Of a DNA stretch of 64,000 nt, positions 1 through 64,000 are shown piece after piece. Every line of letters starts with the position of its first letter. The stretch's first letter is position 1. The translations under genes were made by a program, and so were the position numbers. Below the pieces are notes generated by a model that worked only from the letters and a program-made list of their open reading frames with translations, searched no databases and was not told where the DNA came from. Source of the stretch: Nitrospiraceae bacterium (GTDB lineage Bacteria; Nitrospirota; Nitrospiria; Nitrospirales; Nitrospiraceae); the NCBI GenBank assembly GCA_019637075.1, contig JAHBWI010000002.1:310001-374000 (forward strand), read 5' to 3'.

Positions 1-16
1 CAATCCAACTCAAACC

Positions 17-30
17 CCGCTCCGAAGCGG
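17..30. terminator. small hairpin upstream of first gene
   Basis: A 5-bp perfect stem (CCGCT/AGCGG) closes a 4-nt CCGA loop. It may belong to the end of a gene outside the window. There is no T-run, so the terminator role is a guess. Confidence 0.25.
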
Positions 31-134
31 CTCCCCGACATTGATGCCCCCACAGCTGCGTGATAGCATGAAGTGGCTCCACTATGAGGGCCCTGCCGGA
101 TTGACGTGTAGCCAGAGAAAGGAAGGTGGCTTGT

Positions 135-863
135 ATGACTCCTCTCCTGTCCCTGTCGAGCCTCGGCATCCTGCTCCTCGCCACCCAGAGCTTGGCCCTC
201 GCTGCGCCGTTGGACGCCTACGCAGACAGCGGCCGTATTGAAGTCACTGGTGACTACCGGTACGCATTTCACGAACCGGAAACCGCAGCCGAGGCAAAGC
301 AAACGGCCTGCACGGAAGCCCTGCACCAGGCTATCAGCACATCCGCGCCGGTTCGCGAGCAGATGATCGGCATCGTGGATTCCACGCTCTTCCGCAACCT
401 TGTGCACCAACTGGCGACCAAGCATGTCACCGAGCAGCAGATCCTACAGCAGAGCGAAAAAGGACGGACCGTCTACTGCAAAATCAAGGCGCTGTTTCAA
501 GCCTCCGACGTCGAGCGCGTATTCCTCACGCAGACAGCAGGAGGCAGCGAACCGGGGTTGGACCAAAATCGTGCGCTGAAGATCCTCAGTGTGCGCGAGG
601 ACGCGGACGGTACCGTGATTATCGTCTACAAGGCCTTGAAGCGGCTGGACTGGCTCGGCACCGCCTATCAAGGCAGCCTACGCGAGTCAGCGGACGTCAT
701 GGTGGATTTCTATGATGAGCAGGGCGCTCTGTTGCGAAGTACCCGCTACCCGGCCAGGCGCACGGCCGGCGGGGACGATGTAATGAATCCCGGAGAGGTC
801 GGCACCTTGAAGATAGCCAAGCCCCTGAACACGAAGACCTACCGGGTCTGGCTGGTGAAGTGA
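135..863 (+). CDS. exported hypothetical protein
   Basis: A 242-residue protein with a Sec signal peptide: MTPLL, a Leu/Ala-rich core and cleavage near ALAAP at about residue 20. The ATG at 135 is preferred over the GTG at 126 because AAGGAAGG lies 8-10 nt before it. The mature part starts with a GRIEVTGDYRYAF segment and an Ala-rich helical region, which loosely recalls the N-terminal domain of FlgT-like or LPP20-like envelope proteins. The C-terminal half looks like a beta-rich domain ending in YRVWLVK. I do not recognise a specific family. It converges on the SPFH lipoprotein gene, with a hairpin between them. Periplasmic location is inferred. Confidence 0.8.
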   Translation: MTPLLSLSSLGILLLATQSLALAAPLDAYADSGRIEVTGDYRYAFHEPETAAEAKQTACTEALHQAISTSAPVREQMIGIVDSTLFRNLVHQLATKHVTEQQILQQSEKGRTVYCKIKALFQASDVERVFLTQTAGGSEPGLDQNRALKILSVREDADGTVIIVYKALKRLDWLGTAYQGSLRESADVMVDFYDEQGALLRSTRYPARRTAGGDDVMNPGEVGTLKIAKPLNTKTYRVWLVK

Positions 864-875
864 GCGGCCCGCGGC

Positions 876-905
876 GGGAGAGCCAAGGAACATCCCGGCT
901 CTCCC
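876..905. terminator. bidirectional terminator-like hairpin
   Basis: A perfect 9-bp stem, GGGAGAGCC (876-884) with GGCTCTCCC (897-905), and a 12-nt loop. It sits between two convergent genes that end at 863 and 921, so it could stop transcription from both sides. No long T-tract follows. Confidence 0.6.
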
Positions 906-920
906 ACGGGTTGTTCGAGA

Positions 921-1757
921 TTAGCGATCCGCCGCGAGTGGCGGCATATTGATCCCCACCCGCTCCAACCCCATGATGACGGTCAGGGCCGAAGGTGAGT
1001 GCTGCACGATCTCCTTCTGGACCTCAATCCGGCGAAGGTCCACGAACTCCGGCGCGGTCAACCCCAGCGATTCGCGATAGGCGCGATCGGCAATGCCGCG
1101 CTGCTTCTCGGCCTTCTCGCGTGCCTCCTCTGCCTTCTGAAATTCGACCATCGTAATCTTGCGCTGTTCCTGCACGATGGTCTGGGTCGTCTGTTCGACC
1201 ACGCCCTTGGGGGGAAGGATGCTGCCCACGACGACCCGGTTGAGCCTGATCGGAATATTCTGCTTCTCGATCAGCTTGGTCTGGACTTCCCGCGCGATGG
1301 CATCTTGCAGTTTGGTCCTCGTGGTCGGGTCGGTGGTCAGCTGAAAGAGGGGATACTTTTGCACCTCCTCCCGGACGAACGTCCTGAAGGCTTCCTTCAC
1401 GTTGTTTTGATACCAACTTGAGCCGTAGCGGCTGATGAGTTCCGGCGATCGTCCCTCCACGACGTTGGCGATCAGGAAGGCATCGAACGACACCGGTGCG
1501 TTTTCAGCAGAGATGATGTCGAAATGCTCCGAATATTGAACGGGACGGACATCGACATCGATGACCTTGGTCGTCGGAGCCACCCAAACGCGACCGGTTT
1601 TGGTCGGTACCGGATCGACTCCGCCGTGCCCGAATAAGAAGGGCTGTTCGACCATCACCCCTTCATGCCCAGCTTCAATCGCCGCGCAGCCGGTCGTCAG
1701 CAACAAGGCGCCCACTCCGATGACCCCTCCCAGCATGGACCCGACTCCCTGTTTCAT
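921..1757 (-). CDS. SPFH/prohibitin-domain lipoprotein
   Basis: A 278-residue protein with a lipoprotein signal peptide whose lipobox LTTGC puts the acylated Cys near residue 24. The middle shows an SPFH (stomatin/prohibitin/HflC-like) domain: DVDVRPVQYSEHFDIISAEN, then the VSFDAFLIANV strand. An Ala/Glu/Lys-rich coiled coil follows (about 205-235) with the EKAEKQRGIADRAYRE segment. Such proteins form ring-like membrane scaffolds. Here the anchor is probably a lipid rather than the usual N-terminal TM helix, which is somewhat unusual. A good RBS (AGGAGGGAG) precedes the ATG. Confidence 0.85.
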   Translation of the reverse strand: MKQGVGSMLGGVIGVGALLLTTGCAAIEAGHEGVMVEQPFLFGHGGVDPVPTKTGRVWVAPTTKVIDVDVRPVQYSEHFDIISAENAPVSFDAFLIANVVEGRSPELISRYGSSWYQNNVKEAFRTFVREEVQKYPLFQLTTDPTTRTKLQDAIAREVQTKLIEKQNIPIRLNRVVVGSILPPKGVVEQTTQTIVQEQRKITMVEFQKAEEAREKAEKQRGIADRAYRESLGLTAPEFVDLRRIEVQKEIVQHSPSALTVIMGLERVGINMPPLAADR

Positions 1758-1976
1758 AGCTCCCTCCTGTGATAAGGCCCAGCCAACACCACCCCTCCCG
1801 CGCGCACGTGGACCTGCGTTCCCGCTGCGCCTGCACTGCAGTTACCTTACGAACCAAAACCGATCTTGTCAAAGGGGGCGAACCCGAATGCTGACGAGGG
1901 AGAGACGAGCGAGAGCCCGTCAGTCGACGAGGAGACGGGAGATCAGAAACGATCGACGTTTCACGAGATACGTGAC

Positions 1977-2396
1977 TTAGAAGATGCCGGCCTGCTTCTG
2001 CAACCAGCGCACATAGCGGATGATCTGATCGACGTCCTCCGACGACACCGACTCGATCTTCGGCATGTTTCCGAATTCCCAGTGGTGCGCCCGGACTCCA
2101 TTGGCAGCGGCGCGTTGAAAGGCTACGTCGGCATGGTGATTCGGCTCGTAGATCTTGTGAACCAACGGTGGCCCCTGGCTGGTACCGACCCCCCGCGCGC
2201 CATGGCAAGCGGCGCAGTTGGCATTGAACTTTGCCTCACCGGGCTGGAACTCAGCCGGTATCCCCGAGTTCGACGCTTGGGGGGACCCGGGATTCGTTGC
2301 GCCGGAGTCGCAGGCGGCCAGCCCGCTCAGCATCAGGCAGAACCCAAGGGCCATCGGTCCCACCCAACGGGACGAACGCAAATTTCGCAGGATCAT
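1977..2396 (-). CDS. class I c-type cytochrome, lipoprotein
   Basis: A 139-residue mono-haem cytochrome c. A signal peptide ends in a lipobox-like LAAC at residue 29. The haem-binding CAACH motif lies near residue 61 (FNANCAACHGARGVG), and the distal Met ligand is probably in FGNMPKIE near 109. The C-terminal helix is IIRYVRWLQKQAG. It should carry electrons in the periplasm, attached to a membrane. Its ATG overlaps the stop of the small membrane-protein gene upstream (TCATGA), so the two are translationally coupled. Confidence 0.9.
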   Translation of the reverse strand: MILRNLRSSRWVGPMALGFCLMLSGLAACDSGATNPGSPQASNSGIPAEFQPGEAKFNANCAACHGARGVGTSQGPPLVHKIYEPNHHADVAFQRAAANGVRAHHWEFGNMPKIESVSSEDVDQIIRYVRWLQKQAGIF

Positions 2397-2566
2397 GACG
2401 GTTTCTGCTCCGGCTTATCGGCGGCAGATGAGGTCGGATGATGCAATTCTTGCCGCAGCATTTCGGTCGTCCGGCTGAGCGTAGCCCGTCGATAGAGACG
2501 AACCGCCACCGGAACCACCACGATCAAGGCGATGGTGAGGTACATGAAGAATTCTTCAGGAGACAT
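2393..2566 (-). CDS. small single-pass membrane protein, coupled to cytochrome c
   Basis: A 57-residue protein too short for most gene callers. It starts MSPEEFFMYL, has one TM helix (YLTIALIVVVPVAVRLY, residues 9-25), then a basic and polar cytoplasmic tail ending KPEQKPS. An AAGGAA RBS sits just before the ATG at 2566. Its TGA overlaps the ATG of the cytochrome c gene, so the pair form an operon. It could be a small accessory subunit for anchoring the cytochrome or assembling a respiratory complex; the function is unknown. Confidence 0.75.
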   Translation of the reverse strand: MSPEEFFMYLTIALIVVVPVAVRLYRRATLSRTTEMLRQELHHPTSSAADKPEQKPS

Positions 2567-2663
2567 CGTTCCTTGTAGCGGTAGAAGCGTAGAACCGACC
2601 GGCGAAGGCAGCTCAAACCGTCACTTCACCACATCATCTGTTCACGCAAACATAACTTCCAGA

Positions 2664-3362
2664 CTAAGGTATCGCATACCGTACCGGATCCTCAAGACCT
2701 GCTTGGCGGAATCCTTCCCGACGGATCTGGCAGCTATCGCACCGGCCACAGGCGATCCCCTGAGCATCAGGATCGTAACAACTGTGGGTCAATTCGAACG
2801 GAACTGAGAGAGCCAATCCCTTCCGAATGATGTCGGCCTTCGAGGACGTCAGCAGCGGCGCCCGCACCTCAATGACCTGGCCGGCCGCTCCCCGCTTGGT
2901 CCCAAGCCTTGCCATGGTCTCGAACGCCGCGATGAATTCGGGACGGCAGTCGGGATAGCCGGAATAATCCACCACGTTGGCGCCGAAATAGATCGCACCG
3001 GCATGAACCACTTCCGCGTAGGCCAAGGCAAGCGATAGAAAGATGGTATTTCGCGCCGGAACGTAGGTTACGGGAATGTCGCCGGCTCGCTCCTGCTCGC
3101 TTCGGTCTTTTGGCACGGCCTGGTCGCCGGTGAGGGCTGAGCCCCCGATCGCCCGCAGGTCGAGATCCAGCAGCACATGCCCCTTGGCCCCCAACGCCCC
3201 TGCCACTGCCTTCGCCCGCTCTACCTCCACCTGATGGCGTTGTCCATAGAGCACGGTGAGGCAATACAGATCATGCCCTTCGCTCTTGGCCACGGCAGCC
3301 GTCACGGCAGAATCCAGCCCCCCGCTGAGGAGAATGACGGCCTTCGCTGAAGCAGCGATCAT
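2664..3362 (-). CDS. queC: 7-cyano-7-deazaguanine synthase QueC
   Basis: A 232-residue enzyme that makes preQ0 from 7-carboxy-7-deazaguanine, ammonia and ATP, for queuosine in tRNA. The N-terminal PP-loop LLSGGLDS (residues 12-19) binds ATP. The C-terminal zinc site is C-x7-C-x2-C-x2-C (HSCYDPDAQGIACGRCDSC). The length is normal. No other queuosine gene is next to it, and no convincing preQ1 riboswitch is visible in the roughly 100 nt upstream. Confidence 0.95.
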   Translation of the reverse strand: MIAASAKAVILLSGGLDSAVTAAVAKSEGHDLYCLTVLYGQRHQVEVERAKAVAGALGAKGHVLLDLDLRAIGGSALTGDQAVPKDRSEQERAGDIPVTYVPARNTIFLSLALAYAEVVHAGAIYFGANVVDYSGYPDCRPEFIAAFETMARLGTKRGAAGQVIEVRAPLLTSSKADIIRKGLALSVPFELTHSCYDPDAQGIACGRCDSCQIRREGFRQAGLEDPVRYAIP

Positions 3363-3469
3363 ACGTGGATGGAACGCGATGAATTATGCTCGCGTCCGAA
3401 GGTAATGCACTCCCCGGAAGGAAGAAAATTCGGGTAGGTTGGGGCAACAGCCTCCGGAACAGGAACGCG

Positions 3470-4057
3470 TTAGTCGCGCTCCTCTTCCTTCTCGATCTTC
3501 TCCAGCAACTCGAGCTGAGACTGGCATTGCACGCAGAGCTTGGCGAACGGCACTGCCTCGAGGCGCTTCTCGCTGATCTCAATGCCGCACTCGGCGCAAA
3601 TTCCATAAGTGCCTTCGGTGAGCCGAGTCAATGCCTCATCGATGGACTGGCGCTTGCGGTTCCGCATTTCCATGAGCGAAATGCCGAGCTCACGCTCCAA
3701 GTCCATCAAGGCCTGGTCTCCGACGTCACGCGCGGACTCCAAACGCCGTTGCTGATCTTCCGTCAGGGACTGACCGAGGTTTCCCTCGATCTCCTTGAGG
3801 ATTTCCTGGCGCTTGCGAATGAGCATCTGCTGCAACATATCGCGACGACGCTCGCGGGCTTCCCGCTCTTTCGGTGTTTCCTTCGCCGTCAGCGCAGCCA
3901 CCACGCGGGCGGCAACGCTATCGCTATCTTTCTCAATCACAGTACTAACCTCAGCCGTCCGCGGCTTCACGACCGGCTTGGCCGACGGCGGCGCGGAAGG
4001 TTTTGCCTTTGTAGTGGTGGGGGACGGTTTCTTCTTCGCTTGGACTTTCGTCGCCAT
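3470..4057 (-). CDS. DksA/TraR-type C4 zinc-finger regulator
   Basis: A 195-residue protein. It has a Lys/Pro/Ala-rich N-terminal extension of about 50 residues, a coiled coil (70-150), and a C-terminal C4 zinc finger CAECG...CVQC (about 162-183). The family binds in the RNA polymerase secondary channel and adjusts initiation with ppGpp. The basic tail is longer than in E. coli DksA and lacks clear domains. A good promoter lies upstream. Confidence 0.9.
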   Translation of the reverse strand: MATKVQAKKKPSPTTTKAKPSAPPSAKPVVKPRTAEVSTVIEKDSDSVAARVVAALTAKETPKEREARERRRDMLQQMLIRKRQEILKEIEGNLGQSLTEDQQRRLESARDVGDQALMDLERELGISLMEMRNRKRQSIDEALTRLTEGTYGICAECGIEISEKRLEAVPFAKLCVQCQSQLELLEKIEKEEERD

Positions 4058-4105
4058 AGTGACTCATGACCTTTCGTGATGAGGGTTAGGCGCAAAAGTT
4101 CGGCT

Positions 4106-4134
4106 GGTATATCACGCTACACGTCGTTTGACAA
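4106..4134 (-). promoter_or_regulatory. sigma-70-type promoter of the DksA-like gene
   Basis: On the minus strand TTGTCA (4134-4129) and TATACC (4111-4106) are separated by exactly 17 nt. They stand about 50 nt before the start codon of the DksA/TraR-like gene. Confidence 0.5.
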
Positions 4135-4162
4135 GTCCTTCTATCCACAAGATATGGGGGAA

Positions 4163-4678
4163 TCAGGGATAGACGATCGTCGAATGGACCTCCTGCCCTG
4201 CCAAGCGTTCCCGCCCGCTGAGACTTTTCAATTCGACCAGAAAATCCAATCCCGCGATTTCACCGCCGAGTTGGCGAATCAAGTGGACCGTCGCCGCCGC
4301 TGTCCCCCCCGTCGCCAGGAGATCGTCCACGATCAGAACCCGTTCACCGATCGACACGGCGTCCCGATGGATCGCGAGCGCGCTCGAGCCGTACTCGAGG
4401 TTGTACTTCACCTCGTAGATATCGGCCGGCAACTTCCCGGGCTTCCGGACCGGCACGAATCCCGCCCCAAGGCGCGCGGCCAAGGTGCCGCCCAGAATGA
4501 ATCCACGGGATTCGATTCCGATGACCTTCGCGATTCCCTTCCCCTCATACCGAGCCGTCAGTTCGTCGGCAATGGTACGAAAGGCGCGGGCGTCCTTTAG
4601 CAGAGTCGTGATGTCGTAGAAGAGGATACCGGGCTTAGGAAAGTCCGGAACTTCGCGGATGAGAGCCTTGTAGTTCAT
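4163..4678 (-). CDS. apt: adenine phosphoribosyltransferase
   Basis: A 171-residue purine-salvage enzyme converting adenine and PRPP to AMP. The PRPP-binding signature VLIVDDLLATGGT is clear near residue 120, and the N-terminal DFPKPGILFYDIT segment is typical of Apt. The ATG at 4678 matches family starts (MNYKALIREVPDFPKPG); a GTG two codons upstream is also possible. Neither has a strong RBS. The gene follows the sigma factor by 24 nt, so it is probably cotranscribed with it. Confidence 0.93.
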   Translation of the reverse strand: MNYKALIREVPDFPKPGILFYDITTLLKDARAFRTIADELTARYEGKGIAKVIGIESRGFILGGTLAARLGAGFVPVRKPGKLPADIYEVKYNLEYGSSALAIHRDAVSIGERVLIVDDLLATGGTAAATVHLIRQLGGEIAGLDFLVELKSLSGRERLAGQEVHSTIVYP

Positions 4679-4702
4679 GGGCACGGTCGGCGCAGGGGTT
4701 CA

Positions 4703-5698
4703 TCATAGGAGGTCCCCCCGCTTCATGGTCTTTCGTTCGATGATCCCGCGCAGCCTGACGAGCGCGGCCGTCTCGATTTGACGGACTCGTTCGCGTGTCA
4801 GACCCATCTCGCGGCCGATCTCTTCTAACGTCCGAGCCTCCGCGCCGTCAAGTCCAAACCGAGCCAGAATCACGATCCGTTCCTTTTCAGGCAGCTCTTT
4901 GACCCAAGCCATCATCTCTGCCCGGCGCATGACGCCCTCGGCCGTATCGGCAGGAGAGAGACAGAGCGGGTCTTCGATCACGTCCCGCAGAAAGGTATCC
5001 TGTCGGTCACTGATGGGACTGTCGAGTGAGCAGGTGGTGCGAACCAACTGCTTTAAATCTTCCACTTCCTCAACGCTCGTCTTCATCTTCGCCGCGACTT
5101 CATCGGCGCGAGGTTCCCGGCCGAGTTCGTGCACCAACTGCTCGACCTTGCCCAAATACCGATTCAAACGTTCGACGACATGGACCGGCAGACGGACCAG
5201 CTTCCCCTGGTTGATGATAGCTCGCTCGATAAACTGCCGGATCCACCAGGAGGCATAGGTGCTGAAACGGAAACCCCGTTTGTAATTGAACTTCTCGACG
5301 GCCTTGATCAGCCCGAGGTTCCCTTCCTCTACGATATCCGCAAACGGGAACCCCCGATTCATGTAGCGCTTGCCGATGCTGATCACCAGCCTCAGATTGG
5401 CTTCGATCATCTGCTGGCGCGCCTGCTCGTCGCCTGCCATGACGCGCTTCCCGAGCTGCTGCTCCTGCTTGAAGGTCAACAAGGTGGAGCGGCGCACCTC
5501 GCGCAGGTAACTTTTAATCGTGTCGAGGCCTTCCGATCGTTCCGATTCGGCCGGCCGCTGTTCCGTCTGCGACTCCTCGGAGCCGTGAGTCGCCTCCTCG
5601 TTATCCTCGTCCGAACGGGCGGAGCGGCGGCGACGCAGGGCGGCGGAAGCCTTGACCTCGTCGTCATCGTGGCTGAGAGCTGTCGCGCGTCGTGCCAT
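4703..5698 (-). CDS. rpoS: RpoS-like sigma-70 family RNA polymerase sigma factor
   Basis: A 331-residue sigma factor without region 1.1, as in group 2 (RpoS-type) factors. Region 1.2 begins [11 protein letters not shown] (about 58). Region 2 has the core [17 protein letters not shown] and the -10 recognition part [14 protein letters not shown]. Region 3 is [14 protein letters not shown]. Region 4.2 is the helix-turn-helix [20 protein letters not shown]. The first 55 residues are acidic/basic low complexity. Group 2 is inferred from architecture; a true RpoS role is not shown. It lies between the acylphosphatase and apt genes, all on one strand. Confidence 0.9.
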
Positions 5699-5710
5699 AG
5701 TCCTTATCGG

Positions 5711-6007
5711 TCAATACCAAATTTGAAAATCCGTGAATCGATCGGCCGCCGTACTCCACTCGACCTGCACCTGAGTCACACGCGACCCGACCGGCCCCTT
5801 CCGCAATTCCGCAAGCAAATCCTCGATCACCGCCCGACTGCCTTCGACTTCGAGTTCAACCTGTCCGGTATCGAGGTTTCGTACGCCGCCCGCAAGCCGT
5901 CGCGCCGTCCCCACTCGCTGCGTGAAGGCCCGGTACCCAACGCCCTGAACCCTCCCGCTCACCAACACCCTCGCATACACGTGTTCGCGGGAATCGCTCT
6001 GAGGCAT
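5711..6007 (-). CDS. acyP: acylphosphatase
   Basis: A 98-residue small enzyme that hydrolyses acyl phosphates. The signature VSGRVQGVGYRAF contains the catalytic Arg, and VRNLDTGQVELEVEG follows. In that second motif the usual catalytic Asn is present but the G-W-V is altered. The ATG at 6007 gives the normal length; upstream in-frame codons would add an unrelated 24-residue tail. It is 12 nt upstream of the sigma factor gene. Confidence 0.9.
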   Translation of the reverse strand: MPQSDSREHVYARVLVSGRVQGVGYRAFTQRVGTARRLAGGVRNLDTGQVELEVEGSRAVIEDLLAELRKGPVGSRVTQVQVEWSTAADRFTDFQIWY

Positions 6008-6103
6008 GGGCTGACGACGCTCACACTGAACTGACGGTTGACGGGCTGAAGTGGTCTCGCCTTGCGTGGATATTCTCACACCTCCAAAAGGCCGTCACGC
6101 TTT

Positions 6104-6235
6104 TTAGGAGTTTGCGCGATCCCACATTTCTTGCCGCTCATCACGACCGGCGAGTTGTTTCAAACGTCCGTCCGGCAAGGTCGACAGATCAACCCACTGT
6201 CCGCCTGCTTGTAGAAGAATCGGCTTGTTCGGAAC
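6104..6235 (-). pseudogene. orphan coding-like fragment
   Basis: The minus strand reads VPNKPILLQAGGQWVDLST and continues to ERQEMWDRANS then TAA at 6104. This looks like real protein C-terminal sequence. However, the frame has no ATG/GTG/TTG start at its head and is closed by a stop about 12 nt further upstream. I read it as a 3' remnant, or as a small gene with an unrecognised start. The product is unknown. Confidence 0.35.
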
Positions 6236-6657
<422 letters not shown>

Positions 6658-6692
6658 ACCGGGCAGACACGGGAAACGAGTTGCGGATTGTC

Positions 6693-7796
6693 TTACAAGA
6701 CGGGGGTAAAACGCAAGCCATGCGCATCCGCCACTCCCTGACAGGTAATTTTGCCCTCCATCACGTTCACTCCGCGCGCCAAACCGCGATCGGATCGAAT
6801 GGCCCGATCGACTCCGTCGGAAGCCAGGCGCAGCAGGTACGGCAATGTCGCATTCGTCAAAGCGAGGGTCGAGGTACGAGGGACACTCCCCGGCATATTG
6901 GCCACGCAATAGTGGGTAACCCCGTCAACGACATACACGGGATCTGAATGGGTCGTCGGCCTGGTCGTCTCAAAACAGCCGCCTTGATCGACCGCGATAT
7001 CCACGACGACCGAGCCCGGCCGCATGCTCCCGATAGCCGCCCGGCTAACCACCTTCGGTGCGCGCGCACCATGCACCAACACGGCGCCGATCACGAGATC
7101 TGCCTCCATCACCGCCTGCTCGACGGCCCCATGGGTCGACATTCGGGTGATGATCCTACCATGGTAGAGATCGTCCAGCGCCCGCAGCCGATCGAGATTC
7201 AAATCCAACACCGTCACTTGCGCTCCCATCCCCACGGCAATCCGTGCCGCCGAAGCCCCGGATACGCCGGCCCCCACCACCACCACCTTGGCCGGTTCCA
7301 CCCCGGGGACTCCGGCCAGCAGCACGCCACGGCCGCCTTGCGCCCGTTCGAGATAGCGTGCGCCCACCTGCACGGAGAGCCGCCCGGCAATTTCACTCAT
7401 GGGACGCAACATAGGCAAACTGCCGTCGGCCGCCTCCACCGTCTCATAGGCGATCCCTGTGATGCTCGCTGCCATCAACGCCTTGGTCAATTCCGGCAGG
7501 GAAGCCAAATGGAGGTAGGTAAAGAGAACCTGTCCGGGGCGAAAGAGACTGCACTCAGGGAGCTGGGGTTCTTTCACCTTCACGATGAGGTCGGATTCAA
7601 CGAACAACGCCTCCTTGGAGACGGCGATTTGGCCCCCGGCTTGGCGATACTCGTCGTCAGAAAAGCCGCTGCCCTGTCCCGCCGAGGCTTCGACCTGCAC
7701 CTGATGGCCGGCATGCCGCAAGGCGCGAACTCCATCGGGGGTCACGCTGACGCGATACTCATGATCTTTAATTTCTTTCGGTACCCCGATACGCAT
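6693..7796 (-). CDS. ald: alanine dehydrogenase
   Basis: A 367-residue NAD-dependent enzyme interconverting L-alanine with pyruvate and ammonia. The N-terminus [20 protein letters not shown] is diagnostic. The substrate-binding Lys lies in VKVKEPQ (about 74), the catalytic His is in the YLHLAS region (about 95), and the Rossmann motif is VVVGAGVSG (about 174). The C-terminal [20 protein letters not shown] segment is typical. An AGGGAGG RBS precedes the ATG. A TATAAT box sits about 40 nt upstream. Confidence 0.95.
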
Positions 7797-7836
7797 GATT
7801 CCCTCCCTGAAGAGCGCTCACTGCCACCGCTGCTGC

Positions 7837-7842
7837 ATTATA
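7837..7842 (-). promoter_or_regulatory. candidate -10 box of ald
   Basis: A perfect TATAAT on the minus strand within TGTATAATG, about 40 nt before the ald start. No good -35 is seen at 16-18 nt. Confidence 0.4.
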
Positions 7843-7947
7843 CACAGATCGCCTCACACCGTCCCCGTGGCGGCTTGCTACCGCAAAGGCCCGTGCGGTA
7901 AGATTCGCCCCCATTGACCGCCGAAGGCGGAGAGGAGTCACTCGCGT

Positions 7948-8316
7948 ATGGAAGTCGAAGCCTGCAATGCCTGTGGTGCCACGGGCACAGCCTTGATGAA
8001 GTTGTCGTTGGGTAAGGACTTTTTCGGACGAACCTATGACCGCCTGTCCCCCTCCTCGGACCAGAGCCCAAAGTGGTATTGTGAGCCCTGCTCGATGATA
8101 AAGAATTTGCAACGGGACTTCAGGGACATTCGCTCCGAGTTCGACAAACTGGCCAAGGGCCAATCTTCAGCGGTGTCGGAACCTGAAGCCAAACAGCGTG
8201 CCCAGCTTCGGTTGCAAGAGATCGCCACCATTGCCGGGGCCCAGCCCTCCGGATCCACATTGCTGGATGCGGCGGACGTCAAACAACTGATCGATCGACT
8301 GCACGCGCGGGCCTGA
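7948..8316 (+). CDS. conserved hypothetical protein with CxxC pairs
   Basis: A 122-residue protein. Two Cys pairs near the N-terminus (CNAC at about 6-9, CEPC at about 48-51) suggest a zinc ribbon or metal site. The rest is helical and charged, and ends VKQLIDRLHARA. No known family is recognised. It is the first of four closely spaced plus-strand genes, the second and fourth of which encode Fe-S proteins, so a redox or metal-related role is plausible. GAGGAG lies 10 nt before the ATG. Confidence 0.75.
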   Translation: MEVEACNACGATGTALMKLSLGKDFFGRTYDRLSPSSDQSPKWYCEPCSMIKNLQRDFRDIRSEFDKLAKGQSSAVSEPEAKQRAQLRLQEIATIAGAQPSGSTLLDAADVKQLIDRLHARA

Positions 8317-8355
8317 TCGGTCCAATCACACCACCGAGACCGCCCATTCACCACC

Positions 8356-8706
8356 ATGACCGGCTACCAACGTCATATTTTTGTCTGCACGAACAAGCGG
8401 GAGCCCGACGATCCTCGCGGCAGTTGCTCTAAGTTAGGCTCAGAATCGCTGCATGCCCGGTTCAAGCAGGAAGCGAAGCGTTTGAACCTCAAGGGAGTCG
8501 TACGGGCCAACAAAGCCGGATGCCTTGATTACTGCGCGCAGGGCCCCAGCGTGGTGATCTATCCGGAAGGGGTGTGGTACCGGGTGAGCACCGAGGCCGA
8601 TGTGACCGAAATCATGGAGCGCCATATTCTCAAGGGCGAGGTCGTCCAACGCCTTCTGATGCCGGACCAGGCTCCACCCGCGTTGCTCTCCCCGCTGAAA
8701 CGCTAA
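8356..8706 (+). CDS. thioredoxin-like [2Fe-2S] ferredoxin
   Basis: A 116-residue protein of the thioredoxin-fold ferredoxin family (Aquifex Fd4/NuoE-like). Cluster ligands are visible as HIFVCTN, then RGSCSK, and CLDYC with the following AQGPSVVIYPEGVWY stretch, the family signature. Cys at about 11, 24, 56 and 60 should bind one [2Fe-2S] cluster. It probably carries electrons in the cytoplasm. The neighbours are metal or Fe-S proteins. Confidence 0.9.
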   Translation: MTGYQRHIFVCTNKREPDDPRGSCSKLGSESLHARFKQEAKRLNLKGVVRANKAGCLDYCAQGPSVVIYPEGVWYRVSTEADVTEIMERHILKGEVVQRLLMPDQAPPALLSPLKR

Positions 8707-8740
8707 AGCACCGCCCCCGACCGTGCCATCAGAGGTTGTC

Positions 8741-9154
8741 ATGCCCGCCGATGAAAAATGGAAGGCGAATATGGAGAAGGTGGCCTTCATGAAAGCCTTC
8801 CCCAACCTCCTGCAGGGATGGGAGGAGTTGCGCGGCAAAACCGTAGAAGCGGTCGCGCCGCTGAAAGGCAAGGCCGGCTCTGCGGCCCTGATCTTTACGG
8901 ACGGGACGCTTCTGATCGCGCCGCCGCCGGCAACCGAACCGTTCGAGTTAGGAGAGGCCCTACAAGCGGCTCGGCCGCAGCTGCAACCCCGGCAACCGGC
9001 GTGGTATGAGGAATACGATCGGTTGGTTCAGAAAGACAAGGACGCGATGCGGTCCGCCCGGCTCGAAAAGATTCTCGGTGCGATCCAAAATAACCTGGAA
9101 CAGATCCCCGAATTGAAAGACCGGCTCAAGGATCTGGTCAAGGAGTGGAAGTGA
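8741..9154 (+). CDS. conserved hypothetical protein in Fe-S cluster
   Basis: A 137-residue soluble protein of unknown function. The ATG at 8741 (MPADEKWK) has AGAGG 6 nt upstream and is preferred over the GTG at 8723. An N-terminal alpha/beta part (residues 20-60: GKTVEAVAPL...AALIFTDGTLLIAPP) is followed by a charged helical tail (EKILGAIQNNLEQIPELK). There is no Cys. Its stop overlaps the start of the 4Fe-4S ferredoxin-like gene (GTGA), so they are translationally coupled. Confidence 0.8.
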   Translation: MPADEKWKANMEKVAFMKAFPNLLQGWEELRGKTVEAVAPLKGKAGSAALIFTDGTLLIAPPPATEPFELGEALQAARPQLQPRQPAWYEEYDRLVQKDKDAMRSARLEKILGAIQNNLEQIPELKDRLKDLVKEWK

Positions 9155-9447
9155 GCAGTCTGCCCAAAAAGAATATGTTCGAGATCTTCTCGCAAGGTCT
9201 CTTCGAAGGAGTGAAGCCTATGATGCTCGTTCGCGATCACCTGGTGCGCCATCCTGACCGGTGCACCCACCAAGCTATCTGCATGCCGGTTTGCCCGACG
9301 AGCGCCTGGCTCTCGACGCCGCCTTACAAGTTCGATCCGTCCCGTTGCCTGGAAAGCTGCCGGCTGTGTCTTGACGCTTGCCCTTCGCAAGCGATCTATG
9401 CGGTCTACCGCAAAGGCGACAAGCTGCTGGAGCCGCAAAAGAAGTAG
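9151..9447 (+). CDS. 4Fe-4S ferredoxin-like protein with altered first cluster
   Basis: A 98-residue protein with two ferredoxin motifs. The first is C38-x5-C44-x3-C48-P, with Gln41 where the second ligand of a CxxCxxCxxxCP motif should be. The second is C66-x3-C70-x2-C73-x3-C77-P. The second cluster looks complete; the first may be [3Fe-4S], ligated by another residue, or absent. The GTG at 9151 overlaps the upstream stop and has AAGGAG at the right distance. It probably transfers electrons with the 2Fe-2S ferredoxin three genes upstream. Confidence 0.85.
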   Translation: MSSLPKKNMFEIFSQGLFEGVKPMMLVRDHLVRHPDRCTHQAICMPVCPTSAWLSTPPYKFDPSRCLESCRLCLDACPSQAIYAVYRKGDKLLEPQKK

Positions 9448-9758
9448 TCGGGGGCACCCGGCAGATCCCTGTGCTCGCGCAACGCGCGACCTCGCAAGGC
9501 CCTCGTTGAACGCGCAGTAGGGATCAGCCAAGCGCCCCCGTGGAAGGCCGCAGGAGGGGGACTTTGCGGGTTCAGCATTGCAACGGTGAACTGGCGAAAC
9601 GGGGAAAGTTCCTCATCTGTCAATGATCGTCGCCCGGTCAAACTCACAATCACGAAACCATCCGCTTCGAATCGCCATGACGCAAGCATCCCAGGCTTTC
9701 CGACTTGGACAACAATTCTATGTTCTCCGGAATCGAGCAAGTCATGCCAAACCGTCAC
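9405..9758 (-). CDS. orphan hypothetical protein (doubtful)
   Basis: A 117-codon frame opening with GTG at 9758. The first 65 residues look protein-like (VTVWHDLLDSGEHRIVVQVG, then SWRFEADGFVIVSLTG). The C-terminal half is Pro/Arg-rich and overlaps the end of the ferredoxin gene on the other strand, so it is probably not native. The frame is open further upstream. It could be a real small gene coupled to the 43-codon frame before it (GTGA overlap), or both could be pieces of one frameshifted gene. Base composition is more AT-rich than the neighbours. Confidence 0.35.
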   Translation of the reverse strand: MTVWHDLLDSGEHRIVVQVGKPGMLASWRFEADGFVIVSLTGRRSLTDEELSPFRQFTVAMLNPQSPPPAAFHGGAWLIPTARSTRALRGRALREHRDLPGAPDYFFCGSSSLSPLR

Positions 9759-9886
9759 TGAAAGATCGTACCCATCGCGAATGATCGATTCTTGGCCCCC
9801 TTGGGGGGAAGCAACACCAATTCCTCAAACGACTTTTTTGCAATATTCTCCCGGTACTCCCGCGCTACTATCCGCAGATCCGGCAT
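9755..9886 (-). CDS. orphan 43-residue hypothetical protein (possible)
   Basis: A short minus-strand frame starting MPDLRIVAREYRENIAKKSF and ending RSFAMGTIFQ, with GGACAGG shortly upstream of the ATG. Its TGA overlaps the GTG of the following frame at 9758. Amino-acid usage looks like real protein. No family is recognised. Two short coupled frames in AT-richer DNA can indicate a toxin-antitoxin pair, but nothing in the sequences supports that directly. Confidence 0.35.
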   Translation of the reverse strand: MPDLRIVAREYRENIAKKSFEELVLLPPKGAKNRSFAMGTIFQ

Positions 9887-9947
9887 GTTACCTGTCCCAA
9901 AGAACGTCTGGAGCTTAAGATGCACCTTCAACAATCACTCGTGCTGA

Positions 9948-10919
9948 TTAGCAAATTTGCTTTCTGAGACGGCCCCAGTAGGCGGTACCGACGTAGCCAC
10001 AGGCACCGGTGAATGTGGTAAGGGCCATGACTCGATAGACGACCGAGCGCGGAGCCTTGACGTTGACGGCAGGATCGAGCAAATCGGGGGCTGCAGCGAC
10101 ACGTTTGAGCGTTTCACCGGCCAGTAGGATGGGCCACATACAGGCCAATCGCTGCCGGATCTCGAGCCTCGGCAACGCCATCGCATACATCCAGCCCTGA
10201 TCCAAGTGTTCGACCGCCTGCTTAATCATGCGCAGGAGGATCGGGCGAAAGGTCGGCAGGCTTTCCGGTCTGAGCAGATCCACCGGTTTGAGGCCGACTT
10301 CGTCCAGCCATTGCGTCGGCACATAACAACGGCCGTTGTGAAGGTCACGGGCAAGGTCCTTCACGATATTGGTCAGTTGCAGCCCTTTCCCGAACCGTAC
10401 GCCAATCGCGGACATCCGGTCGACATCCCAATGCGCCATCGCCCGGCGATGCGCGCAGACCATACGGGTCCAGAACTCGCCCACGCAACCCGCAACGTAA
10501 TAGGTGTAGCGATCCAGCTCCTCCGGGCGTTCCAAGGCTGTGAGATCCTTCGCCGAGGAGCCTGGAAACCTGGTCAGATCCATTTCCATTCCGTTCGGGA
10601 GTACCTCCATCAACCAGCGGATACGCTCACGGTCTCCGCGATCGAACTGCCGATACATCGCCAGACATTCCGGCAAGCGCTGGAGCAGAACACGCTCGGC
10701 TGAATCGGTCTGGTGCGGCAAAAGACCCGCCTGGATTGCCTGCACATCCTGCAGCTGAACCTCATCAGCCGCAAACTGGGCACGAAACATGGTGAGGTAG
10801 CGCAGGCGTTGGTCCCGCCCGATTAAGTCGGCGTCGGCAATGGTGTCTGCCGCGCGTGCGAACAGATAGGCCAAGCCCATTTCGTCACGGACATCCGACG
10901 GCAGGACATTCAGGGTCAA
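9948..10919 (-). CDS. squalene/phytoene synthase family protein
   Basis: Prenyl-diphosphate head-to-head synthase, probably squalene synthase for hopanoids. The Asp-rich motif is ARAADTIADAD (near the start) and the second is NIVKDLARDL (about 185). Substrate-binding YTYYVAGCVGEF is also present. A C-terminal stretch near residue 295 is hydrophobic. The coordinates begin at the only standard in-frame start, a TTG. Family sequence nevertheless continues upstream (ELLHVILKQVSRSFY) to about 10970, back to the TAA of the cupredoxin gene at 11001. The true start must therefore be a non-standard codon (CTG at 10961, ACG at 10988) or involve readthrough. Confidence 0.88.
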   Translation of the reverse strand: MTLNVLPSDVRDEMGLAYLFARAADTIADADLIGRDQRLRYLTMFRAQFAADEVQLQDVQAIQAGLLPHQTDSAERVLLQRLPECLAMYRQFDRGDRERIRWLMEVLPNGMEMDLTRFPGSSAKDLTALERPEELDRYTYYVAGCVGEFWTRMVCAHRRAMAHWDVDRMSAIGVRFGKGLQLTNIVKDLARDLHNGRCYVPTQWLDEVGLKPVDLLRPESLPTFRPILLRMIKQAVEHLDQGWMYAMALPRLEIRQRLACMWPILLAGETLKRVAAAPDLLDPAVNVKAPRSVVYRVMALTTFTGACGYVGTAYWGRLRKQIC

Positions 10920-11000
10920 GTAAAAAGAGCGAGAGACCTGCTTGAGAATGACGTGCAGCAGTTCGTGCTTGGACGGGGGAGTACTCGTGGCTGGACCTGC

Positions 11001-11441
11001 TTATCTGACTTCAAGTTTGCCTTCCATGCCCTTTTCCCGGTGGCTTGGAAGGAATAACAGCTTCTTGTCGCAATAGAAGGCGTACGTGCCAGGCTTGGTC
11101 GGTGTGAACTGCACCGTCACGGTCTTGCCGGCGCCGACGTCGCGTTCAATAGACAGCCCGGCTGACTCATCCTTCAAAATGAAGTTGTGCGGGGTGATCG
11201 AGGTGATGCTGGTGAGAACCAGTTCGACCGGCTTCCCGGCCTGTACAATGAGGTGGCTGGGGGTATATGAATAGCTATCGAGGATGATGGTGGCCCGCTG
11301 CACCATGTCCCGCTGGTCGAGTGGAACGGCCAAGGGGGGAACCTGCGGCGGTTGATCGGCCGCCCGACCTACCTGGATGCCCGATATTCCGGGCAAAAGC
11401 ATGAGGAACGCGCCCATCCCTATGGCCAACGGCCTACTCAT
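11001..11441 (-). CDS. exported cupredoxin-like copper protein
   Basis: A 146-residue protein with a signal peptide (MSRPLAIGMGAFLMLLPG, cleavage near GRAAD). The cupredoxin fold carries likely copper ligands: His in TPHNF (about 84), Cys in YAFYCDKK, then His in LPSHREKGM and the following Met. It should act as a periplasmic electron carrier or copper centre. The ATG at 11441 is preferred over an upstream TTG. It lies directly upstream of, and in frame with, squalene synthase. Confidence 0.85.
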   Translation of the reverse strand: MSRPLAIGMGAFLMLLPGISGIQVGRAADQPPQVPPLAVPLDQRDMVQRATIILDSYSYTPSHLIVQAGKPVELVLTSITSITPHNFILKDESAGLSIERDVGAGKTVTVQFTPTKPGTYAFYCDKKLLFLPSHREKGMEGKLEVR

Positions 11442-11449
11442 GGCCAAGT

Positions 11450-11478
11450 CTTCTAACAGATGGAACCGGGTCGGTCAA
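11450..11478 (-). promoter_or_regulatory. promoter of the cupredoxin gene, possibly leaderless
   Basis: On the minus strand TTGACC (11478-11473), a 17-nt spacer and TAGAAG (11455-11450). Only 8 nt separate the -10 from the ATG at 11441, so the transcript may begin at or next to the start codon. Confidence 0.35.
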
Positions 11479-11611
11479 CCAACCAGCCGCCCTTATCCAC
11501 AGCCCCCCCACGAGCTTGACTCCTGGTAGAATCTGCAGGACCACAGGCGCCTTGACTGCCTCAGCAGGAGGCATTATCTGAGGTAGGTACAGCCAGGCCG
11601 GTCCCCCGGCT

Positions 11612-11640
11612 CTGAAAACCGCCTGCGCGTCCGGTATAAT
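11612..11640 (+). promoter_or_regulatory. sigma-70-type promoter of htpX
   Basis: CTGAAA (11612-11617), a 17-nt spacer and a perfect TATAAT (11635-11640), about 70 nt upstream of the htpX start. Confidence 0.5.
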
Positions 11641-11709
11641 GACATCCAGTGCCCGTCCGGTCCCGTATAGTCATGTAGAAGGGGCGGTGGGCGATGAAGG
11701 AGGACACAG

Positions 11710-12630
11710 ATGAAGTGGTTGAAGGGTATCGGGCTGTTTCTCATTGCGAACTTCCTCATTTATCTGACGCTTTCGATCACCGTTCGGGTGCTGATCAACG
11801 TCGTGCTGCCGGCCTTCGGTATCGATGTGCGTGGGGCCTTCAGCCAGGAACTCCTGGTTTGGTCGTTGGTCATCGGCTTCGGCGGTGCGTTCATCAGTCT
11901 GCTCTTTTCCAAGCAGATGGCCCGCGCCATGTTGGACTGCCAGCAAATCACCCAGCCACGCACTCAGGCGGAGCAGGTGATCTTCGGTTCGGTGCAAGAG
12001 ATCGCCCAGCGGCTGCACATCAACATGCCGGAGGTTTGGGTCTATGAATCGCCGGACCCTAACGCCTTTGCGACCGGACCGAGCAAGAACAATTCGATGG
12101 TGGCGGTGTCGACTGGCTTACTTGCGAACCTGCGAGAAAATGAGGTGAAATCGGTTCTCGCGCACGAGATGGGCCATGTCTACAACGGCGACATGTTCAC
12201 GACGACGGTATTGGCCGGCTTAATGAACACGTTCGTGCACTATATCAGCAACTTCGTCTACTCCATGATCGGACAACCCCAAGGGGAGAATCGCGAAGAA
12301 GGGCAAGGCGGCAATCCGATCCTGGCGTTCGTCGTGTACATCGTGCTGCAGGTGATCCTGTCTGTCCTGGCGATGTTGGTTGTAAGCTGGCATTCGCGAC
12401 GCCGCGAATATGCCGCCGACGCCTTCGCTGCCAAGGTGTACGGGAAAGACTCGATGATCGGCGCCCTTCAAGCCATCGATCGTTGGGTGAACCGGGCTCA
12501 GTTCGAGTACAGCACCCAGGACGCGCTGGCGACGATGAAGATTTCGGGCAACACGTCAGGATTCATGCATCTCTTTGCGACCCATCCCCCCATCGAAGAA
12601 CGGGTCGCAGCATTGCAGCGGCTTTCATAA
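11710..12630 (+). CDS. htpX: membrane zinc protease HtpX
   Basis: A 306-residue M48 metalloprotease that degrades misfolded membrane proteins. Two N-terminal TM helices (LFLIANFLIYLTLSI; LVWSLVIGFGGAFISLLF) precede the zinc motif HEMGH at residue 152, with the third ligand probably Glu in RRREYAADAFA. Two more TM helices lie at about 175-190 and 200-222. Length and start are normal, with AAGGAGGA before the ATG. Confidence 0.95.
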   Translation: MKWLKGIGLFLIANFLIYLTLSITVRVLINVVLPAFGIDVRGAFSQELLVWSLVIGFGGAFISLLFSKQMARAMLDCQQITQPRTQAEQVIFGSVQEIAQRLHINMPEVWVYESPDPNAFATGPSKNNSMVAVSTGLLANLRENEVKSVLAHEMGHVYNGDMFTTTVLAGLMNTFVHYISNFVYSMIGQPQGENREEGQGGNPILAFVVYIVLQVILSVLAMLVVSWHSRRREYAADAFAAKVYGKDSMIGALQAIDRWVNRAQFEYSTQDALATMKISGNTSGFMHLFATHPPIEERVAALQRLS

Positions 12631-12657
12631 CGACTACACCATTCAAGGAGGGTCCGC

Positions 12658-12852
12658 ATGTTCACCGGCTCGATCATGGCGACAGTCCGAGGCATCAGTA
12701 AGGGTGTGAGGATTGGCCTGTCTCGACTGGACCTACGGTCGATCTGGCAGGGGTTGATGACCGCTTTCGGTAAGCTGGTGTCTCCCCCCGGTATCCCGGT
12801 TCCAGTGCGGAGCCGGAAACCGAATCGGGGGTCCCGGCGATCCACCAATTGA
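12658..12852 (+). CDS. small basic hypothetical protein
   Basis: A 64-residue product beginning MFTGSIMATVRGISKGVRIG and ending Arg/Ser-rich. It has a strong AAGGAGG RBS 6 nt before the ATG and sits between htpX and the peroxidase gene on the same strand. No domain is recognised. The RBS is the main evidence that it is translated; the sequence itself is unremarkable. Confidence 0.5.
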   Translation: MFTGSIMATVRGISKGVRIGLSRLDLRSIWQGLMTAFGKLVSPPGIPVPVRSRKPNRGSRRSTN

Positions 12853-12863
12853 GCAGGAGGCCA

Positions 12864-13484
12864 ATGGTGACCAGAGATTCGACTTGCACCTGGAAGATGC
12901 TGCTCGGGGGCTTGATCATTGGAGTCGGGCTCGGTCTGCTCGTGGCTACGGAGCGTGCCGGCGCAGCGGAAGAAGGAGCGATGCTGATGGCAGCGAAGGC
13001 GGGAAGCATTTATGACTTCACGCTGAACGATATCGACGGCAAGCCCGTCTCGCTCAGCCAATATAAAGGGAAGGTCGTGATGCTGGTGAACACCGCCAGC
13101 TTCTGCGGGAATACGCCGCAGTATGCGGACCTTGAAAAGATGTACGAAACCTACAAGGCTCGCGGGCTCGAAATTCTCGCGTTTCCGGCCAACAACTTCG
13201 GGCAGCAGGAACCGGGGACGAACGAGGAGATCAAGGGCTTCTGCCTTACAAAATACAGCGTGGGGTTTTCCCTTTTCAGCAAGATCAGCGTGAAGGGCGC
13301 CGACAAGCACCCGCTCTATCGCTATCTCACGGAACAGAGCCCATTCCCCGGCGAGGTGGAATGGAACTTTCAGAAGTATCTCGTGGATCGGTCGGGAAAC
13401 GTCGTAGCCCGGTACCACCACGGAACCAAGCCTCTGGCTTCTGAAATCGTGAAGGATGTCGAACACTACCTCACGAAGAATTGA
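12864..13484 (+). CDS. exported glutathione peroxidase family protein
   Basis: A 206-residue thiol peroxidase. A signal-anchor or signal peptide (LLGGLIIGVGLGLLV, about 13-27) points to the periplasm. The catalytic Cys81 is in NTASFCGNTPQY, the Gln in FPANNFGQQEPG, and the Trp in the VEWNFQKYLVD motif. It is the Cys, not selenocysteine, form and probably works with thioredoxin-like donors. The ATG at 12864 has CAGGAGG immediately upstream, preferred over the TTG at 12849. Confidence 0.9.
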   Translation: MVTRDSTCTWKMLLGGLIIGVGLGLLVATERAGAAEEGAMLMAAKAGSIYDFTLNDIDGKPVSLSQYKGKVVMLVNTASFCGNTPQYADLEKMYETYKARGLEILAFPANNFGQQEPGTNEEIKGFCLTKYSVGFSLFSKISVKGADKHPLYRYLTEQSPFPGEVEWNFQKYLVDRSGNVVARYHHGTKPLASEIVKDVEHYLTKN

Positions 13485-13531
13485 CCCAGCCTCGACAAGA
13501 CCCCTTCCGCAGTCAGCGACTAGGCGCTACA

Positions 13532-13554
13532 GGGTGCGACCGAGAGTCGCACCC
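13532..13554. terminator. bidirectional terminator-like hairpin
   Basis: A perfect 9-bp stem GGGTGCGAC/GTCGCACCC with a 5-nt CGAGA loop, between convergent genes ending at 13484 and 13562. Confidence 0.65.
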
Positions 13555-13561
13555 CCTCCAC

Positions 13562-13837
13562 TCAAGTCTTCTTCACGAAACTAATGTGCCCTTGATATTC
13601 TTGGATGGCCGCGCCCAGCGCCGCCTTCCCCAGTGGAATGTTCGCGTCCAGCGCCTCTTCCACCTTTGGGTCGTCGATCACCACGTCATAACGATCCTGA
13701 ATATTTGTCCGCACCGCGGTCCCGTCCTTGAACGTTCGCGGCATGTAGATCTCCGTCCACACTTCTTTTTCGACCAGACAAACGTCCCGAAATCGTTCGT
13801 AGAGCAACGCCAGCTTTTCTGCATCCGTTTCCTTCAT
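13562..13837 (-). CDS. conserved hypothetical protein
   Basis: A 91-residue soluble protein, acidic and helical at the start (MKETDAEKLALLYERFRDVC) with a central strand region (DRYDVVIDDPKVEEAL). A single Cys is at about 20. I do not recognise a family. It stands alone between a terminator hairpin and an exported-protein gene. Confidence 0.7.
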   Translation of the reverse strand: MKETDAEKLALLYERFRDVCLVEKEVWTEIYMPRTFKDGTAVRTNIQDRYDVVIDDPKVEEALDANIPLGKAALGAAIQEYQGHISFVKKT

Positions 13838-13867
13838 AACGGTTACTCCCCGCGTCTACGCACCATC

Positions 13868-13884
13868 GGCGACCGAACGTCGCC
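13868..13884. terminator. hairpin downstream of exported hypothetical gene
   Basis: Stem GGCGAC/GTCGCC with a CGAAC loop, 35 nt after the end of the minus-strand gene at 13919. No T-run. Confidence 0.35.
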
Positions 13885-13918
13885 CATGAGGCACGTTAGA
13901 CCAGGGACCCGGCTCTTT

Positions 13919-14596
13919 TCAACGGGGCGTGGCGTCGGAAGGGGGCGAGGAAGGGGCCGGCTGATCACCGACGGAGAATCGCATGGTGCCGACCTGGTTG
14001 ACTGCGTGGAAGGGCTGCTGCCCCAGCGAGGTAATATAAATCTTCACCAAATAAGAGCCGACCGGCCACGCTTCGCCCGGTCGCTTCAGCTCCAAGAATC
14101 CATACCGCTCGTGGCCCGGCACTTCGAGCGAATCCCACACCAACGGGGAGGTACCGACTTTGCCGTCCGGTGCTATCGGAAACACTTGGGCCGCGAACTG
14201 AGCCGGATCCTCGAGCGGCGCCACTTCAAATACGATGAAGACTGCAGGCGCGTCTGCTGGAAATAAGCTGGCGCCAGGCTCGACCGGCTTGAGCCGCGGG
14301 TCCTGTGTAAACCACCCTTTGCGTCCGAACGTATCCCATTCAACGTCATAGCCTCGAGCCATCTTGATCCAGGTGAAGAGCGATTGGGGAATGCCCTTCT
14401 GCTGGAGGTCCATGGAGGGAGCTTCCGTCGGCTCGAATTCCGTCGTCGCCTGCTCCTTGGGCGCGAGGAGATCACGCGCCTCCGCCGACTGTGGGCCTAT
14501 CCATGCCAAGGCAGCCATTAAGCAGATGCCCCATGCGCCGGCGAGCCGACACCGGCACTGGCGACCCAATCGGTAACCGGAACGTGTTGATAGCAT
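13919..14596 (-). CDS. exported hypothetical protein
   Basis: A 225-residue protein with a basic N-terminus and a hydrophobic core (AGAWGICLMAALAWI), cleaved near SAEARD at about 40. The mature part contains a Trp/Tyr-rich central domain (GYDVEWDTFGRKGWFTQDP) and a beta-rich C-terminal part (PAVFIVFEVAPL, YLVKIYITSLG). The Pro/Ser tail is low complexity. Family unknown; probably periplasmic. Confidence 0.75.
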   Translation of the reverse strand: MLSTRSGYRLGRQCRCRLAGAWGICLMAALAWIGPQSAEARDLLAPKEQATTEFEPTEAPSMDLQQKGIPQSLFTWIKMARGYDVEWDTFGRKGWFTQDPRLKPVEPGASLFPADAPAVFIVFEVAPLEDPAQFAAQVFPIAPDGKVGTSPLVWDSLEVPGHERYGFLELKRPGEAWPVGSYLVKIYITSLGQQPFHAVNQVGTMRFSVGDQPAPSSPPSDATPR

Positions 14597-14677
14597 ACGA
14601 TCATCGTACCGACTTGTCCGGAAGGGTTCAACTCGTCGGCGGAAACGCCGGAAGAACGAGGCAAGGGGGGGTCTCTT

Positions 14678-14686
14678 TGATATAAT
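14678..14686 (+). promoter_or_regulatory. extended -10 promoter of the MFS gene
   Basis: TGATATAAT, a TGn-extended perfect -10 box, about 60 nt upstream of the MFS start. No clear -35, as is common for extended -10 promoters. Confidence 0.45.
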
Positions 14687-14746
14687 CCCAGATATTCCCG
14701 AAGCTGCCGCTCCGGGAGGCTTTTTCAGGATATTCTTCTGAGCTGC

Positions 14747-16156
14747 ATGAACGCCGCGCCCTCTCTGCCTGCAACAGATTTACAGACCGACTCCGAGCCC
14801 CCGACAGAATCGCCATACTCCGGCACCAAGACCTCGCAACGTGAACAAGGCCTTCGCGATGCCGCCTTCCAAGCAGCTGCCCAAGGCGGAGGAGAGAATT
14901 ATTTTTCGGCCTTCGCCCTGCTGTTGCACGCCTCTCCGTTTCAAATCGGCATCCTCTCTGCCCTACCGCAGCTCGTCGGGATAGTGTCGCAGCTTTCCTC
15001 GGTCAAGTTGCTCCAATACCTTCGAAAGCCGGAGCGCCTGGTCGTGTTCGGAGGCTGGGGGCAAGCCCTCTGTTGGCTTCCTCTCCTGGCGTTGCCGCTT
15101 CTCATACCATCGCGAGGCCCCTGGGTACTGATCGCGTGCGCCGTCCTGTATTTTGCCTTCGGCCATGCGACCGCACCGGCGTGGAATAGCCTGCTGATCG
15201 AGCTCACCGACACGGAAACCCGCGGAGCCTACTTTGCCCAGCGGGCCCGTATTACCGCGCTCGTCAGCTTTCTGGCGCTCGGCGCGGCGGGAACGATTCT
15301 GACCGTGGGACAGGCTTGGGGGGTGAGCTGGCTGGGATTCGTGCTGATCTTTCTCGGCGCGGCCTCGGCGCGGCTCGGTGCGACCCATTGCCAGGCGCTG
15401 GTTGCCGCACGGACAGCCGGCCACGGCATCGACGCACCTCACGGCTTCCGGCATTTTCTACTTCACCAGGCCACGCCGGATTTCCGCCGCTTCATGCTCT
15501 TTTCAGGGCTGGTCCATTGGGCCGTGCTGATCTCCGGCCCCTTTTTCGTGATCTACCTGCTGCGGGACCTGCATTGGACTTACCTGCACTATGCCGGGTG
15601 GATGGCGGCGAGCATTCTCGGACAGTTCACGACGCTGAAACCCTGGGGACAATTCGGAGATCGATACGGCAACAAGAACCTGCTACGCGTGACCGCCTTT
15701 GCGGTGCCGGTCTTGCCGATGGCCTACCTGGTGAGCGGACAGTACCCGTATTTATTGGGTGTCAATTTCTTCGGTGGGATCGTGTGGGCGGGACTATCGC
15801 TCGGTTTGCAGAACTATGTGTTTGATTCGCTTCGCCCCGAAGAACGCACAAGGGGCGTCGCACTGGCCAATGCGATGAACGCCATCGGCTGGGGACTCGG
15901 CGCCTTGACGGGCAGCTGGCTCGCCACAATCGTCCCTGCCCAGCTTCGGTTTGCCTTCTGGGACCTGACGCCGGCCTCGAACCTGCCCTTTGTATTTTTC
16001 ATTTCCGGGCTGCTGCGGCTCGCCATCGCGATCAGCATGTTGGGGCGGTTCGGTGAACCGCGCAAGATCGAGACCATGTCGCAGGGCGAACTGGTGAGAG
16101 AGCTCCCGCTCATCAAGCCTTTGATGGCGCGCTGGCCCTCCCGTTCACCCCGCTGA
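14747..16156 (+). CDS. MFS transporter
   Basis: A 469-residue integral membrane protein with about ten to twelve hydrophobic helices, for example ALLLHASPFQIGILSALPQL, LPLLALPLLIP and LLGVNFFGGIVWAGLSLGL. The GDRYGNKNLLR loop (about 306) matches the MFS A-motif. The first 45 residues are hydrophilic. The substrate cannot be told from sequence. It converges on the small lipoprotein gene. Confidence 0.88.
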   Translation: MNAAPSLPATDLQTDSEPPTESPYSGTKTSQREQGLRDAAFQAAAQGGGENYFSAFALLLHASPFQIGILSALPQLVGIVSQLSSVKLLQYLRKPERLVVFGGWGQALCWLPLLALPLLIPSRGPWVLIACAVLYFAFGHATAPAWNSLLIELTDTETRGAYFAQRARITALVSFLALGAAGTILTVGQAWGVSWLGFVLIFLGAASARLGATHCQALVAARTAGHGIDAPHGFRHFLLHQATPDFRRFMLFSGLVHWAVLISGPFFVIYLLRDLHWTYLHYAGWMAASILGQFTTLKPWGQFGDRYGNKNLLRVTAFAVPVLPMAYLVSGQYPYLLGVNFFGGIVWAGLSLGLQNYVFDSLRPEERTRGVALANAMNAIGWGLGALTGSWLATIVPAQLRFAFWDLTPASNLPFVFFISGLLRLAIAISMLGRFGEPRKIETMSQGELVRELPLIKPLMARWPSRSPR

Positions 16157-16159
16157 CGG

Positions 16160-16195
16160 ACGGCCGCCTCAGGGCAGGTCGGCTGCGAGGGCCGT
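16160..16195. terminator. bidirectional terminator-like hairpin
   Basis: ACGGC/GCCGT plus CCTC/GAGG with a 2-nt bulge, between the convergent MFS and lipoprotein genes. It touches the lipoprotein stop codon. Confidence 0.45.
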
Positions 16196-16398
16196 TACAT
16201 CCCAGCCGGTTTGTGGTCTCGCTCTTCCTGCTTTAACTTGTCGAACGCACGGTCGGCGTTCCCCTTCACCTGCTCCGGCGATGGTTGCGCCATCGGCTTG
16301 GGCTTATCGCTGGAACAGCCGACGGTCAGCATGACGGCAGCCACAATCCCGCAGACCGCTCCCGCTTTCCAGTTCGAACTCCACTGTGTCCGTATCAT
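16195..16398 (-). CDS. small lipoprotein
   Basis: A 67-residue product. A signal peptide with a GAVCGIVAAVMLTVGC lipobox places the acylated Cys at about 28. The mature part is short, charged and helical (SPEQVKGNADRAFDKLKQEE). The ATG at 16398 has GGGAGGA upstream, so the longer reading from 16476 is rejected. Function unknown. Confidence 0.75.
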   Translation of the reverse strand: MIRTQWSSNWKAGAVCGIVAAVMLTVGCSSDKPKPMAQPSPEQVKGNADRAFDKLKQEERDHKPAGM

Positions 16399-16606
16399 CC
16401 TGCATCCTCCCTGTCGATTCTTGGGCCGACGGACGCGCCGGCGCCGTATTATGGAGCAGCCACCCGAGACTCTCAACCGGAATCAGGATCTCGCTGCCGG
16501 TCCGTCCCATCAGGCCCTAACGTCCTGCTCCCGCACCGCGTTGACTGCCTCCGCCGGACCGGTTATTCTGCCATCCTGTCTCCAACGTAATCGAGGAAAG
16601 GATGCC

Positions 16607-17059
16607 ATGTCGTTACGAGATCGATTGACCGAAGACCTGAAACTCGCCATGAAGTCGAAGGACCAGCTCCGGATGGATGTCATTCGGATGATCAAGGCGG
16701 CGGTCCTGAACAAGGAGGTCGAGATCAAGAAGGATTTGGACGATGCCGAGATGAGCCGCATCATGACCACCCTGATCAAACAGCGGCGAGAGGCAGCCGA
16801 CCAATTCGACAAGGGTAACCGGGCCGATCTCGCGACAAAGGAACGTCAGGAGATCACAATCATCGAAGCCTATCTCCCGAAAGCCGTGTCGACCGATGAG
16901 GTGGGCGCGATCGTCAAGGCGGTCATCGCCGAAACCGGCGCCGCGTCGCTGAAAGACATGGGGCACGTCATGAAGGCCGTCATGGCGCGCCTGGCCGGGC
17001 AAACCGTGGACGGCAAGCTCGTCAGCGACCTCGTCAAATCCGCCCTCGCCGGCAAGTAA
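16607..17059 (+). CDS. yqeY: GatB/YqeY domain protein
   Basis: A 150-residue protein of the YqeY family, related to the tail domain of the GatB amidotransferase subunit. Typical segments are LRMDVIRMIKAAVLNKEVE and EAYLPKAVSTDEV, with a final LVSDLVKSALAGK. It may act in tRNA-dependent amidation; its role is unproven. AGGAAAGG lies before the ATG at 16607; the open frame extends upstream without family similarity. Confidence 0.92.
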   Translation: MSLRDRLTEDLKLAMKSKDQLRMDVIRMIKAAVLNKEVEIKKDLDDAEMSRIMTTLIKQRREAADQFDKGNRADLATKERQEITIIEAYLPKAVSTDEVGAIVKAVIAETGAASLKDMGHVMKAVMARLAGQTVDGKLVSDLVKSALAGK

Positions 17060-17117
17060 ACACGCGCGTCAGCCCACGTTCGCTTACGTAGTGAATCGAC
17101 AGCCGCATTGCTCCAAG

Positions 17118-17138
17118 CGTTGAAATTTCTTTTCAACG
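17118..17138. promoter_or_regulatory. perfect 8-bp inverted repeat
   Basis: CGTTGAAA/TTTCAACG with a 5-nt TTTCT loop, between yqeY and the phosphorelay locus. A TATACT box follows at 17152-17157. It could be an operator for the response-regulator gene or the yqeY terminator. Confidence 0.4.
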
Positions 17139-17235
17139 GCCGTCTCGCTGCTATACTCACATCATTCGCGGTTCGGCCGTTCGGCATCGGCCTCGCGACC
17201 GCGAGATAGCGACCGCCGCCGAAGGATTCCTCGCA

Positions 17236-17877
17236 ATGAGCATTTTGATCGTCGACGACTCTCACGACCAACAGCTGCTGTTGAAGTCCATCCTTACCAA
17301 GGCCGGACACCTGGATCTCGCAATGGTGGACTCCGCATCCGCCGCCTACGCGAAGTTAGGCACCGATGCGCCCCAGGGCGAAACCCACCCGATCGATCTC
17401 GTCCTGATGGACTTCATGATGCCCGTCACCGACGGCGTCGCGGCCACGAGGCACATCAAGAGCTTCGAACATCTCAGGGACATTCCCGTCATCGTGGTGA
17501 CCGCGAAAACCGACCTCGGCAACCTGCAGGCTGCCTTCGCGGCAGGTGCCATGGACTTCATCACGAAGCCGGTCAACAGCGTCGAGCTGCTGGCGCGTGT
17601 CAATTCGGCGCTGATGCTGAAGAAGGAGATGGACTGCCGCAAACTCCGTGAGCAGGAGCTCCGACGGAGCAATGCCGAACTGCAACAGGCCCTGCGGGAA
17701 GTGAAAGTCCTCAAGGGATTGGTCCCGATCTGCGCGTCCTGCAAGAAGATCCGTAACGATCAGGGATTCTGGCAACAGTTGGAGGAATACATCCAACAAC
17801 ACTCCGAAGCGGAGTTCAGCCACGGCCTCTGCACGCCCTGCATAAAAAAGCTTTATCCTGGTGTTTACAAAGACTAG
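17236..17877 (+). CDS. response regulator with C-terminal Cys4 module
   Basis: A 213-residue protein. The receiver domain (1-125) has acidic DD at 7-8, phosphoacceptor Asp59 in LVLMDFMMP, Thr89 and Lys111. A coiled-coil linker (130-160) leads to a C-terminal module with C166-x2-C169-KKIR, a FWQQLEEYI stretch, FSHGLC199-x2-C202 and KKLYP. The module has the look of a metal-binding element and occurs at the ends of many sensory proteins, but its function is not known to me. It is first in a phosphorelay locus. Confidence 0.9.
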   Translation: MSILIVDDSHDQQLLLKSILTKAGHLDLAMVDSASAAYAKLGTDAPQGETHPIDLVLMDFMMPVTDGVAATRHIKSFEHLRDIPVIVVTAKTDLGNLQAAFAAGAMDFITKPVNSVELLARVNSALMLKKEMDCRKLREQELRRSNAELQQALREVKVLKGLVPICASCKKIRNDQGFWQQLEEYIQQHSEAEFSHGLCTPCIKKLYPGVYKD

Positions 17878-17923
17878 CTGCTAGCATTTTCCCTGGGTCA
17901 CGGCCTCACGGAGTTACCATCCC

Positions 17924-18928
17924 ATGGGTATTCTGATCGTCGATGATTCGGCGGACGATCGTCTGCTGATCCAATCTATTCTGAGTAACGCCGGCTACGA
18001 AGACACCTTCGTCGCCGAGTCGGCCGCCGCGGCCTTCCGTCACTTGGGGCTCGACGGCGGCAAGCATACGGCCGGTCGTATCGATTTGATCTTGATGGAC
18101 ATCTTCATGCCGTCCACGAGCGGCATCGAAGCCTGCCGCCAAATCAAGGCCACCGACCGCTACCGCGACACCCCGATCATCATGGTCACGATCAAGACCG
18201 ACCCCGTCGATCTCCAGCTGGCGTTTGCCGCCGGTGCGATCGACTATGTGGCCAAGCCCATCAGCAAAATCGAACTCCTCACCCGCGTCCGCTGCGTCCT
18301 CCGACTGGTCCACGAAATTGAACGCCGCCGGGCGCGCGAACAGGAATTGCTGGAAGTGATGCGCCAGTTGCAGGAGGCCAACCAGATGCTCTTGCGGCTG
18401 TCCTGTCTGGATGGCCTCACCGGCATCACCAACCGACGGCAGTTCGACGATTTCCTCGATCAGGAATGGCGCCGAGCGGCTCGTGAATCGACGCCTCTCT
18501 CGCTGATCATGCTCGACATCGACCACTTCAAGACCTTCAACGACAGTCACGGTCATCAGGCAGGGGACGAGTGCTTGCGGCAAGTCGCGCAGATCATCTC
18601 CGGCAATGTCAACCGCCCCGGCGACATGGTCGCCCGCTACGGTGGCGACGAGTTTGTGATCGTCCTCCCCGGCACCACCGTCGAAGGCGCAGCCCAAGTG
18701 GCCGACTCCCTGCGCCGAAAAGTCCTCGAAGCCGCCATCAAGCATCCGGACGGCCAGCAAGTCACCATCAGCTTGGGGTTCGCTACCACCGTCCCCAGCC
18801 GCGTCGCGGCATCGACCGATCTGATCCGCAGCGCGGATCAGGCCCTGTATCAGGCCAAGCAAGAGGGACGCAATCGGGCCAAGCAAGCCGGTGTACTCAC
18901 CTTGGTTCATAACCAGCCGAAGGATTGA
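17924..18928 (+). CDS. REC-GGDEF response regulator, diguanylate cyclase
   Basis: A 334-residue protein. The N-terminal receiver has phosphoacceptor Asp59 and is clearly related to the receiver of the preceding gene (same MxILIVDDS start, same spacing). A coiled coil (130-160) joins a GGDEF domain with intact RYGGDEF (240-244) and an RxxD inhibitory site five residues upstream. It should make c-di-GMP when phosphorylated and be feedback-inhibited. Its stop overlaps the region of the kinase start. Confidence 0.94.
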
Positions 18929-18939
18929 CCCGGCACGGC

Positions 18940-20709
18940 ATGGCCAAGCAGCCCTCACGAAAGCCCTCTCCTCGACCGCTGTCTCGAAAAGCACCCTCCC
19001 GCACCAGCGTGCCGACCTCTTCCGACCTCCGCCGCGAAACGACAGCCCGCCGAAAGGCCGAACGCGCGCTGGAACAGGTCTCGACCGAGCTCGAACGGCG
19101 CGTGGAGGAATTGCAACGAGCGAAAGATACCGCCGAAATCGCCAACCGCGCGAAGAGCGAGTTCCTCGCCAGCATGAGCCACGAGATCCGCACCCCGATG
19201 AACGCCATCATCGGCATGGCGGACCTGTTGTGGGAAACGGAACTCACGCCGGAGCAACGCAAGTACCTTCGGATCTTCAGGCGCGCCGGCAGCAGTCTGC
19301 TCAGCCTCATCAATGACATTCTCGACCTCTCGAAGGTGGAGTCGGGTCATTTGGATCTCGAGCTGATCGACTTCGACCTCAGCGAACTCATCGATAAGAC
19401 CAGCGAAATCCTCGCGCTTCGCGCGAATGAGAAGGGCCTCGAACTGGCCTGCCATCTGGCGACGGACGTGCCCTGCCACCTGTTCGGCGACCCGAACCGG
19501 CTCCATCAAATTCTCGTCAATCTGATCGGCAACGCCATCAAGTTCACCGAGCAAGGCGCGGTCGTCATGAAGATCGTAAATGATCCCGATCTCAAGGAGC
19601 CGGGGGCGATCCGCTTTTCCGTGACGGACACCGGGATCGGCATTCCTCCGGACAAACTGGAAGCCATCTTCGACAGCTTTACACAGGCCAATAGCGCCAT
19701 CGCCCGCCAATACGGCGGCACGGGGCTCGGCCTCTCGATTTCGAAGCACCTGGCCGAACTGATGGGCGGGCGCATCTGGGTGGAAAGCGCCGTGGGGCAA
19801 GGCAGCACGTTTCACTGCCAAGTACGACTCGGCATCCAGAAAGAAATGCCTCGCTCCAAGACACCGGTGCTCCTGAACCTGAAGGGGATCCGCTGTTTGG
19901 TCGTGGACGACTACCCGACCAATCGCTTGATCCTGCGCGAGATCCTGTACGGCTGGGGCGCGGTTGTCACCGAGGCCGACTGCGGTGAACAGGGATTGGC
20001 CGTGCTCGAGGAGGCCCAGCAGGCCGGTAAGCCTTTCAACCTCATGCTCCTCGACTGCCGCATGCCAGGCCTGGACGGGTTCGAAGTCACGCAGCAGGTT
20101 CGAGCCAATCCGGCGCTGCGCGACATTACGATCATCATGCTTGCCTCCGACCGCTGGGCCGACGATATCGCCCGTACCTACGACTTGGGGCTCGGTGGCT
20201 ATCTCGTGAAACCCATCAAGCGCTCCGATCTGTATCAAACAATCGGTATCGCGTTGGGCCGCAGCAAGAGCGCCTTGGCCGCCGCAACCGAAGCGAAGAC
20301 GCAGCCTCCAGCCCCGTCGGGACGGGCTCTCCGGATCCTCCTGGTCGAGGACTCCTCGGACAACCAATTGCTCATTCAGTCATACCTCAAACAATCGCCG
20401 CACCGCCTCGACATCGCGGACAACGGCAAGATCGCGGTGGAGAAGTTCCAACACGGCCACTACGACCTGATTCTTATGGACATGCAGATGCCGGTCATGG
20501 ACGGCCTGACCGCGACTCGCACGATCCGCCAGTGGGAGCGGCAGGAGGGCCTTCCCCCGGTCCAAATTGTGGCGCTGACGGCGCTCGCGCTCAAGGAGGA
20601 AGGGGTCAAAATCGTCGAAGCCGGCTGCAACGCGCACATGACGAAGCCGCTCAAGAAAACGACGCTGTTGGAACTGTTGTCGGCCTTTGAAAGGACGCGT
20701 CCCTCATGA
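18940..20709 (+). CDS. hybrid sensor histidine kinase with two receivers
   Basis: A 589-residue soluble kinase. A basic N-terminal segment and coiled coil (35-70) lead to the HisKA domain, His81 in [11 protein letters not shown]. HATPase_c has N box [18 protein letters not shown] and [12 protein letters not shown]. Receiver 1 has Asp372 ([11 protein letters not shown]) but ASDRW where T/S is usual. Receiver 2 has Asp514 ([13 protein letters not shown]) and Lys in MTKPLK. There is no TM helix or PAS domain, so the input is unclear. The start could also be the TTG at 18925. It is coupled to the Hpt gene. Confidence 0.94.
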
Positions 20710-21035
20710 CGCCAGGCAAGTCAGTCAACCAGGAGTCAAAGATCGTCGTGCAGATCGACCCCGACCTTGAAGATATCGTGCCGGTCTTTCTGCAAAACCG
20801 GCAGCGTGATATGGCGACATTGGATGGCTGTCTGAAAAAGCTGGATTGGCAGACCGTTCGACTGCTGGGACACCGCATGAAGGGTGACGGCGGTGGATAC
20901 GGCTTCGACCGCATCAGCGAGATCGGCGGACGGTTGGAACAGGCCGCTTTGACCGGAGACCAGACTACCATTACGCAGCAATGCGCTGAGTTGAAGGATT
21001 TTCTCGCGAGGGTGGAAGTCGTCTACAAGCGATAG
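20706..21035 (+). CDS. Hpt domain phosphotransfer protein
   Basis: A 109-residue histidine phosphotransferase. The phosphorylatable His56 lies in [13 protein letters not shown]. The sequence is helical throughout, as expected for a four-helix bundle. Its ATG overlaps the kinase TGA (ATGA). It probably relays phosphate from the hybrid kinase receivers to one or both of the upstream response regulators. Confidence 0.92.
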
Positions 21036-21056
21036 GCGCGCAAGCACCCTCCCCCC

Positions 21057-21250
21057 TCAGCCGAGCTCCGCTGAAAGCGCCGGAAGCCACAAGGCCGAAT
21101 CGGAGCCCCTCCGACCTGCGTCTCGACTGAGACCGTGCCCTCGTAGGCACGACGATCCCCTTCACGATCGCCAATCCCAGCCCGGTCCCGCAGGAATTCC
21201 TCCCCCGTGCCTTCTTCATGCGTGAAAGCAGAATCCCTCGACCACTTCTG
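21057..21250 (-). pseudogene. frameshifted C-terminal remnant of a histidine kinase
   Basis: On the minus strand three successive frames carry pieces of one HATPase_c end: RNSCGTGLGLAIVKGIV (around 21157-21200), then GTVSVETQ, then RRGSDSALWLPALSAELG followed by TGA at 21057. Order and spacing match the end of a kinase, so at least two frameshifts have broken it. The N-terminal part is gone. It lies next to an intact kinase locus but on the opposite strand. Confidence 0.7.
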
Positions 21251-21427
21251 TATCGTACGAAAGAAACTGCGCGGGCAGATTGTCGGGAAGCATCAAGCTG
21301 CCGCAGCAATCTCAAAAGGCTTTGCCTCACGAGCCGCCGGCTCAAACCGAAAAGGGATTACATTTCACTGGAGGTATTAGATAACCCCTCGCCTATTGGA
21401 AGCGTGGGGTCTCGAAGAAGCGAGGTT

Positions 21428-21503
21428 TGGTGGAGGGCAGGGGAGTCGAACCCCCGACCCCTACGTTGCGAACGTAGTGCTCTCCCAACTGAGCTAGCCC
21501 CCC
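21428..21503 (-). tRNA. tRNA-Ala(CGC)
   Basis: A 76-nt tRNA on the minus strand. GGGGGGC pairs with GCCCTCC (one G-U), with A73 and encoded CCA. Anticodon stem CTACG/CGTAG, loop TTCGCAA, anticodon CGC (21468-21470) for GCG codons. D-arm AGCTCAGTTGGGAGAGC is standard. Confidence 0.97.
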
Positions 21504-21745
21504 ACACCGATGCCTGGATGGGCACTGTTTACCGAGCGATGGAGGTTGGGACCCCACCCTCACCGATTCGTCGTCCTCAAGGTCACCGCCCCACTCTGTT
21601 GAAGATGGGAGCTTGCCTGCCGGAAAGTTGGGACGAACGTCGAAAACCGAACCGCAGGGTTGTTCCGCGCGACAATGCGCGGATCGTCTGATGCTGCGGA
21701 GGAGACGGGGAGAAAGCCTGACGTTCGTCCCTCAATCCAGGCTGC

Positions 21746-21751
21746 ATTATA
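21746..21751 (-). promoter_or_regulatory. candidate -10 box upstream of tRNA-Ala
   Basis: TATAAT on the minus strand within TGTATAATGCAGC, about 240 nt upstream of the tRNA. The same TGTATAATGCAGC context occurs before ald. The long distance makes the target uncertain. Confidence 0.3.
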
Positions 21752-21754
21752 CAC

Positions 21755-21772
21755 GAGAGTCTTTCGACTCTC
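21755..21772. terminator. hairpin downstream of purN
   Basis: A perfect 7-bp stem GAGAGTC/GACTCTC with a TTTC loop, 17 nt after the purN stop. No T-run. Confidence 0.45.
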
Positions 21773-21788
21773 TACACGAACTTGCGAA

Positions 21789-22463
21789 TCAGGCCGGGCT
21801 GATGAACCCCGCGGGCGGCGCGCCGGGCCGACTCACGACGACTCGCCTCCCCTCAACCCGCAACCGCCCTTCCGCATAGAGCTGAACCGCCCGCGGATAG
21901 ATCTGATGTTCTTGTTCGAGAATCCTGGCAGCCAACGCTTCCGGTCCGTCGCCTTCGACAATCGGCACGGCCGCCTGAATGATGATCGGGCCCTCATCGA
22001 CGCCCTCGGTGACGAAATGCACGGTGCAACCGGCGATCTTGCATCCATGCTCGATGGCTTTCTTCTGCACGTCGAGGCCGGGAAACGACGGCAGCAGCGA
22101 GGGATGTATATTCATCATCCGGTTGGCGTAGGCATTGACCAGCACGCCGGTCACGATCTTCATGTATCCGGCTAGCAACACAAGTTCCACCTCGTGCTTG
22201 CGCAGTACGTCGAGCACTGCCCGGTCGTACGCCTCGCGGCTGTCCTGCTGGCCCGCAAACGGCTTAGGATCGAGAAAGACGTCGGTGAGACCATGCTTGC
22301 GCGCCCGCTCGAGCCCACCCGCGTCCTTCTTGTTGCTCACCACGACGGCGATCGTGGCGGAAAGTCTGCCGGCCTCGATGGCGTCGATGATGGCCTGAAG
22401 GTTCGAGCCGCGTCCGGAAACCAGTACGCCGATTTTTACTTTTCGCGGCGCCTCACCCGACAT
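21789..22463 (-). CDS. purN: phosphoribosylglycinamide formyltransferase
   Basis: A 224-residue purine enzyme transferring formyl from 10-formyl-THF to [15 protein letters not shown] near the start binds GAR phosphate. [15 protein letters not shown] contains the catalytic His (about 118), with the preceding Asn and the Asp in VDEGPIIIQ. The ATG at 22463 overlaps the end of purM, so the two are translationally coupled; a TTG at 22469 is a weaker choice. Confidence 0.96.
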
Positions 22464-23490
22464 ACTCAACCGTCCCCTCTTCCGACGCCTGGCTCACGAT
22501 TTCACCGATTCGATACGCCTTGTCACCCATTTCGGTCGCCTTGGCGATCACGGAGTCTGCATACTCGGGCGCGGTCACCAGAATGAGTCCGATGCCCATG
22601 TTGAACACACGGTACATCTCATCGACCGCCACCCTGCCCCTCTCTTGGATCGACTGAAAAATCGGTAGCACGGGCCAGGAACCGCGACGGACGCGCGCGC
22701 CACAGTGAGCAGGAAACACGCGGGGAAGATTCTCGGTAATACCGCCGCCGGTGATGTGGGCAATGCCTTTGAGTGGAAACGCCTGGGCCAAGGCCAAGAC
22801 TTGCTTGGCATAGATCCGCGTCGGCGCCAGAAGTACTTCACCGAGGGGACGGCCCAATTCGGGGACCACCTGGAGGACCTTAAGCCCGCTCCCTTCCAGC
22901 AACACCTTGCGCACCAGCGAAAAGCCGTTGCTATGCACGCCCGTGGAAGCCAGACCGATCACCGCGTCGCCCGGAACGATGGTCCGGCCATCGATCATCT
23001 TCGGTCTGTCGACGACTCCGACCGCGAACCCAGCCAGGTCATACTCCCCTTCGGCATAAAACGAAGGCATCTCCGCCGTCTCGCCGCCGATCAAGGCGCA
23101 GCCTGCCTGGCGACAACCGTCGGCGATACCGCGCACCACCGCCTCCGCAGTCTTGAGCGACAACTTGCCCGTAGCGAAATAGTCGAGGAAGAACAGCGGC
23201 TCGGCCCCGCTGACCGCGATGTCGTTGACACACATCGCCACGAGGTCGATGCCGACCGTATCGTGCTTGTCCGATAAAAAAGCGATCTTGAGCTTGGTGC
23301 CGACCCCGTCGGTGCCGGACACGAGCACCGGATCTTGGTAGCGGCTGGCCTGAAACCGGAATAATCCGCCGAACCCACCCAGGTCGGTCATCACCTCCGG
23401 ACGAAAGGTCGCCCGGACGTGGGGCTTAATACGTTCAACAAATTCATCGCCGGCGTCGATATCGACCCCGGCATCGCGATAGGTCGTCAT
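22453..23490 (-). CDS. purM: phosphoribosylformylglycinamidine cyclo-ligase
   Basis: A 345-residue AIR synthetase that closes the imidazole ring in purine synthesis. Typical are [46 protein letters not shown] and [17 protein letters not shown]. One segment ([20 protein letters not shown]) matches the family C-terminal region. Length is normal. It is upstream of purN with an overlap. Confidence 0.96.
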
Positions 23491-23622
23491 AGGAAGGGCG
23501 CATCTTAGCGATGCAATGGAGGCTTGGTCAACTACGACCCACCGATGCCGGGAGACGCGGCGACGCGCGGCTTGTGAAGCATCTCGATGAAAAAGGGCAT
23601 AGAGCTACGCACGACGCTTTTC

Positions 23623-23809
23623 GGGCTGCTCAAACAGCTCATCCAACAAGGCCGCAGGGTGCGCGATGCGAGGGATAACGAGCATCACGGTTGCGCACGC
23701 CGGCGAGGCGGTGAGTCGGCAGGTTCTTCGAACAGCGAGGCGTACCCTCGGGGGTACGTTGAGGATCGATTCAAGCCGAGAACGCCGTTGGGTGCTGTTT
23801 CCGCAGCCC
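23623..23809. repeat. imperfect palindromic element downstream of ntrX
   Basis: The ends are inverted repeats, 23623-23638 against 23794-23809, matching at 14 of 16 positions. Pairing continues inward (CATCCAAC.. with ..GTTGGGTG), and a second hairpin GTACC/GGTAC lies inside near 23745-23760. The 187-nt element ends 2 nt before the ntrX stop codon. It looks like a dispersed REP/MITE-like element or a large structured 3' end. From memory, similar sequences recur between genes in Nitrospira; this window has one copy. Confidence 0.55.
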
Positions 23810-23811
23810 GA

Positions 23812-25212
23812 TCAGCTCTCGGGGCGCATTTCGACATCGAGCAACTTAATCTTCCGATGCAAATGGCTGCGCTCGATCTTGAGATCTTCCGCCGTGCGCG
23901 AGATGTTCCAATGGTGCTCTCGCAACTTGCGGGCAATGAACTCCTTCTCGAAGGCATTCCGGGCATCGCGCAAGGAATCGTATGGCTTGCTGAGCAAATT
24001 GCTCACCGGTGCAGCCCCAGCCGCCGGTTGAGCGGCCGGCAGGTTCGGCCTCACTTGCAACGCCAGCGAAGCGTGCCCCGACTCGATCACCGGCCCAGGA
24101 ACCATGATCATCAGCCGCTCGATCAGGTTGCGCAACTCTCGGATGTTGCCCGGCCATTCATAGTGGGTGAAGACCTCCATGGCCTCCGGCGACACCTGTT
24201 TGAGCTTCAGCCCCTGTTCCTCGGCATGCAGGTGGAGAAAATGCTTCACGAGGAGCGGAATGTCGTCTTTACGGTCACGCAGCGGCGGGACGATGATCGG
24301 TACGACGTTGAGCCGATAAAACAGGTCCTCGCGAAAGGCCCCCTTCTCGATTTCCTTCAATAAATCCTTATTCGACGCCGCAAGCACACGCACGTCGACC
24401 TTGATAAGCTTCGTCCCCCCCACCCGAGTGAACTGCTGTTCCTGCAGAGCACGAAGCACCTTGGCTTGCGTGTTGAGGCTCATATCGCCGATTTCGTCGA
24501 GAAACAGCGTGCCTCCGTCAGCCTGCTCGAACTGGCCGCGCTTCATGGTGGTAGCGCCGCTGAACGCCCCCTTCTCATGGCCAAAGAGTTCGCTCTCGAT
24601 CAAGGTTTCAGGAATCGCCGCGCAGTTGACGGCCACGAAGGGCCGGCTGGCCCGTGCGCTGTGTTGGTGTATCGCCCGAGCCACCAATTCCTTGCCGGTT
24701 CCGTTCTCTCCACCGATCAAGACGCGGCTGTTGGTCGGTCCGGCCGTTTCGATCAGCTGACGAAGCTGTTGCATCACCGGCGCCTGCCCGACAAGCTCGA
24801 ACTTCCCCTGCACCTTCGTGCGCAGCGTGCGATTTTCCTGCTCCAACCGGTGCTGCTCCAGCGCATGCTTAACCCGCAGGGTCACGTTCTCGAGCGAGAG
24901 CGGCTTTTCGATGTAGTCGTAGGCGCCGAGCTTGATGGCCTTCACGGCAGTCTCGATCGAGCCGTGCCCGGACATCATCATGACCTGGGTATACGGCGCG
25001 AGCTCTCGCACCCGACGCAGGGTTTCAAGACCGTCCATTTCCGGCATCCAAATGTCCAGCATCATAAGGTCCGGCGGATCGGAGGTACAGAGGCGCAGGG
25101 CTTCGACGCCGCTCTTGGCCACCGTAATGTCATAACCCTCATCCTCGAGAATGCTGCTCAAGGAGTTGAGAATCGAAACTTCATCGTCGACGATCAAAAT
25201 CGATGCAGACAT
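23812..25212 (-). CDS. ntrX: sigma-54-dependent response regulator (NtrX/NtrC-like)
   Basis: A 466-residue transcription activator. The receiver has phosphoacceptor Asp53 (LMMLDIWMPEMDG). The AAA+ domain has Walker A GENGTGKE, the sigma-54 loop ESELFGHEKGAFSGA (Ser instead of Thr in GAFTGA) and Walker B GGTLFLDEIGD. A Fis-type helix-turn-helix (WNISRTAEDLKIERSHLHRK) ends it. It lies 108 nt downstream of the NtrY-like kinase, its likely partner. The exact name is tentative. Confidence 0.93.
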   Translation of the reverse strand: MSASILIVDDEVSILNSLSSILEDEGYDITVAKSGVEALRLCTSDPPDLMMLDIWMPEMDGLETLRRVRELAPYTQVMMMSGHGSIETAVKAIKLGAYDYIEKPLSLENVTLRVKHALEQHRLEQENRTLRTKVQGKFELVGQAPVMQQLRQLIETAGPTNSRVLIGGENGTGKELVARAIHQHSARASRPFVAVNCAAIPETLIESELFGHEKGAFSGATTMKRGQFEQADGGTLFLDEIGDMSLNTQAKVLRALQEQQFTRVGGTKLIKVDVRVLAASNKDLLKEIEKGAFREDLFYRLNVVPIIVPPLRDRKDDIPLLVKHFLHLHAEEQGLKLKQVSPEAMEVFTHYEWPGNIRELRNLIERLMIMVPGPVIESGHASLALQVRPNLPAAQPAAGAAPVSNLLSKPYDSLRDARNAFEKEFIARKLREHHWNISRTAEDLKIERSHLHRKIKLLDVEMRPES

Positions 25213-25320
25213 ATCCTCTCCAAGTACAACGTAGGATCTGACGATCTAGTGACTGCTGAAAACACCTGATCCGGTGAATCGGGGCGATCACCGCACGAAA
25301 TCGCCACATCGAACTCTCAA

Positions 25321-27621
25321 CTACACCGGCAATTCGAACGTGAATTGGGCACCTTTCGGCTGATTATTGCCCGCCTGGATCTGCCCGTCGTGATCCGTGA
25401 TGATGCGCCGCACGATGGCCAAACCAAGGCCGGTGCCCGTCTTCTTGCGCGAGAAATACGGCACGAACAGTTTTTCTTGATCCTCAGGCGCAATGCCGGT
25501 TCCCTCGTCGGCGATAGTCACCACCGCGCGCCGGCGCTTCATATCGTAGCGGCTCCGGATCCACAAATGCCCTTTGTGGTTCATGGCATGGATGCCGTTG
25601 TCGCAGAGGTTGACCAAGACCCGTTTGATTTGCTCCCGATCGAAATTGAACGGAGGCAGATCCTGGTCCAGGTCCACGACGCATTCGACCTCGCGATGGG
25701 CGCTCTGGTAAAGCGCGACGACTTCCCTGACTACCTCGTCGAACGAATTCATCGTCATGTGGGGCGCGGGCATCCGCGCGAACTTGGAAAACTCGTCGAG
25801 CATCTGCTTGAGACTCGCGACTTCGTTGACGATGACCTGGGTCGACTCATCGCAGATCCGGTCGAAGTCCGGCGCCTTATCCTGGAATTTCTTTCGGAGT
25901 CGCTGGGCCGACAACTGGATGGGCGTGAGCGGGTTCTTGATTTCATGCGCAATCCGCTGGGCCACCTCCCGCCAGGCGGCGGCCTTCTGCGCTTTGATGA
26001 GTTCGGACAGGTCCTCAAAAATGAGCACGAACCCCAGGTCCTTGTTCGATTCGTCCCGCATGCGCGAACAATGCACCCCGATGGTCAAGAAACGCCCCTG
26101 TAAGTCGAGCTGCCCCTCCAAGGCGATGTTGTCCCGCTGGTCAGCCAGCATGCGGTCGTAGACCGATTGGAAGAGATCGAGCTTGTATTCCTTGAAGACC
26201 TCGTTCGCGGACCGCCCACGGAACCGGTCCGCCCAGAGGCCGAGAATTCGCTCTGCCGAGGGATTGAACGTTGTGATGATCCCCTGCCGATCGATCGAGA
26301 GCAAGCCGGCCGCGATCGTATCGACGACGGTTTCGATGTACGCACGGCGACGATCCAACTCGAGGTTGGACTGGCGCAGCGAGACGTTGGCCTCTTCCAG
26401 CTTGCCCTTGCTCCCCTGCAGGTCCGCAGTCATGCGGTTGAACGATTCGACCAGCGTGCCGATCTCGTCCGTGGCCTTCGCCTCGATGCGGACCGACAGG
26501 TCGCCCTGCGCGATCGCTTCCGTCGCCTCGGCCAACCGCTGAATCGGCACCGTAATGCCGCGCGCCACGTAGAACCCAAACCAGGTAGCGCTGAACAGAA
26601 TCATCACCGTGATCACGGCCACGAGGAGATAGGCGCCAGCCTTGATGGGATTCTTCATCGCCTTCATCTGCTTATATTCTGAATATTGCCGTCCGATGCT
26701 CTCCATCTTGCCCAGCAATGACTCCGGCACGTAGGCATCGACGACGACCACTCCGTCGATTTCTCCGCGTCTCACACTCGAGGCAATCGGCACGCCCGCC
26801 CGCACCAACCGCCCGGTCTGGGCTTCCTGCACCGAGGTCAGTTCCTGTTTCCCATTGATGACCTGCAAGACGAGCTGCCCGATCGGCAGATCCAGTACTG
26901 CAACCGGCACTTCCGGATCATGCGACTTCGTGAGTGTTTCCATTTTGGCGGAGAAGACTTCGATTCCCGCCGTTCCGTATTCGGCTCGCTTCCTGGCGAT
27001 GGCGGCCACCAATAGGTCGCGCTGCTCGGGGAGCAACAATTCCTCGCGGAAGATCTCGTGGCTGATGGCCCTGGCGCTATTGATCGCCAGCGTCACATGC
27101 CCGGCATGGTGCATGCGCGCCACCTCGTAGGAATCCTTCATCACGTGCTCGATCTGATCGTTGAACCACACATCGACGGCTTTGTTGACCAACCCGCTGG
27201 CCACCAACGCCAACAATACCGTTGGAATCAGCGAGAACCCGATGAAAGCCGCAACCAGCTTGGCCCGGAACCCGGATCCCACCATGCGATGGCGGCGTTC
27301 GAAATAGGCTTTGATGAGGTTTCTGGAAAGCAGCAGCGTGAGGACGACGAAGCCGATGAGGTCGAGATTGACCAGCAGCAGGACGAAGGCGTACCCGGTA
27401 CTGGGCAGGAAAGAGTCCGATTCCTCTCCGATGGGAATCGCTGTTTGGGCATAGTAGACGGTCAGCGCCAGACAGGGGAGCAGGAGGATCAAGACGATCC
27501 AGACCGGCCGCACATGACGCTTCCGGTGCTCGCTGTCGACGATCGACGGTGTCGCCGGTGCCGGCGCGTCCGCGATCACGCCAGGAGGGACCATCCGCTG
27601 TATCTCTCCGCGTTCGGCCAT
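25321..27621 (-). CDS. ntrY: NtrY-like membrane sensor histidine kinase
   Basis: A 766-residue kinase. TM helices lie at about 38-58, 76-100 and 118-140, then a periplasmic sensor part, then a fourth near 335-355. HAMP follows (ARGITVPIQRLAEATEAIAQ), PAS (SIDRQGIITTFNPSAERILG), HisKA with IAHEIKNPLTPIQLSAQRL, and HATPase_c (NLCDNGIHAMN, DEGTGIAPEDQ, GTGLGLAIVRRI). Architecture matches NtrY. It is cotranscribed with the sigma-54 regulator. The signal is unknown; nitrogen sensing is only a family suggestion. Confidence 0.94.
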   Translation of the reverse strand: MAERGEIQRMVPPGVIADAPAPATPSIVDSEHRKRHVRPVWIVLILLLPCLALTVYYAQTAIPIGEESDSFLPSTGYAFVLLLVNLDLIGFVVLTLLLSRNLIKAYFERRHRMVGSGFRAKLVAAFIGFSLIPTVLLALVASGLVNKAVDVWFNDQIEHVMKDSYEVARMHHAGHVTLAINSARAISHEIFREELLLPEQRDLLVAAIARKRAEYGTAGIEVFSAKMETLTKSHDPEVPVAVLDLPIGQLVLQVINGKQELTSVQEAQTGRLVRAGVPIASSVRRGEIDGVVVVDAYVPESLLGKMESIGRQYSEYKQMKAMKNPIKAGAYLLVAVITVMILFSATWFGFYVARGITVPIQRLAEATEAIAQGDLSVRIEAKATDEIGTLVESFNRMTADLQGSKGKLEEANVSLRQSNLELDRRRAYIETVVDTIAAGLLSIDRQGIITTFNPSAERILGLWADRFRGRSANEVFKEYKLDLFQSVYDRMLADQRDNIALEGQLDLQGRFLTIGVHCSRMRDESNKDLGFVLIFEDLSELIKAQKAAAWREVAQRIAHEIKNPLTPIQLSAQRLRKKFQDKAPDFDRICDESTQVIVNEVASLKQMLDEFSKFARMPAPHMTMNSFDEVVREVVALYQSAHREVECVVDLDQDLPPFNFDREQIKRVLVNLCDNGIHAMNHKGHLWIRSRYDMKRRRAVVTIADEGTGIAPEDQEKLFVPYFSRKKTGTGLGLAIVRRIITDHDGQIQAGNNQPKGAQFTFELPV

Positions 27622-27675
27622 GAGGCGTTCGCTCCTCCGGTTCTACCCCGTTGACACTATATCGAATTCCGGCGG

Positions 27676-27709
27676 GAGTCTCAAAAAAGACTCATCCCCG
27701 TGCGTGGGG
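27676..27709 (-). terminator. terminator-like structure between DUF1844 gene and ntrY
   Basis: GAGTCT/AGACTC around an A-rich (on the minus strand T6) loop, next to a CCCC/GGGG hairpin. On the minus strand a GC hairpin is followed by a T6 tract, as for intrinsic termination of the gene ending at 27800. Confidence 0.35.
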
Positions 27710-27799
27710 GCGAGACTATCCTGTAACAGGCACGCGATGGGTCGGGCAGGAGAAATGACCCGTCCGAATTGCCGCTCGACGGCCTCTCCAGGGAACACA

Positions 27800-28213
27800 C
27801 TATGGCTGGTGCAACGGTGACGTACCAGAGGTCAGGCTGACAAACTTCATCCGCAGGGCGTAGAGCATGTCCTTCATCACGACCTGCTCATCGGGGGTCA
27901 GATTCCCCCGAGTCTTGTCTTCCAGCATGGAGAGCAAATCTATGATTTCCTTGGCTTGCGGCAGGTTGAGCGGGAGGGCTGGCTGCTGGGGATCGAGTTG
28001 CTCACCCATGAGCATGAGCGCCGAGCTCCCCATCGAAATGACGAACGAGGCAAAATTGACCGGGAGCTGAGCGCCCATGGCCACGTGGTCACCAGCCTGG
28101 TGGCTCTGCTCCTGACTCTTCGGCGGCGTCGGTGCCGTCGCCGGTTTGGCCGGCTCCTCGGTCCGTCCTCGGCGATCCCGGATGACGAACCCCTGGTCCT
28201 GTTCTTCTGCCAT
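27800..28213 (-). CDS. DUF1844 domain protein
   Basis: A 137-residue protein. The N-terminus is hydrophilic and Pro/Lys-rich. The DUF1844 core has the conserved LPVNFASFVISMGSSALMLMG stretch (about 62), followed by LNLPQAKEIIDLLSMLEDKTRGNLT. The function of the family is unknown. The ATG at 28213 has a G-rich RBS; a longer reading to 28324 lacks one. Confidence 0.88.
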   Translation of the reverse strand: MAEEQDQGFVIRDRRGRTEEPAKPATAPTPPKSQEQSHQAGDHVAMGAQLPVNFASFVISMGSSALMLMGEQLDPQQPALPLNLPQAKEIIDLLSMLEDKTRGNLTPDEQVVMKDMLYALRMKFVSLTSGTSPLHQP

Positions 28214-28359
28214 GGAATCCCCCCCAACGCTCGAACCGCGCGGCCTGAGCGGCTCGCAGGCGCGTACCCTATCATAGCCCCCCCTGGGGTTCAAGACAGC
28301 ACCCCCGTTGAAGGCAGGGCTCAAGTCGGTTAGAGTGGCGCCACGAAAGGATCCTCCGT

Positions 28360-29238
28360 ATGTCAGATGATTTCGACAACGTGGTCTCCATCATGGCTCG
28401 GCTCCGCGCTCCGGGAGGGTGCCCCTGGGACCGTAAGCAGACCCATGAGTCACTCAAGCCATACCTACTCGAGGAGACCTACGAGGTATTGGAGACGATC
28501 GACCAAGGCGATCTCCCGAAGCTGAAGGAAGAGCTGGGCGACGTGCTCCTTCAGGTCCTCTTTCACAGCCAAATCGGCGCGGAAGCTGGCTCCTTCACGA
28601 TCGAAGACGTCCTGCGCGTGTTGGGAGACAAGCTGGTCCGCCGCCATCCCCACGTATTCGGCGAAAAAGGCGACGACCAGTCCTTGAATTCCGATCAGGT
28701 GGTGCACCGGTGGGAAGAAATCAAACGAGCCGAGCGTAAGAATGCCGGCAAGCCCGACTCGATGCTTCAGGACGTTCCCAAGGCTCTCCCTGCCCTGTTG
28801 CGGGCCTATCAGGTCCAAGCCCGCGCTGCAAGGGTCGGTTTCGACTGGCCGGATAGCCCTCAGGGCCTTGCCGGCGTGTTCGGCAAGGTCACGGAGGAAT
28901 TGGGCGAATTGCAGGAGGCGGTGGCAGCGCAGCCGGCGCCGGCTCCACCGACGCCTGAGGTCGAGGCGGAGTTGGGCGATCTCTTGTTTTCGATCGTGAA
29001 TCTCGCACGGCATTTGAAAGTCAATCCGGAAGATACGCTGCGCCAAGCGACGAACCGTTTCACCGACCGGTTTCAATACATCGAAAGCCAGGCGGCGCTC
29101 AGCGGCCGCACGATGGCGGACTTGACCCTGGATCAAATGGAAGCCTATTGGACGGAGGCGAAGCGGGCGCTGGCCGCCGGCGCCGTGCCCCCATCGAAGG
29201 GGCCGTCATCTGCAGACAGCACGGGATCACCGATATGA
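28360..29238 (+). CDS. mazG: nucleoside triphosphate pyrophosphohydrolase MazG
   Basis: A 292-residue MazG with two tandem domains. Domain one starts LRAPGGCPWDRKQTHESLKP, with EETYEVLETID and EELGDVLLQVLFHS carrying the EEx(n)ExxD metal ligands. Domain two repeats the pattern (KVTEELGELQEAV, EAELGDLLFSIVNLARHL). It hydrolyses abnormal or excess NTPs. AAGGAT lies before the ATG. It is coupled to the next gene by ATGA. Confidence 0.95.
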   Translation: MSDDFDNVVSIMARLRAPGGCPWDRKQTHESLKPYLLEETYEVLETIDQGDLPKLKEELGDVLLQVLFHSQIGAEAGSFTIEDVLRVLGDKLVRRHPHVFGEKGDDQSLNSDQVVHRWEEIKRAERKNAGKPDSMLQDVPKALPALLRAYQVQARAARVGFDWPDSPQGLAGVFGKVTEELGELQEAVAAQPAPAPPTPEVEAELGDLLFSIVNLARHLKVNPEDTLRQATNRFTDRFQYIESQAALSGRTMADLTLDQMEAYWTEAKRALAAGAVPPSKGPSSADSTGSPI

Positions 29239-29849
29239 GCGACGACCAGGGCCCCTACGAAGAAGGAAAACGCGCGGGCATGCACCCGGTGGCGGTGGTG
29301 TTCGGTGTCATCATCATTATGTGGGTGCTGATCAACCTGGCCGTTCCGAGCGGCAAGCAGAAACAAGCCATGGGACCGGAAATTTCCCAAGTAACCATGG
29401 AAGATCCAGAAGCGGCCCCGGTGATGTTCAAAGTGCAGGCGAGCCTTCCCGACCTGAACGCGGTCAGCGTGGTCGTGCCCCCACAGGCCACCACGAGTCA
29501 GGTCGTCAGCCTGCTCAAGCGGTTCAAGAACGCGAGACTTGCCCAATCCCTCGACGATCTGCTGCCGCCAACGAGCCCGGGGCACAAACTCGGCAACCAT
29601 GCCGTAGGAGAAATTTACATTTTTTCAGAGAGCAAGTATGCGCAGCCGGAGTCGGTGCGAACCCTTGCACGGGGAGCGCATGCGCCGGGTGACCTCTATC
29701 CCCAAGCCATTCCTTTCGAGGAAGCCATGGAGCAGGTACTTGGGCACTACCGTATCGACTTGAACGACACGAGCAATCCCGACACCGGCTCTTTGGGATT
29801 TGCGGACGAGTCCGGCGTTCACTCGAAGCACTACCGGAGAATCTTCTAG
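29235..29849 (+). CDS. single-pass membrane protein, mazG neighbour
   Basis: A 204-residue protein with a short cytoplasmic start, one TM helix (VAVVFGVIIIMWVLINLAV, about 19-37) and a hydrophilic C-terminal part. That part has an alpha/beta look (VMFKVQASLPDLNAVSVVVP) and a conserved-looking GEIYIFSESKYAQPESV segment. Family unknown. It overlaps the mazG stop (ATGA). Confidence 0.8.
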   Translation: MSDDQGPYEEGKRAGMHPVAVVFGVIIIMWVLINLAVPSGKQKQAMGPEISQVTMEDPEAAPVMFKVQASLPDLNAVSVVVPPQATTSQVVSLLKRFKNARLAQSLDDLLPPTSPGHKLGNHAVGEIYIFSESKYAQPESVRTLARGAHAPGDLYPQAIPFEEAMEQVLGHYRIDLNDTSNPDTGSLGFADESGVHSKHYRRIF

Positions 29850-29887
29850 CAGACTTCTATCGGGAACGGCTGATCCCGAATGCGGTA

Positions 29888-29909
29888 TGGGAAACCAGTC
29901 TGTTTCCCA
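29888..29909. terminator. bidirectional terminator-like hairpin
   Basis: A perfect 8-bp stem TGGGAAAC/GTTTCCCA with a 6-nt loop, between convergent genes. A smaller hairpin TCGGGA/TCCCGA precedes it at 29860-29879. Confidence 0.5.
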
Positions 29910-30188
29910 GTCGTGCCATTCGCCCTGAAACCCGCGCCAAGTCGAACCAATTATCCCCAGGTCAAAACCGGATCTATCAGGTTTCCCTAAGGGTTTCCAT
30001 CTTCTACCAATCCTTGTGGTCTTGTACCAGTTCGACACAAGAGCTCATTATGAGGCAGACTCTCGACAGAGCCGGCCGGTCCCGCAGCCGGCGGAAAACC
30101 TGTACACTATCCACAATCTTTTCCACAGGAGTGCGACACGAAATGCCGCTCCAACGCAGGGGATCGTGAGGTACGGAACCGAACCGGC
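29910..30188. other. gene-free region with DnaA-box-like motifs
   Basis: No coding sequence is seen. Three 9-mers match TTATCCACA at 8 of 9 positions: 29951-29959, 30107-30115 and 30119-30127, the last two 12 nt apart in the same direction. dnaA is not nearby, so origin function is only a weak possibility. Confidence 0.3.
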
Positions 30189-30602
30189 TTAAACGGAGAG
30201 GCCGATCGTGCGCTTGATTTCTTCTCGCAGGTTGACTTGCTCGGCCTGGACCCAGGCTTCAAGTCGAGGGAAAAGATGGGCCAGCGGTCCGGTGAAGGGA
30301 GCGAGCAGCACATCGCGACGCTCTTTCAACATGCCTTCCGCCTCCGCAATGCGAAGTTTCTCATCGCCAATCTTGCGGGACAAGAGCTTGGTCAGCATCA
30401 GTTGTTGGCCGGGCGATCCCGTCACGTTCCCCATCAACGCTTGCTTCATGCGATCCAATTCATCGGCGACGGACACCTTCACCCTCACGGCATGGGGGGT
30501 GGGCCAAATCGTCCGGTGAATGGAATAGTCATAGGACAGCACCGGCTCACGCGGTTCCCGAAAGGGCCCGCTCACGTCGGTGATTCTGAGTTCGTCGTCC
30601 AT
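30189..30602 (-). CDS. conserved hypothetical protein, haem operon neighbour
   Basis: A 137-residue helical protein. It starts MDDELRITDVSGPFREPREP and has an RTIWPTPHAVRVKVSVADEL segment, then a long charged helix (DEKLRIAEAEGMLKERRDVLL) and a Trp-containing tail. The ATG at 30602 is chosen because the longer reading overlaps the protoporphyrinogen oxidase end. It lies 43 nt after that gene, perhaps in the haem operon. Function unknown. Confidence 0.72.
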   Translation of the reverse strand: MDDELRITDVSGPFREPREPVLSYDYSIHRTIWPTPHAVRVKVSVADELDRMKQALMGNVTGSPGQQLMLTKLLSRKIGDEKLRIAEAEGMLKERRDVLLAPFTGPLAHLFPRLEAWVQAEQVNLREEIKRTIGLSV

Positions 30603-30645
30603 AGCCTCATGCCTCTCTTCAATGCGCCGGGTTGTGTCCCGGGAA

Positions 30646-32100
30646 TTACGGTTGAGCGGACTGTAGATATCGCAGGGCTTTCGTCGCGATGTCTGTCCCA
30701 TCGCGGATGCAATCGGGGATGCCAACCCCGCGATAGCCCGCCCCGGTGATCAGCAATCCACCGAAACGCGACAGGGCGTCGTCCAATTGGGCCAATCGGT
30801 CGAGATGTCCGATCGTATACTGCGGCATGGCCCGATGCCAGCGGTTGACCTCCACATAGTGGGGCTCCGCATGAAGGTCCACGATCGAGGCCAGTTCAGA
30901 TCGCACGCAATGCACCAGATGCTGATCGTCGTGATCCAGAATCGCTTCGCGCCCCACACCGCCGAGATAGCAGCGCACCGAAACATCCTGGTCGGAGGCG
31001 CGATAGGGCCATTTCTGTGAGGTCCAGGTAGCCGCGATCAGATTCCGCCCTTCCGCCCGCGGCACGATGAAACCAAACCCCTCAAGCCGATTACCGACTT
31101 CCGCCGCCCGATACACCAGCGAAATTGTCGCCGTCGAAGCATAGGGGATGGAATCCATGACGCCCGCCGCGACCGGACTCAAGGGACGCACCAGGTCGGC
31201 GCTGATGTAGGCAGGTGTCGCCAACACCACGGCCTCGGCAGCCAAGGTCGTCCCATCGGTGCAGAGAATATCGTACGTCCAACGCCCGGGCTTATGCGAT
31301 CGCACCCGCATGGATTCTGCCTGCACGCCCGCCTTGAGTACGGCGCCGGCCTTGACGAGGTGCCCAGCCACGACCGTCACAAGGTCACTCAACCCGTTCC
31401 GCAAGGTGACGAACATTGTGCGCGGCGCATTACCGGACGGACGTTGTTGCGCGCGGGCTCGCCTCGCCGCCATCATCCCACGAATCACGCTGCCGTGCGT
31501 TTGCTCCAGTTCATAGAATTTGGGAAACGTCGCCCGGAGACTCATGTGCTCGGCATCGCCGGCGTAGATGCCAGCCATCAGCGGCTCCATCACACGCTCG
31601 GTCGCACGCTGCCCGAATCGGCGACGAAAGAACCCGGCCAGCGATTCGTCCTCACCGGATCGCTTTGGCGGGATCAGCACATCACACCCCATGCGGGCCA
31701 AGTCGATCCAAGAAAGCAGCCCGCTGCGGAACAGCGGCCCCAATTGCGTCGGGGTGAACGTAACCAACCCTTCCGGCAATTCATGGAGCCGGCCGTCACA
31801 GAGGACACTGGCCTTCTTCGGAGTGGGATTCGTATTGATGAGTTGATCGGTGAGACCGACGCGACGGCACAGATCCAGCGCCCATGGTTTTTGAGACAGG
31901 AAGGAGTCCGGCCCTGCCTCCATCACCAGTTGCCCGACCCGATGGGTCACAATCTTCCCACCCCAGGCCGGGGAGGCTTCCAGTACCATGCAGGTAACGG
32001 GAAAATCGGCGGATTGAGCCTGTTCCACCAAGGAGAAGGCGGTCGAGAGCCCGGAGATACCGCCGCCGATAATGACAACTGACTTGGGAGTACGCGCCAC
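30646..32100 (-). CDS. hemG: protoporphyrinogen oxidase (HemY type)
   Basis: A 484-residue FAD enzyme oxidising protoporphyrinogen IX (or coproporphyrinogen III in the alternative route). The FAD-binding GGGISGLSTAF motif is at 12-22; VLEASPAWGGKIVTHR and MEAGPDSFLSQKPW follow. The C-terminal FAD signature is LLITGAGYRGVGIPDCIRD. A GTG start at 32100 is supported by the conserved N-terminus. Third in the hemE-hemH-hemG order on one strand. Confidence 0.95.
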   Translation of the reverse strand: MARTPKSVVIIGGGISGLSTAFSLVEQAQSADFPVTCMVLEASPAWGGKIVTHRVGQLVMEAGPDSFLSQKPWALDLCRRVGLTDQLINTNPTPKKASVLCDGRLHELPEGLVTFTPTQLGPLFRSGLLSWIDLARMGCDVLIPPKRSGEDESLAGFFRRRFGQRATERVMEPLMAGIYAGDAEHMSLRATFPKFYELEQTHGSVIRGMMAARRARAQQRPSGNAPRTMFVTLRNGLSDLVTVVAGHLVKAGAVLKAGVQAESMRVRSHKPGRWTYDILCTDGTTLAAEAVVLATPAYISADLVRPLSPVAAGVMDSIPYASTATISLVYRAAEVGNRLEGFGFIVPRAEGRNLIAATWTSQKWPYRASDQDVSVRCYLGGVGREAILDHDDQHLVHCVRSELASIVDLHAEPHYVEVNRWHRAMPQYTIGHLDRLAQLDDALSRFGGLLITGAGYRGVGIPDCIRDGTDIATKALRYLQSAQP

Positions 32101-32180
32101 GGGAATTTAGCCACCCACTGCCGAGGGTCAGCGCGCGGGACCGGTCGTGCGCTGGCCGCACCGGATCGGACGGCCGCGGC

Positions 32181-33143
32181 TCATGAGTTCGCCGTTGAGC
32201 CGGCCACGAGAGACGCCTCGTGCTGTTCCAACACCGCCATCAAAATATCGATCAACGCCGGGGCGGCGTTCAACATGGGGATCCGCTCGAGCTGCATGCC
32301 CTTGGTCTGCGCCAATCGCTTCAACTCGATGTCGATGTCGAAGAGGGTTTCGACGTGATCGCAAATGAAGCCGATCGGCGCAACCAGAACGTGCCGATGG
32401 CCTTCCCGCTCCAATTCCGCCAAGGTATCCTCCACCGTTGGCCCCAGCCACTTTTCGCCGGAACGCCCTTGGCTCTGAAACGCGAATCTGGTCGGTTGGG
32501 TGCCCAATCGTTCGCACACTGAAGCGGCCGTCGCTTTGACCTCGTCGGGATACGGATCCTTCATGGCCACGATTCGCTCCGGTAGGCTGTGCGCGGTGAA
32601 TAGCACCGGCACCTTGGCCCTGACGTCGGCGGGAAACTTTTGCAGAGACTGCTGGATGTTGTCGGTAATCGCCGCCACCAGCAGGGGATGCCGATGCCAA
32701 CTCGTCACGAAACTGATCGGCGTCTCATTCGCCAATTCGGCGCGAGCTTCCTCGACCTTGTTCATGTAGGCCCCGATGCTCAGCGAGGAATACTGGGGCG
32801 CCATGCAGAGACCGATCACCCGCTCCGGAAAGTCATCCAGCAATTCCGAGTAGGCTTCCTTGATAAACGGATGCCAGTGACGTAACCCGACATAACACCG
32901 ATACCGTTCGCCACCGGGACCGTTGAGTCGCTGCTCGAGCTTTCTCGCCACTTCGCGGGTAATCCCCAACACCGGCGATTTGCCGCCGGTTGCGCGGTAC
33001 CGCTCCTTGATCTCTTCGACCAATTCCGGCGGCGTAGGGCGACCACCCCGCACATCCTTCAGGTAGGGCTCGACGTTCTCCAAGCGGTCGGGACCGCCCA
33101 TGGCCATCAGCAGCACGGCAATCGGTCGTTGTGGTCCAGGCAT
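32181..33143 (-). CDS. hemH: ferrochelatase
   Basis: A 320-residue enzyme inserting Fe2+ into porphyrin. IAVLLMAMGGPDRLENVEPYL starts the domain; the catalytic His is in VLFTAHSLPERI (about 196) and the Glu-containing segment is FICDHVETLFDIDIE. It follows hemE by 81 nt. AGGAAGCC precedes the ATG. Confidence 0.96.
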   Translation of the reverse strand: MPGPQRPIAVLLMAMGGPDRLENVEPYLKDVRGGRPTPPELVEEIKERYRATGGKSPVLGITREVARKLEQRLNGPGGERYRCYVGLRHWHPFIKEAYSELLDDFPERVIGLCMAPQYSSLSIGAYMNKVEEARAELANETPISFVTSWHRHPLLVAAITDNIQQSLQKFPADVRAKVPVLFTAHSLPERIVAMKDPYPDEVKATAASVCERLGTQPTRFAFQSQGRSGEKWLGPTVEDTLAELEREGHRHVLVAPIGFICDHVETLFDIDIELKRLAQTKGMQLERIPMLNAAPALIDILMAVLEQHEASLVAGSTANS

Positions 33144-33163
33144 GGCTTCCTTCGTGAAAGGTT

Positions 33164-33217
33164 AGACGTGAGTCGCAGACGGTTTAGTTCCGGCAGTCCG
33201 GTCGCCATCTCACGTCT
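33164..33217. terminator. inverted repeat between hemE and hemH
   Basis: A 9-bp inverted repeat AGACGTGAG/CTCACGTCT separated by 36 nt. It could form a hairpin between the two haem genes, perhaps a processing or attenuation site. Confidence 0.3.
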
Positions 33218-33224
33218 GACGCTT

Positions 33225-34250
33225 TTAACGCGCGCTGAGTTTGTGGACGAGATCGATCGCAGCGGCCACATGTTCCACCGGCGTGTTCGGCAAAATTCCG
33301 TGTCCGAGATTGAAAATGTGCCCGGGACGCCCGCCGGCTCGACGCAAAATGTCGGCCACCCGTCGTTCGATCTCGGGGATCGGCCCAAATAGCGTGACCG
33401 GATCGAGGTTGCCCTGTACGGCCCGATCGTGGCCGATCGTATTCCAGGCTTGGTCCAGCGGTACCCGCCAGTCGACACCGATCACGTCGCCACCGGCCTC
33501 TCGCATGTCCTTCAATATCGCGGCCGTACCGGTCCCAAAATGGATGAGCGGCACCCCCGCATCCTTCAAACCCTCAACAATCGAACGGACGTGCGGCTTG
33601 ACGTACTCGACATAATCGCCCGCCGAGAGGCATCCGACCCAGCTGTCAAAGAGCTGCACCGCCTGCGCACCGGCTTCGATCTGGCGCCGCAAATAGCTCG
33701 TGAGCACCTTCGAAAACTTCTCCATCAATGCATGCCACACCTTCGGTTCGCCATACATCATCTGCTTGGTGTGGATATAGTTGCGGGACCCTCCACCTTC
33801 GATGGCGTAACTCGCCAACGTAAACGGCGCCCCGGCAAACCCGATCAGCGGGACGCGTCCGCTGAGCCGTTTCCGGGTCAGGCTGATCGCATCCATGACG
33901 AACTGCAGCTCGCTGCCGTCGATCTGCTTCAAGCGATCCACGGCGGCCGCATCACGGAGGGGATTATCGATCACGGGCCCTTCGCCTTCGGCAAATTCCA
34001 GATGCAGGCCCATCGGCTCCAGCGGCAGTAAAATATCGGCGAAGATGATGGCTGCATCGAGCGGAAACCGGTCGATCGGCTGCATAGTGACTTCGGCCGC
34101 CAACTCGGGGGTTTTGCACATCTCGAGAATGGAGTGCTTCGCACGCAGGCGGCGGTATTCCGCCATATAACGGCCGGCCTGGCGCATGAACCACACCGGG
34201 GTGCAATCGACCGGCTCACGCCGGCAGGCTTTCAAAAATCGGTCGTTCAT
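33225..34250 (-). CDS. hemE: uroporphyrinogen decarboxylase
   Basis: A 341-residue enzyme making coproporphyrinogen III. The signature PVWFMRQAGRYMAEYR is near the start, with the FADILLPLEPMG segment, GFAGAPFTLASYAIEGG, and FDSWVGCLS. It starts the haem cluster. The ATG at 34250 (MNDRFLKA) fits family starts; an ATG four codons upstream is possible. Confidence 0.96.
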   Translation of the reverse strand: MNDRFLKACRREPVDCTPVWFMRQAGRYMAEYRRLRAKHSILEMCKTPELAAEVTMQPIDRFPLDAAIIFADILLPLEPMGLHLEFAEGEGPVIDNPLRDAAAVDRLKQIDGSELQFVMDAISLTRKRLSGRVPLIGFAGAPFTLASYAIEGGGSRNYIHTKQMMYGEPKVWHALMEKFSKVLTSYLRRQIEAGAQAVQLFDSWVGCLSAGDYVEYVKPHVRSIVEGLKDAGVPLIHFGTGTAAILKDMREAGGDVIGVDWRVPLDQAWNTIGHDRAVQGNLDPVTLFGPIPEIERRVADILRRAGGRPGHIFNLGHGILPNTPVEHVAAAIDLVHKLSAR

Positions 34251-34620
34251 AAGACCGCGCATTCTAGTGGGACCATCGGAACAGAGTCAAACGTGCTGAA
34301 CGAGCCCCACAGAGACCAACCATCCGCTCCGGTAACTTTCCCACTTCTCATGGACTTTCCTAGGGAGTCGGATACACTGGAATCGGGGGTGTCGATGGTC
34401 GTGTAAATTTCCGCCTGTATTTGTTTCGGTCCTTGTGTATAATGTGTCAACGACCTATGCTGGGTTCACCACCTGGGATACGGTCTAGACGCCAAATCAA
34501 TCAGCGGCCCCCCTATTCAATCCGTCACTCGATGCGCCGCGGTGTCTAAGTCAGCAATCGGGAACCCGGCGCGATCTCCGTACACTTCGCCGATCCCCCA
34601 AAATCAGATTCGGAGGAGGC
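34251..34620. other. intergenic region between divergent hemE and desaturase
   Basis: No gene is seen. It contains a TATAAT box for the plus strand and AT-richer DNA. No hairpin of note. Confidence 0.5.
34438..34443 (+). promoter_or_regulatory. candidate -10 box for the desaturase gene
   Basis: A perfect TATAAT in the context TGTATAATGTG, the same context as before the FlgO-like gene at 49693. It would give a leader of about 170 nt. No clear -35. Confidence 0.35.
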
Positions 34621-35619
34621 ATGAACGACACGCACCCGCTAGCCCTATCCAAAGGCGCTGAGCTCACGAAAGGCGAAGAACCGGCCAAACACAGTGAGCT
34701 GTGGTACACCGTCTTGCGCTGGTTCGACTCCTGGGCCGGTCTCGAGTATATGCGTGTCGACGGGCCTCCAAAGGTGGACTGGGTCCGCTGCATCCCGATC
34801 ATCACCGTCCACCTCATGTGTTTGGGCATCTTCTTCGTGGGATGGAGCTGGGCGGCGGTCGGCGTCTCCGTGGCCTTCTATTTCGCCCGCATGTTTGCCA
34901 TTACCGGCTGGTATCACCGTTACTTTTCGCACCGCACCTTCAAGACCTCCCGCGCTTGTCAGTTCGCATTCGCGATCCTGGGTTCGTCTTGCGCGCAGAG
35001 GGGTCCGCTCTGGTGGGCCGGACATCATCGGCATCACCACATCGCCTCCGATACGCCCGATGACGTCCACTCGCCTCGTCACGGAGGATTCTTGTGGTCA
35101 CATATCGGCTGGTTCACATCTCAGAAATTCTATGCGCCGCGCCTCAAGAGCATCGGCGACTTCGCCAAGTATCCTGAGCTCCGGTTTCTCGACCGGTTTG
35201 ATGTGCTGGTCCCCACCCTTGCCGGATTCGGCATGTATGGCTTGGGGATGTTGCTGGAAGCCTATGCGCCGAGTCTGGGCACCAATGGACCGCAGATGTT
35301 GATCTGGGGATTCTTTGTGTCGACCGTGGCCCTGGTGCACGGCACCTGCACGATCAACTCACTTTCCCACGTCTATGGGTCACAGCGTTATGAGACCGGC
35401 GACGATAGCCGGAACAATTTTATCCTCGCGCTGATCACGATGGGTGAGGGGTGGCATAATAACCACCACTACTATGCTGCCTCGACCCGCCAAGGGTTTT
35501 ACTGGTGGGAAATCGACATGACCTACTATATCCTCCGGGCCATGCAGGCCGTGGGACTGGTGTGGGACATTCGCGAGGTGCCCATGCACGTGCGAGAAGG
35601 CAAGAGCAAGGCCGCCTAG
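34621..35619 (+). CDS. membrane fatty acid desaturase
   Basis: A 332-residue acyl-CoA/acyl-lipid desaturase of the di-iron family. Three His boxes are present: HRYFSHRTFKT, WWAGHHRHHHIASD and GEGWHNNHHYY. Hydrophobic pairs lie at about 58-90 and 200-240. It should introduce a (delta-9 type) double bond for membrane fluidity. The first 30 residues are hydrophilic. A strong GGAGGAGG lies before the ATG. Confidence 0.95.
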   Translation: MNDTHPLALSKGAELTKGEEPAKHSELWYTVLRWFDSWAGLEYMRVDGPPKVDWVRCIPIITVHLMCLGIFFVGWSWAAVGVSVAFYFARMFAITGWYHRYFSHRTFKTSRACQFAFAILGSSCAQRGPLWWAGHHRHHHIASDTPDDVHSPRHGGFLWSHIGWFTSQKFYAPRLKSIGDFAKYPELRFLDRFDVLVPTLAGFGMYGLGMLLEAYAPSLGTNGPQMLIWGFFVSTVALVHGTCTINSLSHVYGSQRYETGDDSRNNFILALITMGEGWHNNHHYYAASTRQGFYWWEIDMTYYILRAMQAVGLVWDIREVPMHVREGKSKAA

Positions 35620-35666
35620 CCGGCTCCTGAGAATCTATTCGGACGGGAGTTCCACACTCGCTTCTG

Positions 35667-36137
35667 CTAGACCCAATCCGATTCGTCTCTGACGGCCGGC
35701 TTCTTTCCATACAGGGGAGCGAGCCGGCCGCGAATGTCCCTGCTGATTGAGTCCAAATCCGCCGCCTCCGCCGCAGTCGCAATCCACGCATCTTCCGGCG
35801 TCAGTTCCAACCGATAGTGATTCTTCCGCAGTGAGAACCATTCGATATAGGGATGGGGCACGAGATGCGGATGCGGATCGAACGAGATGAGACTCGCGTC
35901 TCCGATTTGCGGTATTTCCAAATCGCCGAGCACCTGCCCTGCCAGATCCTCGTCGGCAAACTTGCTGTTGCGAAAACACACGAGCTGCCCTGCAATCTCG
36001 CCGCGGCAGTTGCCCGCCAAGTAAAACTCCACAGGGCCCACCACAGCGATTGTCATCCGCCCGACGACGCTGCCGTCCTGCCGATTGTCCAAGAATCCTT
36101 CCTTTACCCAGCGACCGTTCCCGAATTTTTGAGCCAC
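35667..36137 (-). CDS. conserved hypothetical protein
   Basis: A 156-residue soluble protein starting from GTG, with AAGGAGGATA at the right distance. It begins MAQKFGNGRWVKEGFLDNRQ, has a beta-rich middle (GRMTIAVVGPVEFYLAGNCRGE) and a FDPHPHLVPHPYIEWFSLR segment. No family name is known to me. It is alone between two terminally opposed genes. Confidence 0.75.
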   Translation of the reverse strand: MAQKFGNGRWVKEGFLDNRQDGSVVGRMTIAVVGPVEFYLAGNCRGEIAGQLVCFRNSKFADEDLAGQVLGDLEIPQIGDASLISFDPHPHLVPHPYIEWFSLRKNHYRLELTPEDAWIATAAEAADLDSISRDIRGRLAPLYGKKPAVRDESDWV

Positions 36138-36317
36138 ACTATCCTCCTTCCCTAGATTCTCGCACCTTCCGGCCCCATAGTTCCTGGTGCATGAACACTA
36201 TCCCGTTGGAGCAACGGCGTACGGCAAATGACACGAACAAGAACATCTCACCGGTTCGATTCTGCGGTCACTCTTTTCGGCCATCCCCATACCCTGTCAG
36301 GTCGATTCCCCGGCGCT

Positions 36318-37175
36318 TCACGAAAGACGCTCTACCTCCGAACTCATCGCCCCACTCGAGAGCGATCCCAGCAAGACGCCCCCTAAAATCATGATGCTTC
36401 CAAACCAGCCCTGCGCATCGAGCGTTTCCCCGAGAAAATACCAGGCCAGCCAGGCAGCAAAGGCCGGTTCACAGGCGAACAACAGCGCCACTTGCTGCGC
36501 CGGCAGGAGCCGCTGCGCCCACATTTGCACGGCAAAGGCACCAGTCGCCCCCACGCCGGTGATCGCTAGGCCGACGAGCAACACCCTCGTGACATCGAAT
36601 GCCCCGCTTGGCGGCGATTCCCACAGCATTGCGGCGGACATGCTCACCGCCATGAACAACAACTGCCAAACAAAAACGGAGACCGGATCCGCCACGCGGG
36701 TGTAACGTTCCAGACAGGCGATGTGCGCGGCAAATGCGGCAGCGCTCCCCAACGTCAGCCAATCTCCAAGGTTGGCCGTGGCCGTCGGTTTCACCAACAG
36801 CCAGAGACCGGCCAGGGCAATGCCGTTCGCAATCCAGGTGCGAATGCCGAGTCGCCGCAAATAAAGCGGGACGAAAACGACGTACAACACCGTGATGAAG
36901 GCGGAGTTGGACGCGCTGGTATACGACAACCCGACGGTCTGCATCACGTATCCGAGAAAGAGCCACCCCGTCGCAATCAGACTAATGCGCAGAGTGTGCC
37001 GATTCCCCACGAGCCGACGGCGAGCCATCGCCAACACGATTAGGACGATCGCCAAACCGAGAAAAAATCGCAAGAAGAGGAAGGTCAGCGGCGGAACCTG
37101 CGCGAGCACCGCTTTGGTGGCAGGAAATGTTGCCCCCCAAATGAAGGTCGTAAGGAGCAGGGCAAGTTGGGGCAT
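36318..37175 (-). CDS. DMT-family (EamA) transporter
   Basis: A 285-residue inner-membrane protein with about ten TM helices and the two-repeat EamA plan. TTFIWGATFPATKAVLAQV at the N-terminus and the second-repeat ALLFACEPAFAAWLAWYFLGE are typical. It probably exports small metabolites or amino acids; the substrate is unknown. Confidence 0.9.
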   Translation of the reverse strand: MPQLALLLTTFIWGATFPATKAVLAQVPPLTFLFLRFFLGLAIVLIVLAMARRRLVGNRHTLRISLIATGWLFLGYVMQTVGLSYTSASNSAFITVLYVVFVPLYLRRLGIRTWIANGIALAGLWLLVKPTATANLGDWLTLGSAAAFAAHIACLERYTRVADPVSVFVWQLLFMAVSMSAAMLWESPPSGAFDVTRVLLVGLAITGVGATGAFAVQMWAQRLLPAQQVALLFACEPAFAAWLAWYFLGETLDAQGWFGSIMILGGVLLGSLSSGAMSSEVERLS

Positions 37176-37286
37176 GAGCCCTAGATGGGAGTGATGAGTT
37201 CTCAGTGTGGGGTGCTGAGCTGAATCTTAGGAAGAGGCGATCGACGCGCTCACCGCAAAGGATTCACCGCCCGACACTGAATTGAG

Positions 37287-37490
37287 TTATGGTCTGCAGA
37301 GGGCGCATCGGCGCTGATCGCTCGTGCCGGCCTGTTCCATGGCAGCCAACGCCCGCTCTTTATCGGGATAGTCAAACCAGCCGCCTTCCCAGAAATCGCT
37401 GCTCGACACGTTCGACGGAACCTCGGAGCACCGATCCCGATGCAGCGTCACTCGATCGATGGCCCGTGCAATGTGCAACCAGTAGGTCAT
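37287..37490 (-). CDS. small conserved hypothetical protein
   Basis: A 67-residue protein (MTYWLHIARAIDRVTLHRDR at the start). Cys occurs once near 21 and twice at the end (RRCALCRP). FWEGGWFDYPDKERALAAME recalls small proteins with a His/Cys head, a G-W-F-Y centre and a C-x2-C tail that may bind metal. The ATG at 37490 is chosen; upstream codons are not conserved-looking. Confidence 0.6.
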   Translation of the reverse strand: MTYWLHIARAIDRVTLHRDRCSEVPSNVSSSDFWEGGWFDYPDKERALAAMEQAGTSDQRRCALCRP

Positions 37491-37641
37491 AGTTTCTCTT
37501 ACGCCCCACCACGAAAGACTCGCAAGCCCCACCCTACCACGCCCGCGCGCAACAGGGCAATCCGGCCTGGGGCCGACGTCGCCGCGCGGGCGAGAGAGGG
37601 AGCTATCGTCAGGATCAAGATCGAAGGGTCAGAGGGCGAGA

Positions 37642-37818
37642 TCAGGGCAGGAGCTGCCACTCATCCTTTTCGATGAACACTTTTGCGCCGGTTTCCAGCT
37701 TCTTGACGTCGTCTTTTTCGAAGATCCTCATATACCGCTCGATGCGATCCGGATCATCGATCCGCTCTTCCTGCATGACTCCGCTCGAACCTTTGTACTT
37801 CCGAATTAACAGGGGCAT
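37642..37818 (-). CDS. small hypothetical protein
   Basis: A 58-residue acidic/basic protein (MPLLIRKYKGSSGVMQEERI at the start, KVFIEKDEWQLLP at the end). A good GGAGG RBS precedes the ATG. It is divergent from the FmdB gene. Function unknown. Confidence 0.65.
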   Translation of the reverse strand: MPLLIRKYKGSSGVMQEERIDDPDRIERYMRIFEKDDVKKLETGAKVFIEKDEWQLLP

Positions 37819-37938
37819 AGAACCGGTCCTCCAATTGTGGCTCGCGTTTCGGCACAGAGATTGGTTACAATAAGGCAAAGTTACACAAAGGGTCAAGGGT
37901 TTCGGGAAATCCGAGGGCCTTGTCCGGAGGAGATGGTC

Positions 37939-38250
37939 ATGCCGGTCTACGAATATCGCTGCGGTGATTGCGCCTACCAATTCGAAGTGACTCAGTCCGT
38001 CCATGCCAGACCGGAAGATACGGTCTGCCCGCACTGCAGTGCGCAGAACTCCACCAGATTGTTATCCGCCTTCGCCTCCACGATCAAGGGGACGCACAAG
38101 CCCGGCTTCGCGGAAATGAAAGCCTACAATATGCTCAACGAGCGAATGGACAAATTCGCAAAGCTGCCTCCCATCGTGGGCCGACGCGCAGCCGTCAACC
38201 CCAATATGACCGGCGGGGAGTCCGGGTCCTCAGACGGCGGACAGGCTTAG
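37939..38250 (+). CDS. FmdB-family zinc ribbon protein
   Basis: A 103-residue protein with an N-terminal zinc ribbon: MPVYEYRCGDCAYQFEVTQS and CPHCS give the two CxxC pairs. It is followed by an FASTIKGTH segment and a disordered, Gly/Ser-rich tail. The family is suspected to be regulatory. GGAGG is 8 nt before the ATG at 37939. It precedes the phosphate-binding-like gene by 14 nt. Confidence 0.9.
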   Translation: MPVYEYRCGDCAYQFEVTQSVHARPEDTVCPHCSAQNSTRLLSAFASTIKGTHKPGFAEMKAYNMLNERMDKFAKLPPIVGRRAAVNPNMTGGESGSSDGGQA

Positions 38251-38264
38251 CCCGGTCGAATCGG

Positions 38265-39095
38265 ATGCACACCTCGCTTGGCCAGATCCTCCGCTTCACC
38301 TGGTTGACCGTTCTGCTGGTAGCGCTCAGCCTTCGACTTGCTGCGGCTGAAGTCTCGGGAAGCCTTGTCATCGCCGGCAACGGACCCGAATCCGGCGCCA
38401 TCGAAGCGTTGGCTCGGGCATTCGAAAAGGCCAATCCCCGCGCTTACGTCGACGTGCTCTGGGACGACAATTCCAAACCCATCGACATGGTCAAGAGTGG
38501 ACAGGCCACCCTGGCCGTGACCGGATCCGAGGAGACCGGTCTCACTGCCTTCCAAATCGCGTGGGACGGCATCGCCATCATGGTGCACCGGTCCAACTTC
38601 ACCAAGGAAGTGACCAAGCAGGAAGTCAGTGATCTTTATTCGGGGAAGGTCAAAGTCTGGGCGGATCTCGGTGGACCCGATACGAGAATCTTGTTGATCG
38701 ATCGCCCGAAAAACCAAAACAACCGCGACGCCTTCGAGCAACAGCTCGGCCTCGCCGGCAAGATCGCCGACGGCGCCAAGTTGATCGCCAAAGACGAAAA
38801 GGTCATCAAGACGGTGGCGGGAACCCTGCCTCCCCTCTCTGCCGTGGCCTACCTGTCGCTCGGCCAGGCACTGGAAGCGGTGGCCTCCGGCGTGCCGGTC
38901 AGACTGCTCCCCGTCGATAAAATTGAGCCGGAAACCCCGACCGTCAAGGATGGACGCTATCCCCTGCGAAGGCCCGTGCTGCTGCTCTCAGCAAACGACA
39001 CCACGCCATTGATCGCAGCCTTCCAGCAATTCGCGCTGTCCGACGACGGCCAGAAGATCATCAGCGATTTTTATACGCCGCTCGCCAAGAAATAA
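38265..39095 (+). CDS. PstS-like periplasmic substrate-binding protein
   Basis: A 276-residue protein. A signal peptide (RFTWLTVLLVALSLRLAAAE, cleaved at about 29) is followed by VIAGNGPESGAIEALARAFEK and later AVTGSEETG and FQIAWDGIAIMVHRSN, characteristic of PstS-type phosphate-binding proteins. No permease or ATPase genes are near, so it may be an orphan binding protein or sensor partner. Overall length is normal for the family. Confidence 0.85.
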   Translation: MHTSLGQILRFTWLTVLLVALSLRLAAAEVSGSLVIAGNGPESGAIEALARAFEKANPRAYVDVLWDDNSKPIDMVKSGQATLAVTGSEETGLTAFQIAWDGIAIMVHRSNFTKEVTKQEVSDLYSGKVKVWADLGGPDTRILLIDRPKNQNNRDAFEQQLGLAGKIADGAKLIAKDEKVIKTVAGTLPPLSAVAYLSLGQALEAVASGVPVRLLPVDKIEPETPTVKDGRYPLRRPVLLLSANDTTPLIAAFQQFALSDDGQKIISDFYTPLAKK

Positions 39096-39115
39096 TCTCC
39101 AGGAAGGAGGCTCTC

Positions 39116-39562
39116 ATGCGCACTTTTTTGACGACGATCTTGGGTTTGGCGCTGGTTGTAGGGATGGGTGCCGCGCCGACCCAGGCTCAGCAGGGCTCCA
39201 CGGTCGAGGGGGCGGGCTTTACGCTCTTCGACACCGAATCCATCAAGGGCTCGGACACGTCGAAAGTCGAAAAGGACCCTGTCTGCGATCGGTCTAAACG
39301 GCCCAAAATCGCCAAGGTGGAACCGGATGAAGCCAAGCCGGGCGACAAGGTCGTGATCACCGGCGAAAACTTCGGGACCAAAGAATGTTTCCACGGAGTC
39401 GCCTTCAGCGCGGCTGGCCCCACGAAAATCGAATATCAGTTCGTGAACGAGACGACCATCGAGGTGACGGTGCCGGACGTCCGCCCAGGAATGTCCTTCA
39501 TCGACGTCGTCGCCGGCGGCGGCAATGCCCGCTCCAAGGGATTCCTCGTCCAAGCCAAGTGA
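39116..39562 (+). CDS. exported IPT/TIG-domain protein
   Basis: A 148-residue protein with a clear signal peptide (MRTFLTTILGLALVVGMGAA). The mature part ends in an IPT/TIG Ig-like domain: PKIAKVEPDEAKPGDKVVIT, GENFGTKECF, and a final VPDVRPGMSFIDVVAGGG. Two Cys may form a disulfide. Such domains mediate protein or surface binding. AGGAAGGAGG precedes the ATG. Confidence 0.88.
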   Translation: MRTFLTTILGLALVVGMGAAPTQAQQGSTVEGAGFTLFDTESIKGSDTSKVEKDPVCDRSKRPKIAKVEPDEAKPGDKVVITGENFGTKECFHGVAFSAAGPTKIEYQFVNETTIEVTVPDVRPGMSFIDVVAGGGNARSKGFLVQAK

Positions 39563-39570
39563 TTTATCGA

Positions 39571-39605
39571 GGAAGGGCAGGGGGACCCATCCCCCGCCCC
39601 CTTCC
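39571..39605 (+). terminator. strong terminator hairpin
   Basis: GGAAGGG-x-GGGGG pairs with CCCCC-x-CCCCCTTCC, about 12 bp with one or two mismatches, 9 nt after the IPT/TIG stop. A short T/C stretch follows. Confidence 0.65.
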
Positions 39606-39722
39606 TTCCGGTTTCCGCTCCCTTCTTCTCGACAACTCTCTTGATCCTATGCTAGGTTACGCGGTCTTTTTGGGGAGGCCCTCAGAGGTGAGCTACGGCT
39701 CCAGACCTCACACGGTTACATC

Positions 39723-41141
39723 ATGTTCCGGAAGATCCTCATTGCCAACCGTGGCGAAATCGCCATGCGCATCATTCGTGGTTGCCGCGAACTCAACATC
39801 GCGACCGCAGCGATCTATTCCGAAGCCGATTCGACCGGCATCTACGTCAAAAAAGCGGATGAGTCATATCTCGTAGGTCCCGGTCCGGTCAAAGGTTTCC
39901 TCGACACCAAGCAAATCGTTGAACTAGCCAAGCGCATCGGCGCCGACGCCATCCACCCTGGCTACGGCTTCCTATCCGAAAACGCCCAGTTTGCACACCT
40001 CTGCCAGGCCTCGGGCATTACGTTCATCGGCCCCTCTCCCCAGGCGATCCACATGATGGGGAGTAAGGTGAAGGCACGGGAGATCGCCAAGCAGGCGGGG
40101 CTGCCGATCGTGCCCGGGACCGAGGGCGGCGTCACGGACGTCCAAGAAGCCCTGAGCTTCGCACACAGCATCGGCTACCCGGTCATGATCAAGGCCAGCG
40201 CCGGCGGCGGCGGGCGCGGCCTGCGGGTCGTGCGGAACGACGAAGAACTCCGCGAGAACATGGAAGTCGCCTCCCGTGAGGCGCAAGCGGCGTTCGGCGA
40301 CGGCAGCGTCTTTCTGGAAAAATACATCGAGCGCCCGCACCACATCGAATTCCAGATCCTGGGCGACAAGCACGGCAACATCATTCACTTGGGCGAGCGC
40401 GACTGTTCCATCCAGCGTCGGCACCAGAAATTGATCGAGATCGCCCCCTCGCTCGTACTCACGCCGAAACTCCGGGCCCAGATGGGCGAGGCGGCCATCG
40501 CGATCGCCAAGGCCGTGCAATACGACAATGCCGGCACCGTGGAGTTCCTGCTGGACCACGAGGGGCATTTCTATTTCATCGAAATGAATCCGCGCCTGCA
40601 GGTCGAGCACACGGTCACAGAGCAGATCACCGCGATCGACATCGTGCGGAACCAGATCTCCATCGCAGCCGGCAAACCGCTCGAGATCCGGCAAAAGGAC
40701 GTGACGCTGCAGGGCCATGCGATCCAATGCCGCATCAACGCCGAAGACCCGCGCAACAACTTCCTCCCCTGCACCGGCACCGTCACGGCCTACCTCTCGC
40801 CCGGAGGAATCGGGGTACGGATCGACGGAGCCGTGTACAAGGACTACACGATCCCTCCCTATTACGACGCACTGCTGGCGAAGCTGACGGTCCGCGGCCG
40901 AACCTGGGAGGAGACGGTCAGCCGCATGCGCCGCTCGCTGGAAGAGTACGTGCTCCGGGGAGTCAAGACGACCATCCCCTTCATGAAGAACATCATGATG
41001 GAGCCGGATTTCCGCGCCGGTCGATTCGACACGTCATATCTGGAGACGCATCCGGAACTGTATCAGTATGAAGAATCAGAGGAGCCCGAGGACCTCGTGT
41101 TGGCGATTTCCGCAGCGATAGCCGCCTTCGAAGGACTCTGA
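39723..41141 (+). CDS. pycA: pyruvate carboxylase subunit A (biotin carboxylase)
   Basis: A 472-residue biotin carboxylase. MFRKILIANRGEIAMRIIRG starts it; the ATP grasp has KASAGGGGRGLRVV (about 160) and the LIEIAPS segment, and MNPRLQVEHTVTE contains catalytic residues. It carboxylates biotin with ATP and bicarbonate. The next gene supplies the carboxyltransferase and biotin carrier, so together they make oxaloacetate from pyruvate, as in reductive-TCA organisms. It could also serve as AccC. Confidence 0.93.
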   Translation: MFRKILIANRGEIAMRIIRGCRELNIATAAIYSEADSTGIYVKKADESYLVGPGPVKGFLDTKQIVELAKRIGADAIHPGYGFLSENAQFAHLCQASGITFIGPSPQAIHMMGSKVKAREIAKQAGLPIVPGTEGGVTDVQEALSFAHSIGYPVMIKASAGGGGRGLRVVRNDEELRENMEVASREAQAAFGDGSVFLEKYIERPHHIEFQILGDKHGNIIHLGERDCSIQRRHQKLIEIAPSLVLTPKLRAQMGEAAIAIAKAVQYDNAGTVEFLLDHEGHFYFIEMNPRLQVEHTVTEQITAIDIVRNQISIAAGKPLEIRQKDVTLQGHAIQCRINAEDPRNNFLPCTGTVTAYLSPGGIGVRIDGAVYKDYTIPPYYDALLAKLTVRGRTWEETVSRMRRSLEEYVLRGVKTTIPFMKNIMMEPDFRAGRFDTSYLETHPELYQYEESEEPEDLVLAISAAIAAFEGL

Positions 41142-41213
41142 CCCCGCAGTATCCCAGCACCATTGGCATGAACCCTGAGTAAGCGAGCGGACTGTTCGCC
41201 CGAGGTCGCCCCT

Positions 41214-43166
41214 ATGGCAACGAAGAAAACCAAGAAAGCCACCCCCAAAAAACCGAAAGCGGCGGCATCGCGCCCGGCAAAGGCCAAGGCACCGAAGCCG
41301 GAGTTTCGCGTGGAACCGGCGCCGGGGAAACGGCTGCTCCTGACCGACGTCGCGTTCCGCGACGGCCACCAGTCGTTGCTGGCCACGCGCATGCGGACCG
41401 AAGACATGCTTCCGATCGCGCAGAAGCTCGATGCGGTCGGCTATTGGTCACTGGAAGTCTGGGGCGGTGCGACGTTCGACACTTGCCTGCGATTCCTCAA
41501 GGAAGATCCTTGGGAACGGTTGCGCGCGCTGCGCGAGGCGATGCCCAACACCAAGCTGCAGATGCTGCTGCGCGGGCAAAACCTCGTCGGCTACCGGCAC
41601 TATGCGGACGACGTGCTGGACAAATTCATCGAGCGGTCGGCGGCCAACGGCATCGACGTCTTCCGGATTTTCGACGCGCTCAACGACGTGCGGAATCTGG
41701 ACCGGGCGATGCGCGAGGTCAAGGCCAACGGCAAGCACGTCGAGGCGACGATTTGCTATACCGTGAGCCCCGTCCACAGCATCGAACGTTTCGTGTCGAT
41801 GGCCAAGCAGCTGGAAGACCTGGGCACAGACACGCTCTGCATCAAGGACATGGCGGGCCTGCTGGCCCCCCTCGATGCCTATAAATTGGTAAGGAAACTG
41901 AAGAGCGCGGTGAAGGTGCCGATCCACCTCCATAGCCACTACACCTCCGGCATGGCTTCCATGTCGGCGCTGATGGCGGTTCTGGGCGGACTCGACATGC
42001 TCGACACGTCCGTCTCGCCGCTTGCCGGGGGCACCTCACATCCCCCGACGGAAACTTTGATCGCGTCGTTGCGGAATACGCCCTACGACACGGGCCTGGA
42101 TCTTCGGCAGTTCGAACCGATCACCGAACACTTCCGCACCGTACGGCGCAAGTATCGCCGGTTCGAGAGCGACTTCACCGGTGTCGACGCGGAAATCCTC
42201 ACGTCTCAGATCCCGGGCGGCATGCTCTCCAACTTGGCGGCGCAACTTGCAGAGCAAAACGCCATCGACCGCATGAAGGAAGTGCTCGACGAGGTGCCGA
42301 AGGTCCGCAAGGAAATGGGGTACCCGCCCCTCGTGACGCCGACGAGCCAGATCGTCGGCACCCAAGCGACGTTGAACGTCCTCACGGGTGAACAGGGCGA
42401 GCGCTACAAAGTCATCACGACGGAAACCAAGAATTACTTCCTCGGCCTCTACGGCCGGGCGCCGGGGCCGCTCGACAAAGAGATCATGGCCCGGGCGATC
42501 GGCGACGAGGAGCCGGTCAAGGGACGGCCGGCCGACCGGCTCGATCCGGAATTCGACACGCTCAAGAAGGACATGCCGGAGACGGCAACGACACCGGAAG
42601 ATCAGTTGTCCTTCGCCCTCTTCCCGGCGATCGCTCGCGACTTCTTCGAAGCCCGCGAACGGGGCGAGTTGCAGCCCGAGCCGTTGGAGTCGACCGACGC
42701 GATGGGCCCCGCTGTCGCGCACGAACTGCATCTGGCACCGGCCGAGTTCAACATCACGGTGCATGGAGAAACCTATCACGTCGTCGTGTCAGGGTCTGGA
42801 CGCAAGACCGACGGCCGCAAGCCCTACTACATTCGCGTGAACGACCGACTGCAGGAAGTCTCGCTCGAGCCGCTCCAGGAAGTGCTCACGGGCGTGCCGG
42901 AGGCGCCGGATCCGGCCAGCACCGCCAAACCGAAGCGACCGCGCCCCACGAAGGCCGGCGACGTGGCGCCGCCCATGCCGGGCCGGGTGGTCAAGGTGCT
43001 CGTCACCGAAGGCAGCCAGGTGAAGGCCGGCGATCCCTTGCTGATCATCGAAGCGATGAAGATGGAGAGCCGAGTCCCAGCCCCGGTGGACGGTCGTGTC
43101 ACCGCCGTCCTCGTCGCCGAGGGCGAAAACGTCAAAACCGACGAAACCGTGATCCAGCTGGAATAG
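41214..43166 (+). CDS. pycB: pyruvate carboxylase subunit B (carboxyltransferase plus biotinyl domain)
   Basis: A 650-residue protein. A Lys/Ala-rich N-terminal tail (1-35) leads to the HMGL-like carboxyltransferase, with TDVAFRDGHQSLLATRMRT (metal and pyruvate site), GGATFDTCLRFL, and HLHSHYTSGMA. The conserved Lys-bearing IKDMAGLL is present. The C-terminus has a biotinyl domain with Lys616 in EAMKMES. Related to OadA, but no membrane decarboxylase subunits are near, which favours pyruvate carboxylase. Confidence 0.93.
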   Translation: MATKKTKKATPKKPKAAASRPAKAKAPKPEFRVEPAPGKRLLLTDVAFRDGHQSLLATRMRTEDMLPIAQKLDAVGYWSLEVWGGATFDTCLRFLKEDPWERLRALREAMPNTKLQMLLRGQNLVGYRHYADDVLDKFIERSAANGIDVFRIFDALNDVRNLDRAMREVKANGKHVEATICYTVSPVHSIERFVSMAKQLEDLGTDTLCIKDMAGLLAPLDAYKLVRKLKSAVKVPIHLHSHYTSGMASMSALMAVLGGLDMLDTSVSPLAGGTSHPPTETLIASLRNTPYDTGLDLRQFEPITEHFRTVRRKYRRFESDFTGVDAEILTSQIPGGMLSNLAAQLAEQNAIDRMKEVLDEVPKVRKEMGYPPLVTPTSQIVGTQATLNVLTGEQGERYKVITTETKNYFLGLYGRAPGPLDKEIMARAIGDEEPVKGRPADRLDPEFDTLKKDMPETATTPEDQLSFALFPAIARDFFEARERGELQPEPLESTDAMGPAVAHELHLAPAEFNITVHGETYHVVVSGSGRKTDGRKPYYIRVNDRLQEVSLEPLQEVLTGVPEAPDPASTAKPKRPRPTKAGDVAPPMPGRVVKVLVTEGSQVKAGDPLLIIEAMKMESRVPAPVDGRVTAVLVAEGENVKTDETVIQLE

Positions 43167-43175
43167 GAGCAGGCG

Positions 43176-44126
43176 ATGCCGGTCGGGTGGCCGTGGTTGC
43201 TGATCCTGACCGTCGTCGCAAGCGGCTGCGCTCCGCAACCAGAGCTTCCGGCCTGGTTCGACTCGGTTCAACGTGTACCCCTCCGCCAAGTCACCGTCGA
43301 CGGGCACCGCATCGCCTATCTCGACGAGGGTGAAGGCTCCCCGGTAATTCTCCTGCATGGATTCGGCGGATCCATGTGGCAATGGGAATACCAACAACGC
43401 CCGCTCTCCGCTCGCTTCAGAATCATCACCCCGGACCTGCTGGGATCGGGCCTCTCCGATAAGCCGGACATCGCCTACACACCGGACGAAATGGTTGCGG
43501 CGCTCCGAGGATTCATGGAGGCCCTTGGGCTTGAGCGCGCCACCCTGGTCGGAAACTCCATGGGCGGCGGCCTGGCGATCGGCATGACGCTGACTCATCC
43601 GGAACGGGTCGAGCGCCTGATCTTGATCGATAGCTTGCCCGATCGAGTCCGAGAGCGGCTGACCAGTCCCCTGATGCAACGGGCGATTGATACGCGCGTG
43701 CCGGTGTGGCTCGCGCAGGTGGGCAACTGGCTGTTTGGCGGCGGTACGACGGATGCGATTCTCAAAGAGATCGTGCACGACCACCGGCTACTCACTCCAT
43801 CGGTACTGGATCGCTCGAACCGCAACCGGCAGCGCCCTGGGCTGCTTCGTCCGCTGATGGCTATCCGAGACAGCCTCCCGCAGTGGGAATCAGGATTCGC
43901 CGGCCGTATCAACCGCGTCAGCTGTCCCACGTTGATTCTCTGGGGCGAGCACGATCGTCTGTTTCCACCACAGGTTGGTCGCGACATCCAGGCCATGATC
44001 CCCGGCGCGCAGTTTGCCGTCATCGCCGACGCGGGACACATACCGCAGTGGGAGCGGCCTGACATCGTCAACGGCCACATCCTCTCGTTCCTCGCAGCCT
44101 TGACAGAGCGTCGAGATCGTCCATAA
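43176..44126 (+). CDS. alpha/beta hydrolase lipoprotein
   Basis: A 316-residue hydrolase. A lipobox LTVVASGC places the acyl-Cys at about 18. Oxyanion HGFGGS, nucleophile elbow GNSMGGG (about Ser128), acid in LWGEHDRLFPP and His in ADAGHIPQWE make up a complete triad. Probably an esterase or lipase on the outer face of a membrane. It follows pycB by 9 nt. Confidence 0.88.
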   Translation: MPVGWPWLLILTVVASGCAPQPELPAWFDSVQRVPLRQVTVDGHRIAYLDEGEGSPVILLHGFGGSMWQWEYQQRPLSARFRIITPDLLGSGLSDKPDIAYTPDEMVAALRGFMEALGLERATLVGNSMGGGLAIGMTLTHPERVERLILIDSLPDRVRERLTSPLMQRAIDTRVPVWLAQVGNWLFGGGTTDAILKEIVHDHRLLTPSVLDRSNRNRQRPGLLRPLMAIRDSLPQWESGFAGRINRVSCPTLILWGEHDRLFPPQVGRDIQAMIPGAQFAVIADAGHIPQWERPDIVNGHILSFLAALTERRDRP

Positions 44127-44164
44127 AGTGGCGGATGGGCCACGTACTTTTGAGGAGGACAACC

Positions 44165-44836
44165 ATGCGCGTCCTGCGAGACCGTCCGACATCGATGAGC
44201 GTGCTCCTGCTCTTGTTTCTCAGCCTTTCCGCTTGCGGGACCTTGCATGACAGCGGCTCGCCCGAATTCATATATAAACCGCTTGCCGTGGCAGACGGCA
44301 GCGCCGCGGCCGGAGACGGCAATAACATTCTGTTCCAAGGCAAACCCCTCATGCTCTCGGGGAACGCCATCAAAGTCGACGACCATCTGCGCGATGTCAA
44401 ATTGGTTCAAACCGATCTCAGCATGGTCAACATCAACGAAACCAAGGGCAAGGGCAAGGTCCGCATCATCAGCGTCGTACCGTCACTCGACACCAAAGTC
44501 TGCGAGCAACAAACCCATTACCTCAGCGAAAAGAACAAGGGACTCGACAAGATGGTCGAGCTGATCACGGTCAGCATCGACACCCCCTTTGCCCAAAAAC
44601 GCTTTGCCGAGGAGGCGAAGATCACCAACGTGACGTTCCTGTCCGATTTCCGTGGTGGTGATTTCGGCAAGGCCCATGGTTTGTTTCTAAAGGATCCGCA
44701 CATTCTGAGCCGCGCCATCATGGTCGTGGACAAGGACAACAAGGTCCGATACCTCCAAATCACGCCTGAACTGGTGCAGCTTCCGGACATGGAAGAGGCC
44801 TTCCGTTTCGCACGCAAGTTAGTGACGGCAAGCTAG
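44165..44836 (+). CDS. Tpx-like peroxiredoxin lipoprotein, 1-Cys variant
   Basis: A 223-residue thiol peroxidase. The lipobox LSLSAC acylates Cys24. The Tpx core has the peroxidatic Cys113 in VPSLDTKVCEQQ and the TPFAQKRF segment. In E. coli Tpx the resolving Cys follows that segment (SRFC); here it is Ala148. Cys24 and Cys113 are the only cysteines, so reduction must use an outside thiol. The ATG at 44165 has GAGGAGGA upstream. Probably periplasmic peroxide defence. Confidence 0.9.
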   Translation: MRVLRDRPTSMSVLLLLFLSLSACGTLHDSGSPEFIYKPLAVADGSAAAGDGNNILFQGKPLMLSGNAIKVDDHLRDVKLVQTDLSMVNINETKGKGKVRIISVVPSLDTKVCEQQTHYLSEKNKGLDKMVELITVSIDTPFAQKRFAEEAKITNVTFLSDFRGGDFGKAHGLFLKDPHILSRAIMVVDKDNKVRYLQITPELVQLPDMEEAFRFARKLVTAS

Positions 44837-44974
44837 TCGAGGCGTGAAACGGAAGCTCGTCCGCCCAAACCTCAGCCCTTAACCGTCACACCGTGGCCTT
44901 ATTGGCAATCGCTGTTCCCTCACAATCTGCATGCCACGTTTGACGACTAACGTTTCGCGCGATCCGGAGTACAC

Positions 44975-46375
44975 ATGAGCCACTTCGACATGCTGGTCAT
45001 CGGCTCGGGGCCCGCCGGCCAGAAGGCCGCGATCCAGGCCGCCAAGCTCGGCAAGAAGGTTGGACTTATCGAACGGAAAAACCAGGTCGGCGGCGTCTGC
45101 ACCAACACCGGCACCATCCCCAGCAAATCTCTCCGCGAAGCCGTGCTCTACCTCTCCGGCTTCCACCAGCGTGCTCTCTACGGCTCCAGCTATCGTGTGA
45201 AGCAAGACATCACGATGGAAGACCTGTCCTACCGAGCGAACCATGTGATCCGACGCGAGATCGAGATCATCCACAACCAGATGTCCCGCAACAATATCCA
45301 ACTCCTCACCGGCACCGCCGCTTTCCTCGATCCGCACCGCCTCCATATCGAGGGACCGCTGGAGCAGGCCGAGCACAGCGCCGATGTCATCGTGATCGCC
45401 TGCGGCACGGTCCCCGCGCATCCCGCCCACATTCCGTTCGACGACCAGTCAATCATCGATACCGACGGTCTTCTGGCGGTTGCCCGCTTGCCGAGGACAA
45501 TCACCATCATCGGCGGCGGGGTCATCGGAACCGAATATGCGTCCATCCTGGCCACCATGGGTATCCATGTGACACTGATCGAGCGGCGGCCACGGCTGCT
45601 GGAATTCGTGGACCAGGAAACGATCGAGGCGCTGCAATATCACATGCGTAGCATCGGCGTGACCCTGCGTTTCAACGAAGAGGTCGTGTCCGTGGAGCGG
45701 CGCGACGGCCAGGTGGTGGTGGGGCTCAAGAGCGGGAAGGAGATCGGAGCGACGACCGTGCTGTATTCCGTCGGTCGGATGGGCGCCACCCAGGCCCTCA
45801 ACCTCCCGGCCATCGGTATTACGGCGGATGAACGGGGACGGCTCACGGTCAACGAGAACTATCAGACGGCCATACCGCACATCTATGCCGCGGGCGACGT
45901 CATCGGCTTTCCCGCTCTGGCATCCACGTCGATGCAGCAGGGCCGCCTCGCCGCTTGCCATGCGTTCGGTCTGCCCTGTCGCAGCCAAACAGAACTGATG
46001 CCGCTCGGCATCTACTCGATCCCGGAGATTTCGATGGTCGGTCCGAACGAAGACGACCTCACCCGTAACGGCGTCCCCTATTCGGTTGGGATCGCGCGCT
46101 ACCGGGAAATTGCCCGAGGACAATTGATCGGCGACGAAATCGGGATGCTAAAGCTCTTGTTCCACAATAAGACACGCGAGCTGCTCGGAGTCCACGCCAT
46201 CGGCGAAGGTGCCACGGAGCTGATTCACATCGGGCAGGCGGTCATGTCCTTCCACGGACAAATCGACTATTTCGTGGAAACCGTCTTCAACTACCCGACG
46301 CTCGCCGAGTGCTATCGTGTGGCGGCGTTGGACGGCATCAACCGTCTACCGAGACCCTGGGCACCGAGGACGTAA
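44975..46375 (+). CDS. sthA: soluble pyridine nucleotide transhydrogenase
   Basis: A 466-residue FAD protein of the disulfide-reductase fold. FAD motif VIGSGPAGQKAA, then VGGVCTNTGTIPSKSLREA: only one of the two redox Cys of dihydrolipoamide dehydrogenase is present, as in SthA. The NAD(P) motif IIGGGVIGTEYASI and the AAGDVIGFPALASTSMQQGR C-terminal FAD site follow. It balances NADH and NADPH. A weak alternative would be another reductase of this family. Confidence 0.93.
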   Translation: MSHFDMLVIGSGPAGQKAAIQAAKLGKKVGLIERKNQVGGVCTNTGTIPSKSLREAVLYLSGFHQRALYGSSYRVKQDITMEDLSYRANHVIRREIEIIHNQMSRNNIQLLTGTAAFLDPHRLHIEGPLEQAEHSADVIVIACGTVPAHPAHIPFDDQSIIDTDGLLAVARLPRTITIIGGGVIGTEYASILATMGIHVTLIERRPRLLEFVDQETIEALQYHMRSIGVTLRFNEEVVSVERRDGQVVVGLKSGKEIGATTVLYSVGRMGATQALNLPAIGITADERGRLTVNENYQTAIPHIYAAGDVIGFPALASTSMQQGRLAACHAFGLPCRSQTELMPLGIYSIPEISMVGPNEDDLTRNGVPYSVGIARYREIARGQLIGDEIGMLKLLFHNKTRELLGVHAIGEGATELIHIGQAVMSFHGQIDYFVETVFNYPTLAECYRVAALDGINRLPRPWAPRT

Positions 46376-46531
46376 AAACGTGACGCGTGCGATGTGAAGA
46401 ACTTGGGCCAATGGCGGATCGCAGATGCGGTGCGGACCTTCCTACCTTAGGCCATTCGTCATCAGCGCTTGCTCCACCGAGATACGCTTCACGAGAGACG
46501 AGTGCTGTTTTACGCCGACCAAGGAGGCTTC

Positions 46532-47200
46532 ATGTCCTTTTCCAACCATCTCCGAAAACTTGCCCAACCGGTGTGGGATGCCCAGCTGACGCACCCATTC
46601 GTGGCGGCGCTCGGCAAGGGCACACTGCCCGAGCGAAAGTTCCGCTACTACATCCTGCAGGATGCTCGATTTCTCAGCGACCTCGCACGTGTCTTCGCGG
46701 CCGGAGCCTTGCGAGCACCCGACTCTGAAAGTGCGTTTAGATTCGCCAAGCTTGCGGAAGACACCATCGTCGTCGAACGCAGCCTCCATGAGAGCTACGG
46801 CAAGAAATGGAAACTCTCCCCTCAAGACATGGTCAACCAACCGATGGCACCGACGAACTATGCCTACACGCGCCATATGTTGGCGGTCGCCCAAGGCGGC
46901 ACTGCGGCAGAGATCGCCGTGGTCGCGCTTCCCTGTGCCTGGATTTACTGCGTGGTCGGAAAGCATTTCCTCAAAGACGGCCCGCCGCCCGCGAAACATC
47001 CGTACCGCGATTGGCTGCTGCTCTATGCTTCCCCCGAGTTCGAAGCGGTGCAGGAATGGATGCGAGCGAAAGTGGACGCATGGGCGCGCGTCGCAGGTCA
47101 TGAAGAAAAGAAGCGGATGGAGCAGTCGTTTCTGATCAGTTCGAAATATGAATGGATGTTCTGGGAGATGGCCTGGAACGAAGAGAAATGGCCGGTGTGA
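46532..47200 (+). CDS. tenA: TenA/THI-4 family thiaminase II
   Basis: A 222-residue helical protein. The active-site Cys is in the conserved ALPCAWIY segment (about 138). The YYILQDARFLSDLARVF segment supplies the substrate-binding Asp and aromatic residues, and the C-terminal EWMFWEMAWNEEKWPV matches the family end. It salvages thiamine degradation products. thiD lies about 3.6 kb away. GGAGG is before the ATG at 46532. Confidence 0.93.
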   Translation: MSFSNHLRKLAQPVWDAQLTHPFVAALGKGTLPERKFRYYILQDARFLSDLARVFAAGALRAPDSESAFRFAKLAEDTIVVERSLHESYGKKWKLSPQDMVNQPMAPTNYAYTRHMLAVAQGGTAAEIAVVALPCAWIYCVVGKHFLKDGPPPAKHPYRDWLLLYASPEFEAVQEWMRAKVDAWARVAGHEEKKRMEQSFLISSKYEWMFWEMAWNEEKWPV

Positions 47201-47230
47201 CGACATAGGCCAGGGCGAGAACGCGGTGTG

Positions 47231-47262
47231 CTTGCATCCACCCCACATTCTTGGGGAGCAAG
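47231..47262. terminator. terminator-like hairpin after tenA
   Basis: CTTGC..CCCC paired with GGGG..GCAAG, with an internal loop, between convergent genes ending at 47200 and 47332. Confidence 0.4.
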
Positions 47263-47331
47263 GAGAAAGAAGGTAGACGTAGGGAGATGAGCACCCCGCC
47301 CAACTGCGCCTACCCTCCACTCCCTAGGCCC

Positions 47332-47490
47332 CTAGCTTGCTTTGCGATACTCCTGCTCCGTTTCAAACGGCTCCCACTGCGGCTCATATTCACCATAGTC
47401 CTCCGAGTCGCTTCCCTCTTCCGAAACGGACGCCCAGACGGAGATGGCGAGGATCAACACGGTCATTCCAATGAGGAAGTAGACTGGCAT
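47332..47490 (-). CDS. small membrane protein with acidic tail
   Basis: A 52-residue product. One TM helix (VYFLIGMTVLILAISVWASV, residues 3-22) leads to an acidic, Tyr-rich tail (EDYGEYEPQWEPFETEQEYR). The ATG at 47490 has AAGGAGG at the ideal distance, so the longer reading to 47526 is rejected. Function unknown. Confidence 0.75.
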   Translation of the reverse strand: MPVYFLIGMTVLILAISVWASVSEEGSDSEDYGEYEPQWEPFETEQEYRKAS

Positions 47491-47680
47491 GTCGGCCTCC
47501 TTGGTGTAGGCTGTCCATGCTTCCATGCTAGTCCCGCCGGCGCCTCTTACGTCACGGGGAAAATCCCGAGGGTCAATGGGGATTCTCCCTATGGTGTAAT
47601 CTAGGCACTCTGCGTAGAGTCCGAACGTCCCGTGCTACCCGTGGCTCAGTTTTCGCTGTGGCGCCCACGGCTTGCGTTGA
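47491..47680. other. non-coding stretch before gene remnant
   Basis: About 190 nt without a supported gene. The expected 5' part of the following remnant is not recognisable in any frame. Confidence 0.4.
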
Positions 47681-48082
47681 TACAGTCATTGCGGTAGAAC
47701 CCTTCGCCTGCCCCATACGCCGGATGGCGAGGCGCAGGCGCTCAAGGTCGGCAAGCTGCTCGGTGCAGACCTCGTGGCCTTCTTCTACATCTCCGCCACC
47801 CTGGGTACGCAGGCCAACATGAACTTCAGCCTGTTCGGCGGGGCCGGAGCAAACGCTCAGCCGCTCTATCGGCTCGGCGTCTCGGTGCGCGGGGTGCAGG
47901 TGGAGTCGAGCGAGATCACCTGGAGCGGTAACGCCCGGCTTCTGCAGTCGACCGCCGGCTTGGAGGAAGCCTTGGCGCGCCTGACCTGCCAAGCCCTCAA
48001 TGCCGCCTGGAGCCCGCTCCCCTCCGGCAACGAACCGACCTGCCAGCGACGCCCGATACGCGTTTCCCTTCGCACCTTTTAG
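47681..48082 (+). pseudogene. 5'-truncated remnant of an envelope-protein gene
   Basis: An open plus-strand frame from about 47702 to the TAG at 48082 reads DGEAQALKVGKLLGADLVAF, then GVQVESSEITWSGNARLLQS, with an ALNAAW end. This is the C-terminal half of a FlgO/CsgG-like lipoprotein (GADxVxxF core, then export strand pattern). No start codon with an RBS precedes it and a TGA lies at 47678. A GTG at 47774 could give a 102-residue product, but it would cut the domain. I read it as a broken gene. Confidence 0.55.
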
Positions 48083-48128
48083 GATCGGCTGGTACCATAC
48101 AGTAGACGCTTGGCGCCGACGCTGCGAC

Positions 48129-49151
48129 ATGAGCTCTGCTTCAATGACAACTCACCCGAGCCTCCTCAACTCCCGAGAAATTCGCGCGCATCTCCTCGGG
48201 CTCACCTTGTTCGTCGGCCTGCTGGTCCTCTGGTACTGGGCCTCTACCGGCGAACGGGCGGTTCCTTCGCTCATCGAACTCTTGCACGAGGATGATCCTT
48301 CGTCTCGTATTGTTGCGGCGGAGCAATTGGGACACATCGGACCGGCAGCGGTCGCTGCCGTGCCGGACTTGATCGCCCAGGCGACCAAGGACCCACTCCA
48401 ACACGCCAATACGACCGCCGCGGCGGCACTCAAGTCGATCGATCTGGCGGCGGCGCGCCGGGTGATGACCCGCTATATCCCTCTCCTGCAGGACCAAGAC
48501 GTTCAGCTCAAACGAACGGCTTGCGCAGTGCTCGGCAGTCTCGGACCGGTCGCCAAACCGGCTATACCTGCGCTCCTCGCTGTCTCCCGTGATGCGGACG
48601 AACTCGTTCGCCGCAACGCCCTATCCGCCCTCGCTGCGATCGGACTCCCGGCACCCACCGTGACCTCTGCATTGATCGCAGGGCTGCACGATCCCGATTC
48701 CTTCGTTCGACACGCCGTGGTAATGCAGTTCGCGTTCAGTCATCCCATCAGCAAGGAAGCCGCCGACGCCCTCTCCGGCCTGACGAATGATGCCGATACG
48801 ACGATCGCCACCCTTGCCAGGACCGCCTTGGGTCGCCAGGCGCGAGATGAACGGACACAGGCAGAGACCTTGGGCCTCATGGTCCGCAGTTCCATGAGCC
48901 TGGACTATGCCTTGTTCCAACTGGCTCAACTCGGACCGTCGGCGGCTGCTGCCGTTCCGACCATCTCGCCTGTGCTTCAGCACCGGCACCCGCTCTATCG
49001 GTACTTGGCAGCCGAAGCGCTGGGCGCGATGGGGCCCTCCGCGAAGGAGGGCTTACCCGCACTGGAACAGGCACGTCACGACCCGGACCAGATCGTTCGA
49101 GAGAGTGTCGCCGAGGCCATCGCCGCCATCACCGAAACGGGAACCCCATGA
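48129..49151 (+). CDS. membrane-anchored HEAT-repeat protein
   Basis: A 340-residue protein. One N-terminal TM helix (LLGLTLFVGLLVLWYWA, about 21-38) is followed by HEAT-like repeats: SRIVAAEQLGHIGPAAVAAV, VQLKRTACAVLGSLGPVAKP, VRRNALSALAAIGLPAPTV and YRYLAAEALGAMGPSAKEGL. They form a protein-binding solenoid, probably in the periplasm. The ATG at 48129 is chosen because earlier codons overlap the remnant. It is coupled to the next gene (ATGA). Confidence 0.85.
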   Translation: MSSASMTTHPSLLNSREIRAHLLGLTLFVGLLVLWYWASTGERAVPSLIELLHEDDPSSRIVAAEQLGHIGPAAVAAVPDLIAQATKDPLQHANTTAAAALKSIDLAAARRVMTRYIPLLQDQDVQLKRTACAVLGSLGPVAKPAIPALLAVSRDADELVRRNALSALAAIGLPAPTVTSALIAGLHDPDSFVRHAVVMQFAFSHPISKEAADALSGLTNDADTTIATLARTALGRQARDERTQAETLGLMVRSSMSLDYALFQLAQLGPSAAAAVPTISPVLQHRHPLYRYLAAEALGAMGPSAKEGLPALEQARHDPDQIVRESVAEAIAAITETGTP

Positions 49152-49636
49152 CCAGCGCGCCGGCTCCAGACATAAGACCGCTCCGCTTCCTTCTGCGCCT
49201 AGGCTACTGGATGGCCCTCGTCGGCGGGCTCCTGCTTCCCTGGCTGATCATGATCGGCTTCGACCATCTCGTCCGTCATGTCCCCTGGGGGCAGGCCTGG
49301 CATGCCTTCCGCCTGCATCTGTTCGCGCCGGGCTACAACTTCTTTCTTATCGGCATCCTCAATATGGCGCCGTTTCTCCTATGGGCCGTCTGGATGCTGC
49401 TCCACCTCGGCCATGCTCCACTGGCCGATCCGTTGACGATCCGACGTCGGGCCTGCGGTCTTGCACTCGCCGCGCTCTCGATGACCGGCCTCTCGCTTTG
49501 GACCCACACCTCCGTGCTGCTCTATCCCGATGCGCAGGGAGCGCTGGCCTATCTGTTTCTCCCCGTCATGCTGCTTGTCGCCTCGGGCGTCGGCTATGGC
49601 GCCGGTCGGATCCTGGCCCGTCGGCTCATCCGATAA
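49148..49636 (+). CDS. four-helix membrane protein
   Basis: A 162-residue integral membrane protein with about four TM helices (WMALVGGLLLPWLIMIGF, NFFLIGILNMAPFLLWAVWM, LALAALSMTGLSLW, YLFLPVMLLVASGVGYGAG). No family is recognised. Its start overlaps the end of the HEAT-repeat gene, so the two products probably act together. Confidence 0.78.
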   Translation: MTSAPAPDIRPLRFLLRLGYWMALVGGLLLPWLIMIGFDHLVRHVPWGQAWHAFRLHLFAPGYNFFLIGILNMAPFLLWAVWMLLHLGHAPLADPLTIRRRACGLALAALSMTGLSLWTHTSVLLYPDAQGALAYLFLPVMLLVASGVGYGAGRILARRLIR

Positions 49637-49668
49637 CCAGGTACTGTCCGGCGCAGCACACCAGCATC

Positions 49669-49698
49669 ATTGGACAGCGCCCTCAGCCTATGTATAAT
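49669..49698 (+). promoter_or_regulatory. sigma-70-type promoter of the FlgO-like gene
   Basis: TTGGAC (49669-49674), an 18-nt spacer and a perfect TATAAT (49693-49698), about 24 nt before the start codon. Confidence 0.5.
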
Positions 49699-49721
49699 GT
49701 GAGCGCTTTCGTTATGGAGCG

Positions 49722-50744
49722 ATGATCACGCGTTCGATGTTGAGACTATTCCTATCCATCCTGCTGCTGGCCCTGTGGCACTCGCCCGCCGTCGCCGCCT
49801 CGAAATATGAAGAAAGCCTCCGGGAGTTGGCCGAGGGTGTCGCGGCAGAGGCGATCAAGCTCAAGAAAGAGCGCCTCGCCGTCTTGGATTTCGTGGATCC
49901 CAAAGGCGAAGCGACACCCATCGGGCGGTTTCTCGCAGAAGAAGTGGCGACTCAGCTGTTGGTCGTCGGGGACCTGAAGGTCGTTGACCACAAGCTCATG
50001 ATCGCCACGATGAAGAAGCACCAGTTGACGCACCTTGAGGCCTCACAGGCGAAGGCCGCCAAACGCGTGGCCAAGGCTCTGCGTACCGACCTGTTCGTGA
50101 CCGGCTCCTTCATGGACATTCCCGAAGGCATTCAAATCACCGTCAAGCTCATCGGGCCCTACACGGTGCAATCCGTGGGCGCCGCCAGAGGGCTGCTCCC
50201 CAAAGCCGGACCGCTCGCTGCCCTTATCAAACAACAGGAGACGGTGCCGAAGGAAGTCAAAGCAGCGCCCAAATCGACAGCGCCTCCGGTCCCGATTTCG
50301 AAGCTCCACCAGAACGACCTGTACCGGGTCATCCTCACAAGCCTTTCCCGGCAAGGCGACTACGTCACGGTGGAATTGCTGTACGAGAACCGATCGGGCC
50401 GGGATCTGCGTATCGCCTGCCAACTGCAGGATACCTATCTGCAGGACACCGAGGGGAACCAGTGGAAACAGGACGTGACCCACAGCCGAGAGTCGCTCTG
50501 CACGCGCGGGTTCGAATTGGCAGCCGCCCAGAGCAAACGCGTCACGCTCTCGTTCCCGGTAAAAGACAAGGCCCCCGGCCACACGCTCAGCCTGCATATG
50601 CATGAGACGGCGCCCCGGTCCGATGCCCTGTTTGCCTTTACCGGTCTGGTGTTGACGCCGGATGCCCCGGCCTCGGCTCCCGAACAGCCTCCGGCAGAAC
50701 CATCACCGGCCGCGCCCCCGGACGCCAGTGCCCCGACATCGTAA
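49722..50744 (+). CDS. FlgO-domain exported protein
   Basis: A 340-residue protein. Signal peptide (MLRLFLSILLLALWHSPAVAA). The FlgO/CsgG-like domain (30-160) reads LAVLDFVDPKGEATPIGRFL, VATQLLVVGDLKVVDH and ALRTDLFVTGSFMDIPEG. The second half is beta-rich (YVTVELLYENRSGRDLRIAC), and the tail is Pro/Ala-rich low complexity. It is probably an envelope protein; the family includes flagellar outer-membrane proteins, but no flagellar genes are near. Confidence 0.82.
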   Translation: MITRSMLRLFLSILLLALWHSPAVAASKYEESLRELAEGVAAEAIKLKKERLAVLDFVDPKGEATPIGRFLAEEVATQLLVVGDLKVVDHKLMIATMKKHQLTHLEASQAKAAKRVAKALRTDLFVTGSFMDIPEGIQITVKLIGPYTVQSVGAARGLLPKAGPLAALIKQQETVPKEVKAAPKSTAPPVPISKLHQNDLYRVILTSLSRQGDYVTVELLYENRSGRDLRIACQLQDTYLQDTEGNQWKQDVTHSRESLCTRGFELAAAQSKRVTLSFPVKDKAPGHTLSLHMHETAPRSDALFAFTGLVLTPDAPASAPEQPPAEPSPAAPPDASAPTS

Positions 50745-50774
50745 ACCGTAACCTCTATCCAGGAATTCCGTCCC

Positions 50775-51569
50775 ATGATCAAACAAGTGCTGACGATTGC
50801 AGGATCCGACTCCGGCGGCGGCGCCGGAATTCAAGCCGACATCAAGTCAATTTCCGCCAACGGCTGCTATGCCATGTCGGTCATCACCTCGGTCACCGCA
50901 CAGAATACGGAAGAGGTCACCGACGTGTTCGACCTGCCCGTGTCGAGCGTGGCCGCCCAACTTGACGCCGTCTTCGATGATTTCGATATCGCCGCCGTGA
51001 AGACCGGCATGCTCGCCACGACGGAAACCATTAGAACCGTGGTGCGGCTCCTGAGGCCGCAGAACGTTCGGAATCTCGTGGTGGACCCGGTCATGATCTC
51101 CAAGAGCGGCCGCAACCTTTTGAAGCCCGATGCCGTCGACACACTGAAGAAGGAACTGTTCCCGCTGGCCCTCATGATCACGCCCAATATTCATGAAGCC
51201 CAACAATTGTCCGGCATCGAGATCGCCTCCCTTGCCGATGCCCGGCGCGCCGCAAAGATCCTGCATCAGTTCGGCGCCGCCTACGTGCTGATCAAGGGCG
51301 GACATTTGTCCTCGGACCGTGGCACCGACCTGTTGTACGACGGCCGTTTCTTCAACATCTTCAAGGGTGAGTTCATCGACACGCCGCACACCCACGGCAC
51401 CGGATGCACTTTTGCCTCCGCCATTGCCGCACACCTGGCGAGGGGCAAATCGGTTCCGGACGCAGTCCAAACTGCCAAGACCTATCTGACGGAAGCCATC
51501 AGACACGGCCTGGCGATCGGACATGGCAAAGGACCGACGAATCACTTTTATTTTCTCGCACAGGGTTGA
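50775..51569 (+). CDS. thiD: HMP/HMP-P kinase
   Basis: A 264-residue kinase phosphorylating hydroxymethylpyrimidine twice for thiamine synthesis. TIAGSDSGGGAGIQADIKSI is the N-terminal signature, with VVDPVMISKSGRNLL and the anion-hole THGTGCTFASAIAAHLA with the catalytic Asp replaced or shifted as in the family. No TPP riboswitch is seen upstream. Confidence 0.96.
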   Translation: MIKQVLTIAGSDSGGGAGIQADIKSISANGCYAMSVITSVTAQNTEEVTDVFDLPVSSVAAQLDAVFDDFDIAAVKTGMLATTETIRTVVRLLRPQNVRNLVVDPVMISKSGRNLLKPDAVDTLKKELFPLALMITPNIHEAQQLSGIEIASLADARRAAKILHQFGAAYVLIKGGHLSSDRGTDLLYDGRFFNIFKGEFIDTPHTHGTGCTFASAIAAHLARGKSVPDAVQTAKTYLTEAIRHGLAIGHGKGPTNHFYFLAQG

Positions 51570-51575
51570 TCGACG

Positions 51576-52868
51576 ATGGATCGCACGATCGGATCGGCAC
51601 TCTCGTTTCAACTGACCGGATGGGCCTGGATTGTCCTCTCCTCGCTGCTCGGCCTGGGCAGTTTCCTTGGTATGCTGCGCGGTTCGCCGCTTCCCCCGGC
51701 CCTTCGGCTGATCCACGCCCATGGCACGTTGGTCGGCGGCATTCTGCAAATCCTGATCGGGCTGGCCCTCGCGTCGATCGAACTGACCCAGCCGCCCTCG
51801 AAACGTGCGGCCCGCCTGCTCCGATTCATCGGCTTCAATGCCGCGGCGCTCGGGCTGACGGTCGGCTCCATCCAACGCGACTCCGTCATCATGATGGCCT
51901 CCGGCATTGTCCTCGCCATGGCCATCGTCCCCTTGTTTCGCCCGGTATGGAGCCTCCTTCAAACGTGGACCGGCTGGACCACCGTCCACTCGTTCATGGG
52001 AGTCTTGGCTGCGATCGGGTTGGTCGCCTGTCTTGGACTGGGAATGCTGCTCGCCGGCCTGTGGTATCCAGAGTGGCACGGTGTGCTCAGGCTCAGCCAT
52101 CTCCACAGCGGAGTGCTCATGGGGCTCGTGTTGATCGGGCTCACCGTCATTCAACTAGGCATCCCGAGCCTGATACAACGTCCGCTCAGCAGTGCCGGGT
52201 TGGCCCACACCGCACTGTTGTGCATCCCGGCCTGCGTGGCAGGTTTGCTGACCGGATTCCTGCTGACCTCGGTGCCGATCCAGTTGGCGGCCGGTGGAGG
52301 TCTCCTCCTGTTTCTTGGCCTTTACACCTTCACACTTCTGCGCACCTGGAGCGGAGGGTCGGCCGGCTCAGCGGCGACCGATCACCTGCTGATCGCCGTG
52401 TTTTTTCTGGTCGTCACCACAGTCGTGGGTCTGGGGATCGGTTACAACGTATTGTCGACTCCACCGATCATGCCCTACGGAACACTCCATTTGATCGCCT
52501 ACACGCACCTGACGTTCATCGGCTTTTTGCTGCATGCGACCATCGGTGGTTTGGCGTTCTGTCTCCCCACGCTCCTGTCGGCCCATCGAGTCCCCAGCCA
52601 CAAAAAGCGGCCGGCGTATCAGGCTGAGTTGGAGCAGATCATGAATCGATGGCGGACGCTACAAATCGCAGCGCTGAGTTTCGGTACCCTCGGCCTGGGA
52701 CTGGTGGCATCATTGACCTGGAACCTGCCGCTTGGGTCCGCCGCGGTGCAAACTGCATCGTGGATAAGCTTCGGGCTGCTGTTGACCGGCATGACCCTCG
52801 TCACCATCAAGCTGGCCCAGGTCGTAGGAACAGCGCCCTCTGCGGATAAGCACCATCACGAGCATTGA
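51576..52868 (+). CDS. 12-TM membrane protein, haem-copper-oxidase-subunit-I-like
   Basis: A 430-residue integral membrane protein with about twelve TM helices. His in helix 2 (LIHAHGTLVGG), helix 6 (LSHLHSGVLMG) and helix 10 (LHLIAYTHLTFIGFLLHA) recalls haem ligands of oxidase subunit I or NnrS proteins. The usual copper-B site is not visible, so oxidase activity is doubtful. The C-terminus is His-rich (KHHHEH). It lies 6 nt after thiD. Confidence 0.75.
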   Translation: MDRTIGSALSFQLTGWAWIVLSSLLGLGSFLGMLRGSPLPPALRLIHAHGTLVGGILQILIGLALASIELTQPPSKRAARLLRFIGFNAAALGLTVGSIQRDSVIMMASGIVLAMAIVPLFRPVWSLLQTWTGWTTVHSFMGVLAAIGLVACLGLGMLLAGLWYPEWHGVLRLSHLHSGVLMGLVLIGLTVIQLGIPSLIQRPLSSAGLAHTALLCIPACVAGLLTGFLLTSVPIQLAAGGGLLLFLGLYTFTLLRTWSGGSAGSAATDHLLIAVFFLVVTTVVGLGIGYNVLSTPPIMPYGTLHLIAYTHLTFIGFLLHATIGGLAFCLPTLLSAHRVPSHKKRPAYQAELEQIMNRWRTLQIAALSFGTLGLGLVASLTWNLPLGSAAVQTASWISFGLLLTGMTLVTIKLAQVVGTAPSADKHHHEH

Positions 52869-52907
52869 CCGATCGGCTACAGGGCGGGATCTCCCCGACG
52901 ACAGACT

Positions 52908-53699
52908 ATGGAAGAAGCCTTCAGCTTCACAGACTCCTCCGGGCATCGAGTCTCGGCAATCCTGACCGCCCCGGACAAGGGCACCGACAGAATCGCCGTC
53001 CTGTGCCACGGCTTCCTGTCCCAGAAGAACAGCACGAGCAACAAGGCTCTCACACGCAACTTGCTCGATCGAGGCGTCGCGACCCTGCGGTTTGACTTTT
53101 TCGGGCATGGAGAAAGCGACGGCCCGTTCCGCGTGCTGACCACCACGATCGGCGTCGACCAGGCATTGGCGGCCCTGGTGCTCGCCACGCGACGGGGTTA
53201 CCGACGGTTGGCGCTGGTGGGATCGAGTTTCGGCGGGCTCGTCTCGATCCTGGCTGCGGCCGAATGGGCCGTCGGAAACAGTCGCCTCCCGACCGGGATG
53301 CCGCCGCTCTCTTGTCTTGCACTAAAATGTCCGGTGGTGGATTTCGGCGAGGAACTCCGGTTGGAACTCAAAGAGACCGGCATGGAGGAATGGCGCCGCA
53401 CGAATTCGATCCCCGACCTCCACGGCGGCCCCACGAGGATTCCGCTCGACTTTGCGTTTTACGAAGACTGCCTGAACCGAATCGCCTACGAACCGGCGAG
53501 AAATATTCCGACACCAACGATCATCGTGCAGGGCGATTGCGATGAATATGTGCCGCTCCACCAGAGCCAACGGCTCCACGACGCGCTGCCAGGCTCCAAG
53601 CGATTGGAGATGTTGCCTGGAGCCGATCATCAGTTCACTAAATCGCCAGATTTCCAGCGCATGCTCAGCCTGATTACGGATTGGATCGTCGCGCATTAA
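52908..53699 (+). CDS. alpha/beta hydrolase
   Basis: A 263-residue serine hydrolase. Oxyanion LCHGFLSQK, RFDFFGHGESDG, the nucleophile elbow VGSSFGGLVS (Ser near 106), the Asp in QGDCDEYVP and the His in PGADHQFTK form the triad. Resembles BAAT/dienelactone-like hydrolases. No signal peptide, so cytoplasmic. Confidence 0.88.
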   Translation: MEEAFSFTDSSGHRVSAILTAPDKGTDRIAVLCHGFLSQKNSTSNKALTRNLLDRGVATLRFDFFGHGESDGPFRVLTTTIGVDQALAALVLATRRGYRRLALVGSSFGGLVSILAAAEWAVGNSRLPTGMPPLSCLALKCPVVDFGEELRLELKETGMEEWRRTNSIPDLHGGPTRIPLDFAFYEDCLNRIAYEPARNIPTPTIIVQGDCDEYVPLHQSQRLHDALPGSKRLEMLPGADHQFTKSPDFQRMLSLITDWIVAH

Positions 53700-53925
53700 G
53701 CCCAGTCTCTTCCCGGCAGAGAACCTCCCTTTCAATCCGCTCATAATTCCGCCGGATTGCACCACCTTCCCTCGCGCACCCCTGATTTGATGGGATCGCA
53801 GGGTTTCTCCTCCAGGCCACGGACCCTCTTGTACACATTTTCTCTCCGTCCGATTGAATCGAAATAATTTCCGTTCAAATTGGCTCGTAACGAAGGTTTC
53901 TGGCGACTCGAGTTTGTTTCACTTC

Positions 53926-53941
53926 TGGCACGTCGATTGCT
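53926..53941 (+). promoter_or_regulatory. sigma-54 promoter, perfect -24/-12
   Basis: TGGCACG-N4-TTGCT, an exact match to the sigma-54 consensus, with GG (53927-53928) and GC (53939-53940) separated by 10 nt. The start codon of the fibronectin-III gene is 37 nt downstream. The window has an NtrX/NtrC-like activator at 23812. Confidence 0.7.
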
Positions 53942-53977
53942 CAAATCAATTGGTGCGACTTTCTTGGAGGTTTCACC

Positions 53978-55201
53978 ATGCAATTCAGAAAAAGTCTGTT
54001 GGCGATTGTTGCTGCCGGTTGCTGCGCGAGTCTCGCAATTCAGACCATCCCGCAAGCGATGGCCGCCACCGCCGCCTCTGTGTCGCCGATTCAGGTGACG
54101 CCTCCAGCTGGACTATCCTTGACCGCCCGAAGCGGACAGACCGCCACCGGCACCCTCAGTCTTCGCAAAGACGGCACCGACCAGCACACCTATTTCATCA
54201 GCACGAATCAAAATTGGATCTGGATGAATCCGCCCTATGGGAGCACCCAGACGATCGCCTCGGAAACGGACCAAATTGTCGTGACTGCTCAAACTGCTGG
54301 GTTGCCGGTCGGCACCCACACAGGCGTGGTGTACATCGTCCAAAATGCACCGGACAACTCGACGAATATGCAGCGGATTCCCGTGACCCTGACGGTGACC
54401 GCCGGCACCACGACCGCGACACCCCCGCCGCCGCCAACCCCTACGGCAGTCACTCCTCCGCCTCCTGCGACGCCGCCGAGCCCGCCGCCGGCCCCGACGA
54501 CCGTCGCAGCCTCGCCGATCCAGGTCACGCCCGGCGGGCTCACCCTGTCGGCCCAGAGCGGGCAGACCGCCGTCGGCACCTTGAGTCTCAAGAAGACCGG
54601 CACCGATGCCCGCTCCTACTACATCAGCACGAACCAGCCCTGGATCTGGATGAATCCGCCCTACGGCAGCACCCAGACCATTACGACCGAAACGGACCAA
54701 CTGGTGGTCACGGCCCAAGCAGCCGGGCTCGCCGCCGGCACCTATAGCGGCGTCGTCTACCTGGCCGAGTCAGGCATCAACGGCTATAGCAACATGATCA
54801 GGGTGCCGGTCTCGCTTACCGTGACCGGCAGCGCCACGGCGGCCACTCCGCCGCCGCCCCCGCCGCCGCCCAGTACGGTGACTGCGCCGCCGCCTCCGCC
54901 TGTCTTGAGTTCGGTGGCAAGTACGCCGCCTCCGCCCCCACCGACGCCTGTCTCGACGACCGCGAGCGCCACGGTGTCATGGACGGCGAATACAGAATCA
55001 GATTTGGCCGGATATCGCGTCTACGTCGGGACATCGTCGGGAAACTATACGTTCAGAGGTCCATTTGAAGTCACCAGCGGGACCAGTCTGACGATTCCCA
55101 ACCTGCCCCTCGGAACGACCTATTTCTTCGCCGTGTCCGCGTATGATCGTTCCGGTAACGAAAGCGTCAAGTCGGTCGAATACAGCAAGAGCCTGTTCTA
55201 G
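53978..55201 (+). CDS. exported protein with two tandem repeats and a fibronectin-III domain
   Basis: A 407-residue protein. Signal peptide (LLAIVAAGCCASLAIQ, cleaved near AMAAT, about 29). Two near-identical ~105-residue domains (36-141 and 179-283) share SPIQVTP, STNQxWIWMNPPYGSTQTI and a final LTVT strand, resembling BACON-type Ig-like domains. Poly-Pro linkers separate them. A fibronectin-III domain ends the protein (about 325-407: TVSWTANTESDLAGYRVYVG). Probably a secreted or cell-surface binding protein. GGAGG precedes the ATG, and a sigma-54 site lies upstream. Confidence 0.88.
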   Translation: MQFRKSLLAIVAAGCCASLAIQTIPQAMAATAASVSPIQVTPPAGLSLTARSGQTATGTLSLRKDGTDQHTYFISTNQNWIWMNPPYGSTQTIASETDQIVVTAQTAGLPVGTHTGVVYIVQNAPDNSTNMQRIPVTLTVTAGTTTATPPPPPTPTAVTPPPPATPPSPPPAPTTVAASPIQVTPGGLTLSAQSGQTAVGTLSLKKTGTDARSYYISTNQPWIWMNPPYGSTQTITTETDQLVVTAQAAGLAAGTYSGVVYLAESGINGYSNMIRVPVSLTVTGSATAATPPPPPPPPSTVTAPPPPPVLSSVASTPPPPPPTPVSTTASATVSWTANTESDLAGYRVYVGTSSGNYTFRGPFEVTSGTSLTIPNLPLGTTYFFAVSAYDRSGNESVKSVEYSKSLF

Positions 55202-55240
55202 GCCAGCAGCAGAGCTAACAACCGTAGGCCGGTGCGCCAG

Positions 55241-55255
55241 TGGCGCCCGGCTTGC
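55241..55255 (+). promoter_or_regulatory. sigma-54-like promoter
   Basis: TGGCGC-N5-TTGC, one mismatch from TGGCAC-N5-TTGC, with GG and GC again 10 nt apart. It stands 70 nt before the second fibronectin-III gene. GC-rich context raises the chance of coincidence. Confidence 0.45.
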
Positions 55256-55324
55256 GGGAGAGCGGTCCGGACTTGCAGGCCATCACCGCCTGCAGCATCC
55301 ACCGTCCGCATCGGAGATTGCGCC

Positions 55325-56113
55325 ATGAAATACAGGGGCCGTTTCACGTCCTTGTTTCTTGTCATCCTCGGCGCCGCACTGTTCCCGATGCCGATCCCTA
55401 CGCAAGCCGACACCACCATTCCTCACGGCCACAGCCTGATCGTTCGGCCCAAACCACCCGCCACGCAGGAGGAACAGGCCTCACCGGCACAGGCTGGCGA
55501 CCGCAAAGACAAGAGCCAGCCAAAACTCTCGTTGTCCACCCCTCCCGCCTCGACGAATAAACTTACGGCCCTTCCTCGGACAGGAAAACCGATTCGCCTC
55601 TTGTCGATGGGATCACGGATACCCAACACCGGTGCCCCTCCGTCCCAGGACCGTGAGATAAAGATGATGACGGACACGTCGACGGAAACCGATACGCCAT
55701 CGGCGCGTGGCCGCGGCGCCGCCAGAAGTATTGTGCGCCGTGGGGATGAGGCGAACCAATTCTCGTTGCCCGTCGCTCCGAGTCCCCCGATTGTCCTGGT
55801 TCCTATGCACATGCCGGCTTCCGCTCCACCCGCGGCGAGTTCCCCAAGCACCCAGCCCCCGATGCCGACGACCGGCGCGGCGATACTCTCCTGGGCTGCT
55901 ACCGCCGATGGCAATCCGGCCGGATACAGAGTCTATGTCGGAACGACCCCTGGTCAGTATGGTTATGCGGGGCCGTTCGACGTCACCGGAGGGACGAGCT
56001 TCACGTTGAGCGATCTGCCGCTCGGCCACACCTATTACTTCGCCGTCTCAGCCTTTGACCAATGGGGAAACGAAAGCCCGAAGTCGGACGAAGTCAGCAA
56101 GAATATTTATTGA
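55325..56113 (+). CDS. exported fibronectin-III protein, paralogue of the preceding gene
   Basis: A 262-residue protein. Signal peptide (MKYRGRFTSLFLVILGAALF, cleaved after about 30). The middle is Pro/Ser/Thr-rich and disordered. The C-terminal domain (AILSWAATADGNPAGYRVYVG ending VSKNIY, shown in part) matches the FN3 domain of the upstream gene in length and motif order (GTTPGxYxYxGPFDV, YYFAVSAFDQWGNES). Both probably arose by duplication. The ATG at 55325 is chosen because the signal peptide starts there. Confidence 0.85.
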   Translation: MKYRGRFTSLFLVILGAALFPMPIPTQADTTIPHGHSLIVRPKPPATQEEQASPAQAGDRKDKSQPKLSLSTPPASTNKLTALPRTGKPIRLLSMGSRIPNTGAPPSQDREIKMMTDTSTETDTPSARGRGAARSIVRRGDEANQFSLPVAPSPPIVLVPMHMPASAPPAASSPSTQPPMPTTGAAILSWAATADGNPAGYRVYVGTTPGQYGYAGPFDVTGGTSFTLSDLPLGHTYYFAVSAFDQWGNESPKSDEVSKNIY

Positions 56114-56130
56114 GTGATCAGAGCAACAGG

Positions 56131-56166
56131 CCGTGAGCGGGTGTGCCCGCGGCATCCGCGTCACGG
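56131..56166. terminator. bidirectional terminator-like hairpin
   Basis: Outer stem CCGTGA/TCACGG and inner GCGGG/CCCGC, between convergent genes; it overlaps the stop codon at 56161. Confidence 0.5.
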
Positions 56167-57018
56167 TAGAGTGTTGGAAGCGGTGTTCTTGGCGCAGCGA
56201 AATCCCGTGTAGCTGTTTTGAGTATCCGGCGACAGCTTGAACCGGCCATAGGTGAGCAGATACTTGGGCAGGTCCGACCAGGCCCCACCGCGAAGCACTT
56301 TGAATGATCCAGCCTCGGGCCCCGGCGGATTTCTCACGGGGCTCCGCTCGTAGTACCCCGCTTCATACCAATCCGCAACCCACTCCCAGACATTCCCGGC
56401 CATCTGAAACAGCCCATAGGGACTGACCCCGGTTTCATAGGATCGAACCGGCATCAGTGCTTGGCTATAGCTGAACCGCGCCCCCAGTGCGAAGTTCGCC
56501 TGAGCCTGGGTAGGCGCTGAATTGCCCCAGGGATACAGCCGCCCGTCAGTGCCGCGCGCAGCCTTCTCCCATTCCGCTTCCGTCGGCAACCGCCGCCCCC
56601 GCCAACGGCAATAGGCCTCGGCATCGCCCCAGCTCACACCGATCACCGGACGGTCATGGTGAACAGCAAGATCTACCGACTCCCACAACCAAGGCGTGAT
56701 CCGCTTCTCCTGCGACAAGAACGCCGCATATTGCCGGGTCGTCACTTCGTGAAGATCGATTTCGAATCGGTCAAGCCAGACGCGATGCTGCGGCTTCTCA
56801 TCTTCCAACGCCTCGGTGCCGTCGGCCCCCATGAGAAACTCGCCTTCGGGAATCACCGCCATCGGCGTCTCGAGGACTGAGACAGCATCAGGACTCACGC
56901 GCGGCTTCTTTAGCTGCTGCAGCTGAGCCGCAACCTTGTCGCAAGTTCCTACACTCAACAGGAACAGTAAGGACAGCGTCAAGGACAATCGGTGGGTGCG
57001 CAGATCAGGCAAACTCAT
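56161..57018 (-). CDS. exported formylglycine-generating-enzyme-like protein
   Basis: A 285-residue SUMF1/FGE-sulfatase-fold protein. Signal peptide (LSLTLSLLFLLSVGTC) then IPEGEFLMGADGTEALEDE, DRFEIDLHEVTTRQYAAFL, GRRLPTEAEWEKAARG, LYPWGN, FQMAGNVWEWVADWY and KVLRGGAWSD. The two active-site Cys of true FGE are not evident near the C-terminus (only the final GFRCAKN), so it may lack catalysis. ATG 57018 preferred over TTG 57033. Confidence 0.88.
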   Translation of the reverse strand: MSLPDLRTHRLSLTLSLLFLLSVGTCDKVAAQLQQLKKPRVSPDAVSVLETPMAVIPEGEFLMGADGTEALEDEKPQHRVWLDRFEIDLHEVTTRQYAAFLSQEKRITPWLWESVDLAVHHDRPVIGVSWGDAEAYCRWRGRRLPTEAEWEKAARGTDGRLYPWGNSAPTQAQANFALGARFSYSQALMPVRSYETGVSPYGLFQMAGNVWEWVADWYEAGYYERSPVRNPPGPEAGSFKVLRGGAWSDLPKYLLTYGRFKLSPDTQNSYTGFRCAKNTASNTLP

Positions 57019-57074
57019 TTCTCGGCTCGGCAAGATGCTCTAAAAGGCCGTCAGTCTCACCCGCCCAACCCCGC

Positions 57075-57734
57075 TCACGGGATCATGCCGCCCACCACCC
57101 AATGCCGATCATCCGGCACATCGATCAGCAACCGTGACAGGTTCATCTGCGCCAGCTGGGCAGCCACTTCGTCTTCCGTGAAAGCCGCGAGGAGCGAGTT
57201 GTAGAAATCGCGTTTCAAGATGGGCGCCTCGTCGGCCGCATACTGTTCGACAAGCGCTTGCGCCGCCTCGGGAGAATCCGGCCGCAGAAGATCCATCACG
57301 AGAATACAGGCGCCTGGCTTCGCCCACTGTCTGAGGCGTCCCCAAAACTGCAGCGGATTGGGGAGATGATGCAGCAGGCTGTTTGACAAAATCGCATCGG
57401 CGCCTTCGGCGGGCTGCCAGGCCTGAAACCGTTCGCAACAGAGCGTGATCGCCCCGGCCGCGCTCACCTCTTTCACCGCTTGTTGCGCCAATTCGATCAT
57501 CGGCCGGCTGGCATCGATCGCCGTCATCCGAGCCTTCGGATACCTGCGCAGAAACCGGAGCGGAATGTCCGCCGGGCCGCAACCCAGATCGATCACATGT
57601 CCTTCGGTCCACTCCGGGAAGTACTCACAAAATCGATCGACAAACCCTTGGTTCTCAGAGGAAAAATCAGCCCGCGCATAGGCCAGCGCCTGCGCAGCAT
57701 CGTCCATCAACTCCAGTTCAAGTATGCGATCCAT
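57075..57734 (-). CDS. class I SAM-dependent methyltransferase
   Basis: A 219-residue methyltransferase. Motif I VIDLGCGPADIPLRFL (about 46), then MTAIDASRPMIELAQ and ILSNSLLHHLPNP. The substrate is not deducible. The ATG at 57734 sits behind AAGGCGAAGG; a GTG at 57749 is an alternative. It begins after, and may be cotranscribed with, the MOSC gene region. Confidence 0.88.
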   Translation of the reverse strand: MDRILELELMDDAAQALAYARADFSSENQGFVDRFCEYFPEWTEGHVIDLGCGPADIPLRFLRRYPKARMTAIDASRPMIELAQQAVKEVSAAGAITLCCERFQAWQPAEGADAILSNSLLHHLPNPLQFWGRLRQWAKPGACILVMDLLRPDSPEAAQALVEQYAADEAPILKRDFYNSLLAAFTEDEVAAQLAQMNLSRLLIDVPDDRHWVVGGMIP

Positions 57735-57776
57735 TTCCTTCGCCTTCACTAGATCGCGAAGTTACAAAATCCCAAT

Positions 57777-58247
57777 TTATCCGTTCACCCTCACCGCGTC
57801 GCCCTGCTTCACGTGGCCTGCTTGCAGAACACGGGCATAGGCACGGCTCCATCCGGGATGGCGCTTCTGGGAGATCCGTTCGTAATTTCCATCAATGAAC
57901 CACTGGGCATTGAACCGACAAGGGGTCGTGTAGCCGGTGATCTCCAGCTGCAGGCTCTCGCCGATGTCGAGCCTGTCACCAGGTCTCAACTGATTCCAAT
58001 CCAACCCTGCAATGGTGAGGTTCTCCCCGGACGCCCCTGGCGCGATCGAGTGCCCCTCTCCTTGCAATGATTCGATGACCTCGAGGGAGTACAGACAGAC
58101 TGCCCGATCGGGGCCTCCATGCACCTTTCGATTCCGCTGCCGATCGCCGACGAGCCCTTCGGTCGTGACCTGGACCGACGGCACCGAGCTCTTCGGCACT
58201 CCGCCGTCCGATACACTGATTTGATGGAGATATGGCGCAATAGGCAT
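57777..58247 (-). CDS. MOSC domain protein
   Basis: A 156-residue protein of the MOSC superfamily (YiiM-like), which handles sulfur and molybdenum cofactor. Typical segments are GLVGDRQRNRKVHGGPDRAV (with the His-Gly-Gly), GASGENLTIAGL and TGYTTPCRFNAQ with the conserved Cys near 113. ATG 58247 preferred over TTG 58262. It follows prmA closely. Confidence 0.9.
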   Translation of the reverse strand: MPIAPYLHQISVSDGGVPKSSVPSVQVTTEGLVGDRQRNRKVHGGPDRAVCLYSLEVIESLQGEGHSIAPGASGENLTIAGLDWNQLRPGDRLDIGESLQLEITGYTTPCRFNAQWFIDGNYERISQKRHPGWSRAYARVLQAGHVKQGDAVRVNG

Positions 58248-58268
58248 GGGGAGGGTGGCCAAAGGCTC

Positions 58269-59165
58269 CTAAGTTCCGTCGCATCCTTCCATAGCGATCA
58301 ATTCCAACGCCAGCCAGCCGTCTCGTTCGCGGGCATGGGCCAGATAAGCACCGTGGGCCGCGTAGGCTTGTTGAATTTCGTCACGCTGGTCCAGCAGAAG
58401 GCCCGAGAGCAGCAACCTGGCGCCCTGCGCCACATACCGCGCCAGCGGCTCCACCACCGCCAGCAACGTCCTCCGATCCACATTCGCCAATACCAACGTC
58501 GGCGCGAATGCCTCGCCGGCCCGTTCTTCACCGGCAGACAGCACCTCCAGGCTTAGGCGTTCGTCGAACCCGTTGACCTGGGCATACTCCCGCGCGCACT
58601 CGATCGCCACGGCATCATTGTCCACCCCTCGTGCCCGTTTCGCCCCCACTCGCAACGCCGCCATCGCGAGAATTCCGCTACCGGTGCCGATATCCAGCAC
58701 GAAATCCGTCGGGCCGACCAGCTCGGGCAACCATTCAAGCAACAATTGCGTCGTCGCATGGTGACCGGTACCGAAGGCCTGCTTGGGATCGAGGATGAAT
58801 TCGATCTCGCCGGGCTTCAACTCCACGCTGTGCCACGCGGGACGGATCACAAAGGGGCCGACCCGGATCGGTTGGACCTGTCTGGCCCATTCGGCATTCC
58901 AATCCCGATCGGGCAGATGATTGACGCGCACCGCACCAGGGCCTGGCTCGCAACCGAAACAGGCCAGCGCGGACTGCAAGGACCTCAAGTTATCCGGTCC
59001 CCATTTGGCGGCAGGCCAATAGAGGTGCAGCAGATCTTCTTCCTGCCATGCCCCCATCACATGCGGATCGCTCAGCAGGCCCAACAGCTCGGCCGGATCT
59101 ACGGCCGCCGTCACGTCCACCTGAATCCATTTGCTTGTGTCGAGATCGTTCGTGGTTGACGTCAT
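58269..59165 (-). CDS. prmA: ribosomal protein L11 methyltransferase PrmA
   Basis: A 298-residue methyltransferase. The PrmA core has PAFGTGHHATT-type sequence (DPKQAFGTGHHATTQLLLEW), motif I VLDIGTGSGILAMAAL (about 143) and LVLANVDRR for NP(A)xPY-like motif IV. It trimethylates ribosomal L11. The N-terminal part is divergent from E. coli. It is divergent from the MutS-like gene. Confidence 0.93.
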   Translation of the reverse strand: MTSTTNDLDTSKWIQVDVTAAVDPAELLGLLSDPHVMGAWQEEDLLHLYWPAAKWGPDNLRSLQSALACFGCEPGPGAVRVNHLPDRDWNAEWARQVQPIRVGPFVIRPAWHSVELKPGEIEFILDPKQAFGTGHHATTQLLLEWLPELVGPTDFVLDIGTGSGILAMAALRVGAKRARGVDNDAVAIECAREYAQVNGFDERLSLEVLSAGEERAGEAFAPTLVLANVDRRTLLAVVEPLARYVAQGARLLLSGLLLDQRDEIQQAYAAHGAYLAHARERDGWLALELIAMEGCDGT

Positions 59166-59194
59166 CTCAGAGTCCCAGTATCGTCAGCAATACA

Positions 59195-61072
59195 ATGTCC
59201 GTACATTCGATGCCAGCCACCGTCCTGTCACGCCTGGCGGCCCTTCAGCGCACCATCCGACGCAGTGAGCGCCTCACCCTCCGCGGCCAACGGGCGGCCG
59301 CTTGGTTCAGTCGCATCCGGCTCGGTCTTTTTGTCGCCGGGCTGATCGGCTCGATCGTCCCGCACAAGCTCGGTTGGACCCTGACGGGCAACCTCGTTCT
59401 GGCTGCCGCCCTCCTCGGGTTCGCGACGGCGGCCTGGTATCATAACAGGCTCGAAGATCGCTTGCATCGCCTGGACCGCTGGCGTCGCATCAAGCAGGCG
59501 CACGTCGGCCGAATCCACCTGGACTGGTCTCTCATCCCCCTGCGATCGGTCGAGATGCCGGATGGCCACGGCTATGCGCGCGATCTCGACGTGGCAGGTC
59601 CCCATTCTCTGCTGCATTTGATCGACACCACCATGTCCGCGCAAGGCCGGGATCGTCTGCGGAACTGGTTACTCGAGCAGCCGGCGCCGATCGAGTCCTG
59701 GAACCATCGGCAAGCGTTGGTGCGTGAACTCGCGCCGCTTGCCCTGCTCCGCGATCGGCTGGTGGTCGAATCGCAGACCTTGGATGAAGCGGACATCGAT
59801 GGGCGACGGCTCCAAGCCGTGTTTCAGAAGGACGTCGAAGATCGAGCCCTGGTGCCGCTCTTACTCGTTGAAACCGGCCTCGCGATCGCAACCCCGTTGC
59901 TGCTGCTCGCAGACGTATTCGATCGCCTGCCTGGCTACTGGATGCTGTCGTTCGGCCTCTATGCATTCCTCTACTTGATGGTCCGGGGACGGAGCGAAGA
60001 AATCTTCGACCATGCGCAGTCGTTGCATTTCCAAATGGAACGGCTCAGCTCCGTGCTCGGTTACCTGGAGCACCGGGGCTACGCCCTCACGCCCAAACTC
60101 GGCATGCTGTGCCGCCCGCTCACGGACAGACAGACCAGCCCCTCGCGTTCGCTCAAGCAAGCCGCGTCCCTGATGAACCGGCTGAGCGTGCGGGCCCACC
60201 CCTTGGTCCATTATGCCGTCAATGCCATGGTGCCCTGGGATCTCTATCACACGTACCGATTGCAACGGCTCCAGGACCGCATTGCGACCGTCGCGCCCCA
60301 GTGGTTCGAAACTCTCGCCGAGGTCGATGCCACCGCCGCCCTCGGCACCTTTGCCTACTTGCATCCGGACTACCAGTGGCCGGACTGCCGGGTCAGGCCA
60401 GGGTCTGCGTCAGCCAACGGCGACCGACCGTTGATCCAAGGGGAAAGCCTCGCACATCCCTTGCTCCCGCGAACAACCAGGGTCAGCAACAGTATCACGC
60501 TCGAGGGATCGGGGCGCATCTTTCTGGTGACAGGCTCGAACATGTCGGGCAAAAGCACGTTCCTGCGCACAGTCGGGATCAACACCTGCCTGGCCCAAGC
60601 CGGTGCCCCGGTCTGCGCGCGCACGTTTGTCTGGACGCCGGTCCGGTTCGGCTGCTGCATCCGAGTGGACGATTCTCTGGAAGCGGGGCTGTCGTTTTTC
60701 TACGCCGAGGTCAAACGGTTGAAAGCGATCCTGACGGCGGCCGAAGCACGCCAACGCCCGCCGGTGCTGTTCCTGATCGACGAAATCTTCAAAGGCACCA
60801 ACAACCGTGAACGACTGATCGGCGGCCGGGCCCTCATCACTCAGCTCACCGGCACCAATGGGTTCGGTTTCGTGACCACGCACGACCTCGAGCTGGCCGA
60901 ACTGGAGCGACAGGGCACCGGCGTCACCAACGTCCATTTTCAGGAAACCGTGGCGGACGGCGCGTTGCAATTCGACTACCGGCTCCGTCCTGGCCCCTGC
61001 CCGACGACGAACGCCCTGCGGATCATGGAACTTGAAGGACTTCCGGTACGCAGTCCGGACCTGGGACGATAG
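59195..61072 (+). CDS. membrane-anchored MutS-family ATPase
   Basis: A 625-residue protein. Two N-terminal TM helices (LGLFVAGLIGSIVP about 43-57; LVLAAALLGFATAAWY about 67-82) and a further hydrophobic pair near 225-265 lie before a MutS-type ATPase: Walker A GSNMSGKSTFLRT (about 450), DSLEAGLSFFYAEVKRLKAI, Walker B LFLIDEIFKGTNNRERL and FVTTHDLELAEL. The N-terminal mismatch-reading domain with F-x-E is absent, so it is not the repair MutS; its role is unknown. ATG 59195 selected. Confidence 0.88.
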   Translation: MSVHSMPATVLSRLAALQRTIRRSERLTLRGQRAAAWFSRIRLGLFVAGLIGSIVPHKLGWTLTGNLVLAAALLGFATAAWYHNRLEDRLHRLDRWRRIKQAHVGRIHLDWSLIPLRSVEMPDGHGYARDLDVAGPHSLLHLIDTTMSAQGRDRLRNWLLEQPAPIESWNHRQALVRELAPLALLRDRLVVESQTLDEADIDGRRLQAVFQKDVEDRALVPLLLVETGLAIATPLLLLADVFDRLPGYWMLSFGLYAFLYLMVRGRSEEIFDHAQSLHFQMERLSSVLGYLEHRGYALTPKLGMLCRPLTDRQTSPSRSLKQAASLMNRLSVRAHPLVHYAVNAMVPWDLYHTYRLQRLQDRIATVAPQWFETLAEVDATAALGTFAYLHPDYQWPDCRVRPGSASANGDRPLIQGESLAHPLLPRTTRVSNSITLEGSGRIFLVTGSNMSGKSTFLRTVGINTCLAQAGAPVCARTFVWTPVRFGCCIRVDDSLEAGLSFFYAEVKRLKAILTAAEARQRPPVLFLIDEIFKGTNNRERLIGGRALITQLTGTNGFGFVTTHDLELAELERQGTGVTNVHFQETVADGALQFDYRLRPGPCPTTNALRIMELEGLPVRSPDLGR

Positions 61073-61147
61073 CGGATTGCATCGGGCCGGGAGTTCCTGC
61101 AGACTAGCGACCGGATCACGCGACGCACGGCATAACCCCGATCAACG

Positions 61148-64000
61148 GTGACCCCCATCGACACGCAGCCTCCCGCTTCGCTCAAGACCTCTCCGCTCCG
61201 GGGCCTGCTGATTGCCCAGTTCTGCGGCGCGTTCAACGACAACGCCTGGAAGTTGATGGTGGCGCTGCTCGGCATCCGTCAACTCGCCGCCACGATCGCG
61301 CCCGGCCCCGAATTCGAAACGGCTTCGCAAACCCAGACCTCACTGGCCTTCATCATCTTCACGCTGCCCTTGGCGGTCGTCTCGCTGGTCGCGGGACTGC
61401 TTGCGGACCGGGTCAGCAAACGCACGGTCATCATCGGCATGAAGTCGGTCGAGGTGCTGCTGATGACGGCGGGAACCGCCTCCCTGTGGCTCAATCCGGC
61501 CGGCGGTCTCCTGCCCCTCATCGTGCTGGCGGCAATGGGCATCCACAGCGCGCTGTTCAGTCCGGCGAAGTACGGCATCCTGGCCGAATTGGTTCCACAC
61601 GAAAAGCTGGCGGCCGGCAACGGACAGTTGGAGATGTGGACGTTCCTGGCCATTCTTTCGGGAACCGCCGCGCCGGGAATTCTGTTATCGCTGGTGGGGG
61701 ATCACGTCTGGCTGGCACCGCTGCTGCTGGCGATCCTGTCGCTGGTCGGTTTGGCCGCGGCCCGCACCATTCCACCCGTTCCACCGGCCAGGACCGAGGG
61801 CGGTTTACTCAACACGTGGCAGGGCGCCTGGTCCGCCCTGCAGGCAGACCGTATGTTGCGGCTCGCCGTGAGCGGCGCGGTGTTCTTCTGGACCATCGCG
61901 AGCCTCTTCGCCCAAAACATCTTGGTCTATGCCAAGGCTGTGTTGGGTGTGTCCGATTGGCAATCCGGCCTGCCGCTCATGATGCTTTCGATCGGCATCG
62001 GCATCGGAGCCAAGCTGGTGGGACACCTCTCCCAAGCACGCGTAGAGTACGGCCTGATTCCCCTCGGCGCCGTCGGCGTGGCGGTGATGTTGTCGAGTCT
62101 GGGCTTGTTCGCACCGGGATTTCCCTCCACGCTGACCCTGATGGTTCTGCTCGGCACGGCCAGCGCGATGATCTTCGTGCCGTTGAACGCCTTGATCCAA
62201 TGGCGCTCGCCCGCGGATCGCCGAGGTTCGGTCATCGCCTTCGAAAATACCTGCGTGTTCACCGGCATCATGCTGGGCTCGCTCGGCGCCGGCTCGCTCG
62301 CTCAGGCCGGCCTCTCCACCACCGGAATCTTTCTCGCAACCGCAGCCTTCACGGTCCTCGGCACAGTCTGGGCAGTGTGGCTGCTTCCCGAAGCCCTGCT
62401 CCGCACCCTGCTGGTGATCTTCACGAACTCCGTCTACCGCCTCAAGATCGTCGGCCACGAGCATGTTCCCAAAAACGGCGGTGCTTTGCTGGTCCCCAAC
62501 CATGTGTCCTTCATCGACGGCCTGTTGCTAATCGCGAGCGTCGACCGTCCGATCCGCTTTGTCGTCGATGCACACTACGCCCAACATCCGCTGATGAAAC
62601 CCTTCATGCAGGTGCTGGGGGTCATTCCCATCACAACGCACGGCGGACCGAGGGTGGTGCTGCGCGCATTGCGGGACGCCGGCTCCGCCATCGACAAGGG
62701 CGAGATCGTCTGCATCTTCCCCGAGGGCCAGATCACACGGACCGGCACGTTGTTGCCGTTTCGCCGCGGGTTCGAGCGGATCATGAAAGGCAAGCAGGCA
62801 CCGATCATCCCCGTGCACCTCGATCGCGTCTGGGGCAGTATCTTCAGCTTCAACCATGGCCGCTTTCTCTGGAAACGGCCTGAGCGGATTCCCTACCCGG
62901 TGACGGTGTCCTACGGCGAGCCCCTGCCCGCGTCCACCCCCGCGCACGAGCTGCGCCACCACATTCGTACGTTGGGCGAAGCGGCCTGGCAACTCCGGCG
63001 TTCCGGCCGCCGCCCGCTCCACCGGCAGTTTGTGCGTGCGATGAGACGCTACCCGTTCCGCTTTGCGATGGCGGATCAGAACCGGCCGCACGTGTCGGCC
63101 ATTCAGGCCTTGATCGGCGCCATCGCCGTGGCCCGTGCGTTGGCCCCCCACTGGCGGAATCAGCGCCACGTCGGAGTCCTGCTGCCGCCGACGGTCGCCG
63201 GCGCATTGGTGAACATCGCCGCAGCGCTCTGCGGGAAGACGATCGTCAACTTGAACTACACCGTCGGAAAGGCCGGCCTGGAAGCCGCCGTCCGGCTGGC
63301 CGGACTGGAATCCGTCGTGACCAGCCGCGCATTCGTTGAAAAGGCCAAGCTCGAGCTGCCGTCGAGCCCCACAATCCTCTGGATGGAAGACATCGGCAAA
63401 ACCATCGGCTCATCGCAGAAACTCGTGGCGATGCTGTTGGCCCTGCTGGCTCCAAACCGGCTCATCGAACGCGCCTGCGGCCAAGAGCGGCCCACGAGCA
63501 CGGACGACCTGGCCACGATCATCTTCAGCAGCGGAAGCACCGGAGACCCCAAGGGCGTCATGCTCTCGCACTTCAGCATCGATGCCAACGCACAGGGGGC
63601 CACGCAACTGCTGCATCTCTACCAAGACGAACGGGTGCTCGGCATTCTGCCCTTCTTCCACTCGTTCGGCTATCTCGTGTTCTGGTTCGTCATGTTCAAC
63701 AACGCCGGCATGGTGTTTCATCCATCTCCGCTCGACGTCACGGCCATCGGAGAGCTGGTCCATCGCCACCGCGTGACCTTCCTCGTCACCACACCGACCT
63801 TCTTGCAGCTCTACATGCGGCGTTGCACCCCCGAGCAGTTCAGTTCGCTCCGCGTGGTGCTGACCGGTGCCGAGAAACTGCCGCTGCGGCTGAATCAAAC
63901 CTTCGAAGACCGCTTCGGCATCAGGCCCATCGAAGGCTACGGCGTCACCGAATGTGCACCGGTCATCGCCGTGAACAGCCCGGACTTTCGGGCGGCAGGA
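61148..64000 (+). CDS. LplT-PlsC-acyl-ligase fusion (partial, runs off the window)
   Basis: An open frame of 951 codons without stop, starting from GTG. Residues 1-425 form an LplT-type MFS domain (LLIAQFCGAFNDNAWKLMVA; SPAKYGILAELVPHEKLAAG). Next is a PlsC acyltransferase domain with the NHVSFIDG and FPEGQITRTG motifs, then an AMP-dependent acyl-ACP/CoA ligase with IIFSSGSTGDPKGVMLSH and GYGVTECAPV. Like Aas-LplT, it should flip and re-acylate lysophospholipids at the inner membrane. The end lies outside. Confidence 0.93.
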   Translation, partial: MTPIDTQPPASLKTSPLRGLLIAQFCGAFNDNAWKLMVALLGIRQLAATIAPGPEFETASQTQTSLAFIIFTLPLAVVSLVAGLLADRVSKRTVIIGMKSVEVLLMTAGTASLWLNPAGGLLPLIVLAAMGIHSALFSPAKYGILAELVPHEKLAAGNGQLEMWTFLAILSGTAAPGILLSLVGDHVWLAPLLLAILSLVGLAAARTIPPVPPARTEGGLLNTWQGAWSALQADRMLRLAVSGAVFFWTIASLFAQNILVYAKAVLGVSDWQSGLPLMMLSIGIGIGAKLVGHLSQARVEYGLIPLGAVGVAVMLSSLGLFAPGFPSTLTLMVLLGTASAMIFVPLNALIQWRSPADRRGSVIAFENTCVFTGIMLGSLGAGSLAQAGLSTTGIFLATAAFTVLGTVWAVWLLPEALLRTLLVIFTNSVYRLKIVGHEHVPKNGGALLVPNHVSFIDGLLLIASVDRPIRFVVDAHYAQHPLMKPFMQVLGVIPITTHGGPRVVLRALRDAGSAIDKGEIVCIFPEGQITRTGTLLPFRRGFERIMKGKQAPIIPVHLDRVWGSIFSFNHGRFLWKRPERIPYPVTVSYGEPLPASTPAHELRHHIRTLGEAAWQLRRSGRRPLHRQFVRAMRRYPFRFAMADQNRPHVSAIQALIGAIAVARALAPHWRNQRHVGVLLPPTVAGALVNIAAALCGKTIVNLNYTVGKAGLEAAVRLAGLESVVTSRAFVEKAKLELPSSPTILWMEDIGKTIGSSQKLVAMLLALLAPNRLIERACGQERPTSTDDLATIIFSSGSTGDPKGVMLSHFSIDANAQGATQLLHLYQDERVLGILPFFHSFGYLVFWFVMFNNAGMVFHPSPLDVTAIGELVHRHRVTFLVTTPTFLQLYMRRCTPEQFSSLRVVLTGAEKLPLRLNQTFEDRFGIRPIEGYGVTECAPVIAVNSPDFRAAG

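Follow-up and report, generated by a model that had tools for sequence, protein, structure and literature searches.

The 64-kb stretch of DNA analysed here, hereafter the window (G000:C2:310001-374000), belongs to the 4.06-Mb genome of a Nitrospiraceae bacterium, G000, whose relatives are Nitrospira. Two neighbouring genes for secreted proteins with C-terminal fibronectin type III (FN3) or FN3-like domains, gene A and P0002, are the subject of this report. Gene A is preceded by a sigma-54 (-24/-12) promoter and a candidate enhancer dyad and is followed by a conserved hairpin, and a sigma-54 activator is encoded elsewhere in the window (Table 1).

Table 1. Features of the gene A locus and of the activator candidates; positions are those of the window in all rows except that of L336
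Feature	Position	Strand	Basis or remark
NtrX/NtrC-like sigma-54 activator	23815..25212	-	In window; no specific link to FN3 genes
Candidate enhancer dyad, CGCAGGGTTTCTCCTCCA	53797..53814	.	Motif search; held-out test; block conserved in orthologues
Sigma-54 promoter, TGGCACGTCGATTGCT; GG 53927-53928, GC 53939-53940	53926..53941	+	Pattern, score, conservation
Ribosome-binding site, TTGGAGG	53964..53970	+	Sequence; GGAGG kept in orthologues
Gene A, secreted protein, 407 aa; two BACON-type domains, proline-rich linkers, C-terminal FN3	53978..55201	+	Profiles, model, synteny
Conserved hairpin 3' of gene A, 36 nt; holds the whole second site, 55241-55255	55222..55257	+	Fold, conservation
Second gene, P0002, secreted 262-aa protein; C-terminal FN3-like domain	55325..56113	+	Without own sigma-54 promoter or dyad
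L336 operon: kinase; lipoprotein-like protein; regulator	15347-16822; 14580-15350; 13159-14571	all -	Order as GlrR/QseF

The gene A promoter and its relatives in the Nitrospiraceae

A sequence-only reading of this DNA had placed an exact TGGCACG-N4-TTGC site 37 nt before one of the two genes, and this was confirmed. The site, TGGCACGTCGATTGC at 53926-53940, reads TGGCACG-TCGA-TTGC and matches the consensus of -24/-12 sigma-54 promoters; the ATG at 53978 follows after 37 nt, and GG-N10-GC stands in a TGGCAC/TTGCW context at 53926-53941. It is the sole zero-mismatch match in the window, and its -24/-12 score is the highest on either strand of the 64 kb; the backward control contained no site at that score. 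In the whole genome, which was scanned by pattern search and in selected stretches only, TGGCAC-N5-TTGCW occurs 12 times vs once for the reversed pattern, and most of these exact sites lie ~30-110 nt ahead of plausible start codons. BACON/FN3 paralogues are found downstream of two of the 12, and a third paralogue has TGGTATTCCGGTTGCT. A looser pattern, TGGYRY-N5-TTGCW, was tried for a regulon list and discarded as too noisy (43 sites vs 29 in the control). The genome encodes a single rpoN (one Sigma54_DBD protein) and ~31 strong Sigma54_activat proteins.

Exact sigma-54 sites also precede genes read by eye as lpxC (L011, G000:C6:172661), fliL (L009, G000:C5:27412), a formate/nitrite-transporter-type gene (L012, G000:C11:10652) and a universal stress protein gene (L006, G000:C2:658299). 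Sigma-54 control of lpxC would be unusual. An exact sigma-54 promoter was also found for each of L004 (G000:C2:262649) and L013 (G000:C15:6447), two members of a small-protein family with the motif DEKKAAEAAFRGEPFNP.

The gene A locus is syntenic (hydrolase, gene A, FGE-sulfatase, methyltransferase), and the -24/-12 element is present at -50 to -53 in 8/8 orthologues of gene A from the sister genus Nitrospira, including Ca. N. defluvii. Loss of the GG and GC in relatives that keep the gene had been set beforehand as a refutation; at the first site, both were found to be retained. The paralogue at G000:C1, which has three BACON-type repeats and an FN3 domain, carries TGGCACAACAGTTGCT at -74, and clade B, composed of this paralogue and eight orthologues, has kept the site in 9/9 members at -72 to -74. 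A -24/-12 site likewise precedes the third paralogue (G000:C2:416437), whose orthologues have theirs at ~-115 to -122. Named Nitrospira genomes, including Ca. N. defluvii FP929003, display the site in all 31 A or B loci that reach the upstream region, loci that overlap with genomes of the other sets and are not independent of them. The third paralogue itself (L103, G000:C2:414500-418500) is seemingly frameshifted; it retains the promoter and the upstream dyad, and intact copies occur in relatives.

An initial scan of the genome collection with gene A alone gave no matches, and the relatives came from a scan with an alignment. Homologues with the common FN3 tail occur in 49/60 genomes of the family. 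Distant Nitrospiraceae FN3 homologues were found to have an upstream -24/-12 site in 26/50 cases vs 1/50 in the backward control, and a held-out, fresh set of FN3 homologues gave 16/26 vs 1/26; the 26/50 and 16/26 are probably lower bounds, because some starts were mis-called.

An upstream dyad and candidate activators

For 32 non-redundant promoters, the upstream 200 nt were subjected to an unsupervised motif search. At palindromic width 18 this returned TGtAGGcnnnngCCTaCA, with a likelihood of 82, where shuffled sequences gave 29-37; a palindromic width of 17 and a width of 12 came out just slightly above shuffles and were dropped. The family dyad has the consensus TGnAGG-N6-CCTnCA and a length of 18 bp. 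It lies ~90-155 nt ahead of the -24 element in gene A, its orthologues and many other family members, and it coincides with a block whose conservation in clade A had already been noted. When scored with a model made without any clade A members, the dyad of the window reaches 12.9, the best value of the 64 kb. In the held-out set, 8/16 promoters score >= 12.9, vs 12.2 for the 99.9th percentile of random window segments. The 18-bp dyad looks like an enhancer that would be bound by an activator. It was found at 3/52 sigma-54-like sites of the genome; two of these belong to FN3 genes, gene A and the third paralogue, and one to a gene for a small CxxC protein. This last gene (L003, G000:C2:10328; MTCTRCEGLM...; dyad TGTAGGTCCATCCATGCA) is the one non-FN3 gene of the genome in which the dyad was found together with a sigma-54 site.

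The 18-bp dyad is absent from clade B, where another conserved dyad, CGGGATTCTCACCGAACTCCGCTGAGCGATTCCCG, precedes the -24/-12 element (L102, L104, L107, L109, L112, L114, L116, L118, L120). One enhancer therefore does not serve all of the promoters, and the difference suggests at least two activators, or two types of site. Nor was the 18-bp dyad found at the promoters of another group of long BACON-FN3 proteins, including one promoter beside a GlrR-like operon. This second group (L128, L132, L139, L140, L144, L145, L164, L167, L174) has promoters of the form GGCAY-N4-CTTGCT, mostly with AGG or GGG at -24, and CACAAGTGATTGATTCCCGT lies upstream in both L128 and L132.

An NtrX/NtrC-like activator had been noticed in the window by the sequence-only reading. 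The gene is indeed present, and the activator role implied for it found no backing: it is one of the ~31, with nothing tying it to these genes. Thirty activators of the genome were compared with four FN3-positive genomes and one FN3-negative genome (G009), and the NtrX-like regulator has orthologues in all five, the FN3-negative one included. A GlrR/QseF-like regulator of 470 aa, P0003, at G000:C5:46161-47570, whose gene neighbours code for a sensor kinase and a lipoprotein, is the only one of the 30 that is present in all four FN3-positive genomes and absent from G009. GlrR-like regulators were found in 42/49 FN3-positive vs 3/11 FN3-negative genomes (Fisher p 0.0003), an association confounded by kinship and genome size/reduction. 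The operon runs in the order membrane protein, HAMP kinase, small lipoprotein-like protein, regulator. The lipoprotein-like protein gave no QseG family match, and the best NCBIfam model for the regulator is GlrR (NF011695), at 507.3 bits vs a cut-off of 763 and so below it. G049 has a strong dyad, and a GlrR-like gene sought in that genome was not found; in G058 a GlrR-like operon adjoins a BACON-FN3 gene that has a sigma-54 site and a promoter without the dyad.

We put somewhat better than even odds on an activator that is not GlrR-like, be it a universal one (the NtrX-like regulator of the window among them), a PrsR-like one, or several that share the work. All five test genomes have seven further activators in common, as such a reading would have it, but universal activators are thereby also present where FN3 genes are absent (G009). 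A PrsR-like regulator falls just below the cut-off in G000 and in most sister-genus genomes; however, no PrsR (TIGR02915) passes it in G000, where the best score is 461.8 vs 502.6, and the regulator is missing or divergent in the dyad-bearing G036 and G015, and PrsR was largely rejected as the activator on these grounds. The other upstream sequences of clade B and of the second gene group also favor activators beyond a GlrR-like one. The GlrR/QseF-like regulator at G000:C5:46161-47570 is proposed tentatively, at somewhat less than even odds, as the best single candidate for the activator of the FN3 genes.

The secreted proteins and the second gene

A signal peptide was identified by eye in gene A, which indicates secretion. 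Pfam fn3 (PF00041) is passed by gene A (31.0 vs a cut-off of 25) and narrowly missed by P0002 (23.5). The two proteins share the FN3 C-terminus at 53% identity, so the earlier description of two paralogous FN3 proteins stands for that shared C-terminal domain. The BACON assignment of gene A (PF19190; two BACON_2 stretches) is marginal, at 25.2 vs 25; a homologue with four BACON stretches and an FN3 domain reaches 89.9 bits for BACON. The structure model of gene A (pLDDT 73, pTM 0.42) contains three beta-sandwiches, those of BACON type at about 44-141 and 181-283, and the family as a whole is predicted to consist of secreted proteins of bead-on-a-string build.

These proteins may be adhesin-like, with a function in adhesion or the matrix. 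BACON and FN3 domains are common companions of carbohydrate-active enzymes, and a chitinase FN3 domain is among the PDB entries nearest in sequence to the FN3 part, as might be expected if the proteins were instead extracellular carbohydrate-binding, nutrient-scavenging or outer-surface assembly factors. We consider this rather unlikely: Pfam found no catalytic domain in gene A, the repeated beta-sandwiches and proline-rich linkers resemble spacers or scaffolds, and the biofilm scaffold RbmA is among the Foldseek matches, all of which are generic matches to Ig/FN3 strings.

A second sigma-54 promoter had been read before P0002. The sequence is as described, with TGGCGC-CCGGC-TTGC at 55241-55255, ~69-70 nt before the ATG at 55325, and GG-N10-GC in place; the promoter role was rejected. 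The site has a chance-level -24/-12 score and no A/T after TTGC, and it forms the 3' arm of a hairpin that nine genomes have kept; the neighbour gene is missing from eight of these. The 124 nt between gene A and P0002 fold with z = -2.85, and the same hairpin occurs shortly after the gene A stop codon in eight sister-genus genomes. Across the alignment of nine sequences, 93% of cells pair vs 27-43% for slid partners, and one C-G to U-A exchange is common to four of the nine. The inspected sister-genus loci have no second FN3 gene at this place: the next gene after gene A is the FGE-sulfatase gene, in convergent orientation. Because the hairpin is kept after gene A in genomes without the second gene, it belongs to the 3' end of gene A.

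The GG-N10-GC, the plausible distance to the start codon and the FN3 tail common to both proteins would fit two genes with sigma-54 promoters of their own, the 55241 site being a true promoter that happens to sit in a hairpin. This is very improbable, given its score, the missing A/T, the lack of an 18-bp dyad upstream of the second gene, and the CTTAC or CTCAC that replaces CTTGC in the hairpin arm of other genomes. The spacer (55202-55325), examined as a genomic repeat element, is single copy in the genome, and Rfam returned two tRNAs only for the window. P0002 looks like a local tandem addition and is perhaps expressed by read-through.

A candidate regulon and its relation to known systems

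We propose that gene A belongs to a Nitrospiraceae-wide sigma-54 regulon of secreted BACON/FN3 proteins. The probability of this reading is about 0.82, a figure that covers the sigma-54 regulon itself and not the GlrR-like activator or the matrix role. The earlier suggestion that sigma-54 controls a small group of secreted FN3/Ig-like proteins is strongly upheld as a prediction from sequence, and on a much wider scale than the sequence-only reading could show, with three members of the family in the genome and many across the Nitrospiraceae. That the -24/-12 likeness reflects common ancestry of the flanking DNA and not a selected promoter is hardly credible, since the sister-genus orthologues are related but such sites are seen again and again, in clades A, B and C as well as in distant homologues with differing flanks, and within the orthologue alignment of clade A the promoter site stays constant while adjacent bases change.

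In the proposed regulon, RpoN-polymerase would wait closed at the -24/-12 promoter until a phosphorylated AAA+ response regulator bound the dyad, looped and opened the promoter. The BACON/FN3 proteins would then be made only on a signal and would have an extracellular part in surface or matrix contacts. The same sigma-54 promoter and paired activator site recur, and therefore cells probably switch on surface or matrix proteins on command. A more speculative possibility is that an envelope-sensing, GlrR-like three-component system, via sigma-54 and TGnAGG-N6-CCTnCA, switches on a BACON/FN3 matrix protein set Nitrospiraceae-wide, as a candidate planktonic-to-aggregate switch of nitrifiers. The open-access literature on FN3/BACON with sigma-54 in Nitrospira yielded no paper describing such a regulon.

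Nitrospira are the dominant nitrite oxidisers and, as comammox organisms, full nitrifiers of sewage works and drinking-water filters, habitats in which they occur in flocs and biofilms. We know of no regulator or matrix protein that is established for the biofilm switch of N. moscoviensis. A reactor culture of this species turned to biofilm, and reversal was not possible (PMC6606698). A defined promoter, an enhancer and a candidate regulator for a secreted protein family offer a concrete, testable entry.

The PEP-CTERM / PrsK-PrsR sigma-54 regulon of Proteobacteria (Haft 2006, PMC1569441), for which RpoN dependence has been demonstrated in one gene, pepA (PMC9850573), resembles the present family in several respects. 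Both involve secreted proteins encoded mostly by single genes behind long intergenic regions, a -24/-12 promoter with an upstream motif, a proposed response-regulator activator, and environmental floc or biofilm formers. The BACON/FN3 family described here is of Nitrospirota, however, and PEP-CTERM motif 1 is 17 nt long, ends in TTTACA and lies ~63 nt before the promoter (PMC1569441), whereas the 18-bp dyad ends in CCTnCA at ~90-155 nt. No Pfam match to a PEP-CTERM sorting signal was obtained for gene A at E<=1 (C-terminus SVEYSKSLF). Membership of the PEP-CTERM/PrsR regulon was rejected on the missing tail, the lack of a PrsR over the cut-off and the different upstream motif. PrsR is above the cut-off in 7/60 family genomes. 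Seven Nitrospiraceae genomes (L234-L240) have PrsR well above the curated cut-off, at 574-627 bits, and PEP-CTERM-type regulation may therefore exist patchily in Nitrospirota.

GlrR/QseF is a kinase-lipoprotein-regulator system for the envelope (PMC6075780), and the enterobacterial regulator binds TGTC-N10-GACA, an 18-bp dyad (PMC8745638). The likeness lies in a kinase, a small envelope lipoprotein (lipoprotein-like here) and a GlrR-type activator in one operon, an 18-bp dyad as target, and sigma-54 promoters of envelope functions. The half-sites differ from TGnAGG-N6-CCTnCA, and GlrR/QseF targets glmY/rpoE, whereas the link here is to secreted proteins and is statistical. RbmA, the tandem FN3 biofilm scaffold of Vibrio cholerae, is likewise a secreted tandem beta-sandwich protein, but the fold similarity is generic, at about 10% identity, and RbmA is without BACON domains.

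Sigma-54 has been proposed as a governor of the bacterial exterior and of cell-surface functions (Francke 2011, PMC3162934). The lpxC and fliL sites of this genome fit that proposal. Its list comprises exopolysaccharide, flagella, lipids, LPS, lipoproteins and peptidoglycan, with fibronectin domains not mentioned (PMC3162934), and the regulon put forward here would carry the idea of sigma-54 control over the cell exterior into a further phylum and a further family of proteins.
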